From contig JAHBTN010000019.1 in NCBI GenBank assembly GCA_019638575.1, positions 1 to 64,000 on the forward strand: a stretch of 64,000 nucleotides of DNA, given 5' to 3'. Origin of the DNA: Ferruginibacter sp. (GTDB lineage: Bacteria > Bacteroidota > Bacteroidia > Chitinophagales > Chitinophagaceae). This document shows, one piece after another, positions 1 to 64,000 of this stretch. The notes beneath the pieces are model-generated. The model was not told the DNA's origin. It searched no databases and worked only from the letters and a program-made list of their open reading frames with translations. The position numbers and the translations under genes are program-made. How positions within the stretch are numbered: the stretch's first letter is position 1; the number at the start of each line of letters is the position of its first letter.

Positions 1-87
1 CAACATTCATAACTCATAATTTATAACTCTTCATTCAACATCCAACATTCAACATTCATAATTCATAACTCAGCATTCAACATTCAG
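1..87. repeat. AT-rich word repeat (ATTCAACATTCA / ATAACTCATAA)
   Basis: The window opens with short degenerate direct repeats built from AACATTCA, CATAACTCAT and ATTCATAACTC. The same words recur at 44948-45045 inside the ribosomal operon. The stretch lies just after the 3' end of the FtsX permease gene. No coding potential or transposase is visible. It looks like a dispersed low-complexity repeat family; its function is unknown and it may continue left of the window. Confidence 0.6.
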
Positions 88-95
88 CACATCAC

Positions 96-2549
96 CTACT
101 CCGTCCTCAAACTTTTCACCGGGTTGGCATTAGCCGCTCTTATTGCCTGGTAGCTTATTGTGATGATTGCAATAACCATTGCTATGAGGCCTGCCAGCAC
201 AAATACCCACCAGTTAAGGTTTACACGATAAGCAAAATCCTGTAGCCAACGTTGCATTACATGCCAGGCAATGGGTGTAGCCACCACAATGGCAATAATT
301 ACAAGCTTTAAAAAATCTTTTGATAAAAGCGCAACAATGCCGGCAACACTTGCACCTAACACTTTGCGTACGCCTATTTCTTTTATTCGTTGTTCGGCAC
401 TAAAGGTTGCCAGTGCAAATAATCCCAGGCAGGAAATAAGTATAGCAATAAGTGTGAAGTATGCAACAATAGAAGATAGCCTGCTGTCGGCTTTGTAATT
501 CTTTTGAAAATCTTCATCTAAAAAACTATATTCAAATGGCTCGTTAGGGTTTAATGCATGCCATTTTGTTTCTATTGTTTTTAATAATGATGCTAAATTA
601 CCCGGTTTAGTATGTACTAACAGGTAATTAAAATCATTGCCCATATTTAAATTATAGCCATAAGGAGTTATTGGAAGGTGCATGTCTTCAAAATGAAAAT
701 CCTTAAGCACACCTATTATTTCAAAAGCATAATTTTTTCCCTGGTAATCGAAATACACATTTTTACCAACAGCATCCTGTGCATTTTTAAAACCAATTTG
801 CTTAATAGCTGTTTCATTCAGTATCACCCTATATCCTGTATCAGCCGGATACTCTTCAGAAAACAAACGACCGGCAATAGGTTGTACTCCTAAAGTACGC
901 AGGTAACTTACATCTACCGTGTTAGTACGTGTACGTTTTGCATCATTCATAGTTTGCCCGTCTTTATAATACAAATTATCGCTTGGATTAAAAATGCCGG
1001 GATTGTAGTTAGATGCCCCCACATTTTCAACCTGTGATAATTTTGCTAACTCGGTTTTTAAAGATGGATAAATCTTCCTGGCTGTTTCACTTCTTAAAGG
1101 GATAATAAGCTGTTGGTCTTTTGTAAAACCAAGATCGGCCGAACGCAAAAAAGACATTTGCTTTGATATTACAATTGATGCAATGATAAGAACTACAGAA
1201 ATGATAAACTGGAATACAACCAACCCTTTCCTAAGTGATACTACCGCCAGTGAATTAGTGAGTTTCCCTTTCAACACTTTTACCGGTTTAAAGGATGACA
1301 GGTAGAATGCCGGGTAACTTCCTGCAAGCAAGCCTGCAACAATGGCCACTGCAATGAAGATGATGATTGTTAATCCGTCATCGTAAAAAGAAAGGCTAAG
1401 GTTTTTACCCGATACGGAATTAAATGCCGGCAACATAAACATAGTAATAGCAAGTGCAAAAACAAATGCCAGCAGGCTAATCAATACAGATTCTCCCAGG
1501 AACTGGCTGATGAGTGAACTTCGTTCTGCACCCAGCACTTTTCTTATACCCACTTCGGCGCTACGCTTTGATGAACGTGCTGTAGACAGGTTCATGAAAT
1601 TGATACAGGCTATCAATAAAGTGAACAATGCAATGCTGGCAAGTATATATAAATAAGTAAGGCTACCCGGTGGGGTTACATTATTATTCATACCCGAGCG
1701 TAGATGAATATCTTTCAAAGAAGTTAAAAACATCTTCTTTCCTACCCCCATTGCTTTTAAATCGTTGCCTGCATATTTTTCAATAAATGCAGGAAACTGT
1801 GCCTGTAGTATTTTCTTATCACTACCGGGCTTTAATTGCAGGTAGGTATAAAACATGTTGTTGTTAACAAAGTTGGTTCCCCTTTCTGCAATATATGCAT
1901 CCATTGCACCGCCTCTTAATGAAAGAAAAAACCTGTAGTTGATATGTGAAGGTTTAGAAATTGGCCTGAATACACCTGTAACTAAATAATCGTTTTCGCC
2001 ATTTGTATTACTGCTTATATGTATAACTTTATTTAAAGCAGGCTGGTTGCCAAATATTTTTTTTGCAATTTCTTCGGATAGAACAACAGTTTTAGGATTA
2101 TCAAGAGCTGTTGCCGGTGTTCCTTCTATAAAATCATAAGTAAACATTTTAAAAAAAGTGGAATCGGCAATGCAGCCTCCCGTTTCGTAAAATGATGCCG
2201 GCGTTTGATTATTACTTTTATATTGAAGTAAAGTTTTATCATCTGCAAAAAGTGGCAACAGCCTTGCAGATTGTATAACCTGGGGATATTCCATCTGCAT
2301 AGTTTTACCCATAGGCGCCGGTGTGCTCGGCATCTTAGTTTCATTTCCCTGTTGTACAAAGATGGTTCCCAACTGGTAGATATCATCGGCATTTCGCTGG
2401 TATTTATCGTAACTAATTTCATTTACGATGTATAGCGTAATGAGCATACAGCAGGCAAGCCCGGCACTAAGGCCAAAAATATTGATGAAGGTGAAGAATT
2501 TATTCTTCTTCATATTCATCCAGGCTATCTTAATATAATTACGTATCAT
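96..2549 (-). CDS. ABC transporter permease, double MacB/FtsX type
   Basis: An 817-residue inner-membrane permease with two MacB-periplasmic-core plus FtsX units in tandem, the usual Bacteroidota form of this length. A first helix (about residues 20-43) is followed by a periplasmic domain, three helices between about 295 and 425, a second single helix near 445-470, a second periplasmic domain and three C-terminal helices (about 700-797). FtsX signatures are seen twice, as GIRKVLGA and GVRKVLGA, and the protein ends in NPVKSLRTE. It is the last gene of an operon (adaptor, small protein, ATPase, permease) that opposes a sigma-54 two-component pair. The family moves substrates across the envelope or drives periplasmic events mechanically; the substrate here cannot be read. 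No TolC-like outer-membrane partner lies alongside. Confidence 0.93.
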   Translation of the reverse strand: MIRNYIKIAWMNMKKNKFFTFINIFGLSAGLACCMLITLYIVNEISYDKYQRNADDIYQLGTIFVQQGNETKMPSTPAPMGKTMQMEYPQVIQSARLLPLFADDKTLLQYKSNNQTPASFYETGGCIADSTFFKMFTYDFIEGTPATALDNPKTVVLSEEIAKKIFGNQPALNKVIHISSNTNGENDYLVTGVFRPISKPSHINYRFFLSLRGGAMDAYIAERGTNFVNNNMFYTYLQLKPGSDKKILQAQFPAFIEKYAGNDLKAMGVGKKMFLTSLKDIHLRSGMNNNVTPPGSLTYLYILASIALFTLLIACINFMNLSTARSSKRSAEVGIRKVLGAERSSLISQFLGESVLISLLAFVFALAITMFMLPAFNSVSGKNLSLSFYDDGLTIIIFIAVAIVAGLLAGSYPAFYLSSFKPVKVLKGKLTNSLAVVSLRKGLVVFQFIISVVLIIASIVISKQMSFLRSADLGFTKDQQLIIPLRSETARKIYPSLKTELAKLSQVENVGASNYNPGIFNPSDNLYYKDGQTMNDAKRTRTNTVDVSYLRTLGVQPIAGRLFSEEYPADTGYRVILNETAIKQIGFKNAQDAVGKNVYFDYQGKNYAFEIIGVLKDFHFEDMHLPITPYGYNLNMGNDFNYLLVHTKPGNLASLLKTIETKWHALNPNEPFEYSFLDEDFQKNYKADSRLSSIVAYFTLIAILISCLGLFALATFSAEQRIKEIGVRKVLGASVAGIVALLSKDFLKLVIIAIVVATPIAWHVMQRWLQDFAYRVNLNWWVFVLAGLIAMVIAIITISYQAIRAANANPVKSLRTE

Positions 2550-2617
2550 GGCTATACTTTTTTATTGGTGTTTTCATGGCGGCGATTAAACCAATATTTT
2601 ACTTACTTATGTTATCA

Positions 2618-3295
2618 TCATAGCATCAGGTTTTCAATAACTGCCTGCCCATCAAGCATGCGAATGATTCGGTGGCTGTACCGGGCATCATGTTCAGAGT
2701 GTGTTACCATCACCACGGTTGTTCCTTTTTCATTCAGGTCGGTAAGCAATTGCATTACATCATTACCGTTTGATGAATCAAGGTTACCTGTAGGCTCATC
2801 GGCAAGAATAAGTTTTGGGTTATTTACCACGGCCCTTGCCACAGCCACCCTTTGTTGCTGCCCACCCGAAAGCTGCTGTGGGTAATGGTTGCGCCGGTGC
2901 ATGATCTGCATCTTGTCCAACACTTCTTCTACCCTTTTTTTCCTGTCGCCCGCTTTTACGCCGGTATAAATCAAAGGCAGTTCCACATTTTCAAAAACTG
3001 TTAATTCATCAATGAGGTTAAAGCTTTGAAAAACAAAACCGATATTATGTTTACGCAAGTCGGCTCTTTTTCTTTCATTAAAATGAGCCACTTCGGTACC
3101 GTTAAAAATAAAACTGCCTGCATCGGGGTCATCCAGCAAGCCCAATATGTTTAGCAAGGTAGATTTACCACAGCCCGATGGGCCCATAATAGCAACAAAC
3201 TCTCCTTCCTTTACTTCAATTGATAGTTTATTTAAGGCAACAGTTTCTACTTCTTCTGTGCGATAGATTTTTTCCAGTTCGGTAATTTTTATCAT
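2618..3295 (-). CDS. ABC transporter ATP-binding protein, MacB/LolD type
   Basis: A 225-residue cytoplasmic ATPase expected to power the downstream FtsX permease. Visible motifs are Walker A GPSGCGKS (38-45), Q-loop FVFQSFNL, signature LSGGQQQRVA and Walker [10 protein letters not shown], followed by the switch histidine in MVTHS. The length is normal for MacB/LolD-type ATPases that are not fused to their permease. It lies 68 bp upstream of the permease and 31 bp downstream of the 73-residue exported protein, consistent with one transcript. Substrate unknown. Confidence 0.94.
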   Translation of the reverse strand: MIKITELEKIYRTEEVETVALNKLSIEVKEGEFVAIMGPSGCGKSTLLNILGLLDDPDAGSFIFNGTEVAHFNERKRADLRKHNIGFVFQSFNLIDELTVFENVELPLIYTGVKAGDRKKRVEEVLDKMQIMHRRNHYPQQLSGGQQQRVAVARAVVNNPKLILADEPTGNLDSSNGNDVMQLLTDLNEKGTTVVMVTHSEHDARYSHRIIRMLDGQAVIENLML

Positions 3296-3326
3296 GGTTA
3301 ACTTTTATGTTTTTAATAAATAATGA

Positions 3327-3548
3327 TTACATTGGTATAAAAGGGTTCATCAATGCATTTAGCGGCATATCAATTTCACTTGTATATTCAACTTGAATTT
3401 TTTTAACGGTTGTTTTCAATTCCGTTGTTGATGTATTTACAACGCCACACATAGCCATATTTGCATCACAAGCCTGCAGCTTATTTACTTTAAACGAACT
3501 AATGCACAGTATAAAAATCATCATCAATAAAAGAATTAGCTTTCGCAT
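3327..3548 (-). CDS. Small exported protein inside the efflux operon
   Basis: A 73-residue protein I do not recognise. It starts with a charged MRK and a hydrophobic stretch (about residues 4-19), then a hydrophilic tail with two cysteines (27 and 34) seven residues apart. LQAC (24-27) vaguely resembles a lipobox but lies some way past the hydrophobic core, so cleavage after LQA or retention as a membrane anchor are both possible. The gene is on the operon strand with short gaps on both sides (28 and 31 bp), which argues that it is real and co-transcribed. A periplasmic accessory or a substrate of the pump are possible inferences only. Confidence 0.6.
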   Translation of the reverse strand: MRKLILLLMMIFILCISSFKVNKLQACDANMAMCGVVNTSTTELKTTVKKIQVEYTSEIDMPLNALMNPFIPM

Positions 3549-3576
3549 AACTTTAGTTTTTATAAATGATTTAATC

Positions 3577-4833
3577 TTATTCTTTCTTTAAAACCAGTTC
3601 CTGCATATTGCCATAATTTTCATAGCTGGATGTAATTACTTTATCGCCCGGTTTAAGGCCTTGCATCACTTCAAAATAATCGGGGTTTTGGCGGCCCAGT
3701 TGAATATCTACTTTATAGGCAACCTTACCATTATCAGCCAATTTAAAAATCCAGTTGCCTCCTGTTTGTTGGTAAAAACCTCCTTTGGGTAAAAGCAATG
3801 CTGTTGTTTCATCGCTCAATGCAAGCCTTATCTGTAATGTTTGTCCACGGCGTATGCCCTGCGGCACGGTATCGTTAAACTGCATATCCACCTGGAAACG
3901 ACCATTGGTTACCTGCGTAAAAACTTTTTTAATACTAAGCTTGTATTCTTTTCCTGCAACAGTACATTCCCCCATCAGCCCGTTAAATATCCTGGAGATA
4001 TAATGTTCATCAATATCTACCCTCACTTTAAATCCGCTCATCACATCAATCTGTCCTAAACGTTCGCCTTTATTTTTCGACTGGCCAATTTCTGCATCCA
4101 GCGATGTAAGCTGCCCGTCAACAGGTGCCCTTACAATCAGGTCGCCCACTTTTTTACGCATCACCTGCAATGCATTTTGTGTACGTGCAAACGATTCACT
4201 GGCCTGGTTCTGTTCCTGCCTTGTAGATACTGAATCTTTTCTCAGCACTTCATCAGCAAGTTTTTTCTTTTCCAACTGGTATTTATAATTATTTTCCGAT
4301 TGTTTAAATTCCTGGCTGCCGATTACTTTTTCATCGTACAATTTTTTATTTAGTTTATAAATTCGTTCGGCTTCTTTTAATGCATTATCTACATCGGTAC
4401 GCTGGTTTAATTTACCAATGGTATTTTGTTGTGCAGCATTACGTGATATTTGCATTTGGGTAAGCAGGTTAAAAACTGATGTCTCCTGGTTTACCAGGCT
4501 CAGCTCAAGGTCGGTATTACTTAACCTAAGTATGGGCTGGCCTTTTTTCATGATAGCGCCATCTTCCACATATTTTTCTTCTACTCTTCCTCCCTCTAAC
4601 GCATCAAGGTATATAGTTGTTACAGGCAGTACCACACCATTTACAGGTATAAACTCCTGGAAAGTTCCTTGTTTAATTTCGCTGATAGTAATTCTATCGG
4701 TATTAACATTAAGCTTTGATTTGCCCGATGTAAAATACCAACTGGCTATTATCAATGCCAGTAAAGCAATAATGCCAATTACAAGCGTTATTCTTTTTTT
4801 GTTCCAACCTTTTTTTTCAATTACTCTGTCCAT
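3577..4833 (-). CDS. Efflux periplasmic adaptor (HlyD/MacA-like)
   Basis: A 418-residue membrane-fusion protein. An N-terminal anchor helix (about residues 14-35) is followed by a lipoyl half-motif around EGGRVEEKYVEDGAIMKKG, a long coiled coil (about 105-230) with a DIVRAP-like return strand (LIVRAPVDGQLTSLDAEIG), a beta-barrel and a membrane-proximal domain ending near LKPGDKVITS. These adaptors link an inner-membrane ABC pump to an outer-membrane channel. It is the first gene of the efflux operon. About 75-90 bp upstream lie a sigma-54-like promoter and two TTTTGATACA sites, suggesting activation by the divergently encoded sigma-54 response regulator (inference). The cargo is unknown. Confidence 0.93.
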   Translation of the reverse strand: MDRVIEKKGWNKKRITLVIGIIALLALIIASWYFTSGKSKLNVNTDRITISEIKQGTFQEFIPVNGVVLPVTTIYLDALEGGRVEEKYVEDGAIMKKGQPILRLSNTDLELSLVNQETSVFNLLTQMQISRNAAQQNTIGKLNQRTDVDNALKEAERIYKLNKKLYDEKVIGSQEFKQSENNYKYQLEKKKLADEVLRKDSVSTRQEQNQASESFARTQNALQVMRKKVGDLIVRAPVDGQLTSLDAEIGQSKNKGERLGQIDVMSGFKVRVDIDEHYISRIFNGLMGECTVAGKEYKLSIKKVFTQVTNGRFQVDMQFNDTVPQGIRRGQTLQIRLALSDETTALLLPKGGFYQQTGGNWIFKLADNGKVAYKVDIQLGRQNPDYFEVMQGLKPGDKVITSSYENYGNMQELVLKKE

Positions 4834-4906
4834 AAAACTTTATTAAAGAAACCTGCTTTAGTGCTGTTATTGATACATATATATATGTATTGTGCAACTA
4901 ACAATA

Positions 4907-4921
4907 TTCAAAGTTGTGCCA
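4907..4921 (-). promoter_or_regulatory. Candidate sigma-54 (-24/-12) promoter of the efflux operon
   Basis: The minus strand reads TGGCAC, four bases, then TTGAA. The sigma-54 consensus is TGGCAC, five bases, TTGC, so the -24 element is perfect but the -12 element is one base too close and lacks the final C. The match sits about 75 bp before the adaptor start and about 50-90 bp from the paired upstream sites, which is normal enhancer geometry. The spacing defect keeps confidence low. Confidence 0.35.
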
Positions 4922-4971
4922 CAAGCTAAAACACTGGTTTACAATTTTTTAAAAATAAGCAGTTATTAAAA

Positions 4972-5012
4972 CTGTTCGGTTTTGATACAGAAACTGTTCG
5001 GTTTTGATACAG
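4972..5012. promoter_or_regulatory. Paired upstream activator sites for the efflux operon
   Basis: Two identical 19-mers, CTGTTCGGTTTTGATACAG, at 4972-4990 and 4994-5012. Their starts are exactly 22 bp apart, two DNA turns, placing both on the same helix face. Each is an imperfect dyad with CTGT/ACAG ends. A second pair with the same spacing lies at 5324-5363, before the response-regulator gene. A shorter relative (CTGTTATTGATACA) occurs at 4864-4877. The likely ligand is the Fis-type domain of the adjacent sigma-54 response regulator (inference). Confidence 0.7.
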
Positions 5013-5025
5013 TTTTATTGTTTTC

Positions 5026-5211
5026 TTACATATACCACCTGTTGCGCCTTACCCTTTTATTGCGTTGAATATTCCACAATTGGGCAGCGCTAAAATTATG
5101 GTTGCCGGCTTTTTTAAAATCGGGCAGTAATATTTTTTTTAATTCTGCTGGCAAATTGTTTACCCCTTCGTTATTTACGAGTGATAAGTTTTTTGATGAT
5201 TGAAAGTTCAT
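5026..5211 (-). CDS. Small Arg-rich protein between the efflux and two-component genes
   Basis: A 61-residue protein with no signal peptide and no membrane segment. The N-terminal half is polar. The C-terminal half reads NFSAAQLWNIQRNKR and ends in an Arg-rich tail (RVRRNRWYM), so the basic charge is concentrated in the last 15 residues. I recall similar short proteins with an LWNIQR core in other Bacteroidota, but cannot confirm this here and no function is known to me. It lies between two pairs of activator sites; the pair at 5324-5363 is about 115-150 bp upstream of its start. Minus-strand TGGCA words at 5264-5268 and 5269-5273 could be part of a sigma-54 promoter. A regulatory or stress peptide expressed with the pump is a guess. 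Confidence 0.62.
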   Translation of the reverse strand: MNFQSSKNLSLVNNEGVNNLPAELKKILLPDFKKAGNHNFSAAQLWNIQRNKRVRRNRWYM

Positions 5212-5323
5212 GGCTTTAGTTTTTAAATTTTAATAAATTTATTTTCACTTTAAGAATATTAAATGCCATGCCAAAACTTAATAGCTTGTTTTTCAGCAAG
5301 ATTAAAATAAGTAAAAAATAAAC

Positions 5324-5363
5324 CTGTTCGGTTTTGATACAACTGTTATACGTTTTTGATACA
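5324..5363. promoter_or_regulatory. Second pair of activator sites, upstream of the response regulator and small protein
   Basis: Site one is CTGTTCGGTTTTGATACA (5324-5341); site two is the weaker CTGTTATACGTTTTTGATACA (5343-5363). The shared TTTTGATACA cores end 22 bp apart, matching the pair at 4972-5012. They lie about 90-130 bp before the plus-strand response-regulator gene and about 115-150 bp before the minus-strand 61-residue gene, so they could serve either or both. This fits autoregulation (inference). Confidence 0.65.
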
Positions 5364-5452
5364 AAAATTTTCCGCTTATACTTTTTTACTCAAATTCATT
5401 AACAGAATAACTTTAAAAACGCTATACTTGCACAGCACTTGAATATTTTTTT

Positions 5453-6808
5453 ATGATTTTAAAGAATGCCCGGATATTAGTTATTGATGATGATACAGAT
5501 GTACTCACTGCTGTAAAACTTTTATTAAAAACCGAAGCAAAAGAAGTGGTTACAGAAGTAAATCCCGAAATGATACAGTCGTTGCTATCTTCATCAAAGT
5601 TTGATATTGTACTGCTTGATATGAATTTTAAAAGCAGCATCAATACAGGCAATGAAGGAATTTTTTGGTTAAAAAAAATAAAATCGCTGGATGAAAATAT
5701 TTCTGTAATCATGATAACTGCTTATGGAGATATTGACCTGGCCGTTCGTTCGTTAAAAGAAGGCGCTACTGATTTTATTGTAAAGCCCTGGCATAATGAA
5801 AAATTATTAAATGCCATTACAGGCATTTTAAAAGGAAAAGGAAAAGTGATATCTGATATACCGGTAAGCAATGCATTTAATATTGGAAAAGAAATCATTG
5901 GCAAATCGGAAGTGATGAGCGATATTTTTTTTAAAATTGAAAAGATTGCACCCACCGATGCCAATATTTTTATACTGGGCGAAAACGGAACCGGCAAAGA
6001 CCTCATAGCCAAAGCCATTCATGATAATTCGTTAAGGGCCGATAAACCTTTTGTAAAAGTTGATGTAGGCGCATTAACAGAAACACTTTTTGAAAGCGAA
6101 CTGTTTGGCCATAAGAAAGGCTCGTTTACAGGCGCCGGCGAAGACCGTGCAGGAAGATTTGAAACTGCCAACGGCGGTACTTTGTTTTTAGATGAGATAG
6201 GCAACATAACAATGCAGCAACAGGCAAAACTGCTAAGTGTTTTACAAAACAGGCAGGTAGCACGTGTAGGCAGCAATGTTGCAGTAAATATTGATATACG
6301 CCTGGTATGCGCCACCAACCTGCCTATTGCCGAGCTGGCCGATGAAAGCCGGTTTAGAAAAGATCTTATTTACCGCATCAACACAGTTGAAATACTGGTA
6401 CCACCACTTCGTAAAAGAGGCGCCGATATCATGTTACTGGCAAATCATTTTGCACAACTGTATGCAGCAAAATATTTAAAACCGGTTCCGGGTTTTGATG
6501 CAAAAGCTATTGATAAACTAAATCATTATAATTTTCCGGGCAATGTACGTGAACTGCAGTACACCATGGAGAGAGCCATCATTATGTCGGATGGAGAAAC
6601 GCTAACAGCCGATGACCTTATTTTTTCCCCCATTGAAAATGCAGTGCATGATACCGCTGAAACAAAAGACATGAACTTAGGTGTGGTTGAAAAAAATACA
6701 ATATTGAGGGTGATAGAAAAACATGGTGGTAATATTTCAAAAGCGGCAAAAGAATTAGGTATAACCCGTACGGCTTTATACCGCAGATTAAGTAAGTATG
6801 ATATTTAA
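5453..6808 (+). CDS. Sigma-54-dependent response regulator (NtrC family)
   Basis: A 451-residue enhancer-binding protein with all three NtrC-family modules. The receiver domain (about 1-125) has the acidic pair in IDDD, phosphoacceptor Asp56 and conserved Lys111. The AAA+ domain has Walker A GENGTGK (176-182), the sigma-54 contact loop as GSFTGA (223-228; GAFTGA is classical) and Walker B LFLDEI. The C-terminal Fis-type helix-turn-helix includes GNISKAAKELGITRTALYRR. The last 11 bases overlap the kinase gene, so the two are translationally coupled. It probably binds the TTTTGATACA pairs on either side of the small-protein gene and activates the efflux operon. A TATACTTG element at 5423-5430 resembles the Bacteroidota -7 box and would give a very short leader. 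Confidence 0.95.
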   Translation: MILKNARILVIDDDTDVLTAVKLLLKTEAKEVVTEVNPEMIQSLLSSSKFDIVLLDMNFKSSINTGNEGIFWLKKIKSLDENISVIMITAYGDIDLAVRSLKEGATDFIVKPWHNEKLLNAITGILKGKGKVISDIPVSNAFNIGKEIIGKSEVMSDIFFKIEKIAPTDANIFILGENGTGKDLIAKAIHDNSLRADKPFVKVDVGALTETLFESELFGHKKGSFTGAGEDRAGRFETANGGTLFLDEIGNITMQQQAKLLSVLQNRQVARVGSNVAVNIDIRLVCATNLPIAELADESRFRKDLIYRINTVEILVPPLRKRGADIMLLANHFAQLYAAKYLKPVPGFDAKAIDKLNHYNFPGNVRELQYTMERAIIMSDGETLTADDLIFSPIENAVHDTAETKDMNLGVVEKNTILRVIEKHGGNISKAAKELGITRTALYRRLSKYDI

Positions 6809-8159
6809 AAAATACGACTGGAACCTGGTAGTACGCATAGTGTTGTTATTTGCAACACTCAGTGTTGCTGCATGGTTAATGGTAAACGGAGATATACTTT
6901 TTATGCTGCTGCTGGGTGTAGTAATTATTATACAGGCAATTGACTTATACCGTTTCAGTAACAAGATCCGTAAAGAACTTGAGCAATTTGTTGAGTCGGT
7001 ACACTACCGGGATTTTTCGAGGCATTTTGATGAAAAGAACGCACCGGTGGCCGTACAGCCCATGCGTAAAGGCTTTAATGAAATCAACAGCACACTGAAA
7101 CTTATCAGCAAAGAAAGAGAAACACAATATCAATACCTGCAAAAGATTTTGGAGTTGGTTGATACCGGCATCCTGTCGTACAACCATAAAGAAGGCGAAG
7201 TGATGTGGATGAATGAATCGCTGAAACATTTGCTAAACATACCATACCTTAAAACTATACAATCGCTTGAAAAAAGGGATGAAACATTGTACCAAGAAAT
7301 CATAAGCTTAAAACCCGGCGATCATAAAGTAGTTTCCATCATAGCAGATAAGAACAATTTAAAAATATTGTTATCGGCCACGGCTTTTCAAACAGAAGGC
7401 AAATTGTATAAGTTGGTGGCTTTTCAAAACATCAACGAAGCCTTGGATGAAACCGAATCAAAAGCATGGCAAAAACTGCTGAGTGTGATGACACATGAAA
7501 TTATGAATTCGGTTGCGCCTATTTCATCGCTGGCCGATACTTTAAAAAACCGGCTGCAGCTTTCTTTAAAAGAGTTGAACAATAATTCAGGCTCGCTGGA
7601 TGATTTAGAACTAGGCATTGAAACCATTAAAAAAAGAAGCGAGGGCCTTTTAAGATTTGCTGAAACCTATCGCAATCTTAATAAAATAACCACACCCAAC
7701 GTAAAGAAAATTTTTGTGAGGGATTTGTTTGAAAATATGCATCGCCTGATGCAACCCACACTTGAACAAAAAAATATAGAACTGGATATTATTTTAAAAG
7801 ATCCGGATTTGGAGTTGGAGGTTGATCCAAGTTTGATAGAACAGGTTTTAATTAACCTGATACTGAATGCAACTGAAGCTGTAAAAGATGTGGCAGCTCC
7901 GCAGATTCACCTGTCGGGTTATAACAGCGGCAATAATAAAACTGTCATCAAGGTATCAGATAATGGTGTAGGTATCTCTGCCGAACTGATGGAAAAAATA
8001 TTCGTACCATTTTTCAGCACCCGTAAAACCGGCAGTGGCATAGGTTTAAGCCTTTGCAAACAGATTATGATGCTGCATAAAGGCACCATACAGGTTAACA
8101 GTGTACAAGGCGAAGGCACAGCCTTTTCACTTTGGTTTGATATGGTAGATGGAGCTTAA
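6798..8159 (+). CDS. Sensor histidine kinase, partner of the sigma-54 regulator
   Basis: A 453-residue membrane kinase. Two helices (about 9-29 and 33-50) with almost no periplasmic loop suggest sensing in the membrane or cytoplasm. A middle region (about 110-215) looks PAS-like, followed by a dimerisation/phosphoacceptor helix with MTHEIMNSVAP (His233) and an ATP-binding domain with N-box LINLILNATEA, G1 DNGVG and G2 TGSGIGLSL. It overlaps the upstream response-regulator gene by 11 bases. The domain order matches NtrB-like kinases. The stimulus is unknown; because the neighbour is a pump, an envelope or drug stress is plausible but not shown. Confidence 0.93.
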   Translation: MIFKKYDWNLVVRIVLLFATLSVAAWLMVNGDILFMLLLGVVIIIQAIDLYRFSNKIRKELEQFVESVHYRDFSRHFDEKNAPVAVQPMRKGFNEINSTLKLISKERETQYQYLQKILELVDTGILSYNHKEGEVMWMNESLKHLLNIPYLKTIQSLEKRDETLYQEIISLKPGDHKVVSIIADKNNLKILLSATAFQTEGKLYKLVAFQNINEALDETESKAWQKLLSVMTHEIMNSVAPISSLADTLKNRLQLSLKELNNNSGSLDDLELGIETIKKRSEGLLRFAETYRNLNKITTPNVKKIFVRDLFENMHRLMQPTLEQKNIELDIILKDPDLELEVDPSLIEQVLINLILNATEAVKDVAAPQIHLSGYNSGNNKTVIKVSDNGVGISAELMEKIFVPFFSTRKTGSGIGLSLCKQIMMLHKGTIQVNSVQGEGTAFSLWFDMVDGA

Positions 8160-8391
8160 ATTTTGAGCGACGTAGCTGCGGCAATATCTATCATCTGCAA
8201 GATATTTTTAAACATGTATTTTTTAGCAAAACAAACAAATAATTTAGCTGGTTTATCCAAATTTTATTTTTGCACACAAAATAATTTTTGATTTTTTTTC
8301 AAATTCCAGGGAGTTTAATTATAAAAAACATACAATTATTATTTTTTTTACTATATTTAACTACCAAATACTTTTCTATGAAACTAAGTTA

Positions 8392-8401
8392 CCCCCCCCC
8401 C
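8392..8401. repeat. C10 homopolymer in a 355-bp intergenic gap
   Basis: The gap 8160-8514 has no gene I can support. It is very AT-rich apart from an uninterrupted run of ten C at 8392-8401, about 114 bp before the lipoprotein start. A-runs at about 8471-8480 and 8503-8512 also lie in the leader. Such a C tract is prone to slipped-strand length change and could alter promoter spacing (inference). An odd GC-rich word, GCGACGTAGCTGCGGC, lies near 8166. Confidence 0.6.
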
Positions 8402-8514
8402 GTAAAAGTTTAGATTTATTATATTCCATCATATTTTTTTTAAGAGCTAGTGTGCCACCATAAGATGTTTAAAAAAAAAATTCAAACATATTATCACTCT
8501 TTAAAAAAAAAATA

Positions 8515-9768
8515 ATGAAAACAAATAACATAAAAAATCTAGCCAGAATTATTTTTACGATTGTTTTGCTTATGATATTTTCATACAGTTGTAAAAAATC
8601 TGATTTAAAATCTGATAAAGTGAATGAAACAGATGCTGCCATAATTAAAAAAGCAAAACAGGAAATTGCTGAAAAAATGAAAACAGAAGGCATTCACCAA
8701 GTATTCCCCAGGAAACAAAAAATTGAGACCCAATGGGTTGATGAAAATAAAAAACCTGTTACCAAAGACCTGATGCAAAACAGTAATTTTACATCAGCCT
8801 GTAATTACGATTTACCAGACTATTGTACACTTATTCAATATACCAGAACATTCCATTGTGATAATTCATCAAATAGCGGCTCATTCTATACATTACAATT
8901 TGAGTATGAACTATCATGGAATAATAATATTATAACAGACGTAAGTGGAAGCACAACTGAAGGTTTAATAGAGATATATGAAGATGCAACCAATAAATTA
9001 GTACAAAGTATATCACTTGATGTACCAGGTAGTGATGTGAAAATACAATTAGTTGGCCCCGATCCAAATCATACTGGTTATTATATATGGAGAGTAAAAT
9101 TTATTACAGGAGATTATAGTAATGATAAAGTGCCATCTTCTTATATTAATGGTGATGTAGTTTATGGTACCTATACTATAAAACTAAGTGCAAATTTTGT
9201 TACTGATTGTAAAACCAGCCCTTATTCACTTTGGTTATTGCCAGTAACAATGTATGGCTTTACAGGAGACAATGCATTTGACCCATGTAAAAGAAATGAT
9301 GAAGTAGGATTAAACTGGAATTTAGGAGGCAGTTTTACTAACAGGTTAGTTGTTATTGGTTTCGACCCTGTTGTAAGCTTACCATGTGGTGGTTATGGGG
9401 GATTGACGATTAAACCAGATTTATTCCAGGTTCAATATTCGATAGATGGTGGATTAAGCTGGAACTATTTTAAAAATGACGTTACAGCTAGTAACACACT
9501 TGGCATTTATAATTATGACCCTACGTCGAATTCTTGTTTTATAAGACAAGATGATTTTGCAAGGTCGGAACCATTAACACAAGGCGTAACTTACGATGTA
9601 ATACTTAGATATAGAAACTGGAAATATTCAGGCAGTATACCTAATTCATGGCCAATACCTACACCTTCAACTGCATGTTTTAGTATTGGAGACCCACTTT
9701 CGCAATCAACTAATACTCCTAACGAAAGTAATTATGCTTACAAATATATACCCGGTGTAGTTTGGTAA
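8515..9768 (+). CDS. Large lipoprotein of unknown function
   Basis: A 417-residue predicted lipoprotein. A basic N-terminus and hydrophobic core lead to the lipobox FSYSC, with lipidated Cys26 followed by KKSD. The mature part has a Lys/Glu-rich helical start and then beta-rich, Asn/Ser/Thr-rich sequence, as in surface proteins of this phylum. I recognise no catalytic motif. Several cysteines (for example near ACNYDLPDYC and FHCDN) could form disulfides. It sits with a type IX-secreted protein in a stretch that is more AT-rich than its flanks, behind a C10 tract, so it may be a variable surface component (inference). Confidence 0.75.
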   Translation: MKTNNIKNLARIIFTIVLLMIFSYSCKKSDLKSDKVNETDAAIIKKAKQEIAEKMKTEGIHQVFPRKQKIETQWVDENKKPVTKDLMQNSNFTSACNYDLPDYCTLIQYTRTFHCDNSSNSGSFYTLQFEYELSWNNNIITDVSGSTTEGLIEIYEDATNKLVQSISLDVPGSDVKIQLVGPDPNHTGYYIWRVKFITGDYSNDKVPSSYINGDVVYGTYTIKLSANFVTDCKTSPYSLWLLPVTMYGFTGDNAFDPCKRNDEVGLNWNLGGSFTNRLVVIGFDPVVSLPCGGYGGLTIKPDLFQVQYSIDGGLSWNYFKNDVTASNTLGIYNYDPTSNSCFIRQDDFARSEPLTQGVTYDVILRYRNWKYSGSIPNSWPIPTPSTACFSIGDPLSQSTNTPNESNYAYKYIPGVVW

Positions 9769-9782
9769 ATTAAAAATCAATA

Positions 9783-9820
9783 AAGCTACCGGGTACATAC
9801 CCATGCCTGGTAGCTTATTT
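9783..9820 (+). terminator. Stem-loop after the lipoprotein gene
   Basis: AAGCTACC and GGTAGCTT form an 8-bp stem with extra G-C/G-T pairs around a GTACATACCCATG-like loop, followed by ATTTTAAT. It lies between the lipoprotein stop and the start of the secreted-protein gene. The T-run is weak, so it may attenuate rather than stop transcription. Confidence 0.55.
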
Positions 9821-9834
9821 TAATACTTGAAATT

Positions 9835-12228
9835 TTGAAAAAAAATTCTATCATTCTCCTCCTTTTTTGCTGTGCTGCATTTAAAACAATTTATGCACAA
9901 AACGGTTGTGTTGATTCAATTACCTTCTCCCGTTTTTTATCGCCTTATTTTGGAGAACAATTACTTTATTCAAATACTGTAAAAGATAATGCAGATAATA
10001 TTTACATTAATGGTTTTGGAAGACCAAACAGGTTCAACTATAATATTAGCAAATTTAATGCAGATAATAAATTAATATGGTTTAAGACTTTTGTTTTCAG
10101 TATTCTAAATCCCGTGAATCCTAATGGCTTAAGAAGTATTGATAGTAAGGCAAATTTAATTTTTGGCGGTGGTGAAGAATTATTGAAATTTGATAGTGCT
10201 GCAAATACAGTATGGGGCAAAAAAATACAACGAAGCGATTTCCCCCTGGTTCAGTTCAAAATTTCAAATATTATTACCGACGAATCTGATAACATCTTTT
10301 TATATGGCTTTACTGGCGACGATAAGGAAAAAACCACAATTGTTAAATTAAACTCCGTAGGTAATTTGCAATGGAGCAAAAAATATGGTAATATAAACCT
10401 GCCAAAATTCCATTCGAACATAAAATACCTGGTTTCTCAGGATGCAAATACCATCGTTTTATTTAATCAGTTTTATTATGATGCTGATATTAATGATACA
10501 ACTGCTAAGCAAGGCATTCAGATAGTAAAAATAAATAAAGCAGATGGCAGTATTATGCAACAAAAAACCATCATGTATTATAATGATGCTGCAGGCGCTC
10601 AACAAAATGATTTTACACTTGTTAAAGTTAATTACAGTAAAACAACAAGAACCTTTGTTATTGATAGCTGGGGACAGGTTTTACCTCCTTTTTTCAGGGC
10701 TCATATATTAACTACCATAGATGATAACCTTAACCTGGTTAAAACCGTATTATATAATTCAGCTAATATTAACCCGGCAGAATATATAGATATTAGTGAA
10801 GGTAACAATATTGTTTTGGCAATAAATCAAATTAGTTCTGGTAGCGACACAAGTAATTATTTTAGTTTTATTACAATAGATGATAACCTTGAAATTATTA
10901 AACAAAGGAAAATAAACTTAACTAATTTATCTGTGTCGAGTAATTTACTAATTGCAAAAATTATTTTTAAAAAAAATGGAATCTTAAATTTTCAAATCAA
11001 TCAGCCAAATAGTACAATAGAGACAAATAATCCTATATATCTTTTTGATAATTCTCCGTTTTATCAAAACATAAACAGCTATTGCCTGGGTAAGGATACG
11101 GCTATCTATAATAAAGGTGTAATTTATACTTTACCAGTAAATAATGTATCCTTTTCTTTGATAGGTGATGTACCATATACATTAACCGATATAGCACCCG
11201 ACCCATATAAAGAAGAACCGTTTCCTAAAACAGAAATCTGTAAAGAACTAAGTATTTGTGATACCATAAAATTGTTTGGCAGTACATACCATTGCTTAAG
11301 TAGCCCGTTAGATAGTTTTAAAATAATACGCAACCCATTGTGTAAACGAGTAACTAACTGGCAAGTTGATACAAACTATATAAAAGTATTGGGCAAAACT
11401 GATACCAGTTTATATGTACAATATTTAAAACCTTACCGTGGCAATATAAAAGTTGGTTTTGGGGGGTGCTCTCTTACCGATGCTATACCAATTGAAGTTT
11501 ATGCACCAAAAACAGGCATAAACCTTGGCAACGATACCATGCAATGTGCCGGCAAATCAATAACCTTGCATACAGGTGGTGGATTTAAAAATTACATTTG
11601 GCAGGATGGAAGTACTTTGGACAGCCTTGTAACCGATGGTTGGGGTACTTATCATGTAACCGCTACAGATAGCTGTGGTAATATATTTAGAGACACTGTA
11701 CATATCAAACAGTTTGATGTTGCTTTACAAACTGATTATCCTCAGGAATTTTGTAAATATGATACAGCATTTTTTATTTTGCCTGGCAATCTTTATAATT
11801 ATACATGGCAACCAACAACAGCAACTTCATTAATAAATAATACTTGGCGTCTTTATCCATCTGTTGCAACTATTTATAGTATTAGTGGCGAGCGAATGCC
11901 TGGATGTATATTAACTGATACTGTACTTATTAATGTGAAAGATTGCCCAATATATATTTATTTCCCTACAGCCTTTACTCCTAACAACGATGGCTTGAAT
12001 GATAAATACAAACCACTAATTAGCGGCCGTATTTTACAATATGAGTTTGCTATATACAACCGGTACGGTCAATTGGTTTTTAAGAGTAATGATCCCAATG
12101 AGGGATGGGATGGGATTTTTAATAATAGTGGCAATCCTTTACCTGGAAGTTATGTGTGGATTTGTAGATACCAATTTATTAATCAGACAGAATACCAAAA
12201 GAAAGGCATGTTTACATTAATAAGATGA
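9835..12228 (+). CDS. Secreted protein with gliding-motility/type IX (type B) C-terminal domain
   Basis: A 797-residue protein. No ATG precedes the signal peptide, so translation probably starts at a TTG codon; the peptide (KKNSIILLLFCCAAF, cleavage after IYA) supports this. The N-terminal ~450 residues contain repeated beta-propeller-like segments (FGGGEELLKFDS, NIFLYGFTGD). Ig/PKD-like segments follow (NLGNDTMQCAGKSITLHTGG). The last ~90 residues carry FPTAFTPNNDGLNDKYKP and GWDGIFNNSGNPLPGSYVW, the CHU_C/TIGR04131-type domain that directs secretion and surface attachment through the type IX system. The cargo function is unknown. It may be co-expressed with the upstream lipoprotein. Confidence 0.88.
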   Translation: MKKNSIILLLFCCAAFKTIYAQNGCVDSITFSRFLSPYFGEQLLYSNTVKDNADNIYINGFGRPNRFNYNISKFNADNKLIWFKTFVFSILNPVNPNGLRSIDSKANLIFGGGEELLKFDSAANTVWGKKIQRSDFPLVQFKISNIITDESDNIFLYGFTGDDKEKTTIVKLNSVGNLQWSKKYGNINLPKFHSNIKYLVSQDANTIVLFNQFYYDADINDTTAKQGIQIVKINKADGSIMQQKTIMYYNDAAGAQQNDFTLVKVNYSKTTRTFVIDSWGQVLPPFFRAHILTTIDDNLNLVKTVLYNSANINPAEYIDISEGNNIVLAINQISSGSDTSNYFSFITIDDNLEIIKQRKINLTNLSVSSNLLIAKIIFKKNGILNFQINQPNSTIETNNPIYLFDNSPFYQNINSYCLGKDTAIYNKGVIYTLPVNNVSFSLIGDVPYTLTDIAPDPYKEEPFPKTEICKELSICDTIKLFGSTYHCLSSPLDSFKIIRNPLCKRVTNWQVDTNYIKVLGKTDTSLYVQYLKPYRGNIKVGFGGCSLTDAIPIEVYAPKTGINLGNDTMQCAGKSITLHTGGGFKNYIWQDGSTLDSLVTDGWGTYHVTATDSCGNIFRDTVHIKQFDVALQTDYPQEFCKYDTAFFILPGNLYNYTWQPTTATSLINNTWRLYPSVATIYSISGERMPGCILTDTVLINVKDCPIYIYFPTAFTPNNDGLNDKYKPLISGRILQYEFAIYNRYGQLVFKSNDPNEGWDGIFNNSGNPLPGSYVWICRYQFINQTEYQKKGMFTLIR

Positions 12229-12473
12229 AAATAGAAACCATTTATTTTGTTATTTATCTATTTTACTTAACATTTTGCTAATCATCCATACCAGTTTAGG
12301 ATTTACTTTGGTAAAATAATTTTTTTTCTCAGCGGCGTAGCTGCTACATTTTAAAACTATCCAATGGCCATCTTTCTTTAAAAAAATTAATAACCGCATG
12401 TTGTATAGCATGAAATGAAAATCATTTTAGCCAATCTTCATTCAGGTTTTTAAACTGCCTAAATATTTACTGG

Positions 12474-13811
12474 TTATTTAATTTGGAAACTTTCCATGAA
12501 CTTGGTGGTGAAATTACCGCTGCGGAAATTTTCATCCTGCATCAGTTGCAGGTGCAACGGAATGGTTGTCTTAATGCCTTCAATCACATATTCGCTTAAT
12601 GCCCGGCTCATGGTATTGATGGCCTCTTCACGGGTTTGTGCAATGGCAATTAGTTTACCAATCATGCTATCGTAAAAAGGCGGAATTACATACCCTGCAT
12701 ACACATGGCTATCTACCCTTACACCATGCCCGCCGGGTTGGTGCAATACGGTTATCTTTCCGGGCGAAGGGCGAAAATCGTTGTATGGGTCTTCGGCATT
12801 AATGCGGCACTCAATGGCATGCATCTGAGGGAAATAAGCTTTGCCTACAATTTTTTCGCCGGCAGCTATCTTTATTTGTTCTTTTATAAGATCGTAATTA
12901 ATCACTTCTTCGGTAACACAATGCTCCACCTGTATCCGTGTGTTCATCTCCATAAAATAAAAATTACGGTGTTTGTCAACCAAAAATTCAATGGTGCCTA
13001 CACTTTCGTAATTAATTGCCTGTGCTGCTTTTATGGCTGCTGTTCCCATACGCTCCCGCAGTTCTTCGGTCATAAAAGGCGATGGCGATTCTTCAATCAG
13101 TTTTTGATGGCGGCGTTGAATGGAGCAATCCCTTTCGCTTAAGTGGCAAACATTGCCATACTGATCGCCTGCCACCTGTATTTCTATATGGCGTGGTTCT
13201 TCCACAAATTTTTCCATATAGATACCATCGTTTTTAAAAGAAGCAGCAGCTTCTGTTTTGGCATTTTCAAAAGATTTTTCTAAATCTTCTTCTTTCCAAA
13301 CCACACGCATGCCTTTGCCACCACCGCCGGCAGTAGCTTTTAAAATTATTGGGTAACCAATTTCTTTTGCTGATTTTTTTGCATGCTCCACACTTTCCAA
13401 CAAACCTTCTACGCCGGGTACCACAGGTACACCTGCAGCTATCATGGTGTTTTTGGCTGTAATCTTATCACCCATGGCATTAATCATTTCGGGTGTGGGG
13501 CCAATAAATTTTATGTTGTGATCGGTACAAATTTTTGCAAACTTGCTGTTTTCGGCTAAAAAGCCATAGCCAGGGTGAATGGCATCGGCATTGGTTATTT
13601 CGGCGGCTGCCATAATATGCGCCATATTTAAATAACTGTCGGCGCTGGCTGGCTTTCCAATACAAACTGCTTCATCGGCAAATTTCACATGCAGGCTGTC
13701 TTTATCGGCAGTGGAATAAACAGCCACCGTTTTAATACCCATCTCACGGCAGGTACGAATAATGCGTAATGCAATTTCTCCACGGTTTGCAATTAATATT
13801 TTTTTAAACAC
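12474..13811 (-). CDS. accC: Acetyl-CoA carboxylase, biotin carboxylase subunit
   Basis: A 445-residue ATP-grasp enzyme that carboxylates the biotin on AccB, the first half-reaction of malonyl-CoA synthesis. Key motifs are the N-terminal [15 protein letters not shown], the Gly-rich ATP loop [17 protein letters not shown] and the catalytic region [13 protein letters not shown]. Full length for the family. The start codon is GTG; the reading frame begins exactly at the conserved [12 protein letters not shown]. It follows accB by 59 bp on the same strand, forming an accBC operon. Confidence 0.97.
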
Positions 13812-13870
13812 AAATCTTTGAATTAAAAATTAAGAATTAAAAGGCAGTTGCTGTTTGGTTATGTTTTCGG

Positions 13871-14350
13871 TTAAGAAGGATCTACCAAAAACAATGGCTG
13901 ATCATACTCAACCGGGCTTGCATCTTCTACAAGTACTTTTACAATTTTACCCTTCACTTCGCTTTCTATTTCATTAAAAAGTTTCATGGCTTCAATAATG
14001 CATACCACTTTACCGGGAGTTACTTCATCGCCTACATTTACAAATATGGGTTTGCCCGGGCCGGCCTGCCTGTAAAAAGTGCCAATCATGGGGCTTTTTA
14101 TTGTTACCAGGTTATCAGCTTTTGGTTCGGCTGCTGGCTTAGCAACCGGTGCTGTTGCAGCTGTTGCCGGGGCTGCTACAGGCTGTGCTAACTGGGCTTG
14201 TGCCGGGGCTGCAACGCCTGCTATAATATTTTGAACGGGATCTTTTTTTTGTTTTACGGTGATTTTTATTCCTTCTTCTTCGATGGTTATTTCGCCGATA
14301 TTGGTTTTGTTAATGAGCTTAACCAGCTCCTGGATTTGCTTGATGTCCAT
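13871..14350 (-). CDS. accB: Acetyl-CoA carboxylase biotin carboxyl carrier protein
   Basis: A 159-residue carrier. A short N-terminal domain (1-40) is followed by an Ala/Pro-rich flexible linker (about 44-77) and the biotinyl domain. The biotinylation motif EAMKLFNE places biotin on Lys123 of EAMKL. It swings between AccC and the carboxyltransferase. The gene lies immediately upstream of accC; a terminator-like hairpin separates it from efp, so accBC probably has its own promoter in 14351-14515. Confidence 0.97.
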   Translation of the reverse strand: MDIKQIQELVKLINKTNIGEITIEEEGIKITVKQKKDPVQNIIAGVAAPAQAQLAQPVAAPATAATAPVAKPAAEPKADNLVTIKSPMIGTFYRQAGPGKPIFVNVGDEVTPGKVVCIIEAMKLFNEIESEVKGKIVKVLVEDASPVEYDQPLFLVDPS

Positions 14351-14515
14351 GTGGATTGTTTAAGTGGTTAATTAGAAATGAAACCGGCTGCTAAGATAGG
14401 GTAAGATTTTTCATAACAACAACGAAATTTTTAAAAAATCAGGAAAAAACTGGCATTTTGGGTCATATTTGGGGTTAAAATGGCCAAAAATGCATTAAAT
14501 CTTTAATTATGCAAA

Positions 14516-14549
14516 AATAAAAAAGGGCAATAGTTTTATCAATTACCCC
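14516..14549 (-). terminator. Terminator after efp
   Basis: On the minus strand GGGTAAT and ATTGCCC form a stem with a ~10-nt loop, followed by TTTTTTATTTTT. It lies just beyond the efp stop codon and separates efp from accBC. Confidence 0.7.
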
Positions 14550-14575
14550 ATTATTTTACAAAGTTTTTTTAGATG

Positions 14576-15142
14576 TTATTCTTTCACCCTTTCAACGTAA
14601 TCTCCGGTTTTTGTGTTGATTCTTATAAGTTCGCCTTCATTTACAAACAAGGGTACGTTAACGGTGGCGCCGGTTTCAACAGTTGCAGGTTTTAATGTAC
14701 GAGTTGCCGTATCGCCTTTCATGCCCGGTTCGCTGTAAGTAACCAATAATACAATTTTATCTGGCAGTTCTACACCCATCGGTTGGTCGGTTTCGCCATT
14801 AATTAATACTGAAACTTCCTGGCCGTCTTTTAAAAAGCGTGGTGCATCAATCATAGTTTCGGGAACAGTAATCTGTTCAAAGGTTTCATTATCCATAAAG
14901 CTGTAGCCTGTATCATCCTTATATAAATACTGGTATGCTTTTTTTTCAACCCTTACCGGGTGTATGGTTTCGCCACTGTTCCAGGTTACTTCAATGGTAC
15001 GGTTATTATCAACACCTTTTAGTTTTGCCCAAACCTTTGCCGCAGCACGGGCAGTTTTATTTTGTCCAAATTCAATTACTGTATAAAGGCTGCCATCAAC
15101 TTTGATGATTAAGCCCGAACGCATATCTGCTGTAGTTGCCAT
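14576..15142 (-). CDS. efp: Elongation factor P (atypical loop)
   Basis: A 188-residue protein with the three beta-barrel domains of EF-P, which relieves ribosome stalling at polyproline. The C-terminal domain is well conserved (LKPATVETGATVNVPLFV, EGELIRINTKTGDYVERV). The domain I loop that normally reads PGKG or PGRG around the modified residue instead reads FGQNKTARAAAKVW: three residues longer, without Pro or Gly, with Lys29, Arg32 and Lys36 as the only basic residues. So the EpmA-type lysine and the 5-aminopentanol-type lysine contexts are absent; Arg32 is the most central candidate. It is a monocistronic gene with a TACTTTTG box at 15167-15174 and a terminator behind it. Confidence 0.95.
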   Translation of the reverse strand: MATTADMRSGLIIKVDGSLYTVIEFGQNKTARAAAKVWAKLKGVDNNRTIEVTWNSGETIHPVRVEKKAYQYLYKDDTGYSFMDNETFEQITVPETMIDAPRFLKDGQEVSVLINGETDQPMGVELPDKIVLLVTYSEPGMKGDTATRTLKPATVETGATVNVPLFVNEGELIRINTKTGDYVERVKE

Positions 15143-15166
15143 GTATTTATTATTTTAAAGTGGCTG

Positions 15167-15174
15167 CAAAAGTA
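15167..15174 (-). promoter_or_regulatory. Bacteroidota -7 promoter element of efp
   Basis: The minus strand reads TACTTTTG, a full match to the TAnnTTTG box of the Bacteroidota primary sigma factor, 25-32 bp before the efp start codon. No clear TTG was found at the -33 position. Confidence 0.5.
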
Positions 15175-15378
15175 GGGATAGATTGCCTAAAAATGAAATT
15201 GGTTATTCAATAGCCGTCAGTTTACCGCTTAGTTATTCATCATTTAAAAAAAATTAATGCCACAGAATATAACATTTTCCACAAAGGTTTTATTGAATAC
15301 AACGGTTTTACATTTTAAGCTTATTCATAACAATATGTTATGAAACAAAAAATTTACTTTTATCAAAATTTAATATGG

Positions 15379-15870
15379 ATGAAAAAAATTGTTGCCCTGT
15401 TATTGATTTCCTGTTTTTATAAAGTATCCATTGCCCAAAATGATAGTTTACCCGTTTATCTTCGGTTTCCATCAATACCGCCATTCAATATTATTAAAGT
15501 GCCCGATAGCAGCAGGTTTACCAAAGATAACCTGGATAAGAAAAAAGCCACACTCATATTTATTTTTAGCCCCGATTGCGACCATTGCCAACACGAAACA
15601 AAAAACCTTACTGCCAACATAAAACTTTTTAAAAAAGCACAAATTGTAATGGCATCGCCTTTGGATTATGGGCAAATAAAACAATTTTACGAGGAATATA
15701 AAATTGCTGCTTACCCCAATATCATCATGGGCCGGGATCCCTCTTATTTTTTAGGCAGTTTTTTTAATATCCGCTCTTTTCCTGCCATGTTCTTATACGA
15801 TAAAAAAGGAAAACTTATTAAAGCTTTTGATGGCAGTGTACCCGTAACAATCATTGCCTCGTACTTGTAA
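15379..15870 (+). CDS. Exported thioredoxin-fold protein
   Basis: A 163-residue protein from the internal ATG at 15379. An upstream in-frame ATG (15340) would add 13 residues, but the downstream start gives a clean signal peptide (MKKIVALLLISCFYKVSIA, then QND). The mature protein has a TlpA/thioredoxin fold with redox motif CDHC in FIFSPDCDHCQHE and a cis-proline in SFPAMFLYDKKGKL. It would act in the periplasm on thiols or disulfides. It stands alone between efp and mdh, so the partner cannot be inferred from context. Confidence 0.85.
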   Translation: MKKIVALLLISCFYKVSIAQNDSLPVYLRFPSIPPFNIIKVPDSSRFTKDNLDKKKATLIFIFSPDCDHCQHETKNLTANIKLFKKAQIVMASPLDYGQIKQFYEEYKIAAYPNIIMGRDPSYFLGSFFNIRSFPAMFLYDKKGKLIKAFDGSVPVTIIASYL

Positions 15871-15933
15871 AGCATTTCTACACAATAAAAGCTGATTTTT
15901 TATTTTGTCTTTTTTATGCAGGGGTTAATTAAT

Positions 15934-15941
15934 TACCTTTG
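15934..15941 (+). promoter_or_regulatory. Candidate -7 box of mdh
   Basis: TACCTTTG matches TAnnTTTG and lies 37-44 bp before the mdh start. The nearest upstream TTG (15905-15907) is about 26 bp away, longer than the usual ~19, so only the -7 half is well supported. Confidence 0.45.
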
Positions 15942-15977
15942 CCGGGCAAATAATTTTTCAATTTTAAATTTATATAC

Positions 15978-16907
15978 ATGAAAGTTACTGTAGTTGGAGC
16001 AGGCGCAGTTGGCGCCACCTGTGCCGACAATATTGCCCGTAAAGAACTTTGTGATGAGCTGGTTTTAGTAGATATTAAAGAAGGCGTGGCCGAAGGTAAG
16101 GCCATGGACCTGATGCAAACAGCAGCCCTGCTTGGTTTTGATACCAGGATAACCGGCAGCACAAATGATTATTCAAAAACTGCCGGAACGGATGTAGCTG
16201 TTATTACTTCGGGTATTCCCCGTAAGCCGGGCATGACACGTGAAGAATTAATAGGCATTAATGCAGGTATTGTAAAAACTGTTACTGAAAATATTTTAAA
16301 ACATTCTCCCAATGCCATCATTGTAATCATCAGCAACCCGATGGATACGATGACATACCTGGCATTAAAGTCGAGCGGCTTACCAAAAAACAGGATCATT
16401 GGCATGGGCGGTATTTTAGACAGCAGCCGATTTAAATATTACCTGTCAAAAGCAATGGGTTGCACATCCACCGATTTGCAAGGTGTAGTTATTGGCGGCC
16501 ACGGCGATACCACCATGATACCTTTAACAAGATTGGCCACATACCAGGGCACTGCCGTTTCAAATTACCTGGATGCCGATACATTGAAGAAAGTTGCTGC
16601 CGATACAATGGTTGGTGGCGCTACACTTACCGGATTGCTGGGTACATCGGCCTGGTATGCACCCGGTGCTGCAGGCGCTGCATTGGTTGAAAGCATTGTA
16701 AGGGATGAGAAAAAATTATTTCCCTGCTGCGTTTATTTAGATGGTGAATATGGACAAAAAGATATTTGTATAGGTGTACCGGTTATCATTGGCCGCAATG
16801 GTATCGAAAAAATTATTGACTATAAATTAAACGACGAAGAACAGGTTTTATTTAATAAAAGTGCCGATGCTGTTAGAAATATGAATAACGCATTGGGTTC
16901 GCTGTGA
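15978..16907 (+). CDS. mdh: Malate dehydrogenase
   Basis: A 309-residue NAD-dependent dehydrogenase of the LDH-like MDH group that converts malate and oxaloacetate in the TCA cycle. The nucleotide fold begins VTVVGAGAVGATCA. The substrate loop GIPRKPGMTREEL carries the Arg that selects oxaloacetate over pyruvate, and GGHGDTTMIP contains the catalytic histidine. Full length. Monocistronic, with a bidirectional terminator behind it shared with the convergent fabD. Confidence 0.97.
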   Translation: MKVTVVGAGAVGATCADNIARKELCDELVLVDIKEGVAEGKAMDLMQTAALLGFDTRITGSTNDYSKTAGTDVAVITSGIPRKPGMTREELIGINAGIVKTVTENILKHSPNAIIVIISNPMDTMTYLALKSSGLPKNRIIGMGGILDSSRFKYYLSKAMGCTSTDLQGVVIGGHGDTTMIPLTRLATYQGTAVSNYLDADTLKKVAADTMVGGATLTGLLGTSAWYAPGAAGAALVESIVRDEKKLFPCCVYLDGEYGQKDICIGVPVIIGRNGIEKIIDYKLNDEEQVLFNKSADAVRNMNNALGSL

Positions 16908-16924
16908 TGAGATTTTTTTAAAAC

Positions 16925-16955
16925 AAAAAAGCCAGGTAAAATCCTGGCTTTTTTT
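16925..16955. terminator. Bidirectional terminator between mdh and fabD
   Basis: GCCAGG (16931-16936) and CCTGGC (16943-16948) form a hairpin flanked by an A-run on the left and a T-run on the right, so it can stop both convergent genes. Confidence 0.85.
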
Positions 16956-16969
16956 ATTGAATAAAAGTT

Positions 16970-17860
16970 TTAACTCACCCCGTCACAAATCATTTCCTTG
17001 TTAATCTTTTGCACTAAGCCCTGCAATACTTTTCCGGGGCCAGCCTCAGTAAAGTTTTTGGCTCCATCGGCAATCATGGCTTCTACGCTTTGTGTCCAGC
17101 GTACGGCGCCGGTGAGTTGGTCTATCAGGTTTCTTTTTATTTCAGCTGCATTTGTAACCGCCTTTGCCACCACATTTTGATACACCGGGCAAACAGGATC
17201 ATTAAAATGTGTAGCATCAATGGCGGCTGCCAGTTCTTCTTTGGCCGGCATCATTAAGGGCGAATGAAAAGCGCCGCCAACAGGCAATACCAATGCACGT
17301 CTTGCTCCTGCTGCTTTCATTTTTTCGCAGGCAATATCAATTCCTTTTATAGTACCGCTAATTACCAACTGGCCCGGGCAATTGTAATTTGCTGCCACAA
17401 CCACTTCGCCTGTTTCGGCTGTAACTGCTGAACATATCTCTTCCACTTTTTCATCGGCCAGTGCAAGTACTGCAGCCATGGTGGATGGATTCATTTCGCA
17501 TGCTCGCTGCATGGCCTGTGCCCTAATTGAAACAAGCATCAAGGCATTTTCAAAACTTAAAACATTATTGGCAACAAGCGCCGAAAATTCGCCAAGCGAA
17601 TGGCCTGCCACCATATCGGGCCTTGCATTCTGCAAAGTTTTAAATGCAATTATCGAATGCAAAAAAACTGCCGGTTGTGTTACATTGGTTTGTTTCAAGT
17701 CTTCATCGCTGCCGCCAAACATGATATCCGAAATACGGAACCCAAGGATATCGTTTGCCTGTTCAAACATTTCTTTTGAAACAGAGTTTGTATCATACAG
17801 GTTTTTTCCCATGCCGCTAAACTGCGATCCCTGGCCGGGGAATATAAATGCATGTGCCAT
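16970..17860 (-). CDS. fabD: Malonyl-CoA:ACP transacylase
   Basis: A 296-residue enzyme that transfers malonyl from CoA to acyl carrier protein for type II fatty-acid synthesis. It begins HAFIFPGQGSQ and has the nucleophile elbow AGHSLGEFSA with Ser88, the malonate-binding Arg region (LVSIRAQAMQ) and a catalytic histidine in VGGAFHSPLM. Full length. A small hairpin separates it from folE upstream. Confidence 0.97.
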   Translation of the reverse strand: MAHAFIFPGQGSQFSGMGKNLYDTNSVSKEMFEQANDILGFRISDIMFGGSDEDLKQTNVTQPAVFLHSIIAFKTLQNARPDMVAGHSLGEFSALVANNVLSFENALMLVSIRAQAMQRACEMNPSTMAAVLALADEKVEEICSAVTAETGEVVVAANYNCPGQLVISGTIKGIDIACEKMKAAGARRALVLPVGGAFHSPLMMPAKEELAAAIDATHFNDPVCPVYQNVVAKAVTNAAEIKRNLIDQLTGAVRWTQSVEAMIADGAKNFTEAGPGKVLQGLVQKINKEMICDGVS

Positions 17861-17886
17861 CAGTAAATTTTTAGATTACAAATAAA

Positions 17887-17912
17887 ACAAAAAAATCTCT
17901 TTAAAAGAGATT
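17887..17912 (-). terminator. Terminator after folE
   Basis: On the minus strand AATCTCTT and AAGAGATT form a short stem followed by a T-run (A-run at 17887-17895 on the plus strand). It lies between the folE stop and the fabD start. Confidence 0.6.
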
Positions 17913-17936
17913 AATTAACAGGATACTTATTATCAA

Positions 17937-18533
17937 TTAATGCAACTGTGCAGAAATAAGTTTAACAAACTCACTTCTTGTTTCATTTTTTTCAAACTCT
18001 CCCCAAAAAGCAGAGGTGGTTGTTACCGAATTTTGTTTTTCCACACCCCTCATCATCATACAAAGATGCGATGCTTCAATAACCACGGCTACGCCTAAGG
18101 GGTTTAAAGTTTCTTTTATCGAATTCAATATCTCGTGTGTTAATCTTTCCTGCACCTGCAACCTTCGGCTGTATGCATCTACCACCCTTGCTATCTTGCT
18201 AAGGCCTGTTATAAATCCATTGGGGATGTAGGCCACATGCGCTTTGCCGTAAAATGGCAGCATGTGATGTTCGCACAAACTATACAATTCAATATCTTTT
18301 ACAATAATCATCTCACTCACATCTTCGTGAAACTTAGCCGAGTTGAGTATGTTATGGGCATCAATATCGTATCCCTGTGTAAGAAACTGCATGGCTTTGG
18401 CTACCCTTTCAGGAGTTTTTTGCAGCCCTTCCCTTTCTGGATTTTCTCCAATCAATTGCAGTGTGTTGCGGTAGTTTTCTATAAGCCCCGATGTAACTTC
18501 ATCATCGTATTGCTCAATTTTTTTATAGCCCAT
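17937..18533 (-). CDS. folE: GTP cyclohydrolase I
   Basis: A 198-residue enzyme that converts GTP to 7,8-dihydroneopterin triphosphate, the entry to folate and pterins. Zinc and catalytic motifs are [10 protein letters not shown] and [20 protein letters not shown]. Full length for type IA. It lies 23 bp downstream of a PTPS-family gene on the same strand, so enzyme and next-step enzyme are probably co-transcribed. Confidence 0.97.
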
Positions 18534-18556
18534 TCAGTAGTTTTTTTATTTTAAAA

Positions 18557-18973
18557 TCAGATGGCCGGGTAGTCAACAAAATTTCTTTCGGTTTCGTATA
18601 GCCGAACCTGCAGGTCTAACTTCGGTTCTATCTTTTCCCTTAAAATTTTGTATATAACAATTGCAATGTTTTCGGCTGTAGGGTTAAGATTTTTAAACTC
18701 AACCGTATCATCATTTAAGTTTTTATGATCAAACCGTTCAATTACATTTTCCTGAACAATGTCGCTTAATAATTTCATATCCATAACATAGCCGGTAGCT
18801 GCATCAGGCTCGCCTGTTACTTTAATAACCAATTCGTAATTATGGCCGTGAAAATGCGGGTTATTGCATTTACCAAAAACTTTCTGATTGGTTGTTTCAT
18901 CCCATGCAGGATTGTTAAGCCGATGGGCTGCATTAAAATGCTCTTTACGGTAAACGGCTACTCTGTTGCTCAT
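18557..18973 (-). CDS. 6-pyruvoyl-tetrahydropterin synthase / QueD family protein, copy 1
   Basis: A 138-residue T-fold enzyme that acts on dihydroneopterin triphosphate. Zinc ligands are His17 (HFNAAH), His42 and His44 (HGH); the catalytic Cys36 is in GKCNNPHFHGHNY, and LYETERNFVDY gives the conserved Glu. The C-x5-HGH spacing is that of eukaryotic-type PTPS rather than the C-x3-HGH of E. coli QueD. It could therefore make 6-pyruvoyl-tetrahydropterin or 6-carboxy-tetrahydropterin (queuosine), and sequence alone does not decide. It is the first gene of a PTPS-folE unit with its own promoter (19033-19060). Confidence 0.88.
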   Translation of the reverse strand: MSNRVAVYRKEHFNAAHRLNNPAWDETTNQKVFGKCNNPHFHGHNYELVIKVTGEPDAATGYVMDMKLLSDIVQENVIERFDHKNLNDDTVEFKNLNPTAENIAIVIYKILREKIEPKLDLQVRLYETERNFVDYPAI

Positions 18974-19032
18974 ATTAAATAGATAACATTTTATAAAGCT
19001 GATTGTTTATTAACAAGGAGATTTTATTGATG

Positions 19033-19060
19033 CAAAAATAAATGCATAGTCCCGTTTCAA
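19033..19060 (-). promoter_or_regulatory. Promoter of the PTPS copy 1-folE unit
   Basis: The minus strand has TTG (complement of 19058-19060), 17 bp, then TATTTTTG (complement of 19033-19040), close to the Bacteroidota consensus. The start codon follows about 60 bp downstream. Confidence 0.5.
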
Positions 19061-19118
19061 AAAAAGTGTATCTAACACTTGCACTCATACAAGTTATTTT
19101 TTTTTGAAGTGGTAATTA

Positions 19119-19529
19119 TCAATCGCCATAATACTCTACAAAAATCCTGGGTGTTTCAGATAATTTAAGGCAATGCAACTTTACTTCGGCAGGCAGGTGT
19201 GGTGTAAGTTCGTTCCAAATTCCAATCACAAGGTTTTCAATAGAACAAAGTTTTCCTTTCATAAAATCAACATCCACATTCAGGTTTTTATGATCAAGTT
19301 TATCAATCACATGTTCTTTAACTATTACACTCAGTTTTTTTACATCATAAACAAAGCCGGTATCTGCATCTGGCTCGCCTTTAAGGGTAACAAATAGCTC
19401 AAAATTATGGCCATGCCAGTTTTCATTGGCACATTTACCAAACACTTCCTCATTTTTTTCCCTGCTCCATGCCGGGTTAAATAATTTATGAGCCGCATTA
19501 AAATGTTCTATCCTGGTAATGTAAACCAT
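19119..19529 (-). CDS. 6-pyruvoyl-tetrahydropterin synthase / QueD family protein, copy 2
   Basis: A 136-residue paralogue of copy 1, placed just upstream in the same direction. The start at 19529 (MVYITRIEHFNAAH) aligns with copy 1; an upstream in-frame start would add 41 residues with no family match. Zinc ligands His14, His39 and His41, catalytic Cys33 in GKCANENWHGHNF, and the C-terminal Glu in LSETPRIFVEY are all kept. The two copies share about half their residues in the core and differ in the C-terminal third (DFMKGKLCSIENL versus EFKNLNPTAENI), so they probably have different substrates or products. Confidence 0.87.
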   Translation of the reverse strand: MVYITRIEHFNAAHKLFNPAWSREKNEEVFGKCANENWHGHNFELFVTLKGEPDADTGFVYDVKKLSVIVKEHVIDKLDHKNLNVDVDFMKGKLCSIENLVIGIWNELTPHLPAEVKLHCLKLSETPRIFVEYYGD

Positions 19530-19602
19530 CAATAATTTAAAAATTTCGGCAAAGGTAACTTCTAAAACCTGAAATATGAAGCGTAAATACGAAATTTGTA
19601 AA

Positions 19603-20232
19603 ATGCAAATCCTGGTTATTGCCGCAACCGAATTGGAAATTAAGCCGTTCATAGAAACAGCTTCAGCAACCGATGTACTTATTACAGGCGTTGGGGTTCC
19701 GGCGGTTTTATATCACCTGCAAAAAAGGATGCAGCAGATAGATTACGACCTTATTATACAAGCCGGTATTGCCGGCACATTCAACAAAGCTGCTAAACCG
19801 GGCGAGGTTGTTTTTGTAAAGCAGGATACGTTTGGCGATATTGGCATGGAAGAAAAAGAAAATTTTGTTTCCATTTTTAATAGCGGCCTTGCTGATAAAA
19901 ATGAATTTCCTTTTACGGGTGGCTGGCTTATTAATACCCAGGGAATGAATATGCAAATGAACCTGCAGGCTATTAAAGCAATAACAGTAAATAAAGTAAG
20001 CGACAGTGAATTGCAAAAGCAGCAATATATAAACAATTTTAATGCAGATATAGAATCGATGGAAGGCGCCGCTCTTCATTATATATGCCTGCAGGAAAAT
20101 ATACCTTTCATACAGTTACGATCCATATCTAATATTGTGGGTGAAAGGAACCGGGATAAATGGATGATGAAAGAAGCTATTGAAAATTTAAATATACAAT
20201 TACAACAACTGACTAAAAATTTAAACGGTTAA
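19603..20232 (+). CDS. mqnB: Futalosine hydrolase
   Basis: About 209 residues from the ATG at 19603 (MQILVIAATELE); an upstream in-frame ATG at 19576 would add nine residues. It has the nucleoside-phosphorylase fold, with IQAGIAGTFN, PGEVVFVKQDTFGDIG and the ESMEGAALHY nucleobase/ribose motif. It cleaves (dehypoxanthine) futalosine in the futalosine route to menaquinone. The next gene, nine bases downstream, is mqnD, two steps of the same pathway, which makes this assignment firm over other purine nucleosidases. Confidence 0.92.
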   Translation: MQILVIAATELEIKPFIETASATDVLITGVGVPAVLYHLQKRMQQIDYDLIIQAGIAGTFNKAAKPGEVVFVKQDTFGDIGMEEKENFVSIFNSGLADKNEFPFTGGWLINTQGMNMQMNLQAIKAITVNKVSDSELQKQQYINNFNADIESMEGAALHYICLQENIPFIQLRSISNIVGERNRDKWMMKEAIENLNIQLQQLTKNLNG

Positions 20233-20241
20233 CAAAAATCA

Positions 20242-21069
20242 ATGAAACTGAGTTTAGGTTTTTCTCCCTGTCCGAACGACACTTTTATTTTTGATGCCCT
20301 GGTAAATAATAAAATTAATACAGGTGGCTTATTGTTTGATGTGGTTTTAGAAGATGTGCAAACGCTTAATAATTGGGCGATGGAAGGTAAGCTGGATATA
20401 ACAAAGCTAAGTTATGGAGTACTGCCATTGGTTTTGAAAGAATATATTGTACTAAACAGTGGTAGCGCACTTGGTAAAGGATCAGGGCCATTGCTGATAG
20501 CAAACAACAACCAAAAAATAAACAATATAGAAGCCAATACAATTGCTATTCCCGGAGAAAACACAACCGCTCACTTACTTTTTTCTTTGGCATATCCCAA
20601 TGCAAAAAATAAAATCTTCCTAAGATATGATGAGATAGAAAATTTTGTTTTGCAGGATAAAGGATTTGGCGTTATCATTCACGAAAACCGATTTACCTAT
20701 GCTGAAAAAGGGTTACACAAAATTACAGACCTGGGTGATTTTTGGGAGAAGCAAACAAACAACCCTATCCCATTGGGAGGCATTGTAATTAAACGTACTA
20801 TCAACAGTGCTATTAGCGTACAGGTAGATGCTCTGATAAAACAAAGTGTAGAATATGCATACCATAACCACTACAAGGAGTTGGCGGCTTATGTTAAAAA
20901 ATATTCGCAGGAGATGAGCGAATCTGTAATGCGTAACCATATTGATTTATATGTAAACCAATACTCTATTGATTTAGGGATTGAAGGAAGAAATGCTATT
21001 TATAAATTACTGGAAGTGTATGGGGGACTTTATAGCAAAAATGTGGTGATGAAAGATGTATTTATTTAA
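20242..21069 (+). CDS. mqnD: 1,4-dihydroxy-6-naphthoate synthase
   Basis: A 275-residue periplasmic-binding-protein-like lyase that makes 1,4-dihydroxy-6-naphthoate in the futalosine menaquinone pathway. The start LSLGFSPCPNDTFIFDALVN is the family hallmark; ISKLSYG-like TKLSYGVLPL and GIVIHENRFTY follow, the latter with the conserved histidine. Full length. It is the second gene of an mqnB-mqnD operon, and its stop codon overlaps the convergent aminotransferase stop by four bases. Confidence 0.95.
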   Translation: MKLSLGFSPCPNDTFIFDALVNNKINTGGLLFDVVLEDVQTLNNWAMEGKLDITKLSYGVLPLVLKEYIVLNSGSALGKGSGPLLIANNNQKINNIEANTIAIPGENTTAHLLFSLAYPNAKNKIFLRYDEIENFVLQDKGFGVIIHENRFTYAEKGLHKITDLGDFWEKQTNNPIPLGGIVIKRTINSAISVQVDALIKQSVEYAYHNHYKELAAYVKKYSQEMSESVMRNHIDLYVNQYSIDLGIEGRNAIYKLLEVYGGLYSKNVVMKDVFI

Positions 21070-21908
21070 TAAACCGGCAGCGCTGAAAAAGATTCGTTAA
21101 TAGATCTTGTAAGATTATTTGTATATTTTTTACCGGCAATGTTTTGTACCCATTGTATATTATGGATTGAGTTAGTTACAAACAATTCATCTGCTTCCAT
21201 CAGTTCCTCAATGGTTAATTCTTTTTCAATAATATCAATATTATTATTTACCAGGTGTTGTATAAGGTTTTTACGTATTACACCGGCAACACAACCTTCC
21301 TGTAAAGCCGGGGTATAAACCATTTTATTTTTTATAAGAAAGATATTGGCAATAGTTGTATCGCATATCCTGCCATAGCAGTTCAGCATCACAGCATCAT
21401 TCCAATTATTTCTTTTTGCAAGATTAGCGCCCATTACGTAGGGCAGAAAATTATTGTGTTTTAAATTACAAAGGCTGTCGCAGCTTTTTTTAATGTTGGT
21501 ACATATTCCTAACTCTAACCCCTTTTCGTTCCATTTGCCAATACTATCCTGCAATGCCCAGGTTTGTATAATAAAATTTGGTGTTTCATTTATATCATCA
21601 TACAAACCTCCTTCATCTCTAAATGCGGTTAATCTTATTCTTGCTGTTTTAATATGTTCGTTTTTTTTAAGTAAATCATTTATTTGCCTTGTAAAATATG
21701 CGGTTGTATAATTAGTTGGTACAGCAAAATCAAGAACCGTTAGTCCATTAATCAAACGGTTAATATGGTCTTCGGCAAAATGAATTATGTTATCCCTGCA
21801 AATCATTGTTTCAAAAACTCCATCGCCATACCTAAATCCACGGCTATTAGGTGATATAAGCCCGGATGTTGCACTTACTATTTCTCCGTTTAAATTTAAT
21901 AATTCCAT
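21066..21908 (-). CDS. PLP-dependent aminotransferase class IV (PabC/IlvE-like)
   Basis: A 280-residue fold-type IV PLP enzyme. Motifs include RYGDGVFETM near the N-terminus, the catalytic lysine in NLKHNNFLPYVMGANLAK, and a PLP-phosphate region CDTTIANIF. The length fits both 4-amino-4-deoxychorismate lyase (PabC) and D-/branched-chain aminotransferases. Nearby folE makes PabC attractive, but the context is not an operon, so the substrate is left open. It ends against mqnD with overlapping stop codons. Confidence 0.88.
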   Translation of the reverse strand: MELLNLNGEIVSATSGLISPNSRGFRYGDGVFETMICRDNIIHFAEDHINRLINGLTVLDFAVPTNYTTAYFTRQINDLLKKNEHIKTARIRLTAFRDEGGLYDDINETPNFIIQTWALQDSIGKWNEKGLELGICTNIKKSCDSLCNLKHNNFLPYVMGANLAKRNNWNDAVMLNCYGRICDTTIANIFLIKNKMVYTPALQEGCVAGVIRKNLIQHLVNNNIDIIEKELTIEELMEADELFVTNSIHNIQWVQNIAGKKYTNNLTRSINESFSALPVY

Positions 21909-21943
21909 ATTTCAAATATACAACTGCATTTAGCTGATACTGT

Positions 21944-21974
21944 ATAAAAATGCCCCCCGAAAATTCGGGAGGCA
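21944..21974 (-). terminator. Terminator after the NarL-type regulator gene at 22019
   Basis: TGCCCCCCGAA (21951-21961) and TTCGGGAGGCA (21964-21974) form a GC-rich 11-bp stem with one mismatch. On the minus strand it is followed by TTTTT, giving a strong intrinsic terminator for the upstream response-regulator gene. Confidence 0.88.
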
Positions 21975-22018
21975 TTCTTCATCATAGTTTTAGAGAACAA
22001 AGGTTATAGTAACTAAAT

Positions 22019-22705
22019 TTATATTTCTTCGTCTAAAATATTATGTTTAACTGCATATAAAATAAGGCCTGCTGTACTTTTTGCGCCGGTTTTCACTTTA
22101 AGTTTATCCCTAATTGCCTCCACCGTACGGGGGCTTAAATCAACAAGGCTTGCAATTTCTTTTGTACTTTTTTCTTCGCACATCAGTTTTAATATCAGTA
22201 TTTCCTTATCATTCAGGTTTGCTTCCTGTTGCATTAGCTTTTGAGGGGTAACCTCGTTTCTATGCTTTAGGTTAGTAAGCAATGCTTTGTTAGTTAGCGA
22301 ATTAAAATAATACTCTTGTTCAAAACATGTTTTAATTGCTTCGTAAATTATTTCGCTGTCGCTGGTTTTGGTAAGGTAACTATTGGCACCAATTTCCATC
22401 AGTTTGGTAATCATGCTATGGTCGTCCACCATGGTTAGCATGATAATCTTTACATTAGGTTTTATTTTCCTAATTTCTGGCAGGGCTGCAATTCCATCCA
22501 TTATTGGCATTTGGATGTCTAACAAAATAACATCCACATTAACCATTTTTAGTATGTTAAGTAAATGCATGCCGTTATCAGCTTCTGCAATAACTTTTAC
22601 ATCTTTTTTGGCGCTTAATGCGGTTTTTACGCCAGCCCTGTATAAAACATGGTCATCAGCAATAATTACTTTTATCGTTTCATCAGTATTTTCATTCCCC
22701 ATCAT
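22019..22705 (-). CDS. NarL/FixJ-family response regulator 1
   Basis: A 228-residue DNA-binding regulator. The receiver domain has the acidic pair in IIADDH, phosphoacceptor Asp63 in LLDIQMP, and a conserved Lys in YLTKTSDSE. The LuxR-type helix-turn-helix at the C-terminus contains LSPRTVEAIRDKLKVKTGAKS. It lies 186 bp downstream of a paralogous regulator on the same strand, across a gap from the only kinase gene in the cluster. No cognate kinase directly adjoins it. Confidence 0.93.
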   Translation of the reverse strand: MMGNENTDETIKVIIADDHVLYRAGVKTALSAKKDVKVIAEADNGMHLLNILKMVNVDVILLDIQMPIMDGIAALPEIRKIKPNVKIIMLTMVDDHSMITKLMEIGANSYLTKTSDSEIIYEAIKTCFEQEYYFNSLTNKALLTNLKHRNEVTPQKLMQQEANLNDKEILILKLMCEEKSTKEIASLVDLSPRTVEAIRDKLKVKTGAKSTAGLILYAVKHNILDEEI

Positions 22706-22891
22706 AGTTACATTTTGGTTTTTCTCGTAGTAAGGATTTCAGTCTTTATAACGAAGGCTGCAAGTTCAAATTATATCCAAAAACAATAAAGCGTGTAAAT
22801 ACCCTTTATAACAGATGGGATTTTTACGTATTGGAGTTGTGTTAATTCGCTAACCCTTACATGTAGTTTTTATTAATATGGATGATTTATA

Positions 22892-23557
22892 TTATTCAAT
22901 AAGTTTATTTCGCATTCCGTACATGATTAACCCTCCAATAGTTTTAGCATCTACTTTGTTTTTCATGTTTTGCCGTATAGTTTCTATTGTACGTGGGCTT
23001 AAAAAAATAATTTTAGATATTTCTTCTGTTGTTTTATCATCTGCTAACAACCTTAAAATTTTAATTTCTTTTTCGTTAAACTGAACCGGCAAATTGCTGC
23101 CATAATGCTGCCGCACATTCTTTTTTTGCATCAACTTACCCATAACTGCCTTATTTACCAGGTCGTTAAAGTAAAAATCATCATTCATGCAGGTAAGTAT
23201 AGCTTCGTAAATTTCCTCGGGATCGGTGTTTTTGGTAAGATAGGCATTAGCACCCATTTCCATCATTTTACTAATCATCTGCTGGTCATCGTACATAGTA
23301 AGTACAATAATTTTAATATCCTCATATTCTTTACGAATTAGCTGTATGGCATTAATTCCATCAACTTCAGGCATCCTAATATCCATTAAAAGCACTTCGG
23401 GCTTTTTTATTTCTATCTTATGCATCATATCCTTTCCATCTTCGGCTTCCCAAAGCATTTTAAGGTTTTCTTTACCGGATAATGCCATTTTTATACCATC
23501 CCTGAAAATTTTATGGTCATCGGCAATTGCAATTTTGATAAAAGCATTGGTATTCAT
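22892..23557 (-). CDS. NarL/FixJ-family response regulator 2
   Basis: 221 residues from the ATG at 23557 (MNTNAFIKIAIADDHK); extending three codons upstream would require a TTG start. Receiver domain with Asp59 in LMDIRMPE (numbered from this start), then a LuxR-type helix-turn-helix (LSPRTIETIRQNMKNKVDAKT). It closely resembles regulators 1 and 3 in both domains. A ~1 kb gap with a candidate ncRNA separates it from the divergent membrane-protein/kinase operon. Confidence 0.93.
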   Translation of the reverse strand: MNTNAFIKIAIADDHKIFRDGIKMALSGKENLKMLWEAEDGKDMMHKIEIKKPEVLLMDIRMPEVDGINAIQLIRKEYEDIKIIVLTMYDDQQMISKMMEMGANAYLTKNTDPEEIYEAILTCMNDDFYFNDLVNKAVMGKLMQKKNVRQHYGSNLPVQFNEKEIKILRLLADDKTTEEISKIIFLSPRTIETIRQNMKNKVDAKTIGGLIMYGMRNKLIE

Positions 23558-23821
23558 AGAAAGCAATAATGGGGGTTAGTAAAATAACTTGCCTAAGTTA
23601 CAAATTTTAGTTTCATTATGATTATTTTAACAAGGATTTTATCTTGATATTTTTTTTAGCTTATTGATTCTCAAATAAATCGGTTTTTTTACTTAGTAAA
23701 TATACCTGCTAAATTATACGGTAAACTACGTATGCCTATTGCACTTGTACTTTAAATTAAAGTAATTGCAACAAGATTAAAATAGGGCGATTATCCTCTT
23801 TTTTTAGCTATGTATACACAA

Positions 23822-23829
23822 TACTTTTG
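23822..23829 (+). promoter_or_regulatory. -7 promoter element of the candidate ncRNA
   Basis: TACTTTTG matches TAnnTTTG exactly. The expected start of transcription, six or seven bases beyond the box, coincides with the first base of the long inverted repeat at 23835. A TTG at the -33 position is not evident. Confidence 0.5.
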
Positions 23830-23835
23830 TACTAG

Positions 23836-24037
23836 TTGATTGACATAGGTAGAGTAAATATTTATATCCAACTATCCAATTAAACGTAAGGAACAAATCC
23901 AATTATCCGGTTAAAAACCTTGTTTGTGCTTATGATACCTATTGTCAATCAACCCTTTTAAGTTCCCGCTTTATCTCCAATAAATCACCAGGAAAATTTT
24001 TTGTTGCTGTTTGTAAAATATACAAACAGCTTTTTTT
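23836..24037 (+). ncRNA. Candidate structured noncoding RNA (~200 nt)
   Basis: A non-coding unit in the 1-kb gap between regulator 2 and the kinase operon. It has its own -7 box, a long near-perfect inverted repeat (GTTGATTGACATAGGTA at 23835-23851 with TACCTATTGTCAATCAAC at 23936-23953) that would pair the 5' end with a region about 100 nt later, and a perfect intrinsic terminator at 24006-24037. No open reading frame of useful length lies in it on either strand. The inner ~85 nt hold two near-identical 15-mers built from ATCCAA/TATCC words (23865-23879 and 23896-23910) and a small GGTT/AACC hairpin. The layout recalls 6S-like or regulatory RNAs, but I could not match it to a known family. 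Confidence 0.55.
24006..24037 (+). terminator. Strong intrinsic terminator of the candidate ncRNA
   Basis: GCTGTTTGTA (24006-24015), loop AAATA, TACAAACAGC (24021-24030), then seven T. The 10-bp stem is perfect. The T-run lies on the plus strand only, so it stops rightward transcription; no annotated gene on that strand ends upstream of it within 2.9 kb, which implies an unannotated transcript. Confidence 0.85.
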
Positions 24038-24165
24038 GCTTATTTTAGCACACGTTGCTTAAGTTAACAAGCAGGTAAATCTCCCACCCCATAAGCCGGG
24101 TTTCCCAATTAAAAGGTTATTAACATTCGTAAGAATACTGTGGATAACTACTATATTTGTAAATA

Positions 24166-24197
24166 GTAAATTTACGGTAAAGTAATCGTAAATTTAC
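24166..24197. promoter_or_regulatory. Twin GTAAATTTAC palindromes
   Basis: The perfect 10-bp palindrome GTAAATTTAC occurs at 24166-24175 and 24188-24197, 22 bp apart start to start (two helical turns). A TATATTTG promoter box lies just upstream (24152-24159). A related TTTTACGGTAC word lies before regulator 3 (about 26174-26183). The spacing suggests cooperative binding of a dimeric regulator, plausibly one of the NarL-type proteins encoded here. The rest of the gap to 24574 (AT-rich) shows nothing else I can support. Confidence 0.5.
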
Positions 24198-24574
24198 CTC
24201 AAAATGACAGGTTATTTTACGTTTTTTTAGCTTGAAACCCTTACCTGTTCTGCATTTTATGGAAAAATAACGACTGTTTACCAGGATTAGGGGTTTTTAC
24301 TGGAAGGCTTTTAATGGAAGTTTACATCACCTAGAAACAATATTTACTTTAGAAACCTTAAAACTATTTTGTTATGTTATCAGGTGTATTTGAAGTTTTG
24401 GAAGAATGCTTCGCTTGTATTTTTAGCGACTGCTAATATATATTTTTGAATGTAAAAACCAATGGTTATTTTTGATAAAACAACCATTTTACCATTTTAC
24501 AGAATCTTAAATATATAACTTACGTAGCTGAACTTTTACCCTTTTTTCTTTGCCTCATCTTTTATAAAAGATTG

Positions 24575-25204
24575 GTGAGTAAGGAAAAAAGGGTGTTTTT
24601 TATTTATACCTTCTTGATTGCTATACTAGTTATAATTGGGTTTAGCCTATTGTATATCCTTGATTCTAAAGAATCTTACTATCTAGCAGCAAGATTTTAT
24701 ACAATTTTAGAATATACTACTCTTGCTTATTTTTTCTCTCTATACATAAAAAGAAAATTCGTTAACAAACTCTTACTTTTTTCAATTGGTGCTTACTTTG
24801 TTTTTTGTGTTTACAGTTATTTAAAACAAAAAACACCTGAAATGCCTTTTATACCGGTTAGTGTAGAGCATGTGCTTTTATTAATATTTATATTATATTA
24901 TTTTTTTGAAACTATACAAAACTTAACTACCGAGCCCGTTTACCAAAAAGCCATATTTTGGATAAGCGTGGCATTTATCATCAACTCTGCAGGAAATTTC
25001 TTTTTATTCCTATATTCAAAAAACAGTTTTAATGATGATACATTTAAAACACAATACACAATTATATATTCTACAGTAACTATACTAAAAAATATATTGC
25101 TTTGTATTTCAATACCTATTAATGAAAGCCCCAAGAAATCAATTATTGAAGAAACGCTTAATATAGATTTAGATCCATTTAAACCCATTAAGCAAAACCC
25201 TTAA
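24575..25204 (+). CDS. Multi-pass membrane protein upstream of the kinase (possible sensor)
   Basis: About 209 residues, mostly hydrophobic, with roughly six transmembrane helices (near VFFIYTFLIAILVIIGF, LEYTTLAYFFSLYI, LLFSIGAYFVFCVYSYL, HVLLLIFILYYFF, IFWISVAFIINSAGNFFLFL and TILKNILLCISI). No ATG is available: the frame opens with TTG directly followed by GTG at 24575, the more likely start. A short cytoplasmic tail ends the protein. It sits 13 bp before a histidine kinase that has only one membrane helix and no sensor domain, so this protein may supply the sensing part (inference). I do not recognise the family. Confidence 0.78.
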   Translation: MSKEKRVFFIYTFLIAILVIIGFSLLYILDSKESYYLAARFYTILEYTTLAYFFSLYIKRKFVNKLLLFSIGAYFVFCVYSYLKQKTPEMPFIPVSVEHVLLLIFILYYFFETIQNLTTEPVYQKAIFWISVAFIINSAGNFFLFLYSKNSFNDDTFKTQYTIIYSTVTILKNILLCISIPINESPKKSIIEETLNIDLDPFKPIKQNP

Positions 25205-25217
25205 CAGCAAACCTAAT

Positions 25218-26039
25218 ATGTTTTTTTTACAGGCTAATGGAACGGGGATAACAACTACTTTATTTGCAGGCACAATGGGCATGCTTACACTTGCTATTAC
25301 CATAGTTGTATTTGTTATCTTTCATCAACGCAAAGTATTGCGGTATAATAATCTTTTAAAAAAGGCTGAAGAAGAAAAACAAAAGATTCTTTTAAATGCT
25401 TCTATCCGTTTCCAGGAAGAAGAACGCAACCGCATTGCTGCCGACCTGCATGACGATGCAGGCCCATTACTGGCTACGGCAAGGCTTTACCTAAACGAAA
25501 ACCTGGTTAACCAGGATAAAGTGCAACAATTGCAAAGCATTTATAGTGCTAAACAAATTTTAGACGATGCCATTTTGCTGATACGCAACATCAGTCATAG
25601 CCTAATGCCCCCAACGCTTAAAAATTTTGGCTTGGAGAGTGCGGCAGTAGATGTTTTTCAAAAAATGAATGCAAGCGGAAAAGTACATGCCAGTGCACGT
25701 TTTCACGATTACCGCACAAGGCTTAAAACAGAACAGGAATTACTTGTTTTTAGGGTGATACAGGAAATTGTAAGCAATATTCTTAAACATAGTAACCCCG
25801 GCTTTATACATTTAACGCAAAATGTAAATGCAAATAAAATGTACTTTAGGGTACATCATGATGGCGTAGGAATAGTACAGGATGAATATGAAAAACTAAG
25901 CCATAATGCCCCGGGATTAGGATTAAAAAACATAGCAAGCCGCATAAAAGTGCTTAGGGGCGATATCCTTTACGAAATTGATGCCAGTAAAACCTATTAC
26001 AAGGTAACCATTGAAGTACCTATGTTACCGCTGATATAG
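25218..26039 (+). CDS. Sensor histidine kinase, NarX/DegS (HisKA_3) type
   Basis: A 273-residue kinase with one membrane helix (about 14-36), a short coiled linker, a HisKA_3 dimerisation domain with ERNRIAADLHDDAGP (phosphoacceptor His78) and a HATPase domain with N-box QEIVSNILKHS and G2 APGLGLKNIASRI. The G1 box reads HHDGVGI: the position of the usual adenine-contacting Asp is His214. There is no extracytoplasmic sensor, which fits a partnership with the upstream membrane protein. Family members phosphorylate NarL-type regulators, three of which lie within 4 kb. Confidence 0.92.
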   Translation: MFFLQANGTGITTTLFAGTMGMLTLAITIVVFVIFHQRKVLRYNNLLKKAEEEKQKILLNASIRFQEEERNRIAADLHDDAGPLLATARLYLNENLVNQDKVQQLQSIYSAKQILDDAILLIRNISHSLMPPTLKNFGLESAAVDVFQKMNASGKVHASARFHDYRTRLKTEQELLVFRVIQEIVSNILKHSNPGFIHLTQNVNANKMYFRVHHDGVGIVQDEYEKLSHNAPGLGLKNIASRIKVLRGDILYEIDASKTYYKVTIEVPMLPLI

Positions 26040-26192
26040 CATTTTGTAAAAAACAAAATCAATGTAGTATCTTTCACAGCGCTGTACCCCATTTTAATTA
26101 CAGAAAATTATAATTTTTAAGATACATACGGTAAAAGAATTATTAAGACTGTAAAATATATTTTCAGTAATTTTACGGTACCCCCATAAGAT

Positions 26193-26843
26193 ATGAACGA
26201 TATTAAAGTAGCCATTGCCGATGACCACAAACTCTTCAGGAAAGGAGTTATTCTTTCGCTGAGGAGTTATAGCAATATAAAATTTGTATTGGAAGCTGAT
26301 GATGGAGACGAACTGATTGAAAAAATTCCAGAATTTGAGCCGGATGTAATTCTTTGCGACCTGAAAATGCCCAAAAAAGACGGAATTGATACTACTAAAA
26401 TCATTTCAAAAAAATTTCCAAACATAAGGGTTATTATTTTAACCATGTACGAAGATGAACGCTTTGTAGGCCACCTGATGGACTGTGGTGCAGCCGGGTA
26501 TCTTTTAAAAAATACAGACCCCTCAGAAATAAAAAAAGCTATTACAGATGTAATGAGAACAGGTTTTTACCTGAACCCATTTGTAAATAAAGTGCTAATC
26601 AAAAAGAAATATTCAAAACAAAAGTTTAATCCAACGTTAACTTCTGAAATTGTTTTAAGCGAAAGAGAAAAAGAAGTACTTACTTTAGTATGTATGGAAT
26701 TTACCGCATCTGAAATTGCAGGTAAAATGGATATAAGTGCCCGTACTGTTGAAGCTATTAAAGACAGGCTAATGGAGCGCTTTGGTGTAAAAAACTCTGT
26801 TGGCCTTGTATTTTATGCAATGAAGAATTCCTTGATTGACTAA
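26193..26843 (+). CDS. NarL/FixJ-family response regulator 3
   Basis: A 216-residue regulator, downstream of the kinase on the same strand and thus its most likely partner. Receiver domain with Asp56 in LCDLKMPKKDG and Lys in LLKNTDPSE; LuxR-type helix-turn-helix with LSEREKEVLTLVC and ISARTVEAIKDRLMERFG. The 153-bp gap before it contains a TTTTACGGTAC word near the start codon, similar to the palindromic region at 24166-24197, so it may have a separate, regulated promoter. Confidence 0.93.
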   Translation: MNDIKVAIADDHKLFRKGVILSLRSYSNIKFVLEADDGDELIEKIPEFEPDVILCDLKMPKKDGIDTTKIISKKFPNIRVIILTMYEDERFVGHLMDCGAAGYLLKNTDPSEIKKAITDVMRTGFYLNPFVNKVLIKKKYSKQKFNPTLTSEIVLSEREKEVLTLVCMEFTASEIAGKMDISARTVEAIKDRLMERFGVKNSVGLVFYAMKNSLID

Positions 26844-26861
26844 GTAGAAGTTGTGCCTGAA

Positions 26862-27497
26862 TTAAAAAAGCCCAAATAACTTACTATCAATACTTGTAAT
26901 AATTTGCCCCAGGTGCTCTTCGTTTTCGGCAAATTTATTTTTATCAGCATCAATTATTAAAAGCGGGCCTTCTTTATAATTATCAATCCAGTTGTTATAA
27001 AACTCATTCAACTTTTTTAAATAATCCAGTCTTATATTTTCTTCATATTCCCTGCCTCTTTTTTGAATTTGTGCTACCAGTGTAGGTACCGATGCTTTTA
27101 AATAAATAACCAAATCGGGTGGCTGCACCATCAGTTTCAGGGTTTCAAAAAAACGATAGTAATTATCAAAATCACGCTTTGTCATAAGGCCCATATCGTG
27201 CAGGTTGGGTGCAAAAATATTGGCGTCTTCATAAATAGTGCGGTCTTGTATCACAGTTTCGGTACCGTTATGAATTTCGAGCAGTTGTTTTAACCTGCTG
27301 TTTAAAAAGAAAATCTGCAGGTTAAAGCTCCAGCGGGGCATGTCTTCATAAAAGTCGTTTAAATAAGGGTTGTGATCTACATCTTCAAATTGTGGTATCC
27401 ATTTATAATGCTTACTAAGCATTTCTGTTAAAGTAGTTTTGCCTGCACCAATATTTCCTGCTACAGCTATATGTTTTGGTTTTTTAATTTTTGCCAT
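26862..27497 (-). CDS. Deoxynucleoside kinase (deoxyadenosine/deoxyguanosine kinase type)
   Basis: A 211-residue nucleotide-salvage kinase. P-loop GNIGAGKT (14-21), the substrate-binding region YLNDFYEDMPRWSFNLQ and the catalytic/substrate motif QDRTIYEDANIFA are those of the dNK/dGK family; a LID with Arg residues (KRGREYEENIRLDYL) follows. It phosphorylates deoxynucleosides in the cytoplasm; the exact base preference cannot be read. Monocistronic by appearance. Confidence 0.93.
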   Translation of the reverse strand: MAKIKKPKHIAVAGNIGAGKTTLTEMLSKHYKWIPQFEDVDHNPYLNDFYEDMPRWSFNLQIFFLNSRLKQLLEIHNGTETVIQDRTIYEDANIFAPNLHDMGLMTKRDFDNYYRFFETLKLMVQPPDLVIYLKASVPTLVAQIQKRGREYEENIRLDYLKKLNEFYNNWIDNYKEGPLLIIDADKNKFAENEEHLGQIITSIDSKLFGLF

Positions 27498-27587
27498 AAT
27501 TCAATGGTAGATTTATGATTGCTGTTTTTACATTACCTGTAACCGCAACATCTAAAGTAATCAAATTCTTATTTCAAAAGCCTTAAA

Positions 27588-28613
27588 TCAAAAATAATTT
27601 AATCCGATGGCTTTTCTTACCAGTTTCATTGTTGCTTCGGCACTTACAATAGCCTTTTCAGCCCCTTTCTGCATTATCTTTTCAAGCCCCTCTTTATCTT
27701 CCAGTATAGCATCCACTTTATTACGTATGGGGTTAATAAAATTAATCATATCCTCTGCCAGTTGTTTTTTTAAATCGCCATAACGAATAGAGCAGTTGTT
27801 ATATTCTTCCTCAAATTTATTTACAGTATCTGGCGTGCAAACCAATTTCATCAGCAGGAAAATGTTTTCAATATAATCGGGCTTAGGAGCATTTATTTCT
27901 GTTGGGCCGCTATCGGTTTTAGCCTTCATTACTTTTTTTCTAATCATATCATCTGTATCGGCCAGGTATAATGTCGCCATCTGGTTTTCACTCTTACTCA
28001 TTTTTCCTGCTCCATCCAGGCTGGGTACTTTTATCAATTGCTGATGAAAGTTAAAAGCTTCGGCTTCGGGAAACACATTGCCATAGCGATGATTAAACCT
28101 ATTTGCAAAATTGCGTGTCATTTCAAGGTGCTGCTCCTGGTCTTTACCTACGGGTACATATTTAGCACGATGTAATAAAATATCTGCTGCCATTAAAACC
28201 GGGTAAGTAAGCAGTCCTGCATTAACATTTTCGGGATTTTGGCGTACTTTATCTTTAAAAGTAGTTGTTTTTTCCAGTTCTCCCTTATAAGCCAGCATAT
28301 TTAAATACAAATACAACTCTGCTGTTTGCGGTACCTGGCTTTGGCAATATAAAGCAACTTTTTCAGGATCAAGCCCACAGGCTATATTTTCGGCCAACAC
28401 CCTTAATACATTTCCTTTAAGCTCTTTTGTATCGGGATGCGTTGTTAAAGAATGAAGGTCGGCAACCATAAAATAACATTCAAACTCATCCTGCATCCTT
28501 ACATAATTACGCATGGCACCAAAATAATTGCCCAGGTGTAAAAAACCGGTGGGCCTTATCCCACTCATTACTATCTGCCTGCCGGCAGGCACGTTTTCTT
28601 TATTAATATTCAT
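27588..28613 (-). CDS. trpS: Tryptophanyl-tRNA synthetase
   Basis: 341 residues from the ATG at 28613. A longer in-frame start at 28706 would add 31 residues unlike the family. Class I motifs are TGFLHLGNY (HIGH) and GKMSKSEN (KMSKS). It charges tRNA-Trp. The N-terminus reads MNINKENVPAGRQIVMSG; the residues PAGRQ come from a 16-bp perfect palindrome (28576-28591) and are absent from the usual N-terminus, in which the catalytic fold begins at IVMSG. The insertion keeps the frame and probably sits in a harmless N-terminal tail. Confidence 0.96.
   Translation of the reverse strand: MNINKENVPAGRQIVMSGIRPTGFLHLGNYFGAMRNYVRMQDEFECYFMVADLHSLTTHPDTKELKGNVLRVLAENIACGLDPEKVALYCQSQVPQTAELYLYLNMLAYKGELEKTTTFKDKVRQNPENVNAGLLTYPVLMAADILLHRAKYVPVGKDQEQHLEMTRNFANRFNHRYGNVFPEAEAFNFHQQLIKVPSLDGAGKMSKSENQMATLYLADTDDMIRKKVMKAKTDSGPTEINAPKPDYIENIFLLMKLVCTPDTVNKFEEEYNNCSIRYGDLKKQLAEDMINFINPIRNKVDAILEDKEGLEKIMQKGAEKAIVSAEATMKLVRKAIGLNYF
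28576..28591. repeat. Perfect palindrome TGCCTGCCGGCAGGCA inside trpS
   Basis: A 16-bp perfect palindrome, GC-rich in an AT-rich genome, located within the first codons of trpS where it encodes part of VPAGRQ. From general knowledge, similar CTGCCTGCCGGCAGGCAG-type repeats are scattered in Bacteroidota genomes and give LPAGRQ-like peptide inserts; I cannot verify copy number from this window, where I noticed only this copy. Confidence 0.7.
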
Positions 28614-28721
28614 CAGGCGGCGAAGATAGTAAAAGTTAACAGTTGTAAAATGCTTTCCTCCATTCATAAGTAATAAATACCACCTGCCTATACTCAAATT
28701 CATCATGAGGTAACAATCGGT

Positions 28722-28729
28722 TATATTTG
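28722..28729 (+). promoter_or_regulatory. -7 box immediately before gatC
   Basis: TATATTTG matches TAnnTTTG and ends only four bases before the gatC start codon. If used, the transcript would be leaderless or nearly so; otherwise the match is by chance. Confidence 0.4.
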
Positions 28730-28733
28730 TACA

Positions 28734-29024
28734 ATGGAAGTAAATGATGCATTAATTGATAAATTGGCTAACCTGGCCCGGTTAAAGATTGAAGACAGTG
28801 AACGGGAATCGGTAAAAACCGACTTGCAAAAGATGATACAGTTTGTTGAAAAACTTAATGAACTGGATACAACAGGTGTAGAACCATTGTTACATGTTAG
28901 CAATAATGTAAACATCTTAAGAGCCGATGAAGTGAAAGACAATATTAGCCGTAACCAAGGCCTTAAAAATGCCCCAATGCATGATGAGCAATTTTTTAAA
29001 GTACCTAAAGTGATAAAAAAATAA
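28734..29024 (+). CDS. gatC: Asp-tRNA(Asn)/Glu-tRNA(Gln) amidotransferase subunit C
   Basis: A 96-residue protein matching GatC in full: DALIDKLANLARLKIEDSE at the start, then MIQFVEKLNELDTTGVEPL and LRADEVKDN. It clamps GatA and GatB together in the complex that amidates misacylated Glu-tRNA(Gln) or Asp-tRNA(Asn). gatA and gatB are not in the window. The gene is followed 45 bp later by an ABC ATPase, possibly on one transcript. The minus-strand trpS is divergent. Confidence 0.93.
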   Translation: MEVNDALIDKLANLARLKIEDSERESVKTDLQKMIQFVEKLNELDTTGVEPLLHVSNNVNILRADEVKDNISRNQGLKNAPMHDEQFFKVPKVIKK

Positions 29025-29069
29025 TGTAGCAGCGCCAAAAATGTTAGCTACAGTACAAACAGAAAATTT

Positions 29070-29783
29070 ATGCAGGGAATTATTCATCTTGAAAATATAA
29101 AGAAAAGTTATTACCTAGGTAAAAATGAACTACCGGTTTTAAAAGGTATATCGCTTGACATTTATAAAAACGAATATGTAGCCCTTATGGGGCCAAGCGG
29201 ATCGGGAAAATCTACTTTGATGAACCTGTTGGGGTGCCTTGATACTCCTACGGGTGGAAAATATATCCTGAATGGCAATGACGTAAGCCGCATGCCCGAT
29301 AATGACCTGGCAGAAGTAAGAAATAAAGAAATTGGTTTTGTGTTTCAGCAATTCAACCTGCTACCACGATTAACAGCAGCTGAAAATGTAGCCTTACCAC
29401 TTGTGTACTGTGGCGTTAGTAAAAAAGAAAGAACCGAAAGGGCTATGCAGGCTTTAAAAACAGTAAAACTTGATGACAGGAGCCACCACAAACCTAATGA
29501 ATTAAGTGGCGGGCAGGCACAACGGGTAGCTATAGCCAGGGCATTAATAAATAATCCTTCAATCATCTTAGCCGATGAACCCACGGGTAACCTTGATACA
29601 AAAACTTCTTATGAAATTATGGATATAATGGGTAAAATACATGCATCGGGTAACACGGTAATTTTAGTAACGCATGAAGAAGATATCTCTATGTATGCAC
29701 ATAGGGTTATCAGGTTACGAGATGGTGTAATTGAAACAGATGCAAAAAATGCTAACCCAGCACAGGTTTCGATACCAGCATAA
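29070..29783 (+). CDS. ABC transporter ATP-binding protein, MacB/LolD type (no adjacent permease)
   Basis: A 237-residue ATPase with Walker A GPSGSGKS (41-48), Q-loop [11 protein letters not shown], signature [15 protein letters not shown] and Walker [13 protein letters not shown]. The sequence belongs to the LolD/MacB group, which works with FtsX-type permeases; none lies next to it, so its partner must be encoded elsewhere. The neighbours gatC and the cobalamin adenosyltransferase give no functional hint. Confidence 0.93.
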
Positions 29784-29821
29784 TTGTTCTTTAAAATAAT
29801 ATGCCATAAAAAATAAAAATC

Positions 29822-30385
29822 ATGGCTTTAAAAATTTATACCAAAACCGGCGATAAAGGCAAAACAAGTTTAATTGGCGGTACCAAAGTGCCCAAAAGCA
29901 ATATAAGAATTGAAGCCTATGGCACTATTGATGAACTTAATTCATTTATTGGTTTAACTGCAGATTATATTAACCGACAAGATGTAAAAACAATTTTAAA
30001 AGAAATACAAGACCGTTTATTCACTATTGGTTCATCTCTTGCTTGCGACCCCGATAAAGAACCTTTGTTAAAAATTCCGGATTTAAAAGAAAGTGATATA
30101 GAATTTTTAGAAAAGAACATTGATGCAATGAATACCGAATTGAAACCCATGAAATCATTCATTTTACCGGGTGGCCATGTAGCTATTTCAACTGCACATG
30201 TTACCCGCTGTGTTTGCAGGCGGGCCGAAAGAATTTGTGTAAATATGCAGGAACAACAACTTGAAATAGACCCACTGATAATAAAATATTTAAACCGCTT
30301 AAGTGATTACCTTTTTGTTTTGGCAAGATACGCAGGCCATTTACTGGGTTTGGAAGATATCCCCTGGAAAGCAAGAATTAATTGA
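29822..30385 (+). CDS. ATP:cob(I)alamin adenosyltransferase, PduO type
   Basis: A 187-residue protein of the PduO/CobO2 family. The N-terminus IYTKTGDKGKTSLIGG with a basic ATP-binding loop, GTIDELNSFIG, and the C-terminal TRCVCRRAER and RLSDYLFVLARY motifs are diagnostic. It converts cob(I)alamin to adenosylcobalamin for B12-dependent enzymes. No other B12 genes are present nearby and the 38-bp upstream gap is too short for a cobalamin riboswitch. Confidence 0.94.
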   Translation: MALKIYTKTGDKGKTSLIGGTKVPKSNIRIEAYGTIDELNSFIGLTADYINRQDVKTILKEIQDRLFTIGSSLACDPDKEPLLKIPDLKESDIEFLEKNIDAMNTELKPMKSFILPGGHVAISTAHVTRCVCRRAERICVNMQEQQLEIDPLIIKYLNRLSDYLFVLARYAGHLLGLEDIPWKARIN

Positions 30386-30399
30386 TATAGATAAAGTTG

Positions 30400-31050
30400 T
30401 CAGCACATCAATCCATCTTTCATCATCAAAACCCTGTCGCTCATTTTAGATAACTCTTCATTATGTGTAACAATCAGGAATGTTTGGTTAAAGCGATTAC
30501 GTAAATCTATAAATAACTGGTGCAGTTCCTTTGCATTTGCACTATCCAAATTACCCGTTGGTTCATCGGCCATCACTATAGATGGGCTGTTTATAAGCGC
30601 TCTTGCCACTGCTACCCTTTGTTGTTCGCCACCAGAAAGCTGCTGAGGCTTATTTTGTAACCTTTCTTGCAGGCCTAAGGTTTTCAGTAAATCTGTAGCT
30701 TTATTGATAACATCTCTTTTTTTAAAACCAGCAATCCAGCCGGGTATGCAAACATTTTCTAAAGCAGTAAATTCGGGTAAAAGATGATGAAACTGAAAAA
30801 CAAAACCAATATGTTTATTCCTAAAGGCCGATAATTTGTTTCCTTTTAACATATGTAATGGCTGGCCGTTTAAAATAATTTCACCCGAATCTGGTTTGTC
30901 TAAAGTACCCAATATATGCAGCAATGTACTTTTACCTGCCCCCGACGACCCAACAATACTAACTATTTCGCCTTTACTAACCCTTACATCTACCCCTTTT
31001 AAAACATTAAGCCGGCCGTATTGTTTTTTAATATTTTTTGCTGATAACAT
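30400..31050 (-). CDS. ABC transporter ATP-binding protein, LolD type
   Basis: 216 residues from the ATG at 31050 ([12 protein letters not shown]); an upstream in-frame start would add 19 unrelated residues. Walker A GSSGAGKS (34-41), signature [15 protein letters not shown], Walker [13 protein letters not shown]. Lengths and motifs fit LolD, which powers lipoprotein release from the inner membrane. The LolC/E-type permease is not in the window. The assignment to lipoprotein export rather than another FtsX-type transporter is by family similarity only. Confidence 0.88.
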
Positions 31051-31159
31051 GCACCGAAAATAGTTAATAATTACAATTTTTATGCTAATAAAACCAAACA
31101 GCTGCATATTGTTAAATTAGGCAAAATAAATATGGAAATTATCCGTTAAAAAAACACTT

Positions 31160-31189
31160 TTGGTTATTCCAAATGAACTTATACATTTG
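31160..31189 (+). promoter_or_regulatory. Bacteroidota promoter of the DUF2795 gene
   Basis: TTG (31160-31162), 19 bp, then TACATTTG (31182-31189): a very good match to the TTG-N19-TAnnTTTG consensus. The start codon is at 31214, giving a leader of about 18 nt. Confidence 0.7.
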
Positions 31190-31213
31190 CAAAAAATTAA
31201 ACCCCTATCAAAA

Positions 31214-31435
31214 ATGTTTTGGACACTAGAATTAGCCTCTCATTTAGAAGATGCACCATGGCCGGCCACTAAAGATGAACTGATTGATTATTCAATTAGA
31301 AGTGGTGCGCCTATTGAGGTTGTAGAAAACCTGCAGGAGTTGGAAGACGAAGGCGAAATTTATGAAGGCCTTGATGATATCTGGCCCGACTATCCCAGCC
31401 AGGAAGATTTCTTTTTTAATGAAGATGAATATTAA
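31214..31435 (+). CDS. DUF2795 domain protein
   Basis: A 73-residue acidic protein from the ATG at 31214 (MFWTLELASHLEDAPWPAT), which sits behind a good promoter; a longer in-frame start 54 bases upstream would overlap the promoter. The region APWPATKDELIDYSIRSGA is typical of DUF2795 small proteins, with an acidic C-terminus (EDFFFNEDEY). Function unknown; widespread in Bacteroidota (family knowledge). It has a strong terminator behind it, so it forms its own transcription unit and may be well expressed. Confidence 0.85.
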   Translation: MFWTLELASHLEDAPWPATKDELIDYSIRSGAPIEVVENLQELEDEGEIYEGLDDIWPDYPSQEDFFFNEDEY

Positions 31436-31503
31436 ACCAACAACTGCTTTTACTACCTGTAGCAAGTATGTAATTTGCAAGTTTAAAAACTTTAAAAAAC
31501 TAA

Positions 31504-31530
31504 GCCTCTCAAATAATTGAGAGGCTTTTT
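31504..31530. terminator. Bidirectional terminator between the DUF2795 gene and fabI
   Basis: GCCTCTCAA (31504-31512), loop ATAA, TTGAGAGGC (31517-31525), then TTTTT. On the other strand the stem is followed by TTAGTTTTTT, so it can serve both convergent genes. Confidence 0.87.
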
Positions 31531-31571
31531 AATATCCTGCAAATAATGTTATTACCTTAAAGCTGATAGAT

Positions 31572-32378
31572 TTACATTTTATTTATTACCGCTTCGGTAA
31601 CACCTGTAAATGAAAAACCTCCGTCATGAAACAGGTTTTGCATGGTTACCATCCTGGTCATGTCGCTAAACATCATCACAATATAATTAGCGCAATCATC
31701 GGCGCTAGCATTACCAAGCGGACTCATCTTTTCTGCATAATCAATAAAACCATCGAAACCCTTAACACCGCTACCGGCAGTGGTACGAACCGGCGATTGC
31801 GAAATAGTATTAACCCTTACATGTTTTTTTACACCATAGTGATATCCAAAACTGCGGCTTACACTTTCCAGTAATGCTTTGGCATCTGCCATTTCATTGT
31901 AATCGGGAAATACACGCTGTGCTGCAATATAAGTTAATGCCACCACGCTGCCCCAGTCATTAATAGCATCCATCTTCATGGCAGTTGCCAATACACGATG
32001 CAGGCTTATAGCAGATATATCAAGCGATTTTGAATTGAACCCGTAATCTATCTCAGTGTAATGTTTTCCTTTACGTACATTTATACTCATACCAATGGAA
32101 TGCAATATAAAATCCACACCGCCTCCAAAATGCTCCATAGTTTTTGTAATGAGATTGGCCACATCTTCATTGTTGCTAACATCGCAAGGTATCACCGGCG
32201 CATTTACCAATTCGGCCAGTTTATTAATTTCTCCCATACGCATGGCTACAGGTGCATTGGTTAACACTAATTCTGCACCTTCTTCGTGGCAACGTAAAGC
32301 CGTTCTCCAGGCTATTGACCTTTCATCTAATGCACCAAATATGATTCCTTTTTTTCCTTTTAGCAGATTGTACGACAT
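31572..32378 (-). CDS. fabI: Enoyl-ACP reductase [NADH]
   Basis: A 268-residue short-chain reductase catalysing the last step of each fatty-acid elongation cycle. The FabI Tyr-x6-Lys pair is visible in DYNEMADAKALLES, with NADH-binding IIFGALDERSIAW at the N-terminus and ISQSPVRTTAGSGV in the substrate-binding loop. Full length. Monocistronic, terminated at 31504-31530. It completes a set with accB, accC and fabD elsewhere in this window. Confidence 0.95.
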   Translation of the reverse strand: MSYNLLKGKKGIIFGALDERSIAWRTALRCHEEGAELVLTNAPVAMRMGEINKLAELVNAPVIPCDVSNNEDVANLITKTMEHFGGGVDFILHSIGMSINVRKGKHYTEIDYGFNSKSLDISAISLHRVLATAMKMDAINDWGSVVALTYIAAQRVFPDYNEMADAKALLESVSRSFGYHYGVKKHVRVNTISQSPVRTTAGSGVKGFDGFIDYAEKMSPLGNASADDCANYIVMMFSDMTRMVTMQNLFHDGGFSFTGVTEAVINKM

Positions 32379-32532
32379 GGTAAACTTGTTTTAATGATGA
32401 GGGTGTAAAAATAGTATCTTATCATTTAAAGAAAAACTCTTTGTAAGGCTTTATTATAAAAGCTTCATTACCCATTCAATCAAAAACAAAACAGAAATAT
32501 CAAGCCAGGTTTCATAAACTGGTGTGCCCGGC

Positions 32533-34191
32533 TCAATTCCCCACCATCTCCCTTGCATTCTGTAATGCAGCAGCAGTAGGCTTTTCGCCACTAAGCATTT
32601 GGGCAATGTTGGTAATCCTTTCATCATTGCTGAGCAATCGCACCGAAGTAACAATTTTGTCTTTATCAATTGCTTTGTACACAAAATAATGTGCATCTGC
32701 CCTTGCGGCAATCTGCGGTTGATGGGTAATTGATATCAACTGATGTGCAGCCGAAAGCTCTTTCATAATATTGCCAACCTGTTTAGCCGCTTCGCCGCTA
32801 ATGCCTGTATCTATTTCGTCAAATATCAACGTTGGCAACTGTAGTTTTTTTGCTACCAGCGATTTTATACAAAGCATCAGCCTGCTTAACTCGCCACCGC
32901 TTGCCACTTTTCGCAATGGCTCAAAGCGGCCGCTCTTATTGGCATCAAATAAAAATTCAATAGTATCAATTCCTGTATCGCCTAAATTATCCTGTGTTTG
33001 AACTTCGGCAATAAATTTTGCATTGGGCATACCCACTCGGCCCAGTAATTTGTTTACATTGTCGGCAAATGGTTTGATAGCTTTTTTACGATTAACCGAA
33101 ATTGTTTTTGCAGCCTGCTCACATTGCTGCAATAAATCATTCACTTCTTTTTCTTTTTGCTTTATAGCATCGGTTATGTTTAGTATATCATTTAATTTCT
33201 CTTCCAATTCTTTTTTAATCACTAAAAGTTCATTGGTGGTTGTTACATTGTGCTTCTTCTGTAATTTATAACCTATCGATATCCGGTCGCTTACAAGCTG
33301 TATACGCTCGGCATCATAATGAACACTGTTGTTTATGCTTTCCAGTTCATCGGCTATATCATCCAGTTCCAGTTGGGCGCTGTGTAATCTTTTACTCAAC
33401 TCGGCTATGCCTGTATGATATTGGTTTAATGCATGTAACTTTCCAAACAAAACTTTTAATAGCTGCACCACCGGCTCTTCACTTTCCTTTAAACCGTAAT
33501 AAATTCCTGATAATTCCTGCTTTACATTTTCGGCATTGCTCAATAATTTTAATTCAGCATCCAGCTCTTCCAGTTCATTTTCTTTAAAGCCGGCTTCTTC
33601 CAATTCGTCAAACAAATACCTGTTATAATCCAGGGTGGTGTTTGCTGCTGCCTGTTCCGTTTCTAATGAAATCAGTTCCTTTTTTGCTTTTTTATAATGC
33701 TGGTAATATTTTTGATACTGTTCTAATAACCCGTCATTTTCTGCCAGTGCATCCAACACTTCCTGCTGAAAACCGGAAGAACCCAGTTCCTGCGTATCAA
33801 ACTGCTGATGCAGATCAACCAGCAAAGCGCCTAACTCTTTAAGCTGATTAAGATTTACAGGTGTATCATTAACAAATGCTCTTGATTTTCCATTTGATGT
33901 TATCTCCCTTCTTATCAATAATTCATCTTCATTATCCAGGTCCTGCTCTTTTAAAAAATTAAGCACTGCTTTTTTCTTACCGGTTTTAAATGTGGCTTCT
34001 ACCACGGTCTTTTTATCTTTTTGCTGAAGTACGCTACTGTCGGCCCTTTCGCCAAGCACAAGATTTAAAGCTCCCATCAGTATACTTTTTCCTGCGCCTG
34101 TTTCGCCGGTAATAATATTTAGCTTTGCCGAAAATTCAATCTCCAGTTCATTTATTATAGCATAATTCTGTATTTGTAATTTGTTTAGCAT
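32533..34191 (-). CDS. recN: DNA repair protein RecN
   Basis: A 552-residue SMC-like ATPase acting in double-strand break repair. Walker A GETGAGKS (29-36) follows the start LNKLQIQNYAIINELEIEF; a long coiled coil occupies about residues 150-365; the C-terminal head has signature LRKVASGGELSRLMLC and Walker B PTLIFDEIDTGISG. Full length. Alone on its transcript as far as can be seen. Confidence 0.96.
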   Translation of the reverse strand: MLNKLQIQNYAIINELEIEFSAKLNIITGETGAGKSILMGALNLVLGERADSSVLQQKDKKTVVEATFKTGKKKAVLNFLKEQDLDNEDELLIRREITSNGKSRAFVNDTPVNLNQLKELGALLVDLHQQFDTQELGSSGFQQEVLDALAENDGLLEQYQKYYQHYKKAKKELISLETEQAAANTTLDYNRYLFDELEEAGFKENELEELDAELKLLSNAENVKQELSGIYYGLKESEEPVVQLLKVLFGKLHALNQYHTGIAELSKRLHSAQLELDDIADELESINNSVHYDAERIQLVSDRISIGYKLQKKHNVTTTNELLVIKKELEEKLNDILNITDAIKQKEKEVNDLLQQCEQAAKTISVNRKKAIKPFADNVNKLLGRVGMPNAKFIAEVQTQDNLGDTGIDTIEFLFDANKSGRFEPLRKVASGGELSRLMLCIKSLVAKKLQLPTLIFDEIDTGISGEAAKQVGNIMKELSAAHQLISITHQPQIAARADAHYFVYKAIDKDKIVTSVRLLSNDERITNIAQMLSGEKPTAAALQNAREMVGN

Positions 34192-34341
34192 TCTTTCTGT
34201 TTATCTGCAGGCAAATTAAGAAAATTAGCACCCAATCTTTAACTATTTTAAAAAGTAACGGCTAAGTTAAGTTTGAAAATCCACAGGTCAAATTAACCTG
34301 TATAATTTTCAAAAAAAACTATTCATTAATAAACCTTCCAT

Positions 34342-34349
34342 TAAATTCG
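34342..34349 (+). promoter_or_regulatory. -7 box of the acyl-CoA-binding protein gene
   Basis: TAAATTCG differs from TAnnTTTG by one base and lies 16-23 bp before the start codon. Moderate support only. Confidence 0.35.
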
Positions 34350-34364
34350 CAAAAAAAGTTAAAT

Positions 34365-34622
34365 ATGGATTTAAAGTCAAAATTTGATGAGGCTGTGGCC
34401 AATAGTAAATTGCTGAGCCAAAAACCGGGCAACGATGTGTTACTTCAGTTATATTCTTTGTATAAACAATCAACTGAAGGCGATGTAAGTGGCGAAGCGC
34501 CATCTAACCCGTTTGATTTTGTAAACAAGGCAAAATACGATGCCTGGGCATCATTAAAAGGGAAGCCAAAAGAAGAAGCAATGCAAGATTATGTTGAATT
34601 GGTGAATAAGCTGAAAGGCTGA
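34365..34622 (+). CDS. Acyl-CoA-binding protein
   Basis: An 85-residue four-helix protein of the ACBP family. The hallmark motifs are LLQLYSLYKQSTEGD and KAKYDAWASLKGKPKEEAM, carrying the Tyr and Lys residues that bind the CoA head group. It would buffer or deliver long-chain acyl-CoA in the cytoplasm. ACBP is mainly eukaryotic but occurs in some bacteria, including this phylum. Its stop codon directly abuts the stop of the convergent lipoprotein gene, with no terminator between. Confidence 0.93.
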   Translation: MDLKSKFDEAVANSKLLSQKPGNDVLLQLYSLYKQSTEGDVSGEAPSNPFDFVNKAKYDAWASLKGKPKEEAMQDYVELVNKLKG

Positions 34623-35081
34623 TTAAAACTGCTCCATGTGCAGTACTTTAGGGTCGGTAGTACCCCAGGGGGCCAGTTCCATAATAGGTAAAGATTTTTT
34701 TGTAAACCGCCAATCCCTGTTTAAAAAAACAAATTCGGGTGGTGCCGATGGAAAATTGATTGAAAGTTTACTGTAATCATCATTACAACTCCAGGTTCCA
34801 TTATATGTAACGCCGTTTTTTACCGCTGTCATTGGCCCATTATAATAAGTTGACTTGTATAATACATATGTATAACCTGTGTATTGGCCAGTAAGATCAA
34901 CTCCATTATCGGTAGCTAAATGTACCCTAAAATTTTTATTGAGAATATTTGCCTCAAACTGCTGTTGCAAATATGTAGCTTGCACTTCTTCAATGGCTTT
35001 TTTACTACAGCCCGGCACCGTTAGTAACAGGATTGTTACTGTTAAAAAGAAAAGCATTATCCCTGCCAACGATTTTATCAT
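34623..35081 (-). CDS. Predicted lipoprotein of unknown function
   Basis: A 152-residue protein with a long hydrophobic N-terminus and lipobox TVPGC (Cys25, followed by SKK). The mature part is beta-rich, with a lipocalin-like pattern (FRVHLATDNGVDLTGQYTGY, GTWSCNDDYSKLSINFP), suggesting a small ligand-binding barrel; this is inference from strand pattern only. No conserved catalytic residues recognised. Tail-to-tail with the ACBP gene. Confidence 0.75.
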   Translation of the reverse strand: MIKSLAGIMLFFLTVTILLLTVPGCSKKAIEEVQATYLQQQFEANILNKNFRVHLATDNGVDLTGQYTGYTYVLYKSTYYNGPMTAVKNGVTYNGTWSCNDDYSKLSINFPSAPPEFVFLNRDWRFTKKSLPIMELAPWGTTDPKVLHMEQF

Positions 35082-35204
35082 AACCTAAAAATAAAATTTT
35101 TATATGGCTTTTACTTGTTTAAAAACGAAGTTTTGGCGTGCATGTTGTTTTAAATGGGATAAAACTGCCGGGCATATTTCAAATTGAAAGTTTAATTTAG
35201 TAAG

Positions 35205-36302
35205 ATGAAAATACAGGAAATCATCAGTTTTTTAGAATCTGTTGCACCGCCATCATTACAGGAAAGTTATGACAATGCCGGTTTACTTACCGGTAATAGC
35301 AACTGGCAATGTACAGGCATTATTACTACTTTGGATGCCACTGAAGCAGTAGTATTAGAAGCTATTGAAAAAAAATGCAATCTTATTGTAGCACATCACC
35401 CAATTATTTTTGGCGGATTAAGAAAGATTACCGGCAAAAACTATGTAGAACAAACTATAATAACTGCTTTAAAAAATGATATTGCCATTTATGCCATACA
35501 TACTAATCTTGATAATGTTTTACATGGTGTAAATGCTGCCATAGCAGACAAACTGGGTTTGATAAACCGTAAAGTGCTGCTACCAAAAAATGATATGCTT
35601 AAAAAGCTGTTCACTTTTGTGCCGGTAAATAATGCTGAAAAAGTGCGTTCGGCCATTTTTGATGCAGGTGGTGGCCATATCAGCAATTACAGCGAATGCA
35701 GTTTTAATGTAGCCGGGCAGGGTACATTTAAACCGGGCGAAGGAACAAATCCGTTTACAGGTACACAGGGTAAAAGGCATACCGAAGATGAAATTAAAAT
35801 GGAGATGATTTTCCCGGCCTGGAAGGAAGCTGAAGTTATAAAAGCCATGTTGGCCGCACATCCTTACGAAGAAGTGGCATATGATATAATTGCGCTTAAT
35901 AATAAGAACCAACTGGTTGGCAGCGGCTTAACCGGCGATTTAGCCCAGGCCATGAGCGAAATTGAATTTTTAAAGCTGTTGAAAGAAAAATTCAACCTTT
36001 CGGTTATTAAGCACACGCCTTTACAAGACACACAGGTAACCAAAATTGCCCTTTGTGGCGGTGCCGGCAGTTTTTTAATTGGCGCTGCAATAGCCTCAGG
36101 CGCACAGTTTTATATAACGGGAGATATAAAATACCATGAATTTTTTGATGCCAATAACAGGCTGGTTATAGCCGATATTGGCCATTATGAAAGTGAACAG
36201 TACACAATAGACCTGTTATTTGATATTTTGAGCCGGAAATTCCTTAACTTTGCCGTCCTAAAAACAGGGGTAAAAACCAACCCGGTACATTACTTCCTGT
36301 AA
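35205..36302 (+). CDS. Nif3-like dinuclear metal-centre protein (GTP cyclohydrolase I type 2-like)
   Basis: A 365-residue Nif3/YbgI family protein. Metal ligands are visible in VAHHPIIFGG (His64, His65), AIHTNLDNV (His99, Asp103) and the C-terminal DIGHYESEQ. The middle third (about 130-230) is an inserted PII/CutA-like domain, as in the long Gram-positive and Bacteroidota forms. The biochemical function is not settled for the family. The downstream gene, 28 bp away, encodes a coiled-coil zinc-ribbon protein, and this pair is often conserved. Confidence 0.92.
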   Translation: MKIQEIISFLESVAPPSLQESYDNAGLLTGNSNWQCTGIITTLDATEAVVLEAIEKKCNLIVAHHPIIFGGLRKITGKNYVEQTIITALKNDIAIYAIHTNLDNVLHGVNAAIADKLGLINRKVLLPKNDMLKKLFTFVPVNNAEKVRSAIFDAGGGHISNYSECSFNVAGQGTFKPGEGTNPFTGTQGKRHTEDEIKMEMIFPAWKEAEVIKAMLAAHPYEEVAYDIIALNNKNQLVGSGLTGDLAQAMSEIEFLKLLKEKFNLSVIKHTPLQDTQVTKIALCGGAGSFLIGAAIASGAQFYITGDIKYHEFFDANNRLVIADIGHYESEQYTIDLLFDILSRKFLNFAVLKTGVKTNPVHYFL

Positions 36303-36330
36303 TTTTAACTATCAAATTTTAAAAAATAAA

Positions 36331-37086
36331 ATGGCTGCAGTTAAGGAATTCTCTATCGAAGAAAAATTAAGCGCACTGGTACTTTTACAAAAAGTAGATT
36401 GTAAACTGGATGAAATTCAGATACTAAAAGGTGAATTACCAATGGAAGTAAAAGACCTGGAAGATGAAATTGAAGGATTACATGCCAGGCAAACCCGTAT
36501 AGAAGAAGAGATAAACGGTATCCAGGAATTTATAGCGCAAAAGAAAGAAGGAATTAAGGAAGCAGAAGCATTGGTAAAAAAATACGAAAAACAAAGTGAG
36601 AATGTAAAAAACAATCGTGAGTTTGAAGCCATCAACAAGGAAATAGAAATGCAAACTTTGGAAATAAAGCTTTGTGAAAAACATATAAAGGATGCTACTG
36701 AAGAGATAGCTGAAAAAGCAAAGCAACTGGAAACAGCCAAAAAAGCCGTTGCTAACAAAGAGTCTCACCTTGTAGGTAAAAAAGGTGAGTTGGAAAAAAT
36801 TATCAACGAAACCGAAAAAGAAGAAAAGCATTACAATAAAGAAGCTGAAAAAGCAAGGGCACAGGCTGATGACCGCCTTTTAACAAGTTACGACCGTATC
36901 CGTAATAACTACCGTAATGGCCTGGCAGTGGTGGCTGTTGAAAGAGACAGTTGCGGTGGTTGTTTTCATGCTATACCCCCACAAAAACAAAGCGAAATTA
37001 AATTGCGTAAAAAAATTATGGTTTGCGAAAACTGTGGACGTATTTTAGTGGATGCTGATTTAAACGATTCTGTTGTTGTAAAATAA
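36331..37086 (+). CDS. Coiled-coil protein with C-terminal C4 zinc ribbon (DUF164/CdsZ-like)
   Basis: A 251-residue cytoplasmic protein. Residues about 30-180 form a highly charged coiled-coil hairpin (many Glu/Lys heptads). The C-terminus carries a zinc ribbon with SCGGCFHAIPPQ and MVCENCGRIL, two CxxC pairs. It is the second gene after the Nif3-like protein. The family is proposed to bind nucleic acid or partner proteins; no specific role can be read here. Confidence 0.92.
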   Translation: MAAVKEFSIEEKLSALVLLQKVDCKLDEIQILKGELPMEVKDLEDEIEGLHARQTRIEEEINGIQEFIAQKKEGIKEAEALVKKYEKQSENVKNNREFEAINKEIEMQTLEIKLCEKHIKDATEEIAEKAKQLETAKKAVANKESHLVGKKGELEKIINETEKEEKHYNKEAEKARAQADDRLLTSYDRIRNNYRNGLAVVAVERDSCGGCFHAIPPQKQSEIKLRKKIMVCENCGRILVDADLNDSVVVK

Positions 37087-37196
37087 CATCGAGAGATAAA
37101 AAATATATTTGCATACTGCCTTAATAGAAATTTTAAGGCAGTTTTATTTTACCCAATATCATCCTTTTTGGTTCGATGCACAGATAAAAAAGGAAA

Positions 37197-37392
37197 TTTT
37201 ATTTTTCACGTAAAGAAACAAAGTAGGCAAAGAAAATAAGTAACCAATCTTGGATACTTTGATACTTGGCTTCCTTAGCGTCTTTGCGTGAAATAATTTT
37301 ATTTTTCACGCAAAAAATAAAGTGGGAAAGAAAATAAGTAACCAATCTTAAAATCTTTGCAACTTGGCTTCCTTAGCGCCTTTGCGTGAAAT
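37197..37392. repeat. Two tandem ~94-bp repeats with inverted ends
   Basis: Two direct copies, 37201-37294 and 37301-37392, exactly 100 bp apart at their starts. Shared blocks are ATTTTTCACG, AAAGAAAATAAGTAACCAATCTT and CTTGGCTTCCTTAGCG followed by CTTTGCGTGAAAT. Each copy begins TTTCACG and ends CGTGAAA, an inverted terminal pair, so each can form a stem. It is non-coding, lies between the zinc-ribbon gene and tRNA-Ala, and resembles the CTTAGCG...TTTGCGTGAAA intergenic words common in Bacteroidota. The rest of the gap is unremarkable. Confidence 0.8.
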
Positions 37393-37448
37393 CAAATCAT
37401 CAATTATAAAAACTAAAAAGGGCCTATCAATAAATGATAAGCCCTGTG

Positions 37449-37522
<74 letters not shown>

Positions 37523-37571
37523 AAAAGGATTGCAAATATAAATGCGGAAGGCCGTGGCACAAAATGATTTT

Positions 37572-38897
37572 TTAATCGCCCCATATTTCTTCTTTACCAT
37601 CCAGCCATGCTTTAACCAGCCTGGTACTAACAGATTTTGGCCTTTCCAGCGGAAAGCCCAACGCCCTGTCCCAGCAAAGGCTTGCTAACACGCCAAGCGA
37701 ACGGGAAACACCAAACAAAACTGTATAAAATTCGTACTCAACCATTCCGTAATGCACCAGCAAAGCACCGCTATGTGCATCTACATTGGGCCATGGGTTT
37801 TTAATTTTTGCTATTGAACCCAATACCGGTGGCACCGCTTCATATATATTCCATACCGTTTGCACCAATGGGTCATCAGGCATGTGTTTTTTTCCAAATT
37901 CCATCTGAGCCGTAAAGCGTGGGTCAGTTTCTCTTAATACAGCATGGCCATATCCAGGTACCACTTTACCCTGGCTTAAAGTTTTCTTTACATACTCTTC
38001 TATTTGTTCTTTTGTTGGTGCATCATTTCCTATGCTTTCCCTCATTTCGTATATCCACTTAATCACTTCCTGGTTGGCAAGTCCATGTAAAGGACCTGCA
38101 AGGCCGTTCATACCTGCTGCAAAACTCAGGTAAGGATCACTTAATGCAGAGCCAACTAGGTGAACGGTATGTGCCGATACGTTTCCTCCTTCATGATCGG
38201 CATGAATAGTCATGTATAAACGCATCAATTCGTGAAAGCCTTCGTCTTCGTAACCCATCATGTGGGCAAAATTTCCTGCCCAGTCTAACAGTCCATTGGG
38301 TTGTATATGTTCACCACCTTTATATTTACGGCGATAGATATAAGCTGCAATCCGTGGCAGGCGTGCTATCAGGTCCATCGAATCATCAAAAACCGCATCC
38401 CAATATTCGGCCTTGCTCATGCCTTTGGCATAGCGTTTAGAAAAGTTACTTTCGGTTTGCAGCGCCATGATAGCAACCACAAACTGCGTCATAGGATGTG
38501 TGTTGATAGGTAAAGCTTCAATGGTATCAAAAACATGGTTGGGTACGTGGCTGCGGCGTTGCCAGGTACTGCTTAAATGCTGCACTTCATCATCATTTGG
38601 CAAAGAGCCAATCAACATCAGGTAAAATAACCCTTCAGGCAATGGTTCGGTGCCACCGGGTGCTTTGGGTAATTGTTTTCTTAACTCCGGAATTGAATAA
38701 CCACGAAAACGAATACCATCCTGTGCATCTAACAATGATGTTTCTGAAACTAATGCTGTAATACCACGCATACCTGCATATATCTGGCTTAGTGTAACTT
38801 CACCAATCACTTTATTGCCATGTTCTTTAAGCATATCTTTAATGTCGGCTGCAACAATATCTGCCTTTTCCTTAAACCTGTCTTTTACGATACCCAT
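37572..38897 (-). CDS. gltA: Citrate synthase (eukaryote-like)
   Basis: A 441-residue enzyme that condenses oxaloacetate and acetyl-CoA to citrate. Catalytic residues are seen in PLHGLANQE (His), [15 protein letters not shown] (His) and [10 protein letters not shown] (Asp). The N-terminal half ([28 protein letters not shown]) and the absence of the NADH-binding N-terminal domain of E. coli GltA make it closer to the mitochondrial-type enzyme, usual in this phylum. Monocistronic, downstream of tRNA-Ala's 50-bp gap but transcribed towards it. Confidence 0.95.
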
Positions 38898-39080
38898 AGA
38901 ATTTATAATTATGAATTATTGAAATTATCCCTGTAATTTTTTTTCCAAAAGCTGTATTTGCAACGTTGATAGGAACCGCATTACATTGATTTTTGAAAAC
39001 GCTTAAAATTACGATGGATGCAACTTTAAAACAAAAGTTTTAAAAGAAAGTTTATATAAAACACACAAGTTTTTTGATAA

Positions 39081-40175
39081 TTATTTAGGAGCTTTTTTAT
39101 ACAGGTAAAAAGCAAGTAACCCAAAAATGATATTGGGTGTCCAGGCAGCGATGAAGGGTGTAAAATTTCCTTTGGTGGCGAATACAATTGAAAAACGGCT
39201 AAACAGGATATACAACACACTTATGATAACACCAATGGCAAGATGTAAACCACTGCCACCTCTTATTTTACGTGATGCCAGCACAGCGCCTATGATGGTT
39301 AATACAAATACCGAAACGGGGATTGCATCCCGGTTATATCTTTCTACCAATAACATACTCAACATTTCAGAGCCTCGTATCCTTTCCTGTTTTATAAATT
39401 CATCTAACTCCGGGGTGGGCAACTGGTCCTTAAGAAATTCATCTTTACGTAAATCACGAGGTTTAAAATTATAACTGATAAGCATTTCTTTATGCAGGCT
39501 TACCCTTTCAGAAATGCTGTCCAGCCTGCGTTCTACTGCATTGTACAATTTCCATTTGCCGGTAGCGGTATCCCAGCTAAACTGGTTACTGCGTAAATTA
39601 TACAGCAGTTTGTTATTTTTAAAACGCTGTACAAAAATGCCACTGCCTGTTTTTAAGATGGTATCATAGCTGCTTATTCCTACGTACGTGTTTGAATCAG
39701 TTTTAAAATATAGTTTTTGTTTAAAATTACTGTTGTTGCTTTCTGGGGCTGCCGGCCCGTCAATATATTTTGCTTCAAAATTGGCCCATTTTAAATTGGC
39801 TTTAGGCACCAGGTACTGGTATCCGGTCCATAATAAAACAGATAAAAATATACCCCCAACCATATAGGGTAATAAAAACCTTTTAAACGAAACGCCGCTG
39901 CTGAGTATGGCAATAATTTCGGAGCGGCCGGCCATTTTTGATGTAAAAAATATTACCGAAATAAAAACAAAGAGCGGGAACAGCATGGCATCAATACGGG
40001 GTATGAAGCCAACATAATAATCAGTAAAAATCCTGTATGCCGATAAATTTGATCTGGCAAAATCATTGGTTTTTTCACTGATATCGACCACCACAACAAT
40101 AAGTGTAAATAAAATAAGGCAAAAGAAAAAAGTAGTGAGGTATTTTGAAAGTATATAGCGGTCAATTTTTTTCAT
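39081..40175 (-). CDS. LptF/LptG-family permease (YjgP/YjgQ)
   Basis: 364 residues from the ATG at 40175 (MKKIDRYILSKYL); a start six codons upstream is possible but less typical. The N-terminal helix (about 13-32) and three more helices around residues 50-130 precede a periplasmic jellyroll-like domain (about 140-260), then two or three C-terminal helices (AIPVSVFVLTIIGAVLASR, LAIGVIISVLYILFSRF). The IDRYILSKYL start is the family hallmark. With LptB it extracts LPS from the inner membrane. Only one LptF/G gene is here; which of the two it is cannot be said. Confidence 0.92.
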   Translation of the reverse strand: MKKIDRYILSKYLTTFFFCLILFTLIVVVVDISEKTNDFARSNLSAYRIFTDYYVGFIPRIDAMLFPLFVFISVIFFTSKMAGRSEIIAILSSGVSFKRFLLPYMVGGIFLSVLLWTGYQYLVPKANLKWANFEAKYIDGPAAPESNNSNFKQKLYFKTDSNTYVGISSYDTILKTGSGIFVQRFKNNKLLYNLRSNQFSWDTATGKWKLYNAVERRLDSISERVSLHKEMLISYNFKPRDLRKDEFLKDQLPTPELDEFIKQERIRGSEMLSMLLVERYNRDAIPVSVFVLTIIGAVLASRKIRGGSGLHLAIGVIISVLYILFSRFSIVFATKGNFTPFIAAWTPNIIFGLLAFYLYKKAPK

Positions 40176-40256
40176 ACACTTAAGTAGAAGCAAAAGTAAC
40201 TGAATTGATATTGGAAACGAAAAACAGTAGTGAAGATTTTGTGAAGATTGGTTGTG

Positions 40257-41477
40257 TTATTTTATGGCTTGGGCTGCAATCCAGCCTGTTGTCCATGCAT
40301 TTTGAAAATTATATCCTCCTGTAATGCCATCAACATTTATTATTTCTCCTGCAAAAAATAATCCTTTATGTTTTTTACTCTGCATGGTATTATAATCAAT
40401 TTTGTTTAACTGTATGCCTCCGGCTGTTACAAATTCTTCTTTAAAAGTTGTTTTCCCTTTTACTTCATACTCATCTGCACATAAATATTTTACTAATAAA
40501 TTTTGTTCTTTGGCCGGTAAGTCGGCCCAGCGTAATTCATTTTTTATACCGGATTTTGTTATTAAAAATTCCCATAAACGTGCCGGAAGTGCAAATGGAT
40601 TACGGTTTATAATCTTTTGTGAAGCCAGGTTGAAACGAAGTTGCTGGAATTTTTCCCTCAAATTGTTTTCATTAAAGCCGGGGAGCCAGTTAACTGAAAT
40701 TTTAAAGTGATAATTTAACGCTGCCAATTCTTTTGCAGCCCAGGCCGATAGTTTTAAAATAGCAGGGCCGCTCATTCCCCAATGTGTAATCAATAATGGG
40801 CCTTGTTCAAAAATTTTTGTTCCCATAATTTTTACCTGCACATTTTGAGCTACAATACCCATTAAAGAAGTGATTGAATTGCCGGGCATATTAAAAGTGA
40901 ACAAAGAAGGTACAGGTTCCTCAATGTCATGTGTAATATCTTGTAACCATCCATATTGTATTAATTTAGGATAACCACCGCTGGCAACACAAACAAAATC
41001 TGTTTTAATTAATTCTCCGTCTTTACAAATAACAGTCCAGCTATTGTTTTCATTAACCAGATTTTTCACTTCTTTGTTTTTCTTAATCTCAATATGGTAT
41101 TTAACTGCCTCTTTTAACAAACAGTCAATAATGGTTTGCGAACTGTTAGTTACCGGAAACATCCTGCCATCATCTTCAGCTACCAATTTCACACCTCTTT
41201 CTTCAAACCAGGCAATAGTATCGTTCGTAAAAAAATGATGAAAAGCTTTTTTTAAAAACGAACCACCTCTTGGATATTTTTTCACCATATCTGCAATGCT
41301 GTAACAGGCATGGGTTACATTGCACCGGCCACCGCCACTTACTTTTACCTTACTTAATAATTTACCGGTTTTTTCCAGTATAATTACATCTAATGCCGGG
41401 TGTAACCGTGCTGCATTTACGGCACAAAAAAAACCTGCAGCCCCGCCTCCTATAACAACTAACCTTTTTCTATGCAT
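40257..41477 (-). CDS. FAD-dependent oxidoreductase, HI0933/BaiN family
   Basis: A 406-residue flavoprotein. The N-terminal dinucleotide motif is VVIGGGAAGFFCAVNAA (10-15 GGGAAG), then VSGGGRCNVTHACY, a family signature, and the C-terminal TAGGIQLNKID and GLFFAGEIINVDGITGGYNFQNAW, which bind FAD. It is a full-length HI0933-like oxidoreductase; substrates of this family are poorly defined. Alone on its strand, upstream of the divergent YiiX-like gene. Confidence 0.92.
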   Translation of the reverse strand: MHRKRLVVIGGGAAGFFCAVNAARLHPALDVIILEKTGKLLSKVKVSGGGRCNVTHACYSIADMVKKYPRGGSFLKKAFHHFFTNDTIAWFEERGVKLVAEDDGRMFPVTNSSQTIIDCLLKEAVKYHIEIKKNKEVKNLVNENNSWTVICKDGELIKTDFVCVASGGYPKLIQYGWLQDITHDIEEPVPSLFTFNMPGNSITSLMGIVAQNVQVKIMGTKIFEQGPLLITHWGMSGPAILKLSAWAAKELAALNYHFKISVNWLPGFNENNLREKFQQLRFNLASQKIINRNPFALPARLWEFLITKSGIKNELRWADLPAKEQNLLVKYLCADEYEVKGKTTFKEEFVTAGGIQLNKIDYNTMQSKKHKGLFFAGEIINVDGITGGYNFQNAWTTGWIAAQAIK

Positions 41478-41535
41478 TTCCTTTATTTCGTAACTTCAAA
41501 AATAAGCTAAATACTCACTGCTTAAGATTTATCGC

Positions 41536-42126
41536 ATGGCACAACCCATTACAAAAAAATCGCTAAAGGAAATACCACATTACCGTTACGAAAAAATAAG
41601 AGATTATTTAAAAACAGGCCAACTAATCTTTTGCAGTGGCAGTTACCTTTTTTCGGGTATTATTCAAAAACTTACAAGAAGCACCTGGAGCCATGTAGCC
41701 GTAATTTATAAAGATGAATCGTTGGGCAGAGTATTGGTTTTAGAAGCAGAACCAAGATATGGTATCCGTTTAATCCCTTTATCAAAATATTTACATGATT
41801 ATAAAGGAACCAAGCGACCCTATAAAGGACAAATTGTAATTGCTAACTTAAATATCCCTTTAAAAAAAGAAGATTTAGATTCTGGAATTAGTTTTGGATT
41901 GGATGAACTTACCAGGCCTTATGATAATTACGAAATTGTAAGAATTATGATGAGGATTTTATTTCATGTAACAAAAAGAGAAAAAAACCGGGCATATATA
42001 TGCAGCGAACTGGTAAGAGATATTTTTGTAAAGGCCGGTATTATTTTCCGGTACCAGGATACTTATATTAGCCCAGATAATATCTGGAACGACAGCAGGG
42101 TTGAAATGAAATTCAGGATACTTTAA
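41536..42126 (+). CDS. YiiX/YaeF-like permuted papain-fold amidase
   Basis: A 196-residue protein of the permuted NlpC/P60 superfamily. The order is reversed relative to classical NlpC/P60: the catalytic histidine comes first (STWSHVAVIY, His53), the catalytic cysteine later (RAYICSELVRD, Cys156), with a strand motif TGQLIFCSGS at the N-terminus. No signal peptide is present, so a cytoplasmic role is likely. Substrate unknown (peptide or lipid amide). Its stop codon directly abuts the stop of the convergent map gene. Confidence 0.88.
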   Translation: MAQPITKKSLKEIPHYRYEKIRDYLKTGQLIFCSGSYLFSGIIQKLTRSTWSHVAVIYKDESLGRVLVLEAEPRYGIRLIPLSKYLHDYKGTKRPYKGQIVIANLNIPLKKEDLDSGISFGLDELTRPYDNYEIVRIMMRILFHVTKREKNRAYICSELVRDIFVKAGIIFRYQDTYISPDNIWNDSRVEMKFRIL

Positions 42127-42927
42127 TCAATAATCGGAACAAAGGTTTGTATTGGCTTTTTCTGCAGCTTCAATTGCTGTAAAAGACGATAAAATATCTG
42201 CTTTGCCTTTTTGAATACAAACATCATGTTCATAATGGGCCGATGGTTTACCATCTGCTGTACGAATGGTCCATCCATCCTTATCATAAAAAATATCTTT
42301 TGTGCCCATGTTTATCATGGGTTCTATAGCAATGGTCATATTTTCTTTAAGCTTAGCGCCTGTTCCTCTTTTTCCAAAATTAGGCACTTGTGGTTCTTCA
42401 TGAAGGCTTCGGCCAAGGCCATGCCCTACCAAATCCCTTACAACGCCATAACCGTGTTTTTTTTCGGTATGCTCCTGTATGGCAAAAGCAATATCGCCAA
42501 TACGGTTGCCATGAACTGCTTTTTCAATTCCTTTGTATAAAGATTCTTTAGTAATTCTTAGTAATTGTTTTATTTCATCGCTTATTTCGCCAACAGCAAA
42601 TGTATATGCACTATCACCATGAAAACCATTTTTAAAAACACCCACATCAACCGATACCACATCGCCGCTTTTTAATTCGTTGTTGGTAGGAAACCCATGT
42701 ACCACGGCATCGTTTACTGATATGCAACAGGTATATGGAAAACCATGATATCCTTTAAAAGATGCTGTTGCCTTATTATCCATTATAAATTCTTCAGCAA
42801 TCTTATCAAGCTGCATGGTGGTAATGCCCGGCTTAATGGCAGCAGCTACCAGGGCAAGTGTATCGCTTACCAGTAAACTGCTTTCCCTCATCAGTTCTAT
42901 TTCTGCCTTGCTTTTATAATGTATCAT
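42127..42927 (-). CDS. map: Methionine aminopeptidase type I
   Basis: A 266-residue metalloprotease that removes the initiator methionine. Metal ligands: Asp94 (VDVGVFKNG), Asp105 (GDSAYTF), the His in VGHGLGRSLHEEP, and Glu residues in IAIEPMI and YEHDVCI; substrate His77 lies in VVHGFPT. In many bacteria map follows secY, as it does here, but a terminator between the two argues for separate transcription. It ends flush against the YiiX-like gene. Confidence 0.96.
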   Translation of the reverse strand: MIHYKSKAEIELMRESSLLVSDTLALVAAAIKPGITTMQLDKIAEEFIMDNKATASFKGYHGFPYTCCISVNDAVVHGFPTNNELKSGDVVSVDVGVFKNGFHGDSAYTFAVGEISDEIKQLLRITKESLYKGIEKAVHGNRIGDIAFAIQEHTEKKHGYGVVRDLVGHGLGRSLHEEPQVPNFGKRGTGAKLKENMTIAIEPMINMGTKDIFYDKDGWTIRTADGKPSAHYEHDVCIQKGKADILSSFTAIEAAEKANTNLCSDY

Positions 42928-42970
42928 AAGATTGTTGTATCAACTTAGAACAAAGGTTGTGATTTTTTTA

Positions 42971-43000
42971 TAAAACAAACCCCGACATTTTCAGTCGGGG
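42971..43000 (-). terminator. Terminator at the end of the ribosomal-secY operon
   Basis: CCCCGAC (42980-42986), loop ATTTTCA, GTCGGGG (42994-43000). On the minus strand the stem is followed by TTTGTTTTAT, so it stops transcription coming from secY before map. Confidence 0.82.
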
Positions 43001-43044
43001 CTTTGTGTAATATTTAATTATGACCCGGCCGGGTGCTTTGTTTA

Positions 43045-44379
43045 TTAATAACCTGCAGATACTCCCTGCCTGCCCTGTATCCTTCCACTGCTCATTAATC
43101 CGTCGTACTGGCGCATTAATAATTGTGTTTCCACTTGTTGCAAAGTATCTAAAATTACAGCCACATTAATCAATAAAGAGGTACCGCCAAAAAAGGTTGC
43201 AAAACCTTGTTGCATACCAAATAATATTTGAATGATACCTGGCAATATACCAACAAATGCAAGTAACAAGGCGCCGGGCAATGTTATCCTATCCATGATA
43301 GTACCAATATAATCTGCAGTTGGCTGGCCTGGTTTTACGCCCGGTATAAATCCATTGTTACGTTTTAATTCATCTGCCATTTGCTTTGGATTAAATATCA
43401 AAGCAGTGTAGAGGAATGTAAAAGCAATAACCGCAACCGAATAAACTATCATGTAACCAAGGTTAGTATGGTCGGTGAAATATTTTGTCCACGAAGCGGT
43501 GCCACCAAATGAAAATAATGTAGGTAAAAATAAAATTGCTTGTGCAAAGATGATTGGCATTACACCGGAAGCATTCACTTTTAATGGCAGAAAGTTTCGG
43601 GCACCACCAAATTGACGATTGCCTACAATTTGTTTTGCATAGTTTACAGGCACTTTACGGGTACCTTGTACCAAAAGTACAACTCCAAGTATAACAGCAA
43701 CCAAAAGCAAAATCTCAATTAAAATTATCAGTATTCCACCTGCACCTCTTGTTATCCTTGCTGCCCACTCCTGTCCAAATGATTGTGGTAAACGGGCAAG
43801 GATACCAATCATGATGATGATGGATGTACCGTTACCTAAACCTTTATCTGTTATTTTTTCGCCAAGCCACATTACGAATAATGTACCTACCGTAAGAATA
43901 ATAACTGTAGAAGCCCAAAAATATGCACTAAATGCAGGAATGATAGCCTCTGCATTACCGGGGCTTTTAAGATAACCGATGTAGGCTGCTGCCTGGAAAG
44001 CAGTAACGATAACAGTAAGATATCTTGTCCATTGGTTTATTTTCTTTCTTCCGCTTTCGCCTTCTTTTTGAATTTTTGCCATTTGCGGAACAAGGATGGT
44101 CATCAACTGCATAAAAATTGATGCAGAGATATAAGGCATGATACCCAAAGCAAAAATAGACGCTTTTGAAAAGGCGCCACCAACAAAGGTATCTAATAAA
44201 CCAAGCATGCCCGATTTAGAACTATCGGCAAGACTTGATAATTTATTTGGATCGATACCCGGCAAAACAATAAATGAACCTAAGCGATAAATAAAAATCA
44301 AAATCAACGAATAAGTGATTTTATTACGCAGTTCTTCTATGCTCCAGATATTCTTAAGTGTTGTAATGAATTTCTTCAC
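43045..44379 (-). CDS. secY: Preprotein translocase subunit SecY
   Basis: A 444-residue protein with ten membrane helices that forms the protein-conducting channel. Landmarks are LNIWSIEELRNKI-like start (KNIWSIEELRNK), the plug/helix region GMLGLLDTFVGGAF, and NNGFIPGVKPGQPT in the cytoplasmic loop that contacts the ribosome. The start codon is GTG; the reading frame begins at the conserved MKKFITTLKNIW. It is the last gene of the S10-spc operon here; adk and the alpha-operon genes do not follow. Confidence 0.97.
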   Translation of the reverse strand: MKKFITTLKNIWSIEELRNKITYSLILIFIYRLGSFIVLPGIDPNKLSSLADSSKSGMLGLLDTFVGGAFSKASIFALGIMPYISASIFMQLMTILVPQMAKIQKEGESGRKKINQWTRYLTVIVTAFQAAAYIGYLKSPGNAEAIIPAFSAYFWASTVIILTVGTLFVMWLGEKITDKGLGNGTSIIIMIGILARLPQSFGQEWAARITRGAGGILIILIEILLLVAVILGVVLLVQGTRKVPVNYAKQIVGNRQFGGARNFLPLKVNASGVMPIIFAQAILFLPTLFSFGGTASWTKYFTDHTNLGYMIVYSVAVIAFTFLYTALIFNPKQMADELKRNNGFIPGVKPGQPTADYIGTIMDRITLPGALLLAFVGILPGIIQILFGMQQGFATFFGGTSLLINVAVILDTLQQVETQLLMRQYDGLMSSGRIQGRQGVSAGY

Positions 44380-44452
44380 AGAATGTAAACGATTTAAATG
44401 TTTTGTGCCAAATTACAGCGTTGTTATATGTAGTTGGCAAATATCGGTGAAA

Positions 44453-44902
44453 TTATTTTATTATCTCGATAGATCCGCCTGCAGCTTCAATAGCAGCTTT
44501 TGCTTTTTCACTGGCAGCATTCACTTTAAAAGAATATTTTCCTTTTACTTCACCATTGCCTAACAGTTTTACGCTATCAAACTGGCTTATTAAGCCATTG
44601 ATATATAAATTTTGCAGGCTAAATTCAGTAATGTTGTATTTATCAGCCAGCATATCAATCTGGCCTAAATTAAATACTTTAAACTCTATACGGTTATTGT
44701 TTTTAAACCCACGTTTTGGTAAACGGCGTTGTATTGGCATTTGCCCGCCCTCGTGTGCTTTCTTGCTTTTGTAACCGGTACGGCTTTGGCCACCTTTATT
44801 ACCTTTGGTAGATGTACCACCTTTACCACTTGCCTCACCACGGCCAATTCTTTTTTCTTTGTGTGTAGAACCTATTGCAGGTTTTAATGTGTGTAGTTTC
44901 AT
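44453..44902 (-). CDS. rplO: 50S ribosomal protein L15
   Basis: 149 residues. The Gly/Lys-rich N-terminal tail with GRGEASGKGGTSTKG threads into 23S rRNA, as is typical, and the C-terminal globular domain ends with AAIEAAGGSIEIIK. Complete. It lies 73 bp before secY and is separated from rpmD by a 142-bp gap, the second longest in the operon, filled with repeats. Confidence 0.97.
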   Translation of the reverse strand: MKLHTLKPAIGSTHKEKRIGRGEASGKGGTSTKGNKGGQSRTGYKSKKAHEGGQMPIQRRLPKRGFKNNNRIEFKVFNLGQIDMLADKYNITEFSLQNLYINGLISQFDSVKLLGNGEVKGKYSFKVNAASEKAKAAIEAAGGSIEIIK

Positions 44903-44947
44903 TTTTTTTGATTTTGTACTTACGGGGAATCGCCCCTCGCTTGTCTT

Positions 44948-45045
44948 AATTATGAGTTATGAGTTATGAGCAAAATGTTTAAATTCATCATCCAACATTC
45001 ATCATTCAACATCTAACATTCAAAATTCAACATTCAACATTCAAT
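44948..45045. repeat. TTATGAG and ATTCAACATTCA repeats between rpmD and rplO
   Basis: Three TTATGAG words (44949 onward) are followed by about seven degenerate CAACATTCA/ATTCAACATT words. The family matches the repeats at 1-87, with the TATGAGT part in the opposite orientation (ATAACTCATAA there). Non-coding. It accounts for most of the 142-bp rpmD-rplO gap. Confidence 0.65.
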
Positions 45046-45224
45046 TAAAGTTCTTCAACCTTAACCAGGTGTTGTACTTTATTTACCATTCCCAGTATTT
45101 GTGGTGTAGCCTCTACTTCAACAGTTGCATTCATTTTCTTTAAGCCTAATGCCTGCATAGTTCTTTTCTGGCGCTCGGGGCGGTCAATAATACTTTTAAC
45201 CTGTGTTACTTTTATTTTTTTCAT
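45045..45224 (-). CDS. rpmD: 50S ribosomal protein L30
   Basis: 59 residues from the ATG at 45224 ([19 protein letters not shown]), which is the family start; an in-frame codon eight residues earlier falls in a repeat and is not expected to be used. The core [13 protein letters not shown] is well conserved. It sits between rpsE and rplO, as in other S10-spc operons, but its two flanking gaps are unusually long and repeat-rich. Confidence 0.95.
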
Positions 45225-45231
45225 TGTTAAT

Positions 45232-45314
45232 AAGTTTAAGGGGTTCAAGAGGTTTAAGAGGTTTATGTGTTTAATAACTAAAAACTTTTCAAACCTTTTA
45301 AACTTTTTAAACTT
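45232..45314. repeat. GTTTAA hairpin repeats between rpsE and rpmD
   Basis: The left arm holds tandem AAGTTTAAGGG/GTTCAAGAG/GTTTAAGAG words with a period of about 9-10 bp, and the right arm holds AAACCTTTTAAACTTTTTAAAC, nearly its reverse complement. Together they could form a long imperfect hairpin in the mRNA between rpsE and rpmD. Confidence 0.6.
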
Positions 45315-45317
45315 TAT

Positions 45318-45836
45318 TTATCCGTTAAAAACTTTCTTTAAAGAAACAGTACGTGTTTTTGCAACTGTTATTGGCTCACGCAAAGTTGCCAACGCTTTAA
45401 ATGTAGCTTTTACCACGTTAGTTGGATTTGCAGAACCTAAATTTTTTGCCAATACGTCTGTAATGCCTGCAGCTTCCAAAACTGCTCTCATACTGCCTCC
45501 GGCAATTACACCAGTACCATGTGCCGCAGGTTTTATATACACCTTAGCTGCACCATCTTTCGAAAACTGATCGTGTGGTATAGTGCCATGCATGATTGGA
45601 ATTTTTATCAAATTCTTTTTAGCATCCTCAATACCTTTTGTAATTGCTTCCTGCACTTCTTTGGCTTTTCCCATTCCGTGACCAACTACACCGGCTTCAT
45701 TACCTACTACCACAAGGGCAGAGAAACTGAAGGCACGGCCGCCCTTGGTTGTTTTTACTACACGGTTAATGGCAACTACTTTATCTTTCAGTTCAAGGTC
45801 ACCGGCTTTTATTCTATTTAAAATTAAATTTGACAT
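45318..45836 (-). CDS. rpsE: 30S ribosomal protein S5
   Basis: 172 residues. The N-terminal double-stranded RNA-binding domain starts near [34 protein letters not shown] is the conserved loop, and the C-terminal domain contains [19 protein letters not shown]. Full length. S5 shapes the mRNA entry and decoding accuracy. Normal position between rplR and rpmD. Confidence 0.97.
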
Positions 45837-45918
45837 CTATGCTTATTTTCTTTTTTTTAGATTTTTGTTTCAGAATCATTATGCGGTTTGATGGTTTTGC
45901 AAACCGGCAATTAATAAT

Positions 45919-46272
45919 CTAAAATAACAGTCCTCCTTCTCTTGCACCTTCAGCAACTGCTTTTACACGGCCATGGTAAATATATCCACCACGATCAAAA
46001 ATCACTTTTTCTATACCCAGTTCTTTGGCTTTAGTTGCAATGGCTGCGCCAACCAATTTACTTTTTTCTGTTTTGGCTGCTTTTTGTGCCTGGATATCTT
46101 TTTGCCTTGATGATGCAGATGCTAATGTTACACCACTGTTATCATCTATCAACTGTGCGTAAATATCACTATTGCTTCTAAAAACACTTAACCTTGGTTT
46201 AGTTGCTGTACCGCTAACTTTTTTGCGGATGCGGTATTTAATCTTAACCCTTGCTTTTGTCTTGTTGTTCAT
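45919..46272 (-). CDS. rplR: 50S ribosomal protein L18
   Basis: 117 residues, with [20 protein letters not shown] and the C-terminal [26 protein letters not shown] motif. It binds 5S rRNA at the central protuberance. Complete, with 82 bp to rpsE and 110 bp to rplF, both non-coding. Confidence 0.97.
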
Positions 46273-46320
46273 TTTATTTTGTTTTTATCCCTGATGCTGC
46301 CAGGGAATTTATATTTTATA

Positions 46321-46377
46321 TTTTGAAGTTTGTTGTAAGTTTTTAATCCTTAATTACAAACAATATCAAACTTTAAA
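46321..46377. repeat. Hairpin repeat between rplF and rplR
   Basis: TTTTGAAGTTTGTTGTAAG on the left is partly complementary to TTACAAACAATATCAAACTTTAAAA on the right, around a short AT loop. A second small stem (TCCCTG/CAGGGA, near 46288-46305) precedes it. The gap is otherwise empty. Confidence 0.5.
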
Positions 46378-46382
46378 ACTTA

Positions 46383-46937
46383 TTATTTACCTGCTGATTT
46401 ACCTGCTTTTCTTCTTAACACTTCATTTTCGAACTTAACACCTTTACCTTTGTATGGCTCAGGCTTACGTAAGCTCCTTATTTTTGCACAAACCTGGCCC
46501 AACAATTGTTTATCAGTACTCTCAAGGTTAATCATCGGGTTTTTACCTTTTTCCTGCGATGTTGTTACTTTTAATTCTTTTGGAATTTCAAAAACTATAT
46601 TGTGACTATAACCTAAAGCAAGGTCTAACAGGTTTCCCTGGTTTGTTGCTTTATAACCCACCCCAACTAATTCTAAAGTTTTAGAGTACCCTTCTGTTAC
46701 GCCTTTTACCATATTGGCAATTAACGAACGGTATAAACCGTGCATGGCACGATGACGGATTTGATCGGTTGGGCGTACAACATTTGCTACACCATCGCCA
46801 ATTTCAAGTTTAATATCCCTGTCAAGTGTTTCTTTCAGTTCGCCTTTAGGCCCTTTTACTGTTACTACATTATCCTTACTTACAGTAATTGTTACACCTG
46901 CCGGTACTGTTATAATCTTTCTGCCTATTCTACTCAT
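46383..46937 (-). CDS. rplF: 50S ribosomal protein L6
   Basis: 184 residues, starting MSRIGRKIITVPAGV and ending in the KPEPYKGKGVKFENE motif with a basic tail. Two duplicated alpha/beta domains are expected. It binds near the sarcin-ricin loop, where elongation factors dock. Complete and in canonical position after rpsH. Confidence 0.97.
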   Translation of the reverse strand: MSRIGRKIITVPAGVTITVSKDNVVTVKGPKGELKETLDRDIKLEIGDGVANVVRPTDQIRHRAMHGLYRSLIANMVKGVTEGYSKTLELVGVGYKATNQGNLLDLALGYSHNIVFEIPKELKVTTSQEKGKNPMINLESTDKQLLGQVCAKIRSLRKPEPYKGKGVKFENEVLRRKAGKSAGK

Positions 46938-47016
46938 GGTCGGTTTTTTTTATTTAGTTTTTATTCGATTTGTGTTCAGCCCACGACAAAGGCTTAATTG
47001 TCAAATCACCAATTAA

Positions 47017-47415
47017 TTAATAAATATTACAAAGAATTTCGCCACCTACATTCTGAGCTTTTGCTTCCTTATCTGTCATTACACCTTTTGATGTAGAAAC
47101 AATTGCCACGCCTAAACCATTTTTAACACGCTTTATTTCGCCGGGCTTTGCATATGTACGCAACCCAGGGCGGCTAACCCTTTCTAAACTTTGTATAGCA
47201 GGTAGCTTAGAAGCCGGGTCATATTTTAATGCAATTTTTATTACACCTTGTTTATTATCATCTTCAAATTTGTATTTCAAGATGTATCCTTTATCGTACA
47301 GGATTTCAGTAATACGCTTTTTTAAATTGCTAGCCGGTATTTCAACAATACGGTGATTAGCCATTTGTGCGTTACGAATTCTAGTTAAATAATCTGCTAT
47401 TGGATCAGTAACCAT
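47017..47415 (-). CDS. rpsH: 30S ribosomal protein S8
   Basis: 132 residues from the ATG at 47415 (MVTDPIADYLTRIRNAQ), the normal start; an open frame continues 33 codons upstream but overlaps the rpsN gap and lacks similarity. The C-terminus GVAIVSTSKGVMTDKEAK is the classic S8 RNA-binding signature. S8 is a translational repressor of spc operon genes in other bacteria; no matching RNA site was identified here. Confidence 0.96.
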   Translation of the reverse strand: MVTDPIADYLTRIRNAQMANHRIVEIPASNLKKRITEILYDKGYILKYKFEDDNKQGVIKIALKYDPASKLPAIQSLERVSRPGLRTYAKPGEIKRVKNGLGVAIVSTSKGVMTDKEAKAQNVGGEILCNIY

Positions 47416-47516
47416 TGTTATTTTAGTTAATTGATTAAATAATTTTATTACAATGCGATATCCTTGTATCGTTGACCGTTGTTTGTTAATTGTTTTTCGG
47501 TCAACACCCAACAATT

Positions 47517-47786
47517 TTACCAGCTTGCTTTTGTTACACCGGGAATTTTACCTTCAAGTGCCATATCCCGGAACATGTTACGAGAAATACCAAAATGCCT
47601 CATATAACCTCTTGGGCGGCCAGTAAGCTGACAACGGTTTTTTAAACGAACCGGTGAAGCATTTTTGGGTAAAAGGTCTAATGCAGCATAATCGCCGGCG
47701 GCTTTTAAAGCTGCTCTTTTTTCGGCATATTTTGCTACCATTTTTTCACGCTTACGCTGCCTGGCTTCAATTGATTTTTTTGCCAT
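47517..47786 (-). CDS. rpsN: 30S ribosomal protein S14 (zinc-independent type)
   Basis: 89 residues, the long C-minus form. It has only one cysteine ([20 protein letters not shown]), so the zinc ribbon of the short form is absent. Start [17 protein letters not shown]. It binds the 3' major domain of 16S rRNA. Twelve bases follow rplE, so the genes are closely coupled. Confidence 0.97.
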
Positions 47787-47798
47787 AATCTTTTATAA

Positions 47799-48365
47799 TT
47801 ATTTCTTTATGTTTTTAAATGGCATACCTAACTCTTTAAGCAATTCATATGCTTCTTCGTTGGTATTGGCTGTTGTTACAAAAGTGATATCGAGGCCTGT
47901 AATTTTATTTACCTTATCGATATCAATTTCGGGAAAAATGATTTGTTCGGTAACACCCAATGTATAGTTTCCACGTCCATCAAATGATTTATCGTTGATA
48001 CCTTTAAAATCACGCACACGTGGTAAAGACACTGATACCAGCCTGTCAAGAAATTCGTACATTTTAACTCCACGTAAAGTAACACGAGCTCCTATGGGCA
48101 TGTGCTTACGTAATTTGAAGTTAGATATGTCTTTCTTAGACATGGTTGCCACCGCCTTTTGGCCAGTTATGTTAGATAACTCTTCAATAGCGATGTCAAT
48201 CAGTTTTTTATCTGTTACTGCCCCGTTTACACCACGATTTAAACAAATCTTGGTTAATTTGGGTGTCTGCATAACAGTTTTGTAACTGAATTTTTTCATT
48301 AAAGCAGGTACAACTTCAGCTTTGTACTTTTCTGCTAACCGTGGGTTGTGTGTTTTTGTGCTCAT
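47799..48365 (-). CDS. rplE: 50S ribosomal protein L5
   Basis: 188 residues with [25 protein letters not shown] and [19 protein letters not shown], the conserved 5S-rRNA and P-site tRNA contact regions. Its start codon overlaps the rplX stop in TAATG, giving translational coupling. Complete. Confidence 0.97.
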
Positions 48366-48703
48366 TATTTAATTATCCCCCCTGATTTTTTTGCAATTCT
48401 TACTAATTTTCCGTTTTCCCTGGTACGTTTAACTTTAGTTGGTGCGCTAGCTTTGGCATCCCAAAGCATCACATTACTGATGGCAATAGGGGCTTCTACT
48501 TTTACAATACCACCTTTAGTGTTTTGCGATGTTGGTTTGGTGTGTTTGGTTACAATGTTTACACCTTCTACCAATACCCGGCCTTTGTCTAAAATTATTT
48601 CCAACACTTTACGAGGTTTCTTCAAATCTTTATCTTCTCCGGTTATAACTACTACCGAATCACCTTTTTTAATGCTGAATTTTGGTTTAAATCTTGTACT
48701 CAT
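48365..48703 (-). CDS. rplX: 50S ribosomal protein L24
   Basis: 112 residues with the KOW motif region [32 protein letters not shown] and the C-terminal basic segment. It is an assembly initiator for the 50S subunit. Overlaps rplE by one base. A 17-bp inverted repeat lies in the 106-bp gap before it. Confidence 0.96.
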
Positions 48704-48743
48704 TTTATTAATGTGCTTTTATAGCTTTTATTCTTTTGAAAAC

Positions 48744-48801
48744 GTTTCTTGTTTCTCGTTATACTCGTATTAATTTCAGAGTTCAACGAGAAACCAGAAA
48801 C
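48744..48801. repeat. 17-bp inverted repeat between rplN and rplX
   Basis: GTTTCTTGTTTCTCGTT (48744-48760) pairs with AACGAGAAACCAGAAAC (48785-48801), 16 of 17 positions, around a 24-nt loop. The right arm continues with a further GAGAAAC copy. No T-run follows on the minus strand, so it is not a classical terminator. It may be a processing or stability element. Confidence 0.75.
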
Positions 48802-48809
48802 GAGAAACC

Positions 48810-49178
48810 TTACAGAACTTCCGGGGCCAAAGAAATAATCTTCATATATCCTTTATCTCTTAATTCACGGGCAACCGGCCCAAAAATACGTGTACCTCTT
48901 GGCTCATCAGAGGCATTTAATAATACAACGGCATTATCATCAAAGCGTATATATGATCCATCTTTACGGCGTAATTTGTTTGTTGTTCTTACAATTACTG
49001 CTTTGCTCACTGTTCCTTTTTTAATACCGCCAGCAGGCATTGCATCTTTAACGGTTACAACAATCTTATCGCCAATTTTAGCATAATCCTGGCCACTGTT
49101 TCCTAATACACGAATACATAGTACTTCTTTTGCACCGCTATTGTCCGCTACGTTTAATCTGCTTTCTTGCTGTATCAT
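48810..49178 (-). CDS. rplN: 50S ribosomal protein L14
   Basis: 122 residues, the normal length. Start [19 protein letters not shown] and [18 protein letters not shown] near the end are diagnostic. It lies at the subunit interface. Complete, canonical position between rpsQ and rplX. Confidence 0.98.
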
Positions 49179-49268
49179 TTTTTCTTATTTTGAATTTTCA
49201 CTGTTAAATGTTGATAATAAAATTTTCATTGTTTACTCAACATTCAGTATTCATCATTTTTATTGTTA

Positions 49269-49523
49269 TTACTTCACTTTTTCAACTATCTCAACCAGCC
49301 TCCAGCGTTTTGTTTTGCTTAACGGACGGCTTTCCATAATTTTTACTGTATCACCAATGCTACACTCATTTTTTTCATCATGAGCATGAAACTTGGTAGA
49401 TTTTTTTACGAACTTACCATAAAGCGGGTGCTTTACTTTACGTTCTACACTTACGGTGATAGTTTTATCCATCTTATTGCTGGATACCACACCTAATTTT
49501 GTTTTTCTTAAATTTCTTTCCAC
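49269..49523 (-). CDS. rpsQ: 30S ribosomal protein S17
   Basis: 84 residues with [19 protein letters not shown] and [20 protein letters not shown]. The start codon is GTG ([15 protein letters not shown]). It binds helices of the 16S 5' domain. It follows rpmC by 23 bases. Complete. Confidence 0.96.
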
Positions 49524-49546
49524 TGTTATTGCGTTTTATGGATGTA

Positions 49547-49756
49547 TTATAATCCTGCTTGTACTTTTTTTAATACTGTTTTTAACCTGGCTATATCCCT
49601 TCTTAAAGAACGTATGCTTTGTGGATTCTCTAACGGAGAAATAGCATGAGCAAATGAAAGTTTTTTCAATCGTAACTCATCTTCAGCAATTTTTGCTTTA
49701 AGATCTGCCTCACTTAATCCTTTCAGGCTATTTAAAAAATCAACTTTCTTTAACAT
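49547..49756 (-). CDS. rpmC: 50S ribosomal protein L29
   Basis: 69 residues forming a two-helix hairpin, with LSEADLKAKIAEDELRLKKL and ENPQSIRSLRRDIARLKTVL as the conserved blocks. It lines the polypeptide exit tunnel rim. Normal order rplP-rpmC-rpsQ. Confidence 0.96.
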   Translation of the reverse strand: MLKKVDFLNSLKGLSEADLKAKIAEDELRLKKLSFAHAISPLENPQSIRSLRRDIARLKTVLKKVQAGL

Positions 49757-49843
49757 CGTATTTAATTTGGTGATTTGATGATTTGGTGATGGGCTGATTA
49801 TTTATTCATTACTAAATTTCAAATCGGTTAATATTCAATTCAA

Positions 49844-50263
49844 CTAAGCTTTGTAATCGTGACGAACTACAAACTTTGTTTGTATTGGCAATTTTTGTGC
49901 TGCTAAAGCAAATGCTTCTTTTGCAACCTGCTCAGGTACACCATCGCATTCAAATAAAATTCTTCCGGGTTGTACTACTGCTGCCCATCCTTCGGGGTTA
50001 CCTTTACCTTTACCCATCCTAACTTCTGCAGGTTTAGCAGTTATAGGTTTATCAGGGAAAATGCGTATCCAAACATTACCTTCACGTTTCATATGGCGGG
50101 TTAATGCCTGGCGGGCACTTTCTATCTGGCGGCTGGTCATCCACACTTCATCTAATGCTTTTAATCCAAAGGTTCCAAATGCCAGGGTTGCACCACGTTT
50201 GGTATTACCCTTCATCATTCCTCTTTGCGCCTTTCTGTGTTTTGTTCTTTTTGGTGATAACAT
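49844..50263 (-). CDS. rplP: 50S ribosomal protein L16
   Basis: 139 residues. [37 protein letters not shown]-like and [13 protein letters not shown] are conserved; the latter holds the Arg hydroxylated in some bacteria. L16 contacts the A-site tRNA. Complete; the 103-bp gap to rpsC is AT-rich with a short GAATTC-type inverted repeat near 50280-50300. Confidence 0.97.
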
Positions 50264-50366
50264 CTTATTTCAATTTTGAGTTCTGTTTTCAGAATTCAGA
50301 TTTTAATGCTTTGAGATTGTGGTTACTGTTTTTACTAACCCAGCCCTCAACATTTATTTTTAATTA

Positions 50367-51143
50367 TTAATTTCTTCTGCCGCCACCACGATTGCCGCCA
50401 CCGCCTCTTCTTTCTCCACCACGCCTATCATCTCTCCTGTCGAAACCGCCACCTGGCCTATCGCCTATTTCTTTACCGCCACCTGCAACAACATTTGGGT
50501 TAAGATCACGCTTTCCTAAAACCTCACCTTTACAAATCCAAACCTTAATACCAATTTTACCATATACAGTAAAGGCAAATACATTAGCATAATCAATATC
50601 CATACGTAATGTATGCAAAGGTGTACGGCCTTGTTTAATTTCTTCGCTTCGTGCAATTTCTGCACCACCTAACCGGCCACCCACTTTTACTTTAATACCT
50701 TCGGCACCCATGCGTAAAGCTGATGCTATAGACATTTTAATAGCTCTCTTATAGTTGATACGATTTTCTAATTGGCGGGCAATAGTATCAGCTACAATTG
50801 CAGCGTCAAGCTCGGGCCTGCGTATTTCTAAAATATTTATTTGCACATCATCTTTACCACATAATTTTTTCAACTCTTCTTTAATCCTGTCAACTTCTCC
50901 ACCACCTTTACCAATGATAATACCCGGTTTTGATGTATGAATAGTAACTATTAACTTATTAAGTGTACGCTCAATAACGATTTTTGAAATACCGCCTTTA
51001 TTGATACGTGCATTCAGGTAATTCCTGATTTTGTTATCCTCAATCAACTTCTTTGGATACTCCGTTTTACTTGCAAACCAGTTACTATCCCATCCACGGA
51101 TGATACCTAATCTTAAGCCTGTTGGATTTGTTTTTTGACCCAT
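50367..51143 (-). CDS. rpsC: 30S ribosomal protein S3 with Gly/Arg-rich tail
   Basis: 258 residues. The N-terminal KH domain ([18 protein letters not shown]) and the C-terminal domain ([15 protein letters not shown]) are normal. The last ~38 residues (about 221-258) are an unusual extension rich in Gly, Arg and Asp, containing [18 protein letters not shown], an RGG-type RNA-binding composition. S3 helps form the mRNA entry tunnel. Position and order are canonical. Confidence 0.97.
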
Positions 51144-51167
51144 GTTATTGGTTAATTCTTTTGATGA

Positions 51168-51515
51168 TTAATTTTTATTTGCTTTTGTATCTACAATTAC
51201 AGTAACGTGGTTGCTACGCTTACGAACCCTGTAACCACGGCCTTGTGGTGCAGGACGCATACGTTTAATTACCCTGGCGCCATCAACCATAATAGTTTTT
51301 ACTATCAACCCGGTTTCATCGCCACCTTCGTTTTTTTGTTTCCAGTTATTAATAGCGCTCATCACCAGTTTACGCAATGGCACTGCCGGGTGTTTTGGGT
51401 TGTGTTCCAAAATGGCTAATGCTTTTTCAACTTCCATGCCCCTAATCAAATCAACCAACAAACGCATTTTGCGTGGCGATGTGGGATAATTGTTCAATTT
51501 TGCTACTGCTTCCAT
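51168..51515 (-). CDS. rplV: 50S ribosomal protein L22
   Basis: 115 residues with [20 protein letters not shown] and the tunnel hairpin [21 protein letters not shown], whose tip contacts nascent peptide and macrolides. No substitution suggestive of resistance can be judged without an alignment. Gap to rpsC 24 bp; gap to rpsS 89 bp with a hairpin. Confidence 0.97.
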
Positions 51516-51530
51516 TATTATTATTTTAAT

Positions 51531-51603
51531 GGTTTAAGATGTTTAAACTGTTTAAAGGTTTGGCTTCTTAATTGCAGGCCTTTAAACATTAAACCCTTAA
51601 ACG
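51531..51603. repeat. GTTTAA hairpin between rpsS and rplV
   Basis: The left side reads GGTTTAAGATGTTTAAACTG then TTTAAAGG, and the right side CCTTTAAACATTAAAC then CCTTAAACG. TGTTTAAAGG (51549-51558) and CCTTTAAACA (51579-51588) are perfect complements; the outer parts pair with small bulges. It fills almost the whole 89-bp gap and is similar in wording to the rpsE-rpmD gap repeat. Confidence 0.65.
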
Positions 51604-51604
51604 T

Positions 51605-51877
51605 TTATACTATCTTTTTACTTGAGTGTCCTTTAAAGTTCCTTGTTGGCGCAAATTCGCCTAACTTATGTCCTACCATAAACTCTGTTACATAAACCGG
51701 GATAAATTTGTTTCCGTTATGTACAGCAAATGTTTGTCCTACAAAATCAGGTGTTATAGTACTTCTCCTGCTCCAGGTTTTAATTACACCTTTTTTACTT
51801 TTTCCTTCTACCATTGCAGAAACTTTTGCATCAAGCTTTGTATCTACGTAAGGACCTTTTTTTAACGAACGAGCCAT
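51605..51877 (-). CDS. rpsS: 30S ribosomal protein S19
   Basis: 90 residues. [35 protein letters not shown] and [17 protein letters not shown] are the conserved blocks. It sits in the 30S head near the A-site finger. Complete. Confidence 0.98.
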
Positions 51878-51947
51878 TGTTTATTTTTTTTGTTGATTTT
51901 TTCCCGGCAAGCCGGAAAACATTTTAACATTTATTAATTACTTATTA

Positions 51948-52787
51948 TTAATTAGGTAATTTTTTACCGTTTCTCCTGGTGATGATTAATTTATCGGATC
52001 CTTTACCTTTTGTACGGGTAATTTCACCTTTTGCATATTTACCTTTACGGCTACGAGGATGGCCACCAGATGCCCTTCCTTCGCCACCACCCATTGGGTG
52101 GTCAACCGGGTTCATTGCTACAGCTCTTGTACGTGGGCGAATACCTTTCCACCTGTTACGGCCGGCTTTACCCATACTCTCCAAACTATGATCGCTATTG
52201 CTAACAACGCCAACAGTTGCATAACAGTTAATCAACACTTTCCTCAACTCTCCACTTGGCATTTTTAAAACTGCATATTTGTCTTCTTTGTTGCTTAACT
52301 GGGCCGATGTACCTGCACTGCGTACCAATATACCACCCTGGCCTGGTTGCATTTCGATATTGTGAACATTTGTACCTAAAGGCATATTCTTGAACATCAA
52401 AGCATTTCCCAATTCCGGTGCAACTGCATCTCCGCTTATAACGGTTTGCCCTACCTGTAAACCTTGCGGTGCAATGATGTAACGCTTTTCGCCATCGGCA
52501 TAAGCCAACAGGGCAATAAAAGCGGTACGGTTTGGATCGTATTCGATAGTTTTTACAGTAGCAGGGATATCTTTTTTATTTCTTTTAAAATCAATAATGC
52601 GAAACATGTTTTTGTTTCCACCACCCATATAACGCATCGACCTGCGGCCAGAAGAGTTTCGCCCGGCAGTATTCTTTTGCTTTTCAAGCAAAGATTTTTC
52701 CGGAACATTAGTGGTAACTTCTGCATATGCATTACCAATTCTCCACCTGGTTCCTGCTGTTGTTGGTTTGTATTTTCTTAATGCCAT
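51948..52787 (-). CDS. rplB: 50S ribosomal protein L2
   Basis: 279 residues. The catalytically important His lies in [36 protein letters not shown] at the N-terminal side and [13 protein letters not shown] are typical. It supports peptidyl-transferase centre assembly and subunit joining. The gap of 155 bp to rplW is the longest in the operon; I see no gene in it. Confidence 0.98.
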
Positions 52788-52942
52788 TTTATTTTCATTT
52801 CCGGTTTCTTAATATCGTTTAGCTATTTGCTGTTGCCCGATTTTTAAGAACCTCTTTATTAATAATCTCTGCATTTTGCGGTAGCAGATTTACCATTCAT
52901 TGTTTTATAATTTTAATGCCTGCCCTTTTACAGGATACAGGC

Positions 52943-53242
52943 TTAAATGCTGCTGTACAAATCAATTGTTTCGCCTTCGGCAACAGTTACAATTGCTTTC
53001 TTTTTAGAAGGCTTGCGGCCAACTATAAATCCGGCTTTTGTGTACTTTGCTTTTGCTTTTGAAGGCACAACAATGGTATTTACACTGTTAACAGTTACAC
53101 CATAAAAACTTTCTACCGCTTTTTTTATCTCCAGCTTATTAGCTTTTTTATCCACTACAAAAGAGTAACGGTTCATTTTTTCTGATTGCTTGTTAGCCTT
53201 TTCAGATAAAATCGGTTTTATTAATACATCAGACGGTTTCAT
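52943..53242 (-). CDS. rplW: 50S ribosomal protein L23
   Basis: 99 residues with ILSEKANKQSEKMNRYSFVV and EIKKAVESFYGVTVNSVNT. It is the main docking site for trigger factor and SRP at the tunnel exit. Complete, in canonical order after rplD. Confidence 0.96.
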   Translation of the reverse strand: MKPSDVLIKPILSEKANKQSEKMNRYSFVVDKKANKLEIKKAVESFYGVTVNSVNTIVVPSKAKAKYTKAGFIVGRKPSKKKAIVTVAEGETIDLYSSI

Positions 53243-53335
53243 GTCTTTTAGTTTTTGTCCCCTTTTTCCTGGAGGAAGCCGGGAAGATTATTTTTTATTG
53301 TGGCAATGGCTTTACGCCAGTTGTCAATTTTATTC

Positions 53336-53974
53336 TTATGCTTCAGTCTCTACATTCTCCTCGCTGAAAATTTTAGCTGCACCTTCGGTTAACACTAAAA
53401 CATTTGCGTTTAAAATATCATAAGTATTTAAATCGCTTAATAAAGTACCGCAAACAGTTGGCACATTACGTAAGCTTAAATACAGGTTTTCGTTATATTC
53501 AGGTATTACAAACAATGATTTTTTACCTGCAATATTTAGATTTCTTAAAATACCTGCGAAGGTTGATGTTTTAGGCGCATCCATTTTCACATCTTCTAAA
53601 ACAATGATTGCATTATCTTTAGCTTTATATGCTAATGCACTCATTTTTGCCAGGTCTTTAACCTTACGGTTTAATTTGATATCGTATTTGTGTGGCTTAG
53701 GACCAAAAACAGTACCACCACCTTTATATAAAGGATTACGCAGGTTACCTTTACGGGCACCGCCTGTTCCTTTTTGTTTGTGTAATTTCTTAGAAGAGCC
53801 TTTTACTTCGGCACGGGTTTTTACTTTGTGTGTACCCTGGCGTTGAGCGCCCTGGAATTGTTTAACAGCCAGGTAAATAACATGGTCGTTTGGTTCAATA
53901 CCAAATATTTCTTCTGGTAACTCAACTTTTCTGCCGGTTTGTTTTCCTTCTATATTTAAAACGTCTACTTGCAT
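53336..53974 (-). CDS. rplD: 50S ribosomal protein L4
   Basis: 212 residues. The central extended loop is visible as HKQKGTGGARKGNLRNPLY, which reaches the exit tunnel; flanking VYLAVKQFQGAQRQGTHKVK is conserved. In E. coli L4 autoregulates the S10 operon; the equivalent leader hairpin was not identified upstream of rpsJ here. Confidence 0.97.
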   Translation of the reverse strand: MQVDVLNIEGKQTGRKVELPEEIFGIEPNDHVIYLAVKQFQGAQRQGTHKVKTRAEVKGSSKKLHKQKGTGGARKGNLRNPLYKGGGTVFGPKPHKYDIKLNRKVKDLAKMSALAYKAKDNAIIVLEDVKMDAPKTSTFAGILRNLNIAGKKSLFVIPEYNENLYLSLRNVPTVCGTLLSDLNTYDILNANVLVLTEGAAKIFSEENVETEA

Positions 53975-54007
53975 TGTACTTATTTTTATTGGCCAGCGGC
54001 CGGTTGC

Positions 54008-54625
54008 TTATTTTTGAATTAAGACAATTGAACCATTATGGCCCGGAACTGAACCACTAACTAATATGTAATTCTTTTCTGCGAAAATTTTAACCACTTT
54101 TAAGCCTTTCATAGTTACCCTATCCTGCCCCATACGGCCTGCCATACGCATACCTTTAAATACACGACTGGCATCTGATGAGTTACCTATTGAACCGGGA
54201 GCCCTCTGACGGTCGTGCTGGCCATGCGATTGTTCGCCCACACCGCTAAAACCATGGCGCCTTACTACACCCTGGAAACCTTTTCCCTTAGTGGTACCAA
54301 CCACTTCTACGCTTTCACCTTCGGTGAAGATGTCGCAAGTGATGGTTTCGCCAACATTCTTGTCAATTTCGCTATTGCGTATTTCCTTTACGAATTTTTT
54401 AGGAGCTGTTTGAGCTTTTGAGAAGTGATTAAGCTCAGCTTTATTGGCGTGTTTTTCTTTTTTATCGCCAAATGCTATCTGAAGTGCATTGTAACCGTCG
54501 GTTTCAACAGTTTTCTTTTGTGTAACCACGCATGGGCCTGCTTCAATAATTGTAACAGCAGTTTGCTTGCCACTTGCATCGAAGATACTGGTCATGCCGA
54601 TCTTTTTTCCAATAATACTTTTCAT
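54008..54625 (-). CDS. rplC: 50S ribosomal protein L3
   Basis: 205 residues. IGKKIGMTSIF at the start and GVVRRHGFSGVGEQSHGQHD and FKGMRMAGRMGQDRVT in the loop near the peptidyl-transferase centre. The segment corresponding to the PrmB-methylated Gln region reads GSIGNSSDASRV, without Gln, so that modification is unlikely here (inference from alignment by eye). Confidence 0.97.
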   Translation of the reverse strand: MKSIIGKKIGMTSIFDASGKQTAVTIIEAGPCVVTQKKTVETDGYNALQIAFGDKKEKHANKAELNHFSKAQTAPKKFVKEIRNSEIDKNVGETITCDIFTEGESVEVVGTTKGKGFQGVVRRHGFSGVGEQSHGQHDRQRAPGSIGNSSDASRVFKGMRMAGRMGQDRVTMKGLKVVKIFAEKNYILVSGSVPGHNGSIVLIQK

Positions 54626-54750
54626 TGTATCTTGTTTATATCCAGCGCTACTCTTAATTTGAGCAGATGGATGTTCATTATTTTTTTTCTTTTAAGAACT
54701 TACCTAATGCTAACCAAAACCAGGTTTTTAAACCTCAGTTTGGCAGTTCA

Positions 54751-55056
54751 TCAGGCTTTGATCTCAACATCAACACCACTTGGTAAGTCTAACTTACTTA
54801 AAGCATCTACCGTACGGCTGCTGCTGGTGTAAATGTCTAATAAACGTTTGTGCGTGCACAATTGAAATTGTTCACGTGCTTTTTTGTTTACGTGTGGAGA
54901 ACGCAAAACGGTAAATATTTTCTTGTGTGTAGGTAAGGGAATTGGCCCGGTTACCACAGCTCCAGTACTACGTACCGTTTTTACAATCTTTTCAGCTGAT
55001 TTATCAACCAAATTATGGTCGTAAGACTGCAATTTTATTCTGATTCTCTGTGACAT
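54751..55056 (-). CDS. rpsJ: 30S ribosomal protein S10
   Basis: 101 residues, the first gene of the S10-spc operon. [21 protein letters not shown] and [23 protein letters not shown] are diagnostic. S10 also binds NusB in antitermination. A near-consensus promoter lies 41-70 bp upstream. rpsG, rpsL and fusA are not adjacent. Confidence 0.98.
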
Positions 55057-55096
55057 ATAAAAAGAACTTTTTAAATCCGTTTTTTAATTTGGAGTG

Positions 55097-55126
55097 CAAA
55101 GGTAAGGGGTTGAAAGTAAATAGCAA
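55097..55126 (-). promoter_or_regulatory. Promoter of the S10-spc ribosomal operon
   Basis: The minus strand has TTG (complement of 55124-55126), 19 bp, then TACCTTTG (complement of 55097-55104): a full match to the Bacteroidota primary promoter. The leader to rpsJ would be about 35 nt. Confidence 0.75.
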
Positions 55127-55230
55127 TGGAAAGAGTAAAGTTTTTTGCAAATAGTTTTTAAAGAGCAAATAAGGGTTTTTTGCCTGGACAAATATGTAAA
55201 TCAAGTAAAATACGGTACGAATTGTGAAGT

Positions 55231-55932
55231 TTAGTCTCTTTTTTCAACGGAACCACTGCTGCTCACCGATTTAGTAACCGTAGCCGCCCCATGGTATTTA
55301 ATTTCTGCACTGCTATTGGCATTTGCATTTAAACTTACACTTGCGTGCAATTTTATGGTAGCGGTACTATTTGCCTTAGCCGTTGCATTTTCGCTTAAAA
55401 GGTTCCAGGAATCAATATCACTACTGCTGGAAGCTTCGGCATAATAAGTTTTTGTTTTGCCGCTTAAATCAATAGATGCACTGCTGCTGGCACCGGCTTC
55501 TACTTCGGGGGCATTTACCTTAGCCTTTATATCAGAACTGCTGCTGGCTTTAAAACTTAGCTTTCCATTACTGGTTAATACATCTAGCACATCAACACTT
55601 GCCGAACCTGAAGTTTTAATTGCCTTTAAAGATGGTGTAGTTATATAAACTTTTAGGTGAGCATCTGAAAACGAGTAATTATCTTCCAGGTAAATCTTTA
55701 AAGTTTCGTTTGTAACAGAGGTTTCTATATGTTTAATAACATTATCATCAGCTTCTACCCTTACAGAAGCAGTAGGGCCAATTTTTACTTCTACATCAAA
55801 ACTATTGCCTACCGATAAAGCAGTAAAATTATCTACCGTGCGGTTTTCGCTTACTATTTTACCACTGCCATTAGTAAAATTGCAGGATGCTAATATTAAG
55901 ACTACTAAAATTGATGATAATATTTTTTTCAT
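55231..55932 (-). CDS. DUF2807 (head-GIN) lipoprotein
   Basis: 233 residues from the ATG at 55932 (MKKILSSILVVLILASCNF); a start six codons upstream is possible. The lipobox ILASC places lipidated Cys at residue 17. The rest is Ser/Ala/Asp-rich with repeated short beta strands (FDVEVKIGPTASVRVEAD, KAIKTSGSASVDVLD, SSSDIKAKVNAPEVEAG), the beta-helix pattern of DUF2807/head-GIN proteins. Surface or periplasmic; molecular role unknown. Confidence 0.9.
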   Translation of the reverse strand: MKKILSSILVVLILASCNFTNGSGKIVSENRTVDNFTALSVGNSFDVEVKIGPTASVRVEADDNVIKHIETSVTNETLKIYLEDNYSFSDAHLKVYITTPSLKAIKTSGSASVDVLDVLTSNGKLSFKASSSSDIKAKVNAPEVEAGASSSASIDLSGKTKTYYAEASSSSDIDSWNLLSENATAKANSTATIKLHASVSLNANANSSAEIKYHGAATVTKSVSSSGSVEKRD

Positions 55933-56010
55933 GGCTGTTAATTTAGGCAAATATAAAAATTCCTGAAATGAATCTGTTTCAAAAGCAAATTATAACATCA
56001 AGTTATTATT

Positions 56011-56018
56011 TAACTTCG
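56011..56018 (+). promoter_or_regulatory. -7 box of guaA
   Basis: TAACTTCG differs from TAnnTTTG by one base and lies eight bases before the guaA start codon, implying a very short leader. Weak support. Confidence 0.3.
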
Positions 56019-56025
56019 CAGCAAT

Positions 56026-57561
56026 ATGACAGAAAAAATTCTCATCCTCGATTTTGGTTCTCAATACACTCAACTAATAGCACGAGCTGTAAGAGAGGCA
56101 AATGTATATTGTGAAATTGTACCTTTTAATAAAGAAATTGTTTATACCCATAGCTTAAAAGGTATAATACTGGGAGGATCGCCTTTTTCGGTTAATGAAG
56201 AAAAAGCTTTACAGGTTGATGTAAAGTCAATGGTTAAAAACGTACCGGTACTTGGCATTTGTTACGGAGCACAACTTACAGCTAAACTGTATGGTGGCCG
56301 GGTAGATAAAAGTGAAAAAAGAGAATATGGACGTGCCATATTTAAAAAAGAAAAAGAAGATACTTTACTGGAAAATGTTTCAAAAACATCGCAGGTGTGG
56401 ATGAGCCATAGCGATACCATTAAGGAATTACCAAATGATTTTGAATTGCTGGGAACTACGGAAAGTATTCCGGTAGCTGCATTTAAACATACAACTAATG
56501 ACGAGCAACCACTCTATGGTTTACAGTTTCATCCTGAAGTCTATCATTCTGCCGAAGGCAAAACAATTATTAAGAACTTTTTGGTAAATATTTGTGGTTG
56601 CACTCAGGATTGGACGCCTGCACATTTTATTACTGACACTGTAGCATCATTAAAAAAACTGATTGGAGATAAAAAAGTAATCATGGGACTCAGCGGCGGG
56701 GTTGACAGCACCGTAGCCGCCACTTTAATAAACAAAGCAATTGGCGAAAACCTTTATGGCATTTTTGTAGATAATGGTGTACTTCGTAAAAATGAATTTG
56801 AACAGGTTTTAGAAACCTATAAAAAACTTGGGCTGCATGTTATAGGTGTTGATGCAAGGCAACATTTTTATAAAAAACTTGCCGGTAAAACAGATCCGGA
56901 AGAAAAAAGAAAAGCAATAGGTAACGGGTTTATTGAAATTTTTGATGAAGAAGCACATAAAATTGATGGAGTAGAATTATTGGGGCAGGGCACTATTTAT
57001 CCTGATGTGATTGAATCACTATCTGTACATGGCCCATCTGCTACCATTAAATCGCATCACAATGTAGGTGGCTTACCCGATTATATGAAACTTGGATTAG
57101 TAGAGCCTTTGCGTTTACTTTTTAAAGATGAAGTAAGGCGGGTTGGAGTTGAATTAGGCATACCCAAAGAAATGCTGTTTCGTCATCCGTTTCCGGGGCC
57201 AGGTTTGGGAATTAGAATTTTAGGAGAAGTTACTGAAGAAAAGGTACGGTTATTGCAAGATGCAGATGCTATATATATGAATGGATTAAAAAAACATAAT
57301 CTTTACGAAAAAGTATGGCAGGCAGGCACTATTTTATTACCGGTTAAAAGCGTTGGGGTAATGGGCGATGAAAGAACATATGAATTTACCATTGCATTAA
57401 GGGCTGTAACTTCTGTAGATGGCATGACCGCAGACTGGGCGCATTTACCGTATGAATTCCTGGCCGAAATAAGTAATGAAATAATTAATAATGTACCCGG
57501 TATAAACCGTGTAGTGTATGATATAAGCAGTAAACCACCTGCTACTATTGAGTGGGAATAA
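56026..57561 (+). CDS. guaA: GMP synthase (glutamine-hydrolysing)
   Basis: A 511-residue two-domain enzyme making GMP from XMP. The glutaminase domain has nucleophile Cys79 in LGICYGAQL and the His/Glu pair in [10 protein letters not shown]. The ATP-PPase domain has the P-loop [10 protein letters not shown] and the C-terminal dimerisation domain with [17 protein letters not shown]. Full length. Probably monocistronic or with the downstream binding-protein gene. Confidence 0.98.
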
Positions 57562-57644
57562 ATAGGTATTGGAATAAAGATTTTGATATTTAACTAAAGG
57601 AAATAATTAGACGATAAATTGATTTAATAAACCGGATTTTTATC

Positions 57645-58841
57645 ATGAATAAAAAAATTGCAATAGCATTAGTTATATTAATAACTTTTTTTTGTGCCGG
57701 TAACTTATATGCACAGGATGATACAATAAAGCAACAACCGCACTATAAAATAGGCATTTTTGCCCCACTTTATCTTGATTCGGTTTTTACAAAAAATACT
57801 TTTAGATACAGGCAGGGTATACCAAGGTTTATTGCGCCAGCCGTTGATTTCATTAATGGCGCACAGCTTGCGCTGGATAGCCTGGGATATGGAGATGAAT
57901 ATATTGATGCTTCTATTTATGATACAAAATCGTACACCGAAACTGTTGCCGACCTGATTAGAAAAAAGAAATTAGACAGCCTGCAATTAATCATAGGAAG
58001 TGTAAAGGATGCTGAATATTTACAATTGGCCGATTTTGCTCTTCAAAAAAATATACCATTTATATCTGTATCTTATCCTAATAATGCCGGCATTACCGGT
58101 AATCCTTTTTTAGTGATTATGAATTCAACACTAAAAACACATTGTGCTGCTATATACAGTTTTATACTTCAAAACCATAGTACCGATAAAATATACCTCA
58201 TCAGGCAAAAAGGTGTACAGGAAGATATGGTAGCATCTTATTTTAAAGAAAAAAACGAGCAGGATAACGGGCATCCATTATTACAAATAGAAACTATTAA
58301 TGTTAACAATAACCTTAATGCTACCTTCTTAAAATCGAAGCTTGATAGCAATAGCAAAAATATTATTATTGGAGGCAGCCTTGATGAAACTTTTGCCAGC
58401 AACCTTACAAAAGCCGCTTTTGATATCAGCAAAACTTATCCAATCACATTAATTGGGATGCCTAATTGGGATAATTTTTCACTGTTGTATGATAAGAAAA
58501 AACTGGCAGATTTCCCGGTATATTATACTACGCCATATTACAACGAAAAAAATGATGCTTTCAGCAAATCACTTTTAGCAAATTACTATGATAAGTACAA
58601 GGGAAAAGCAAGCGATATGGCTTTTAAAGGTTTTGAGTCGGTGTTTATGTTTACTAAACTGCTCATTAAAGATTCCACAGGTTTTATGAATCATATTAAC
58701 GATGCCGGCATTAAAGTTTTTTGCGAATATAATTTTAAACCTGTTTGGTTAAAAGACAAAGCTTCAATACCCGATTATTTCGAAAACAAACATCTTTATC
58801 TGGTTAAAATACTCAATGGCATTACTTCAAAAGCATGGTAA
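57645..58841 (+). CDS. Exported Leu/Ile/Val-binding-protein-like (peripla_BP_6) protein
   Basis: A 398-residue protein with a signal peptide (KKIAIALVILITFFCAG, cleavage near YAQ). The sequence KIGIFAPLYLDS, AVDFINGAQLALDSLG and QLIIGSVKDAEYLQLADFA gives the type I periplasmic-binding fold. No ABC transporter genes lie beside it, so it may be a free-standing binding or receptor-like protein rather than a transporter component. It has a strong terminator behind it. Confidence 0.82.
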   Translation: MNKKIAIALVILITFFCAGNLYAQDDTIKQQPHYKIGIFAPLYLDSVFTKNTFRYRQGIPRFIAPAVDFINGAQLALDSLGYGDEYIDASIYDTKSYTETVADLIRKKKLDSLQLIIGSVKDAEYLQLADFALQKNIPFISVSYPNNAGITGNPFLVIMNSTLKTHCAAIYSFILQNHSTDKIYLIRQKGVQEDMVASYFKEKNEQDNGHPLLQIETINVNNNLNATFLKSKLDSNSKNIIIGGSLDETFASNLTKAAFDISKTYPITLIGMPNWDNFSLLYDKKKLADFPVYYTTPYYNEKNDAFSKSLLANYYDKYKGKASDMAFKGFESVFMFTKLLIKDSTGFMNHINDAGIKVFCEYNFKPVWLKDKASIPDYFENKHLYLVKILNGITSKAW

Positions 58842-58860
58842 CTACTAAAATATAGAATAA

Positions 58861-58897
58861 AAAAAAGAGCAAGCAATAAATGCTTGCTCTTTTTTTA
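58861..58897. terminator. Bidirectional terminator after the binding-protein gene
   Basis: GAGCAAGC (58867-58874), loop AATAAAT, GCTTGCTC (58882-58889), with an A-run before and a run of eight T after, serving both the plus-strand binding-protein gene and the minus-strand membrane protein. Confidence 0.88.
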
Positions 58898-58916
58898 TAA
58901 AGTTTTAACCTGTAAA

Positions 58917-59438
58917 TTAATATACAAGGTTTTTGCGCTGCATACTGTATAATAATATAAAAAGCAATGCTAAACCAATACCTACATACATGGAAACCCC
59001 TGTAAATGCAAAAGCTCCAATAAACAGGAACTGGGTTAAGAAAGGCAATACTTCACCAATGGTATAAAGTAAAAAACCCTGTTTTTTTAATTTACGCATT
59101 TGCAATGCACCATAAAAGCAAAGTGCTATTGCCACTAAAGAAAGTAAAACAATTGGTATCCTGTTTTCATAGGTTTTCTTAATCATTGCTATCATGGTTT
59201 CAGGGTCTCCCATCATTCTTTTTGCCCAACCCGGCATATTGCCGGAATTCATTTGCTCTGTAAGTTTATCAATACCATCATATGATTTTTTAGCATTAAA
59301 AAAAGTCCATAATGATCCCAACAATTGAATAGCACAACCAATAAATGTTAAAATGGTAAGTACATTTAATCCTGATGAAAGTGTTGGTGTATTGTTATTA
59401 TCATATTGTAAAACGTCTGCGTTGTTGTCTTGTGTCAT
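58917..59438 (-). CDS. Multi-pass membrane protein of unknown function
   Basis: A 173-residue protein. A polar N-terminus (MTQDNNADVLQYDNNN) is followed by four hydrophobic helices around LTILTFIGCAIQLLGSL, IPIVLLSLVAIALCFYGAL, PFLTQFLFIGAFAFTG and GIGLALLFILLYSM. The loop between helices 1 and 2 (ITKLTEQMNSGNMPGWAKRM-like) is charged. I do not recognise a domain. Single-gene unit; neighbours give no hint. Confidence 0.75.
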   Translation of the reverse strand: MTQDNNADVLQYDNNNTPTLSSGLNVLTILTFIGCAIQLLGSLWTFFNAKKSYDGIDKLTEQMNSGNMPGWAKRMMGDPETMIAMIKKTYENRIPIVLLSLVAIALCFYGALQMRKLKKQGFLLYTIGEVLPFLTQFLFIGAFAFTGVSMYVGIGLALLFILLYSMQRKNLVY

Positions 59439-59524
59439 GATTTTTTTATTTACAATATAATCAGTTTAGCTATTATTTCAAAACTCCAAATTAATTCTTA
59501 GCATTTATATTTTTTAAATACTGC

Positions 59525-61984
59525 CTATTTTTTCCTTTTAAGATTAAGGTAATCGATGTAATAAACAAGTTTTAAAGTTATTTCATTACTGTGTGAATTA
59601 GTTAATACTTTTTCAAGATTTCGGCCATACGATGTGTTTTGATAAGCATTAATATTAACGTTGCTCCCCAGTGCATTTTTCCATCCTAACGTAAGGCGGC
59701 TGCCGGGTAAAAAATCCCAGGTATAAAACATATCGATATTAAACGTATTGAAGTTAACATTTTCATTATTGAAGAATGTAGTATCACGCCAGTAACCATC
59801 GGCATTTAAATTATAAAAATTGGTGTTTTTTAACAACGACCAGTAATGCCGCATCCTTATATTTATATTCATACGTGATGTAAAATTATATTGTGCACTT
59901 GCAATAAATGTATTGGTGTTTACATTACGTCGTGATATTAATGGCGAACCATCGGGATTTAATTTAAAAGCATAGCCCCAATTACCTTTATCCTGTTCAA
60001 TTTCCATACTGGCACTTGCCTGCAGTTTGTTACTAAAACGATACCGTAAGCCCAGGAGGCCTGTCCAATAAGGATCGTTTGGTAATGGTGATTCTGCACC
60101 TCCAATCTCGTAGTTTACAAATAATTTCTTACGGCTATCGGTACTGCCGCTGATTTCAAAATAATAAAATGGCGAACGACGTAAAAAATAACCTGTATAA
60201 GCATTTGAATGCACAAAATAATCTTTAGTCCAAACAGGTTTGGTTACAAATTTAAAAGTAACATCCCAAAAATTTTTAAAAAGGAAAAAGGCTTTGCTGT
60301 TTATCTCAAAATCGGACCAAACAAATGGTTTGTATAAATAGGTATTTGTAAAATTGATATTAAAACTGTGTATAAGAAACCTGGGTGTGGGCCTGTTTAC
60401 AATATAACTGATACTTCCGGAATATTTAAAGGAATTATTATTAATTAAAAACCCTAAATCATTGGGATCATATTTATCGCTTTCAACCGTAAGATCGGCC
60501 CGGTATTGTATTGTACCACTAACTTTTCCAAAACCTGTATTTGTAGAAAAACCGTTTTTATTTTCTTGTTTGCCCCAAATATTGCTATAACTTCCGGTGA
60601 AAGTATAATTATACTTGTTGTGCTTATCAAACATAGATAAACTTAAATTACTTACATTGGCATTGCGGCTATTTCCCTTACGCAAAACGTTTGTATTGGT
60701 AAAGCTAACTGATGAACGGTTTTTTAAAGCCTGGTCTAAAACAATAATATTATAATTAGTTAATGGTTCGGTTAATATGCTTGAATCTTTACCATTCCTT
60801 AAGTCTCTTATTTTGGCATACATAGGTACAGAAACTGCATTTAAAATACCAATGCCCAGGTTTCCCTTTGTACGGCCCGAAAACTTTGTGGCATTGTAAA
60901 GTTTTGTTATGCCCGGATTTTTAATAATCTGGTAATTACTATCACCACCATAAGTGTTTAATACTTCCGAAACTTTTCCAGGTTGTGCACCAATACGCCT
61001 GCTGTAAAACAATCCGGCTTTATTAAATAATTCTGTGCCTTCGGTAAAAAATGGGCGGTAATCATCAAATTTTACCTGGAAAGGTGATAAGTTAAGGTAC
61101 ACATTATCACTTTGCACCTGTGCAAAATCAGGTATTAGGGTCATATCCAGCGTAAAGCTTTCGCTCACACCATATTTCACATCCATACCACCACTTTTTA
61201 AATACTCTGTAACATCACCTTTAGCTGTTGGCGATACTCTAATACCACCAGATAAATAAGGTAAAAAAGAAAGACGTACGGGAGGTTTTATATCAGCCAA
61301 TCCGCTCCAAACACCCCATTGGTTTAGTTCGCCGCTTATGTTTGGGTCAATGGGGCTCCAAACACTGTTTTCATTTTCAAACCTTGTAAAACGTCCAAAA
61401 TTAATACCCCAATCCTGTATATTTTTTTTTGAAAACCTGATAGCACTAAGTGGTATTTTAATTTCTGCCACCCATCCATCTGCTTTTACGCTTGTTTTAC
61501 TTTCCCATACCGCATCCCAGGTGTTATCATAAACTACACCTCCATTACTTGTTCCGCTTTGCGATATCTTTAAATCGGCCTGCACATTGGCACTTGTTAC
61601 TTTAAATACAAATGCATTTTGCTTATCCTTATAGGTATCAAATCCAACTGTAAAAACATCTGCATCCTGCCGGTCGGTAATATCTCTTGCTGTAATTTGC
61701 TTACGTATATTTTTAGGATTATCGTACATGTATGCACACACATAAATGGCAGTATTATCGTAAGCCATTTTTACAATGGTTTTACGTTTTGAAGGCAATC
61801 CAAAAACTGGGCTTACTGTTATAAAATCGCTTACAGGATTAATAGTTTTCCAGGTTTCATCATCCAAATTACCGTCTATTTTTATAGCTGTATTAATTTT
61901 TACGGCAGATAAACTACGTACCTGTGCATTAGAAACATAGGGTGTAAAAAAGAAAATAAATGGTATTAAAAAGCGAATTAGCAT
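59525..61984 (-). CDS. Outer-membrane beta-barrel protein with N-terminal CBM9-like domain (DUF5916)
   Basis: An 819-residue exported protein. Signal peptide IRFLIPFIFFFTPYVSNA, then a CBM9-like sandwich (about 25-220; KIDGNLDDETWKTINP, DNTAIYVCAYMYDNP, GWVAEIKIPLSAIRFSK), and a long beta-rich C-terminal part (about 230-819; DFAQVQSDNVYLNLSPFQ, FFTEGTELFNKAGLFYSRR, then alternating aromatic strands) typical of DUF5916 barrels. Its role is unknown; outer-membrane location is inferred. Stand-alone gene. Confidence 0.88.
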   Translation of the reverse strand: MLIRFLIPFIFFFTPYVSNAQVRSLSAVKINTAIKIDGNLDDETWKTINPVSDFITVSPVFGLPSKRKTIVKMAYDNTAIYVCAYMYDNPKNIRKQITARDITDRQDADVFTVGFDTYKDKQNAFVFKVTSANVQADLKISQSGTSNGGVVYDNTWDAVWESKTSVKADGWVAEIKIPLSAIRFSKKNIQDWGINFGRFTRFENENSVWSPIDPNISGELNQWGVWSGLADIKPPVRLSFLPYLSGGIRVSPTAKGDVTEYLKSGGMDVKYGVSESFTLDMTLIPDFAQVQSDNVYLNLSPFQVKFDDYRPFFTEGTELFNKAGLFYSRRIGAQPGKVSEVLNTYGGDSNYQIIKNPGITKLYNATKFSGRTKGNLGIGILNAVSVPMYAKIRDLRNGKDSSILTEPLTNYNIIVLDQALKNRSSVSFTNTNVLRKGNSRNANVSNLSLSMFDKHNKYNYTFTGSYSNIWGKQENKNGFSTNTGFGKVSGTIQYRADLTVESDKYDPNDLGFLINNNSFKYSGSISYIVNRPTPRFLIHSFNINFTNTYLYKPFVWSDFEINSKAFFLFKNFWDVTFKFVTKPVWTKDYFVHSNAYTGYFLRRSPFYYFEISGSTDSRKKLFVNYEIGGAESPLPNDPYWTGLLGLRYRFSNKLQASASMEIEQDKGNWGYAFKLNPDGSPLISRRNVNTNTFIASAQYNFTSRMNINIRMRHYWSLLKNTNFYNLNADGYWRDTTFFNNENVNFNTFNIDMFYTWDFLPGSRLTLGWKNALGSNVNINAYQNTSYGRNLEKVLTNSHSNEITLKLVYYIDYLNLKRKK

Positions 61985-62065
61985 TTTTGGAAATGCGAAG
62001 GTATTGTTTTATAGGACAATTTTATCAGGAATTTAAATTGTTTAATAAACGTATATATTAATATC

Positions 62066-63295
62066 TTATTTTATTCTGCGTTGTAATTCTTTCTTTATTA
62101 AAATTAACTCTCTGCCGGTTTGCCCAGATACTGAACTATTTTCTTGTGCTCGTCGCATTAAATAGGGTATTACATCTTTAATTGGGCCAAATGGCAAATA
62201 TTTACTTACTAAAAAGCCAGATTTTGCAAGGTTAAAAGTGATGTTATCACTCATTCCATACAACTGCGAAAAATGTATATGAGGATGATTGTGAGGTAAG
62301 CCCAATTTATCAAGCAATTGTGTGGCATATAAATTACTGTATTCATTGTGAGATGCCACTATTACCGCAACCTTTTGCAGGTTGGTAATACAAAATTCTA
62401 CTGCTGCATTATAATCCCTGTCGCTTGATTCTTTATCGGGTTGTATGGGTGAAGGGTAATTCATTTCAATGGCTCTGTTTCTTTCTTTTTCCATATAGGC
62501 ACCTCTAACTAATTTTACACCCAGTATAAAATTACGTTCTGCTGCTGCTTTATAAGAGTCTTTTAAAAATTGTAACCTGTCGTGACGATATAATTGTATG
62601 GTGTTATAAATAACTACTTTTTGTTTGTTGAAAATATCCATCATTAAAATGGTAAGTGCATCAACCGGATCTTGTATCCAGGTTTCTTCAGCATCTATCA
62701 ATACGCCAATATTTTTTTTATCTCCTTCTTCGCACAATTGCTGCATGCGTAACCTTACCCGGTGCCACTCTTCTTTTTCGGCCTCAGGTAGTTCATCTAC
62801 AGCAGTTAAATAACGTTTCATCAAAGTGCCTTCAGCAGCATTCATGGCTGCATCCAATTTTTCAAGTAAGGCAAACCTTGCAAAACCAGTAACCTTTACA
62901 CTCATAAAAGGTATATTAGGTTGTGTGGCTGCATAATCAATCACTTTTTTAAACTCGTCACGTGCATGTTCAAAATTTTCTTCACCTTCTTTTCCTTCTA
63001 CACCATAATCTAAAATAACCTGCACGTTATATTTTTCAAGCTTGTTAACCACTTTTGCTGTTTGCTCAAGTGTTTCGCCGCCTACAAACTGTTTAAATAT
63101 AGTAGCCCTGATGAGTGATTTTGTAAAAGGTAAATTCCATTTTATAGCAACAGGTGTTATTTTCAAAGCCGGGTTTACTAACCAGTTTTTATCCATTATT
63201 CCAAAAAGAAATTTAGCCTGTTTTAGTTCTCCATCTGATTTTGCTGCAAAAGCGCATTCGGTATTATCAAAAGAAATTTTGGTTTGTTCATTCAT
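62066..63295 (-). CDS. Proline dehydrogenase
   Basis: A 409-residue monofunctional PRODH that oxidises proline to pyrroline-5-carboxylate with FAD. The TIM-barrel signatures are IPFMSVKVTGFARF, GVLIDAEETWIQDPVDA, LGVKLVRGAYMEKERNRA and LPFGPIKDVIPYLMRRAQEN. There is no P5C-dehydrogenase domain, unlike long PutA. The divergent thioesterase gene lies 101 bp away. The neighbouring P5C dehydrogenase is not in the window. Confidence 0.94.
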   Translation of the reverse strand: MNEQTKISFDNTECAFAAKSDGELKQAKFLFGIMDKNWLVNPALKITPVAIKWNLPFTKSLIRATIFKQFVGGETLEQTAKVVNKLEKYNVQVILDYGVEGKEGEENFEHARDEFKKVIDYAATQPNIPFMSVKVTGFARFALLEKLDAAMNAAEGTLMKRYLTAVDELPEAEKEEWHRVRLRMQQLCEEGDKKNIGVLIDAEETWIQDPVDALTILMMDIFNKQKVVIYNTIQLYRHDRLQFLKDSYKAAAERNFILGVKLVRGAYMEKERNRAIEMNYPSPIQPDKESSDRDYNAAVEFCITNLQKVAVIVASHNEYSNLYATQLLDKLGLPHNHPHIHFSQLYGMSDNITFNLAKSGFLVSKYLPFGPIKDVIPYLMRRAQENSSVSGQTGRELILIKKELQRRIK

Positions 63296-63358
63296 AGTTT
63301 ATAATTCTTAATACCCGAAATTGATAAAACAAATACGAACTGCCAAATAAATTGAGGA

Positions 63359-63385
63359 TTGGGTTATATCCTGTTATTATATTTG
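63359..63385 (+). promoter_or_regulatory. Promoter of the thioesterase gene
   Basis: TTG (63359-63361), 16 bp, then TATATTTG (63378-63385). The -7 box is perfect; spacing is a little shorter than 19. The start codon follows at 63397. Confidence 0.5.
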
Positions 63386-63396
63386 CAAAAAAAATT

Positions 63397-63912
63397 ATGC
63401 TGGATAAGAAAGTAAAAGAATCGCTGGTGGTGATGACTGAACTGGTTTTACCTAACGATACCAATACCTTTGGTAATTTAATGGGGGGCCGCTTAATGTA
63501 CTGGATGGATATTGCTGCGGCATTGGCTGCCATGAAGCATTGCGGCTCACCTGTGGTAACTGCATCTGTTGACAATATTTCTTTTGAAAGCCCTATTAAA
63601 CTTGGTAACGTGGTGCATATTGAAGCCAGCCTTACAAGAGTATTTAATACCAGTATGGAAGTTCACCTGGTTGTACACGGAGAAGATGCCTTACAACAAT
63701 ATAAATATAAAAGCAACGAAGCATATTATACATTTGTATCGCTTGACCCTAATGGTAAACCAAGAAAAGTTAATCAACTAATACCAGAAAATGAGGAAGA
63801 AAAAAAGTTGTACGATGGCGCTTTAAGAAGAAGGCAACTAAGGCTTATACTAGGTGGTAAAATGAAACCCCAGGATGCAGTTGAACTAAAAGCATTATTT
63901 ATGAAGGATTAA
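63397..63912 (+). CDS. Hotdog-fold acyl-CoA thioesterase (YciA/ACOT family)
   Basis: 171 residues from the ATG at 63397 (MLDKKVKESLVVMTELVLP), behind a good promoter; an in-frame start 15 codons earlier overlaps the promoter. Conserved are FGNLMGGRLMYWMDIAA (catalytic Asp38), VTASVDNISFESPIKLGNVV and a C-terminal helical extension. It hydrolyses acyl-CoA thioesters in the cytoplasm. Its last 14 bases overlap a convergent gene that leaves the window. Confidence 0.92.
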   Translation: MLDKKVKESLVVMTELVLPNDTNTFGNLMGGRLMYWMDIAAALAAMKHCGSPVVTASVDNISFESPIKLGNVVHIEASLTRVFNTSMEVHLVVHGEDALQQYKYKSNEAYYTFVSLDPNGKPRKVNQLIPENEEEKKLYDGALRRRQLRLILGGKMKPQDAVELKALFMKD

Positions 63913-64000
63913 CTGATTGTGGCTTAAACTGCACACTTTGTTCAATAGCATTCATCACATCATCCAGTATTTTTTCCGTACTGTCATCAGCATTATATTG
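63899..64000 (-). CDS. C-terminal fragment of a gene cut by the window end
   Basis: The final 102 bases hold an open frame on the minus strand with stop codon TAA at 63899-63901. The visible residues are polar and helical (TEKILDDVMNAIEQSVQFKP), with no recognisable motif. The start is beyond the window. It overlaps the thioesterase gene end tail-to-tail by 14 bases. Could be a chance frame, but no other feature occupies the end. Confidence 0.4.
   Translation of the reverse strand, partial: QYNADDSTEKILDDVMNAIEQSVQFKPQSVNPS

Follow-up and report, generated by a model that had tools for sequence, protein, structure and literature searches.

A candidate small RNA gene

Does the gap between the regulator and kinase genes of a signalling cluster in Ferruginibacter sp. 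hold an RNA gene of its own, and if so, what might that RNA do? The gap lies in a 64,000-nt stretch of DNA, referred to as the window, and a preliminary description had placed in it an undescribed noncoding RNA with its own promoter, a long stem and a terminator. At the sequence level our results support this description, and the locus has the appearance of a genuine small RNA (sRNA) gene, so far uncatalogued, that belongs to a multi-copy family of the Chitinophagaceae. The features referred to below are as follows.

22892..23557, minus strand: divergent response regulator gene adjoining the RNA, of LuxR/NarL type as read from its sequence
23785..23802, plus strand: degenerate copy of a palindrome found upstream of the relatives (consensus GnGCAATnnTGCTCTTG; alignments of 33 and 182 units)
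23822..23829, plus strand: -7 promoter box TACTTTTG, present in the window and kept in the family alignments
23834..24037, plus strand: predicted small RNA gene of about 204 nt (promoter, terminator, fold, relatives; both ends predicted)
23835..23851, plus strand: 5' arm of the closing stem (predicted fold, inverted repeat, pair counts)
23866..23908, plus strand: four AUCC motifs in the loop, starting at 23866, 23874, 23897 and 23905
23923..23931, plus strand: UUUGUGCUU, invariant in the nine sequences of alignment A2
23936..23953, plus strand: 3' arm of the closing stem (predicted fold, inverted repeat, pair counts)
24006..24037, plus strand: intrinsic terminator, a perfect 10-bp stem and seven T (terminator scan, repeat search)
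24572..25204, plus strand: membrane protein gene 3' of the RNA, read from its sequence
25218..26039, plus strand: histidine kinase gene, read from its sequence

The promoter box, which we take to be of the Bacteroidota TAnnTTTG type, was found exactly where it had been claimed, and five bases separate its end from the closing stem, so that transcription would start at about 23833-23835. What had been described as a 17/18-bp inverted repeat is, in the predicted fold, a stem of 17 bp with one bulge, 11 bp of which form a perfect inverted repeat (23835-23845 with 23943-23953). The terminator was also recovered as claimed, with its hairpin at 24006-24030 and seven T up to 24037, and it is the single terminator-like site in 23560-24600 when both strands are scanned (shuffles predict 0.5). 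No upstream gene on the plus strand needs it, as the regulator is on the minus strand and the plus-strand ORFs are short and antisense, and the ORF layout confirms the position between the regulator and kinase genes. The fold predicted for 23830-24040 has an energy of -43.1 kcal/mol compared with a shuffle mean of -29.3 (sd 4.0, n = 200; z = -3.5), and 1 of 200 shuffles folded equally well. The longest complete ORF within the RNA has 15 codons. With a promoter and an intrinsic terminator of its own and no clear sign of coding, the locus has the sequence features of an independently transcribed intergenic sRNA.

The term "undescribed" is also supported. With Rfam 15 at the gathering score, no family matched the RNA region or any other part of the window except for a tRNA at 37449-37522, and none matched 20 related loci (the FopS model was not singled out by name in this search). 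Under relaxed limits one scan at the RNA gave 8 matches with E <= 10 and another scan 7 with E <= 1, all sub-threshold and to unrelated families, which we took as chance. None of the papers listed in a literature search, which covered few subscription journals, describes this RNA.

A multi-copy family in the Chitinophagaceae

With a query of 261 bases, matches were obtained in 12 of 59 genomes, the genome under study included. Three of these matches are confined to the 3' part of the query and were left out, and in the nine sequences used (alignment A2, the window and eight relatives) the promoter and the stem are kept while the loop diverges; in one of them, L009, promoter and stem lie on the opposite strand. 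The covariance model R1, built from these nine sequences, matches 25 of the 396 genomes examined from the order, the genome under study included. When fetched and oriented by their promoters, the matches proved to be mostly units of the same kind, with a few exceptions such as L027, a simple tandem repeat which accounts for a 40-bit match outside the family, in genome G377, and was rejected. Genome G417, which like G377 comes from another family of the order, matched R1 at 32 bits.

A second model (R2) comprises 33 units, each with 66 bases of upstream DNA, and its tallies count genomes that supplied training sequences. At E <= 0.001 it matches 51 of the 59 sampled genomes of the genus, with 1-7 copies in each (40 of 42 among those of good quality), and 166 of 394 sampled genomes of the family, representing 46 of 101 genera, in a scan that scored at most six candidates per genome. 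The genome under study has two strong copies, that of the window (116 bits) and a second at C9:52002-52182, which scores 118.5 bits although it is absent from the training set; four further matches of 20-24 bits were left uncounted. In a phylum-wide scan of 395 genomes (E <= 0.01) only 10 matched, seven in the family with strong scores and just three outside it with weak ones (28-34 bits), the large-batch scans having strict filters by which weak matches are lost.

A scan of named genomes with the pattern TTTGTNNCAGAAGTTGATTGAT gave at least 118 stretches, of which 116 of 118 were confirmed by R2, L158 and L192 being those without an R2 match. Among the matches listed, the genus names are ones which we take to belong to the Chitinophagaceae, the exception being a single Bacteroides record, L158. 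Cultured hosts with a match to R2 include Flavisolibacter ginsengisoli DSM 18119 and Niastella yeongjuensis DSM 17621. Spread by phages was considered and rejected: two viral contigs carry the pattern's 20 specified bases, and neither matches the full model at E <= 0.01.

From 234 R2 matches, 19 were dropped as antisense echoes of the palindrome or as scoring <40 bits, and removal of identical cores reduced the remaining 215 to 198 units. The pattern from promoter to stem failed in 14 of these 198, and TTTG is still present in 13 of the 14. Multiple units lie close together in 35 loci, and the tandem units examined by eye each repeat the palindrome, the promoter and the terminator. In a typical unit, a palindrome that overlaps the -33 region precedes a TAnnTTTG box, which is followed by a 5' stem and a chain of AUCC motifs poor in G. 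The multi-copy family, the AUCC chain of the loop and the palindrome conserved upstream in the relatives all go beyond what the preliminary description had proposed.

The closing stem and its alternatives

A covariance check of the stem in relatives had been suggested, and in the 33 sequences four pairs of the closing stem have changed on both sides, which none of 500 shuffles matched. The count of pair types is unexceptional, being reached by 150 of 500 shuffles. The main change is between C-G (14 sequences) and U-A (19 sequences), a difference that largely separates two classes of unit and may represent a single event. In a wider, model-fitted alignment (124 distinct rows, including a few of the dropped matches) the stem is near-invariant, with 98.1% of cells paired. 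The best reading, which is supported by these comparisons, is an independently transcribed, undescribed RNA, because the promoter and stem recur jointly in relatives while the loop diverges, because one stem pair varies between C-G and U-A, and because no Rfam family matches at threshold.

Class I, to which the window belongs, carries AGTTGATTGACA, and UUUGUGCUU is invariant in its nine A2 sequences. Class II carries GAAGTTGATTGATA, often with a second, internal copy of the complement, which gives the 5' end a choice between a local hairpin and the closing stem. Sorted by pattern, the units comprise 162 of class II, 11 of class I and 8 others. Folding of the first 45 nt surpasses that of shuffles (z < -1.5) in 134 of the 162 class II units and in 0 of the 11 class I units. 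When whole units are folded, the closing stem prevails in 155 of 162 and in 11 of 11, respectively. The local hairpin shows only weak covariation: two of its pairs have changed on both sides, a number that 120 of 500 shuffles also attain. In a class II example, L049 1501-1679, pairing of the 5' end with the internal copy and pairing with the 3' end are mutually exclusive, and two such exclusive folds could act as a switch.

The closing stem and the length of about 200 nt resemble 6S RNA, in which paired ends enclose an open middle, and a structural, polymerase-binding RNA of this type was therefore considered. We judge it highly improbable: the model RF00013, to which the genome-wide search was confined, gave 0 matches in the genome under study at E <= 10 and was positive in 8 of 14 control genomes, the 8 Rfam matches (E <= 10) at 23700-24200 include no 6S family, and several copies per genome with AUCC-chain tails are unlike 6S RNA.

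Upstream palindrome and terminators

Upstream of 182 units the consensus reads AAAATnGnGCAATnnTGCTCTTGT and precedes the TTTG box by about 20 bases; its TTG presumably sits at the expected position of a -33 element. The degenerate copy in the window likewise overlaps the -33 promoter region. The exact sequence RGCANNNNTGCTCTTG occurs 10 times in six genomes, all in three of them, and 0 times in the other three, the genome under study included. Six of the 10 sites are at promoters of the family, and the other four are not followed by a family RNA. As a control, the pattern was reversed, and in this form it occurred once in the six genomes.

In the 162 units with at least 450 bases of downstream sequence, to which the search was restricted, intrinsic terminators were found within 750 nt in 74, compared with 5.2 expected from Markov-sampled controls. 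As loops >10 were disallowed, some terminators were missed (L150). The distance from start to terminator ranges from 145 to 582 with a median of 288. Conservation of the terminator, which the preliminary description had named as a check together with that of the stem, fared less well than that of promoter and stem, as its place differs among the class I relatives: in the set of 15 regulator-type units the window's terminator is clean, and some others have candidates placed elsewhere.

The tails of some family RNAs contain a tandem repeat, 54 nt long in L043, in which a segment resembling GCCTATGCYNTAAAAAGCGATGATGGC could form a bulged hairpin; this segment is found in 30 of 184 units, in up to 7 copies. 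The tail repeats are located as follows.

L043 1286-1447: tail repeats of the second copy in the genome under study
L150 540-780, 1220-1370 and 1800-2110: tail repeats

Genomic neighbourhood

A gene resembling cystathionine beta-synthase (name read from the sequence) lies upstream of 98 of the 198 distinct units, a substrate-binding-protein gene lies downstream of 7 further units without that upstream gene, a regulator or kinase of the window type is beside 11, and none of these three contexts applies to 82, all of these shares being biased because many loci were fetched by the class II pattern. Judged by eye, seven of the 82 adjoin a protein resembling another response regulator, and three lie upstream of a receiver-type protein.

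The regulator of the window is kept in 46 of 59 genomes of the genus (E <= 1e-90), and the best 30 of the 46 matches were fetched. The preliminary description had expected the RNA to persist where the flanking genes do, which is so in part: promoter and stem are present in 13 of the 30 loci, that of the window included, where the RNA is divergent from the regulator and 270-359 bases from a motif near the regulator start. They are absent from the other 17 of the best 30 loci, three of which have <710 bases of upstream sequence on the contig. The membrane protein gene is still found in 13 of these 17, which makes the tie to the signalling cluster a loose one. The RNA is optional beside the regulator, and its variable presence suggests that the unit has been gained or lost at this place.

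These data bear on two further explanations. A role in cis, as leader or attenuator for the membrane protein and kinase genes that follow, would agree with the position of the RNA, which is on the same strand and upstream of 24572, but a strong terminator is followed by 534 bases to the next gene and similar RNAs lie beside unrelated genes elsewhere, so that we regard this explanation as improbable. The terminal inverted repeats, the several copies per genome and the presence or absence at one locus could also describe a mobile, MITE-like inverted-repeat element that is no RNA gene. To this we give the least credence: the promoter and palindrome are conserved outside the repeat, different genomes show the same flanking genes, whole transcription units are repeated in the tandem copies, and the stem has compensatory changes.

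Two other features of the region were noted in passing. Two facing copies of GTAAATTTAC lie at 24166-24197 of the window, between the RNA and the downstream genes, and similar CGTAA/TTACG palindromes, which can be seen close to several loci of the family, may serve as a binding site for a transcription factor. The minus-strand ORFs 18557-18973 and 19119-19652 are neighbouring and similar, both with HFNAAH near the start, and by eye look like a duplicated gene of tetrahydropterin synthase type.

The AUCC motif

Motif counts were taken over the 74 RNAs with a terminator (both ends predicted), which are not independent, since motif positions are shared by descent. ATCC occurs at 27.4 per kb inside these RNAs, compared with 4.9 upstream and 5.2 downstream, and GGAT at 1.0 per kb; ATCC exceeds GGAT in 74 of 74, and the G content is 12%. 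Each RNA has on average 7.3 ATCC, compared with 2.5 in dinucleotide shuffles, and at most 17. In 65 tails past the stem, ATCCA and TATCC are the top 5-mers. The window RNA has 4 ATCC (1.2 expected) and 3 TATCC, the latter reached by 20 of 5000 shuffles, and the second copy in the same genome has ten ATCC ahead of its terminator.

A small peptide was rejected as an explanation, the coding signal being inconsistent: in the 74 RNAs, ORFs starting with ATG are shorter than in shuffles (15.6 compared with 22.0 codons), and those that also allow GTG or TTG starts are slightly longer (37 compared with 30).

An alternative that we consider possible, if doubtful, is a family of base-pairing sRNAs, the UCC-rich stretches or the class I UUUGUGCUU pairing with mRNAs near their start codons and repressing translation as FopS and GibS do in Bacteroides, perhaps with RRM proteins helping or opposing. 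The same phylum has a multi-copy sRNA family that is reported to act in this way (PMC11697453). Among class I sequences, UUUGUGCUU shows no variation (9 of 9) and does not belong to the consensus pairs. Against this, UUUGUGCUU is partly paired in the minimum-energy fold of the window RNA itself, and its complement TTGGAT is not enriched at -45..0 of 690 gene starts (8 seen, 8.2 expected); TGGAT was seen 20 times (20.1 expected) and GGATA 23 times (16.2 expected). These gene starts come from the fetched loci and not from whole genomes, and a small number of targets would stay invisible in them. One other motif, AACCAA, reached 1.4 per 1000 positions at -30..-3 of genes compared with 0.2-0.7 in other bins, and was dropped because it is outside the top 20 5- or 6-mers at -30..-3.

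A proposed protein sponge

Many spaced copies of a short motif fit titration better than a single seed. We favour, with a probability of about 0.5, a process in which the RNA is a sponge for an AUCC-binding protein, following the logic of CsrB and RsmZ with a different protein. One regulator acting on the common palindrome would control most copies. In each transcript the 5' end would be held in the stem, and a G-poor, largely unpaired AUCC(A/U) chain would run to the terminator. Once the promoters fire, the chain would bind several copies of a single-strand RNA-binding protein, which would so be withdrawn from mRNAs. Candidate partners would be the three RRM-domain proteins matched in the genome, natural candidates because the RRM protein RbpB is reported to bind an sRNA family in Bacteroides (PMC11697453). 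The window copy, next to a divergent response regulator gene and not far from a kinase gene, would let the signalling system feed the RNA pool, and the tandem repetition of units would fit a dosage role. It counts against the sponge that the window copy carries just four AUCC motifs; AUCC could instead be a pairing seed.

More tentatively, we suggest that the Chitinophagaceae may possess a CsrA-independent sponge circuit, made up of co-regulated and tandemly amplified AUCC-repeat RNAs with one copy beside a two-component system. To our knowledge, post-transcriptional control in Bacteroidota beyond Bacteroides has been little explored. With up to seven copies per genome, a repeated motif and a palindrome of its own, the family offers a defined entry point: the AUCC motif is usable as bait for the missing RNA-binding protein and the palindrome as bait for the regulator.

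Comparison with known systems

CsrB/CsrC and RsmY/RsmZ are RNAs with many exposed copies of a short motif, paralogues, intrinsic terminators and a possible link to a response regulator. The family described here shares with them the repeated short motif, the paralogues within a genome, the terminators and the possible response-regulator link, but differs in its motif, which is AUCC and not GGA (27.4 ATCC compared with 1.0 GGAT per kb). A search for CsrA (PF02599) gave 0 matches in the genome under study at E <= 0.1; of 14 control genomes, 3 were positive, including E. coli and B. subtilis. With 6S RNA the family has in common a closing stem formed from the two ends around an open middle; the lack of an RF00013 match, the several copies and the AUCC chain set it apart.

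PMC11697453 describes a 14-member sRNA family of Bacteroides thetaiotaomicron that is bound by RbpB, which prefers single-stranded regions. In FopS, according to the same paper, a single-stranded 5' stretch with the seed is followed by a terminator hairpin, and the structure is said to be deposited in Rfam. FopS and GibS resemble the present RNAs in forming a multi-copy sRNA family of Bacteroidota in genomes with RRM proteins, while the 5' end of FopS, single-stranded and carrying the seed, differs from the 5' end predicted here, which is held in a stem and followed by a short, repeated motif.
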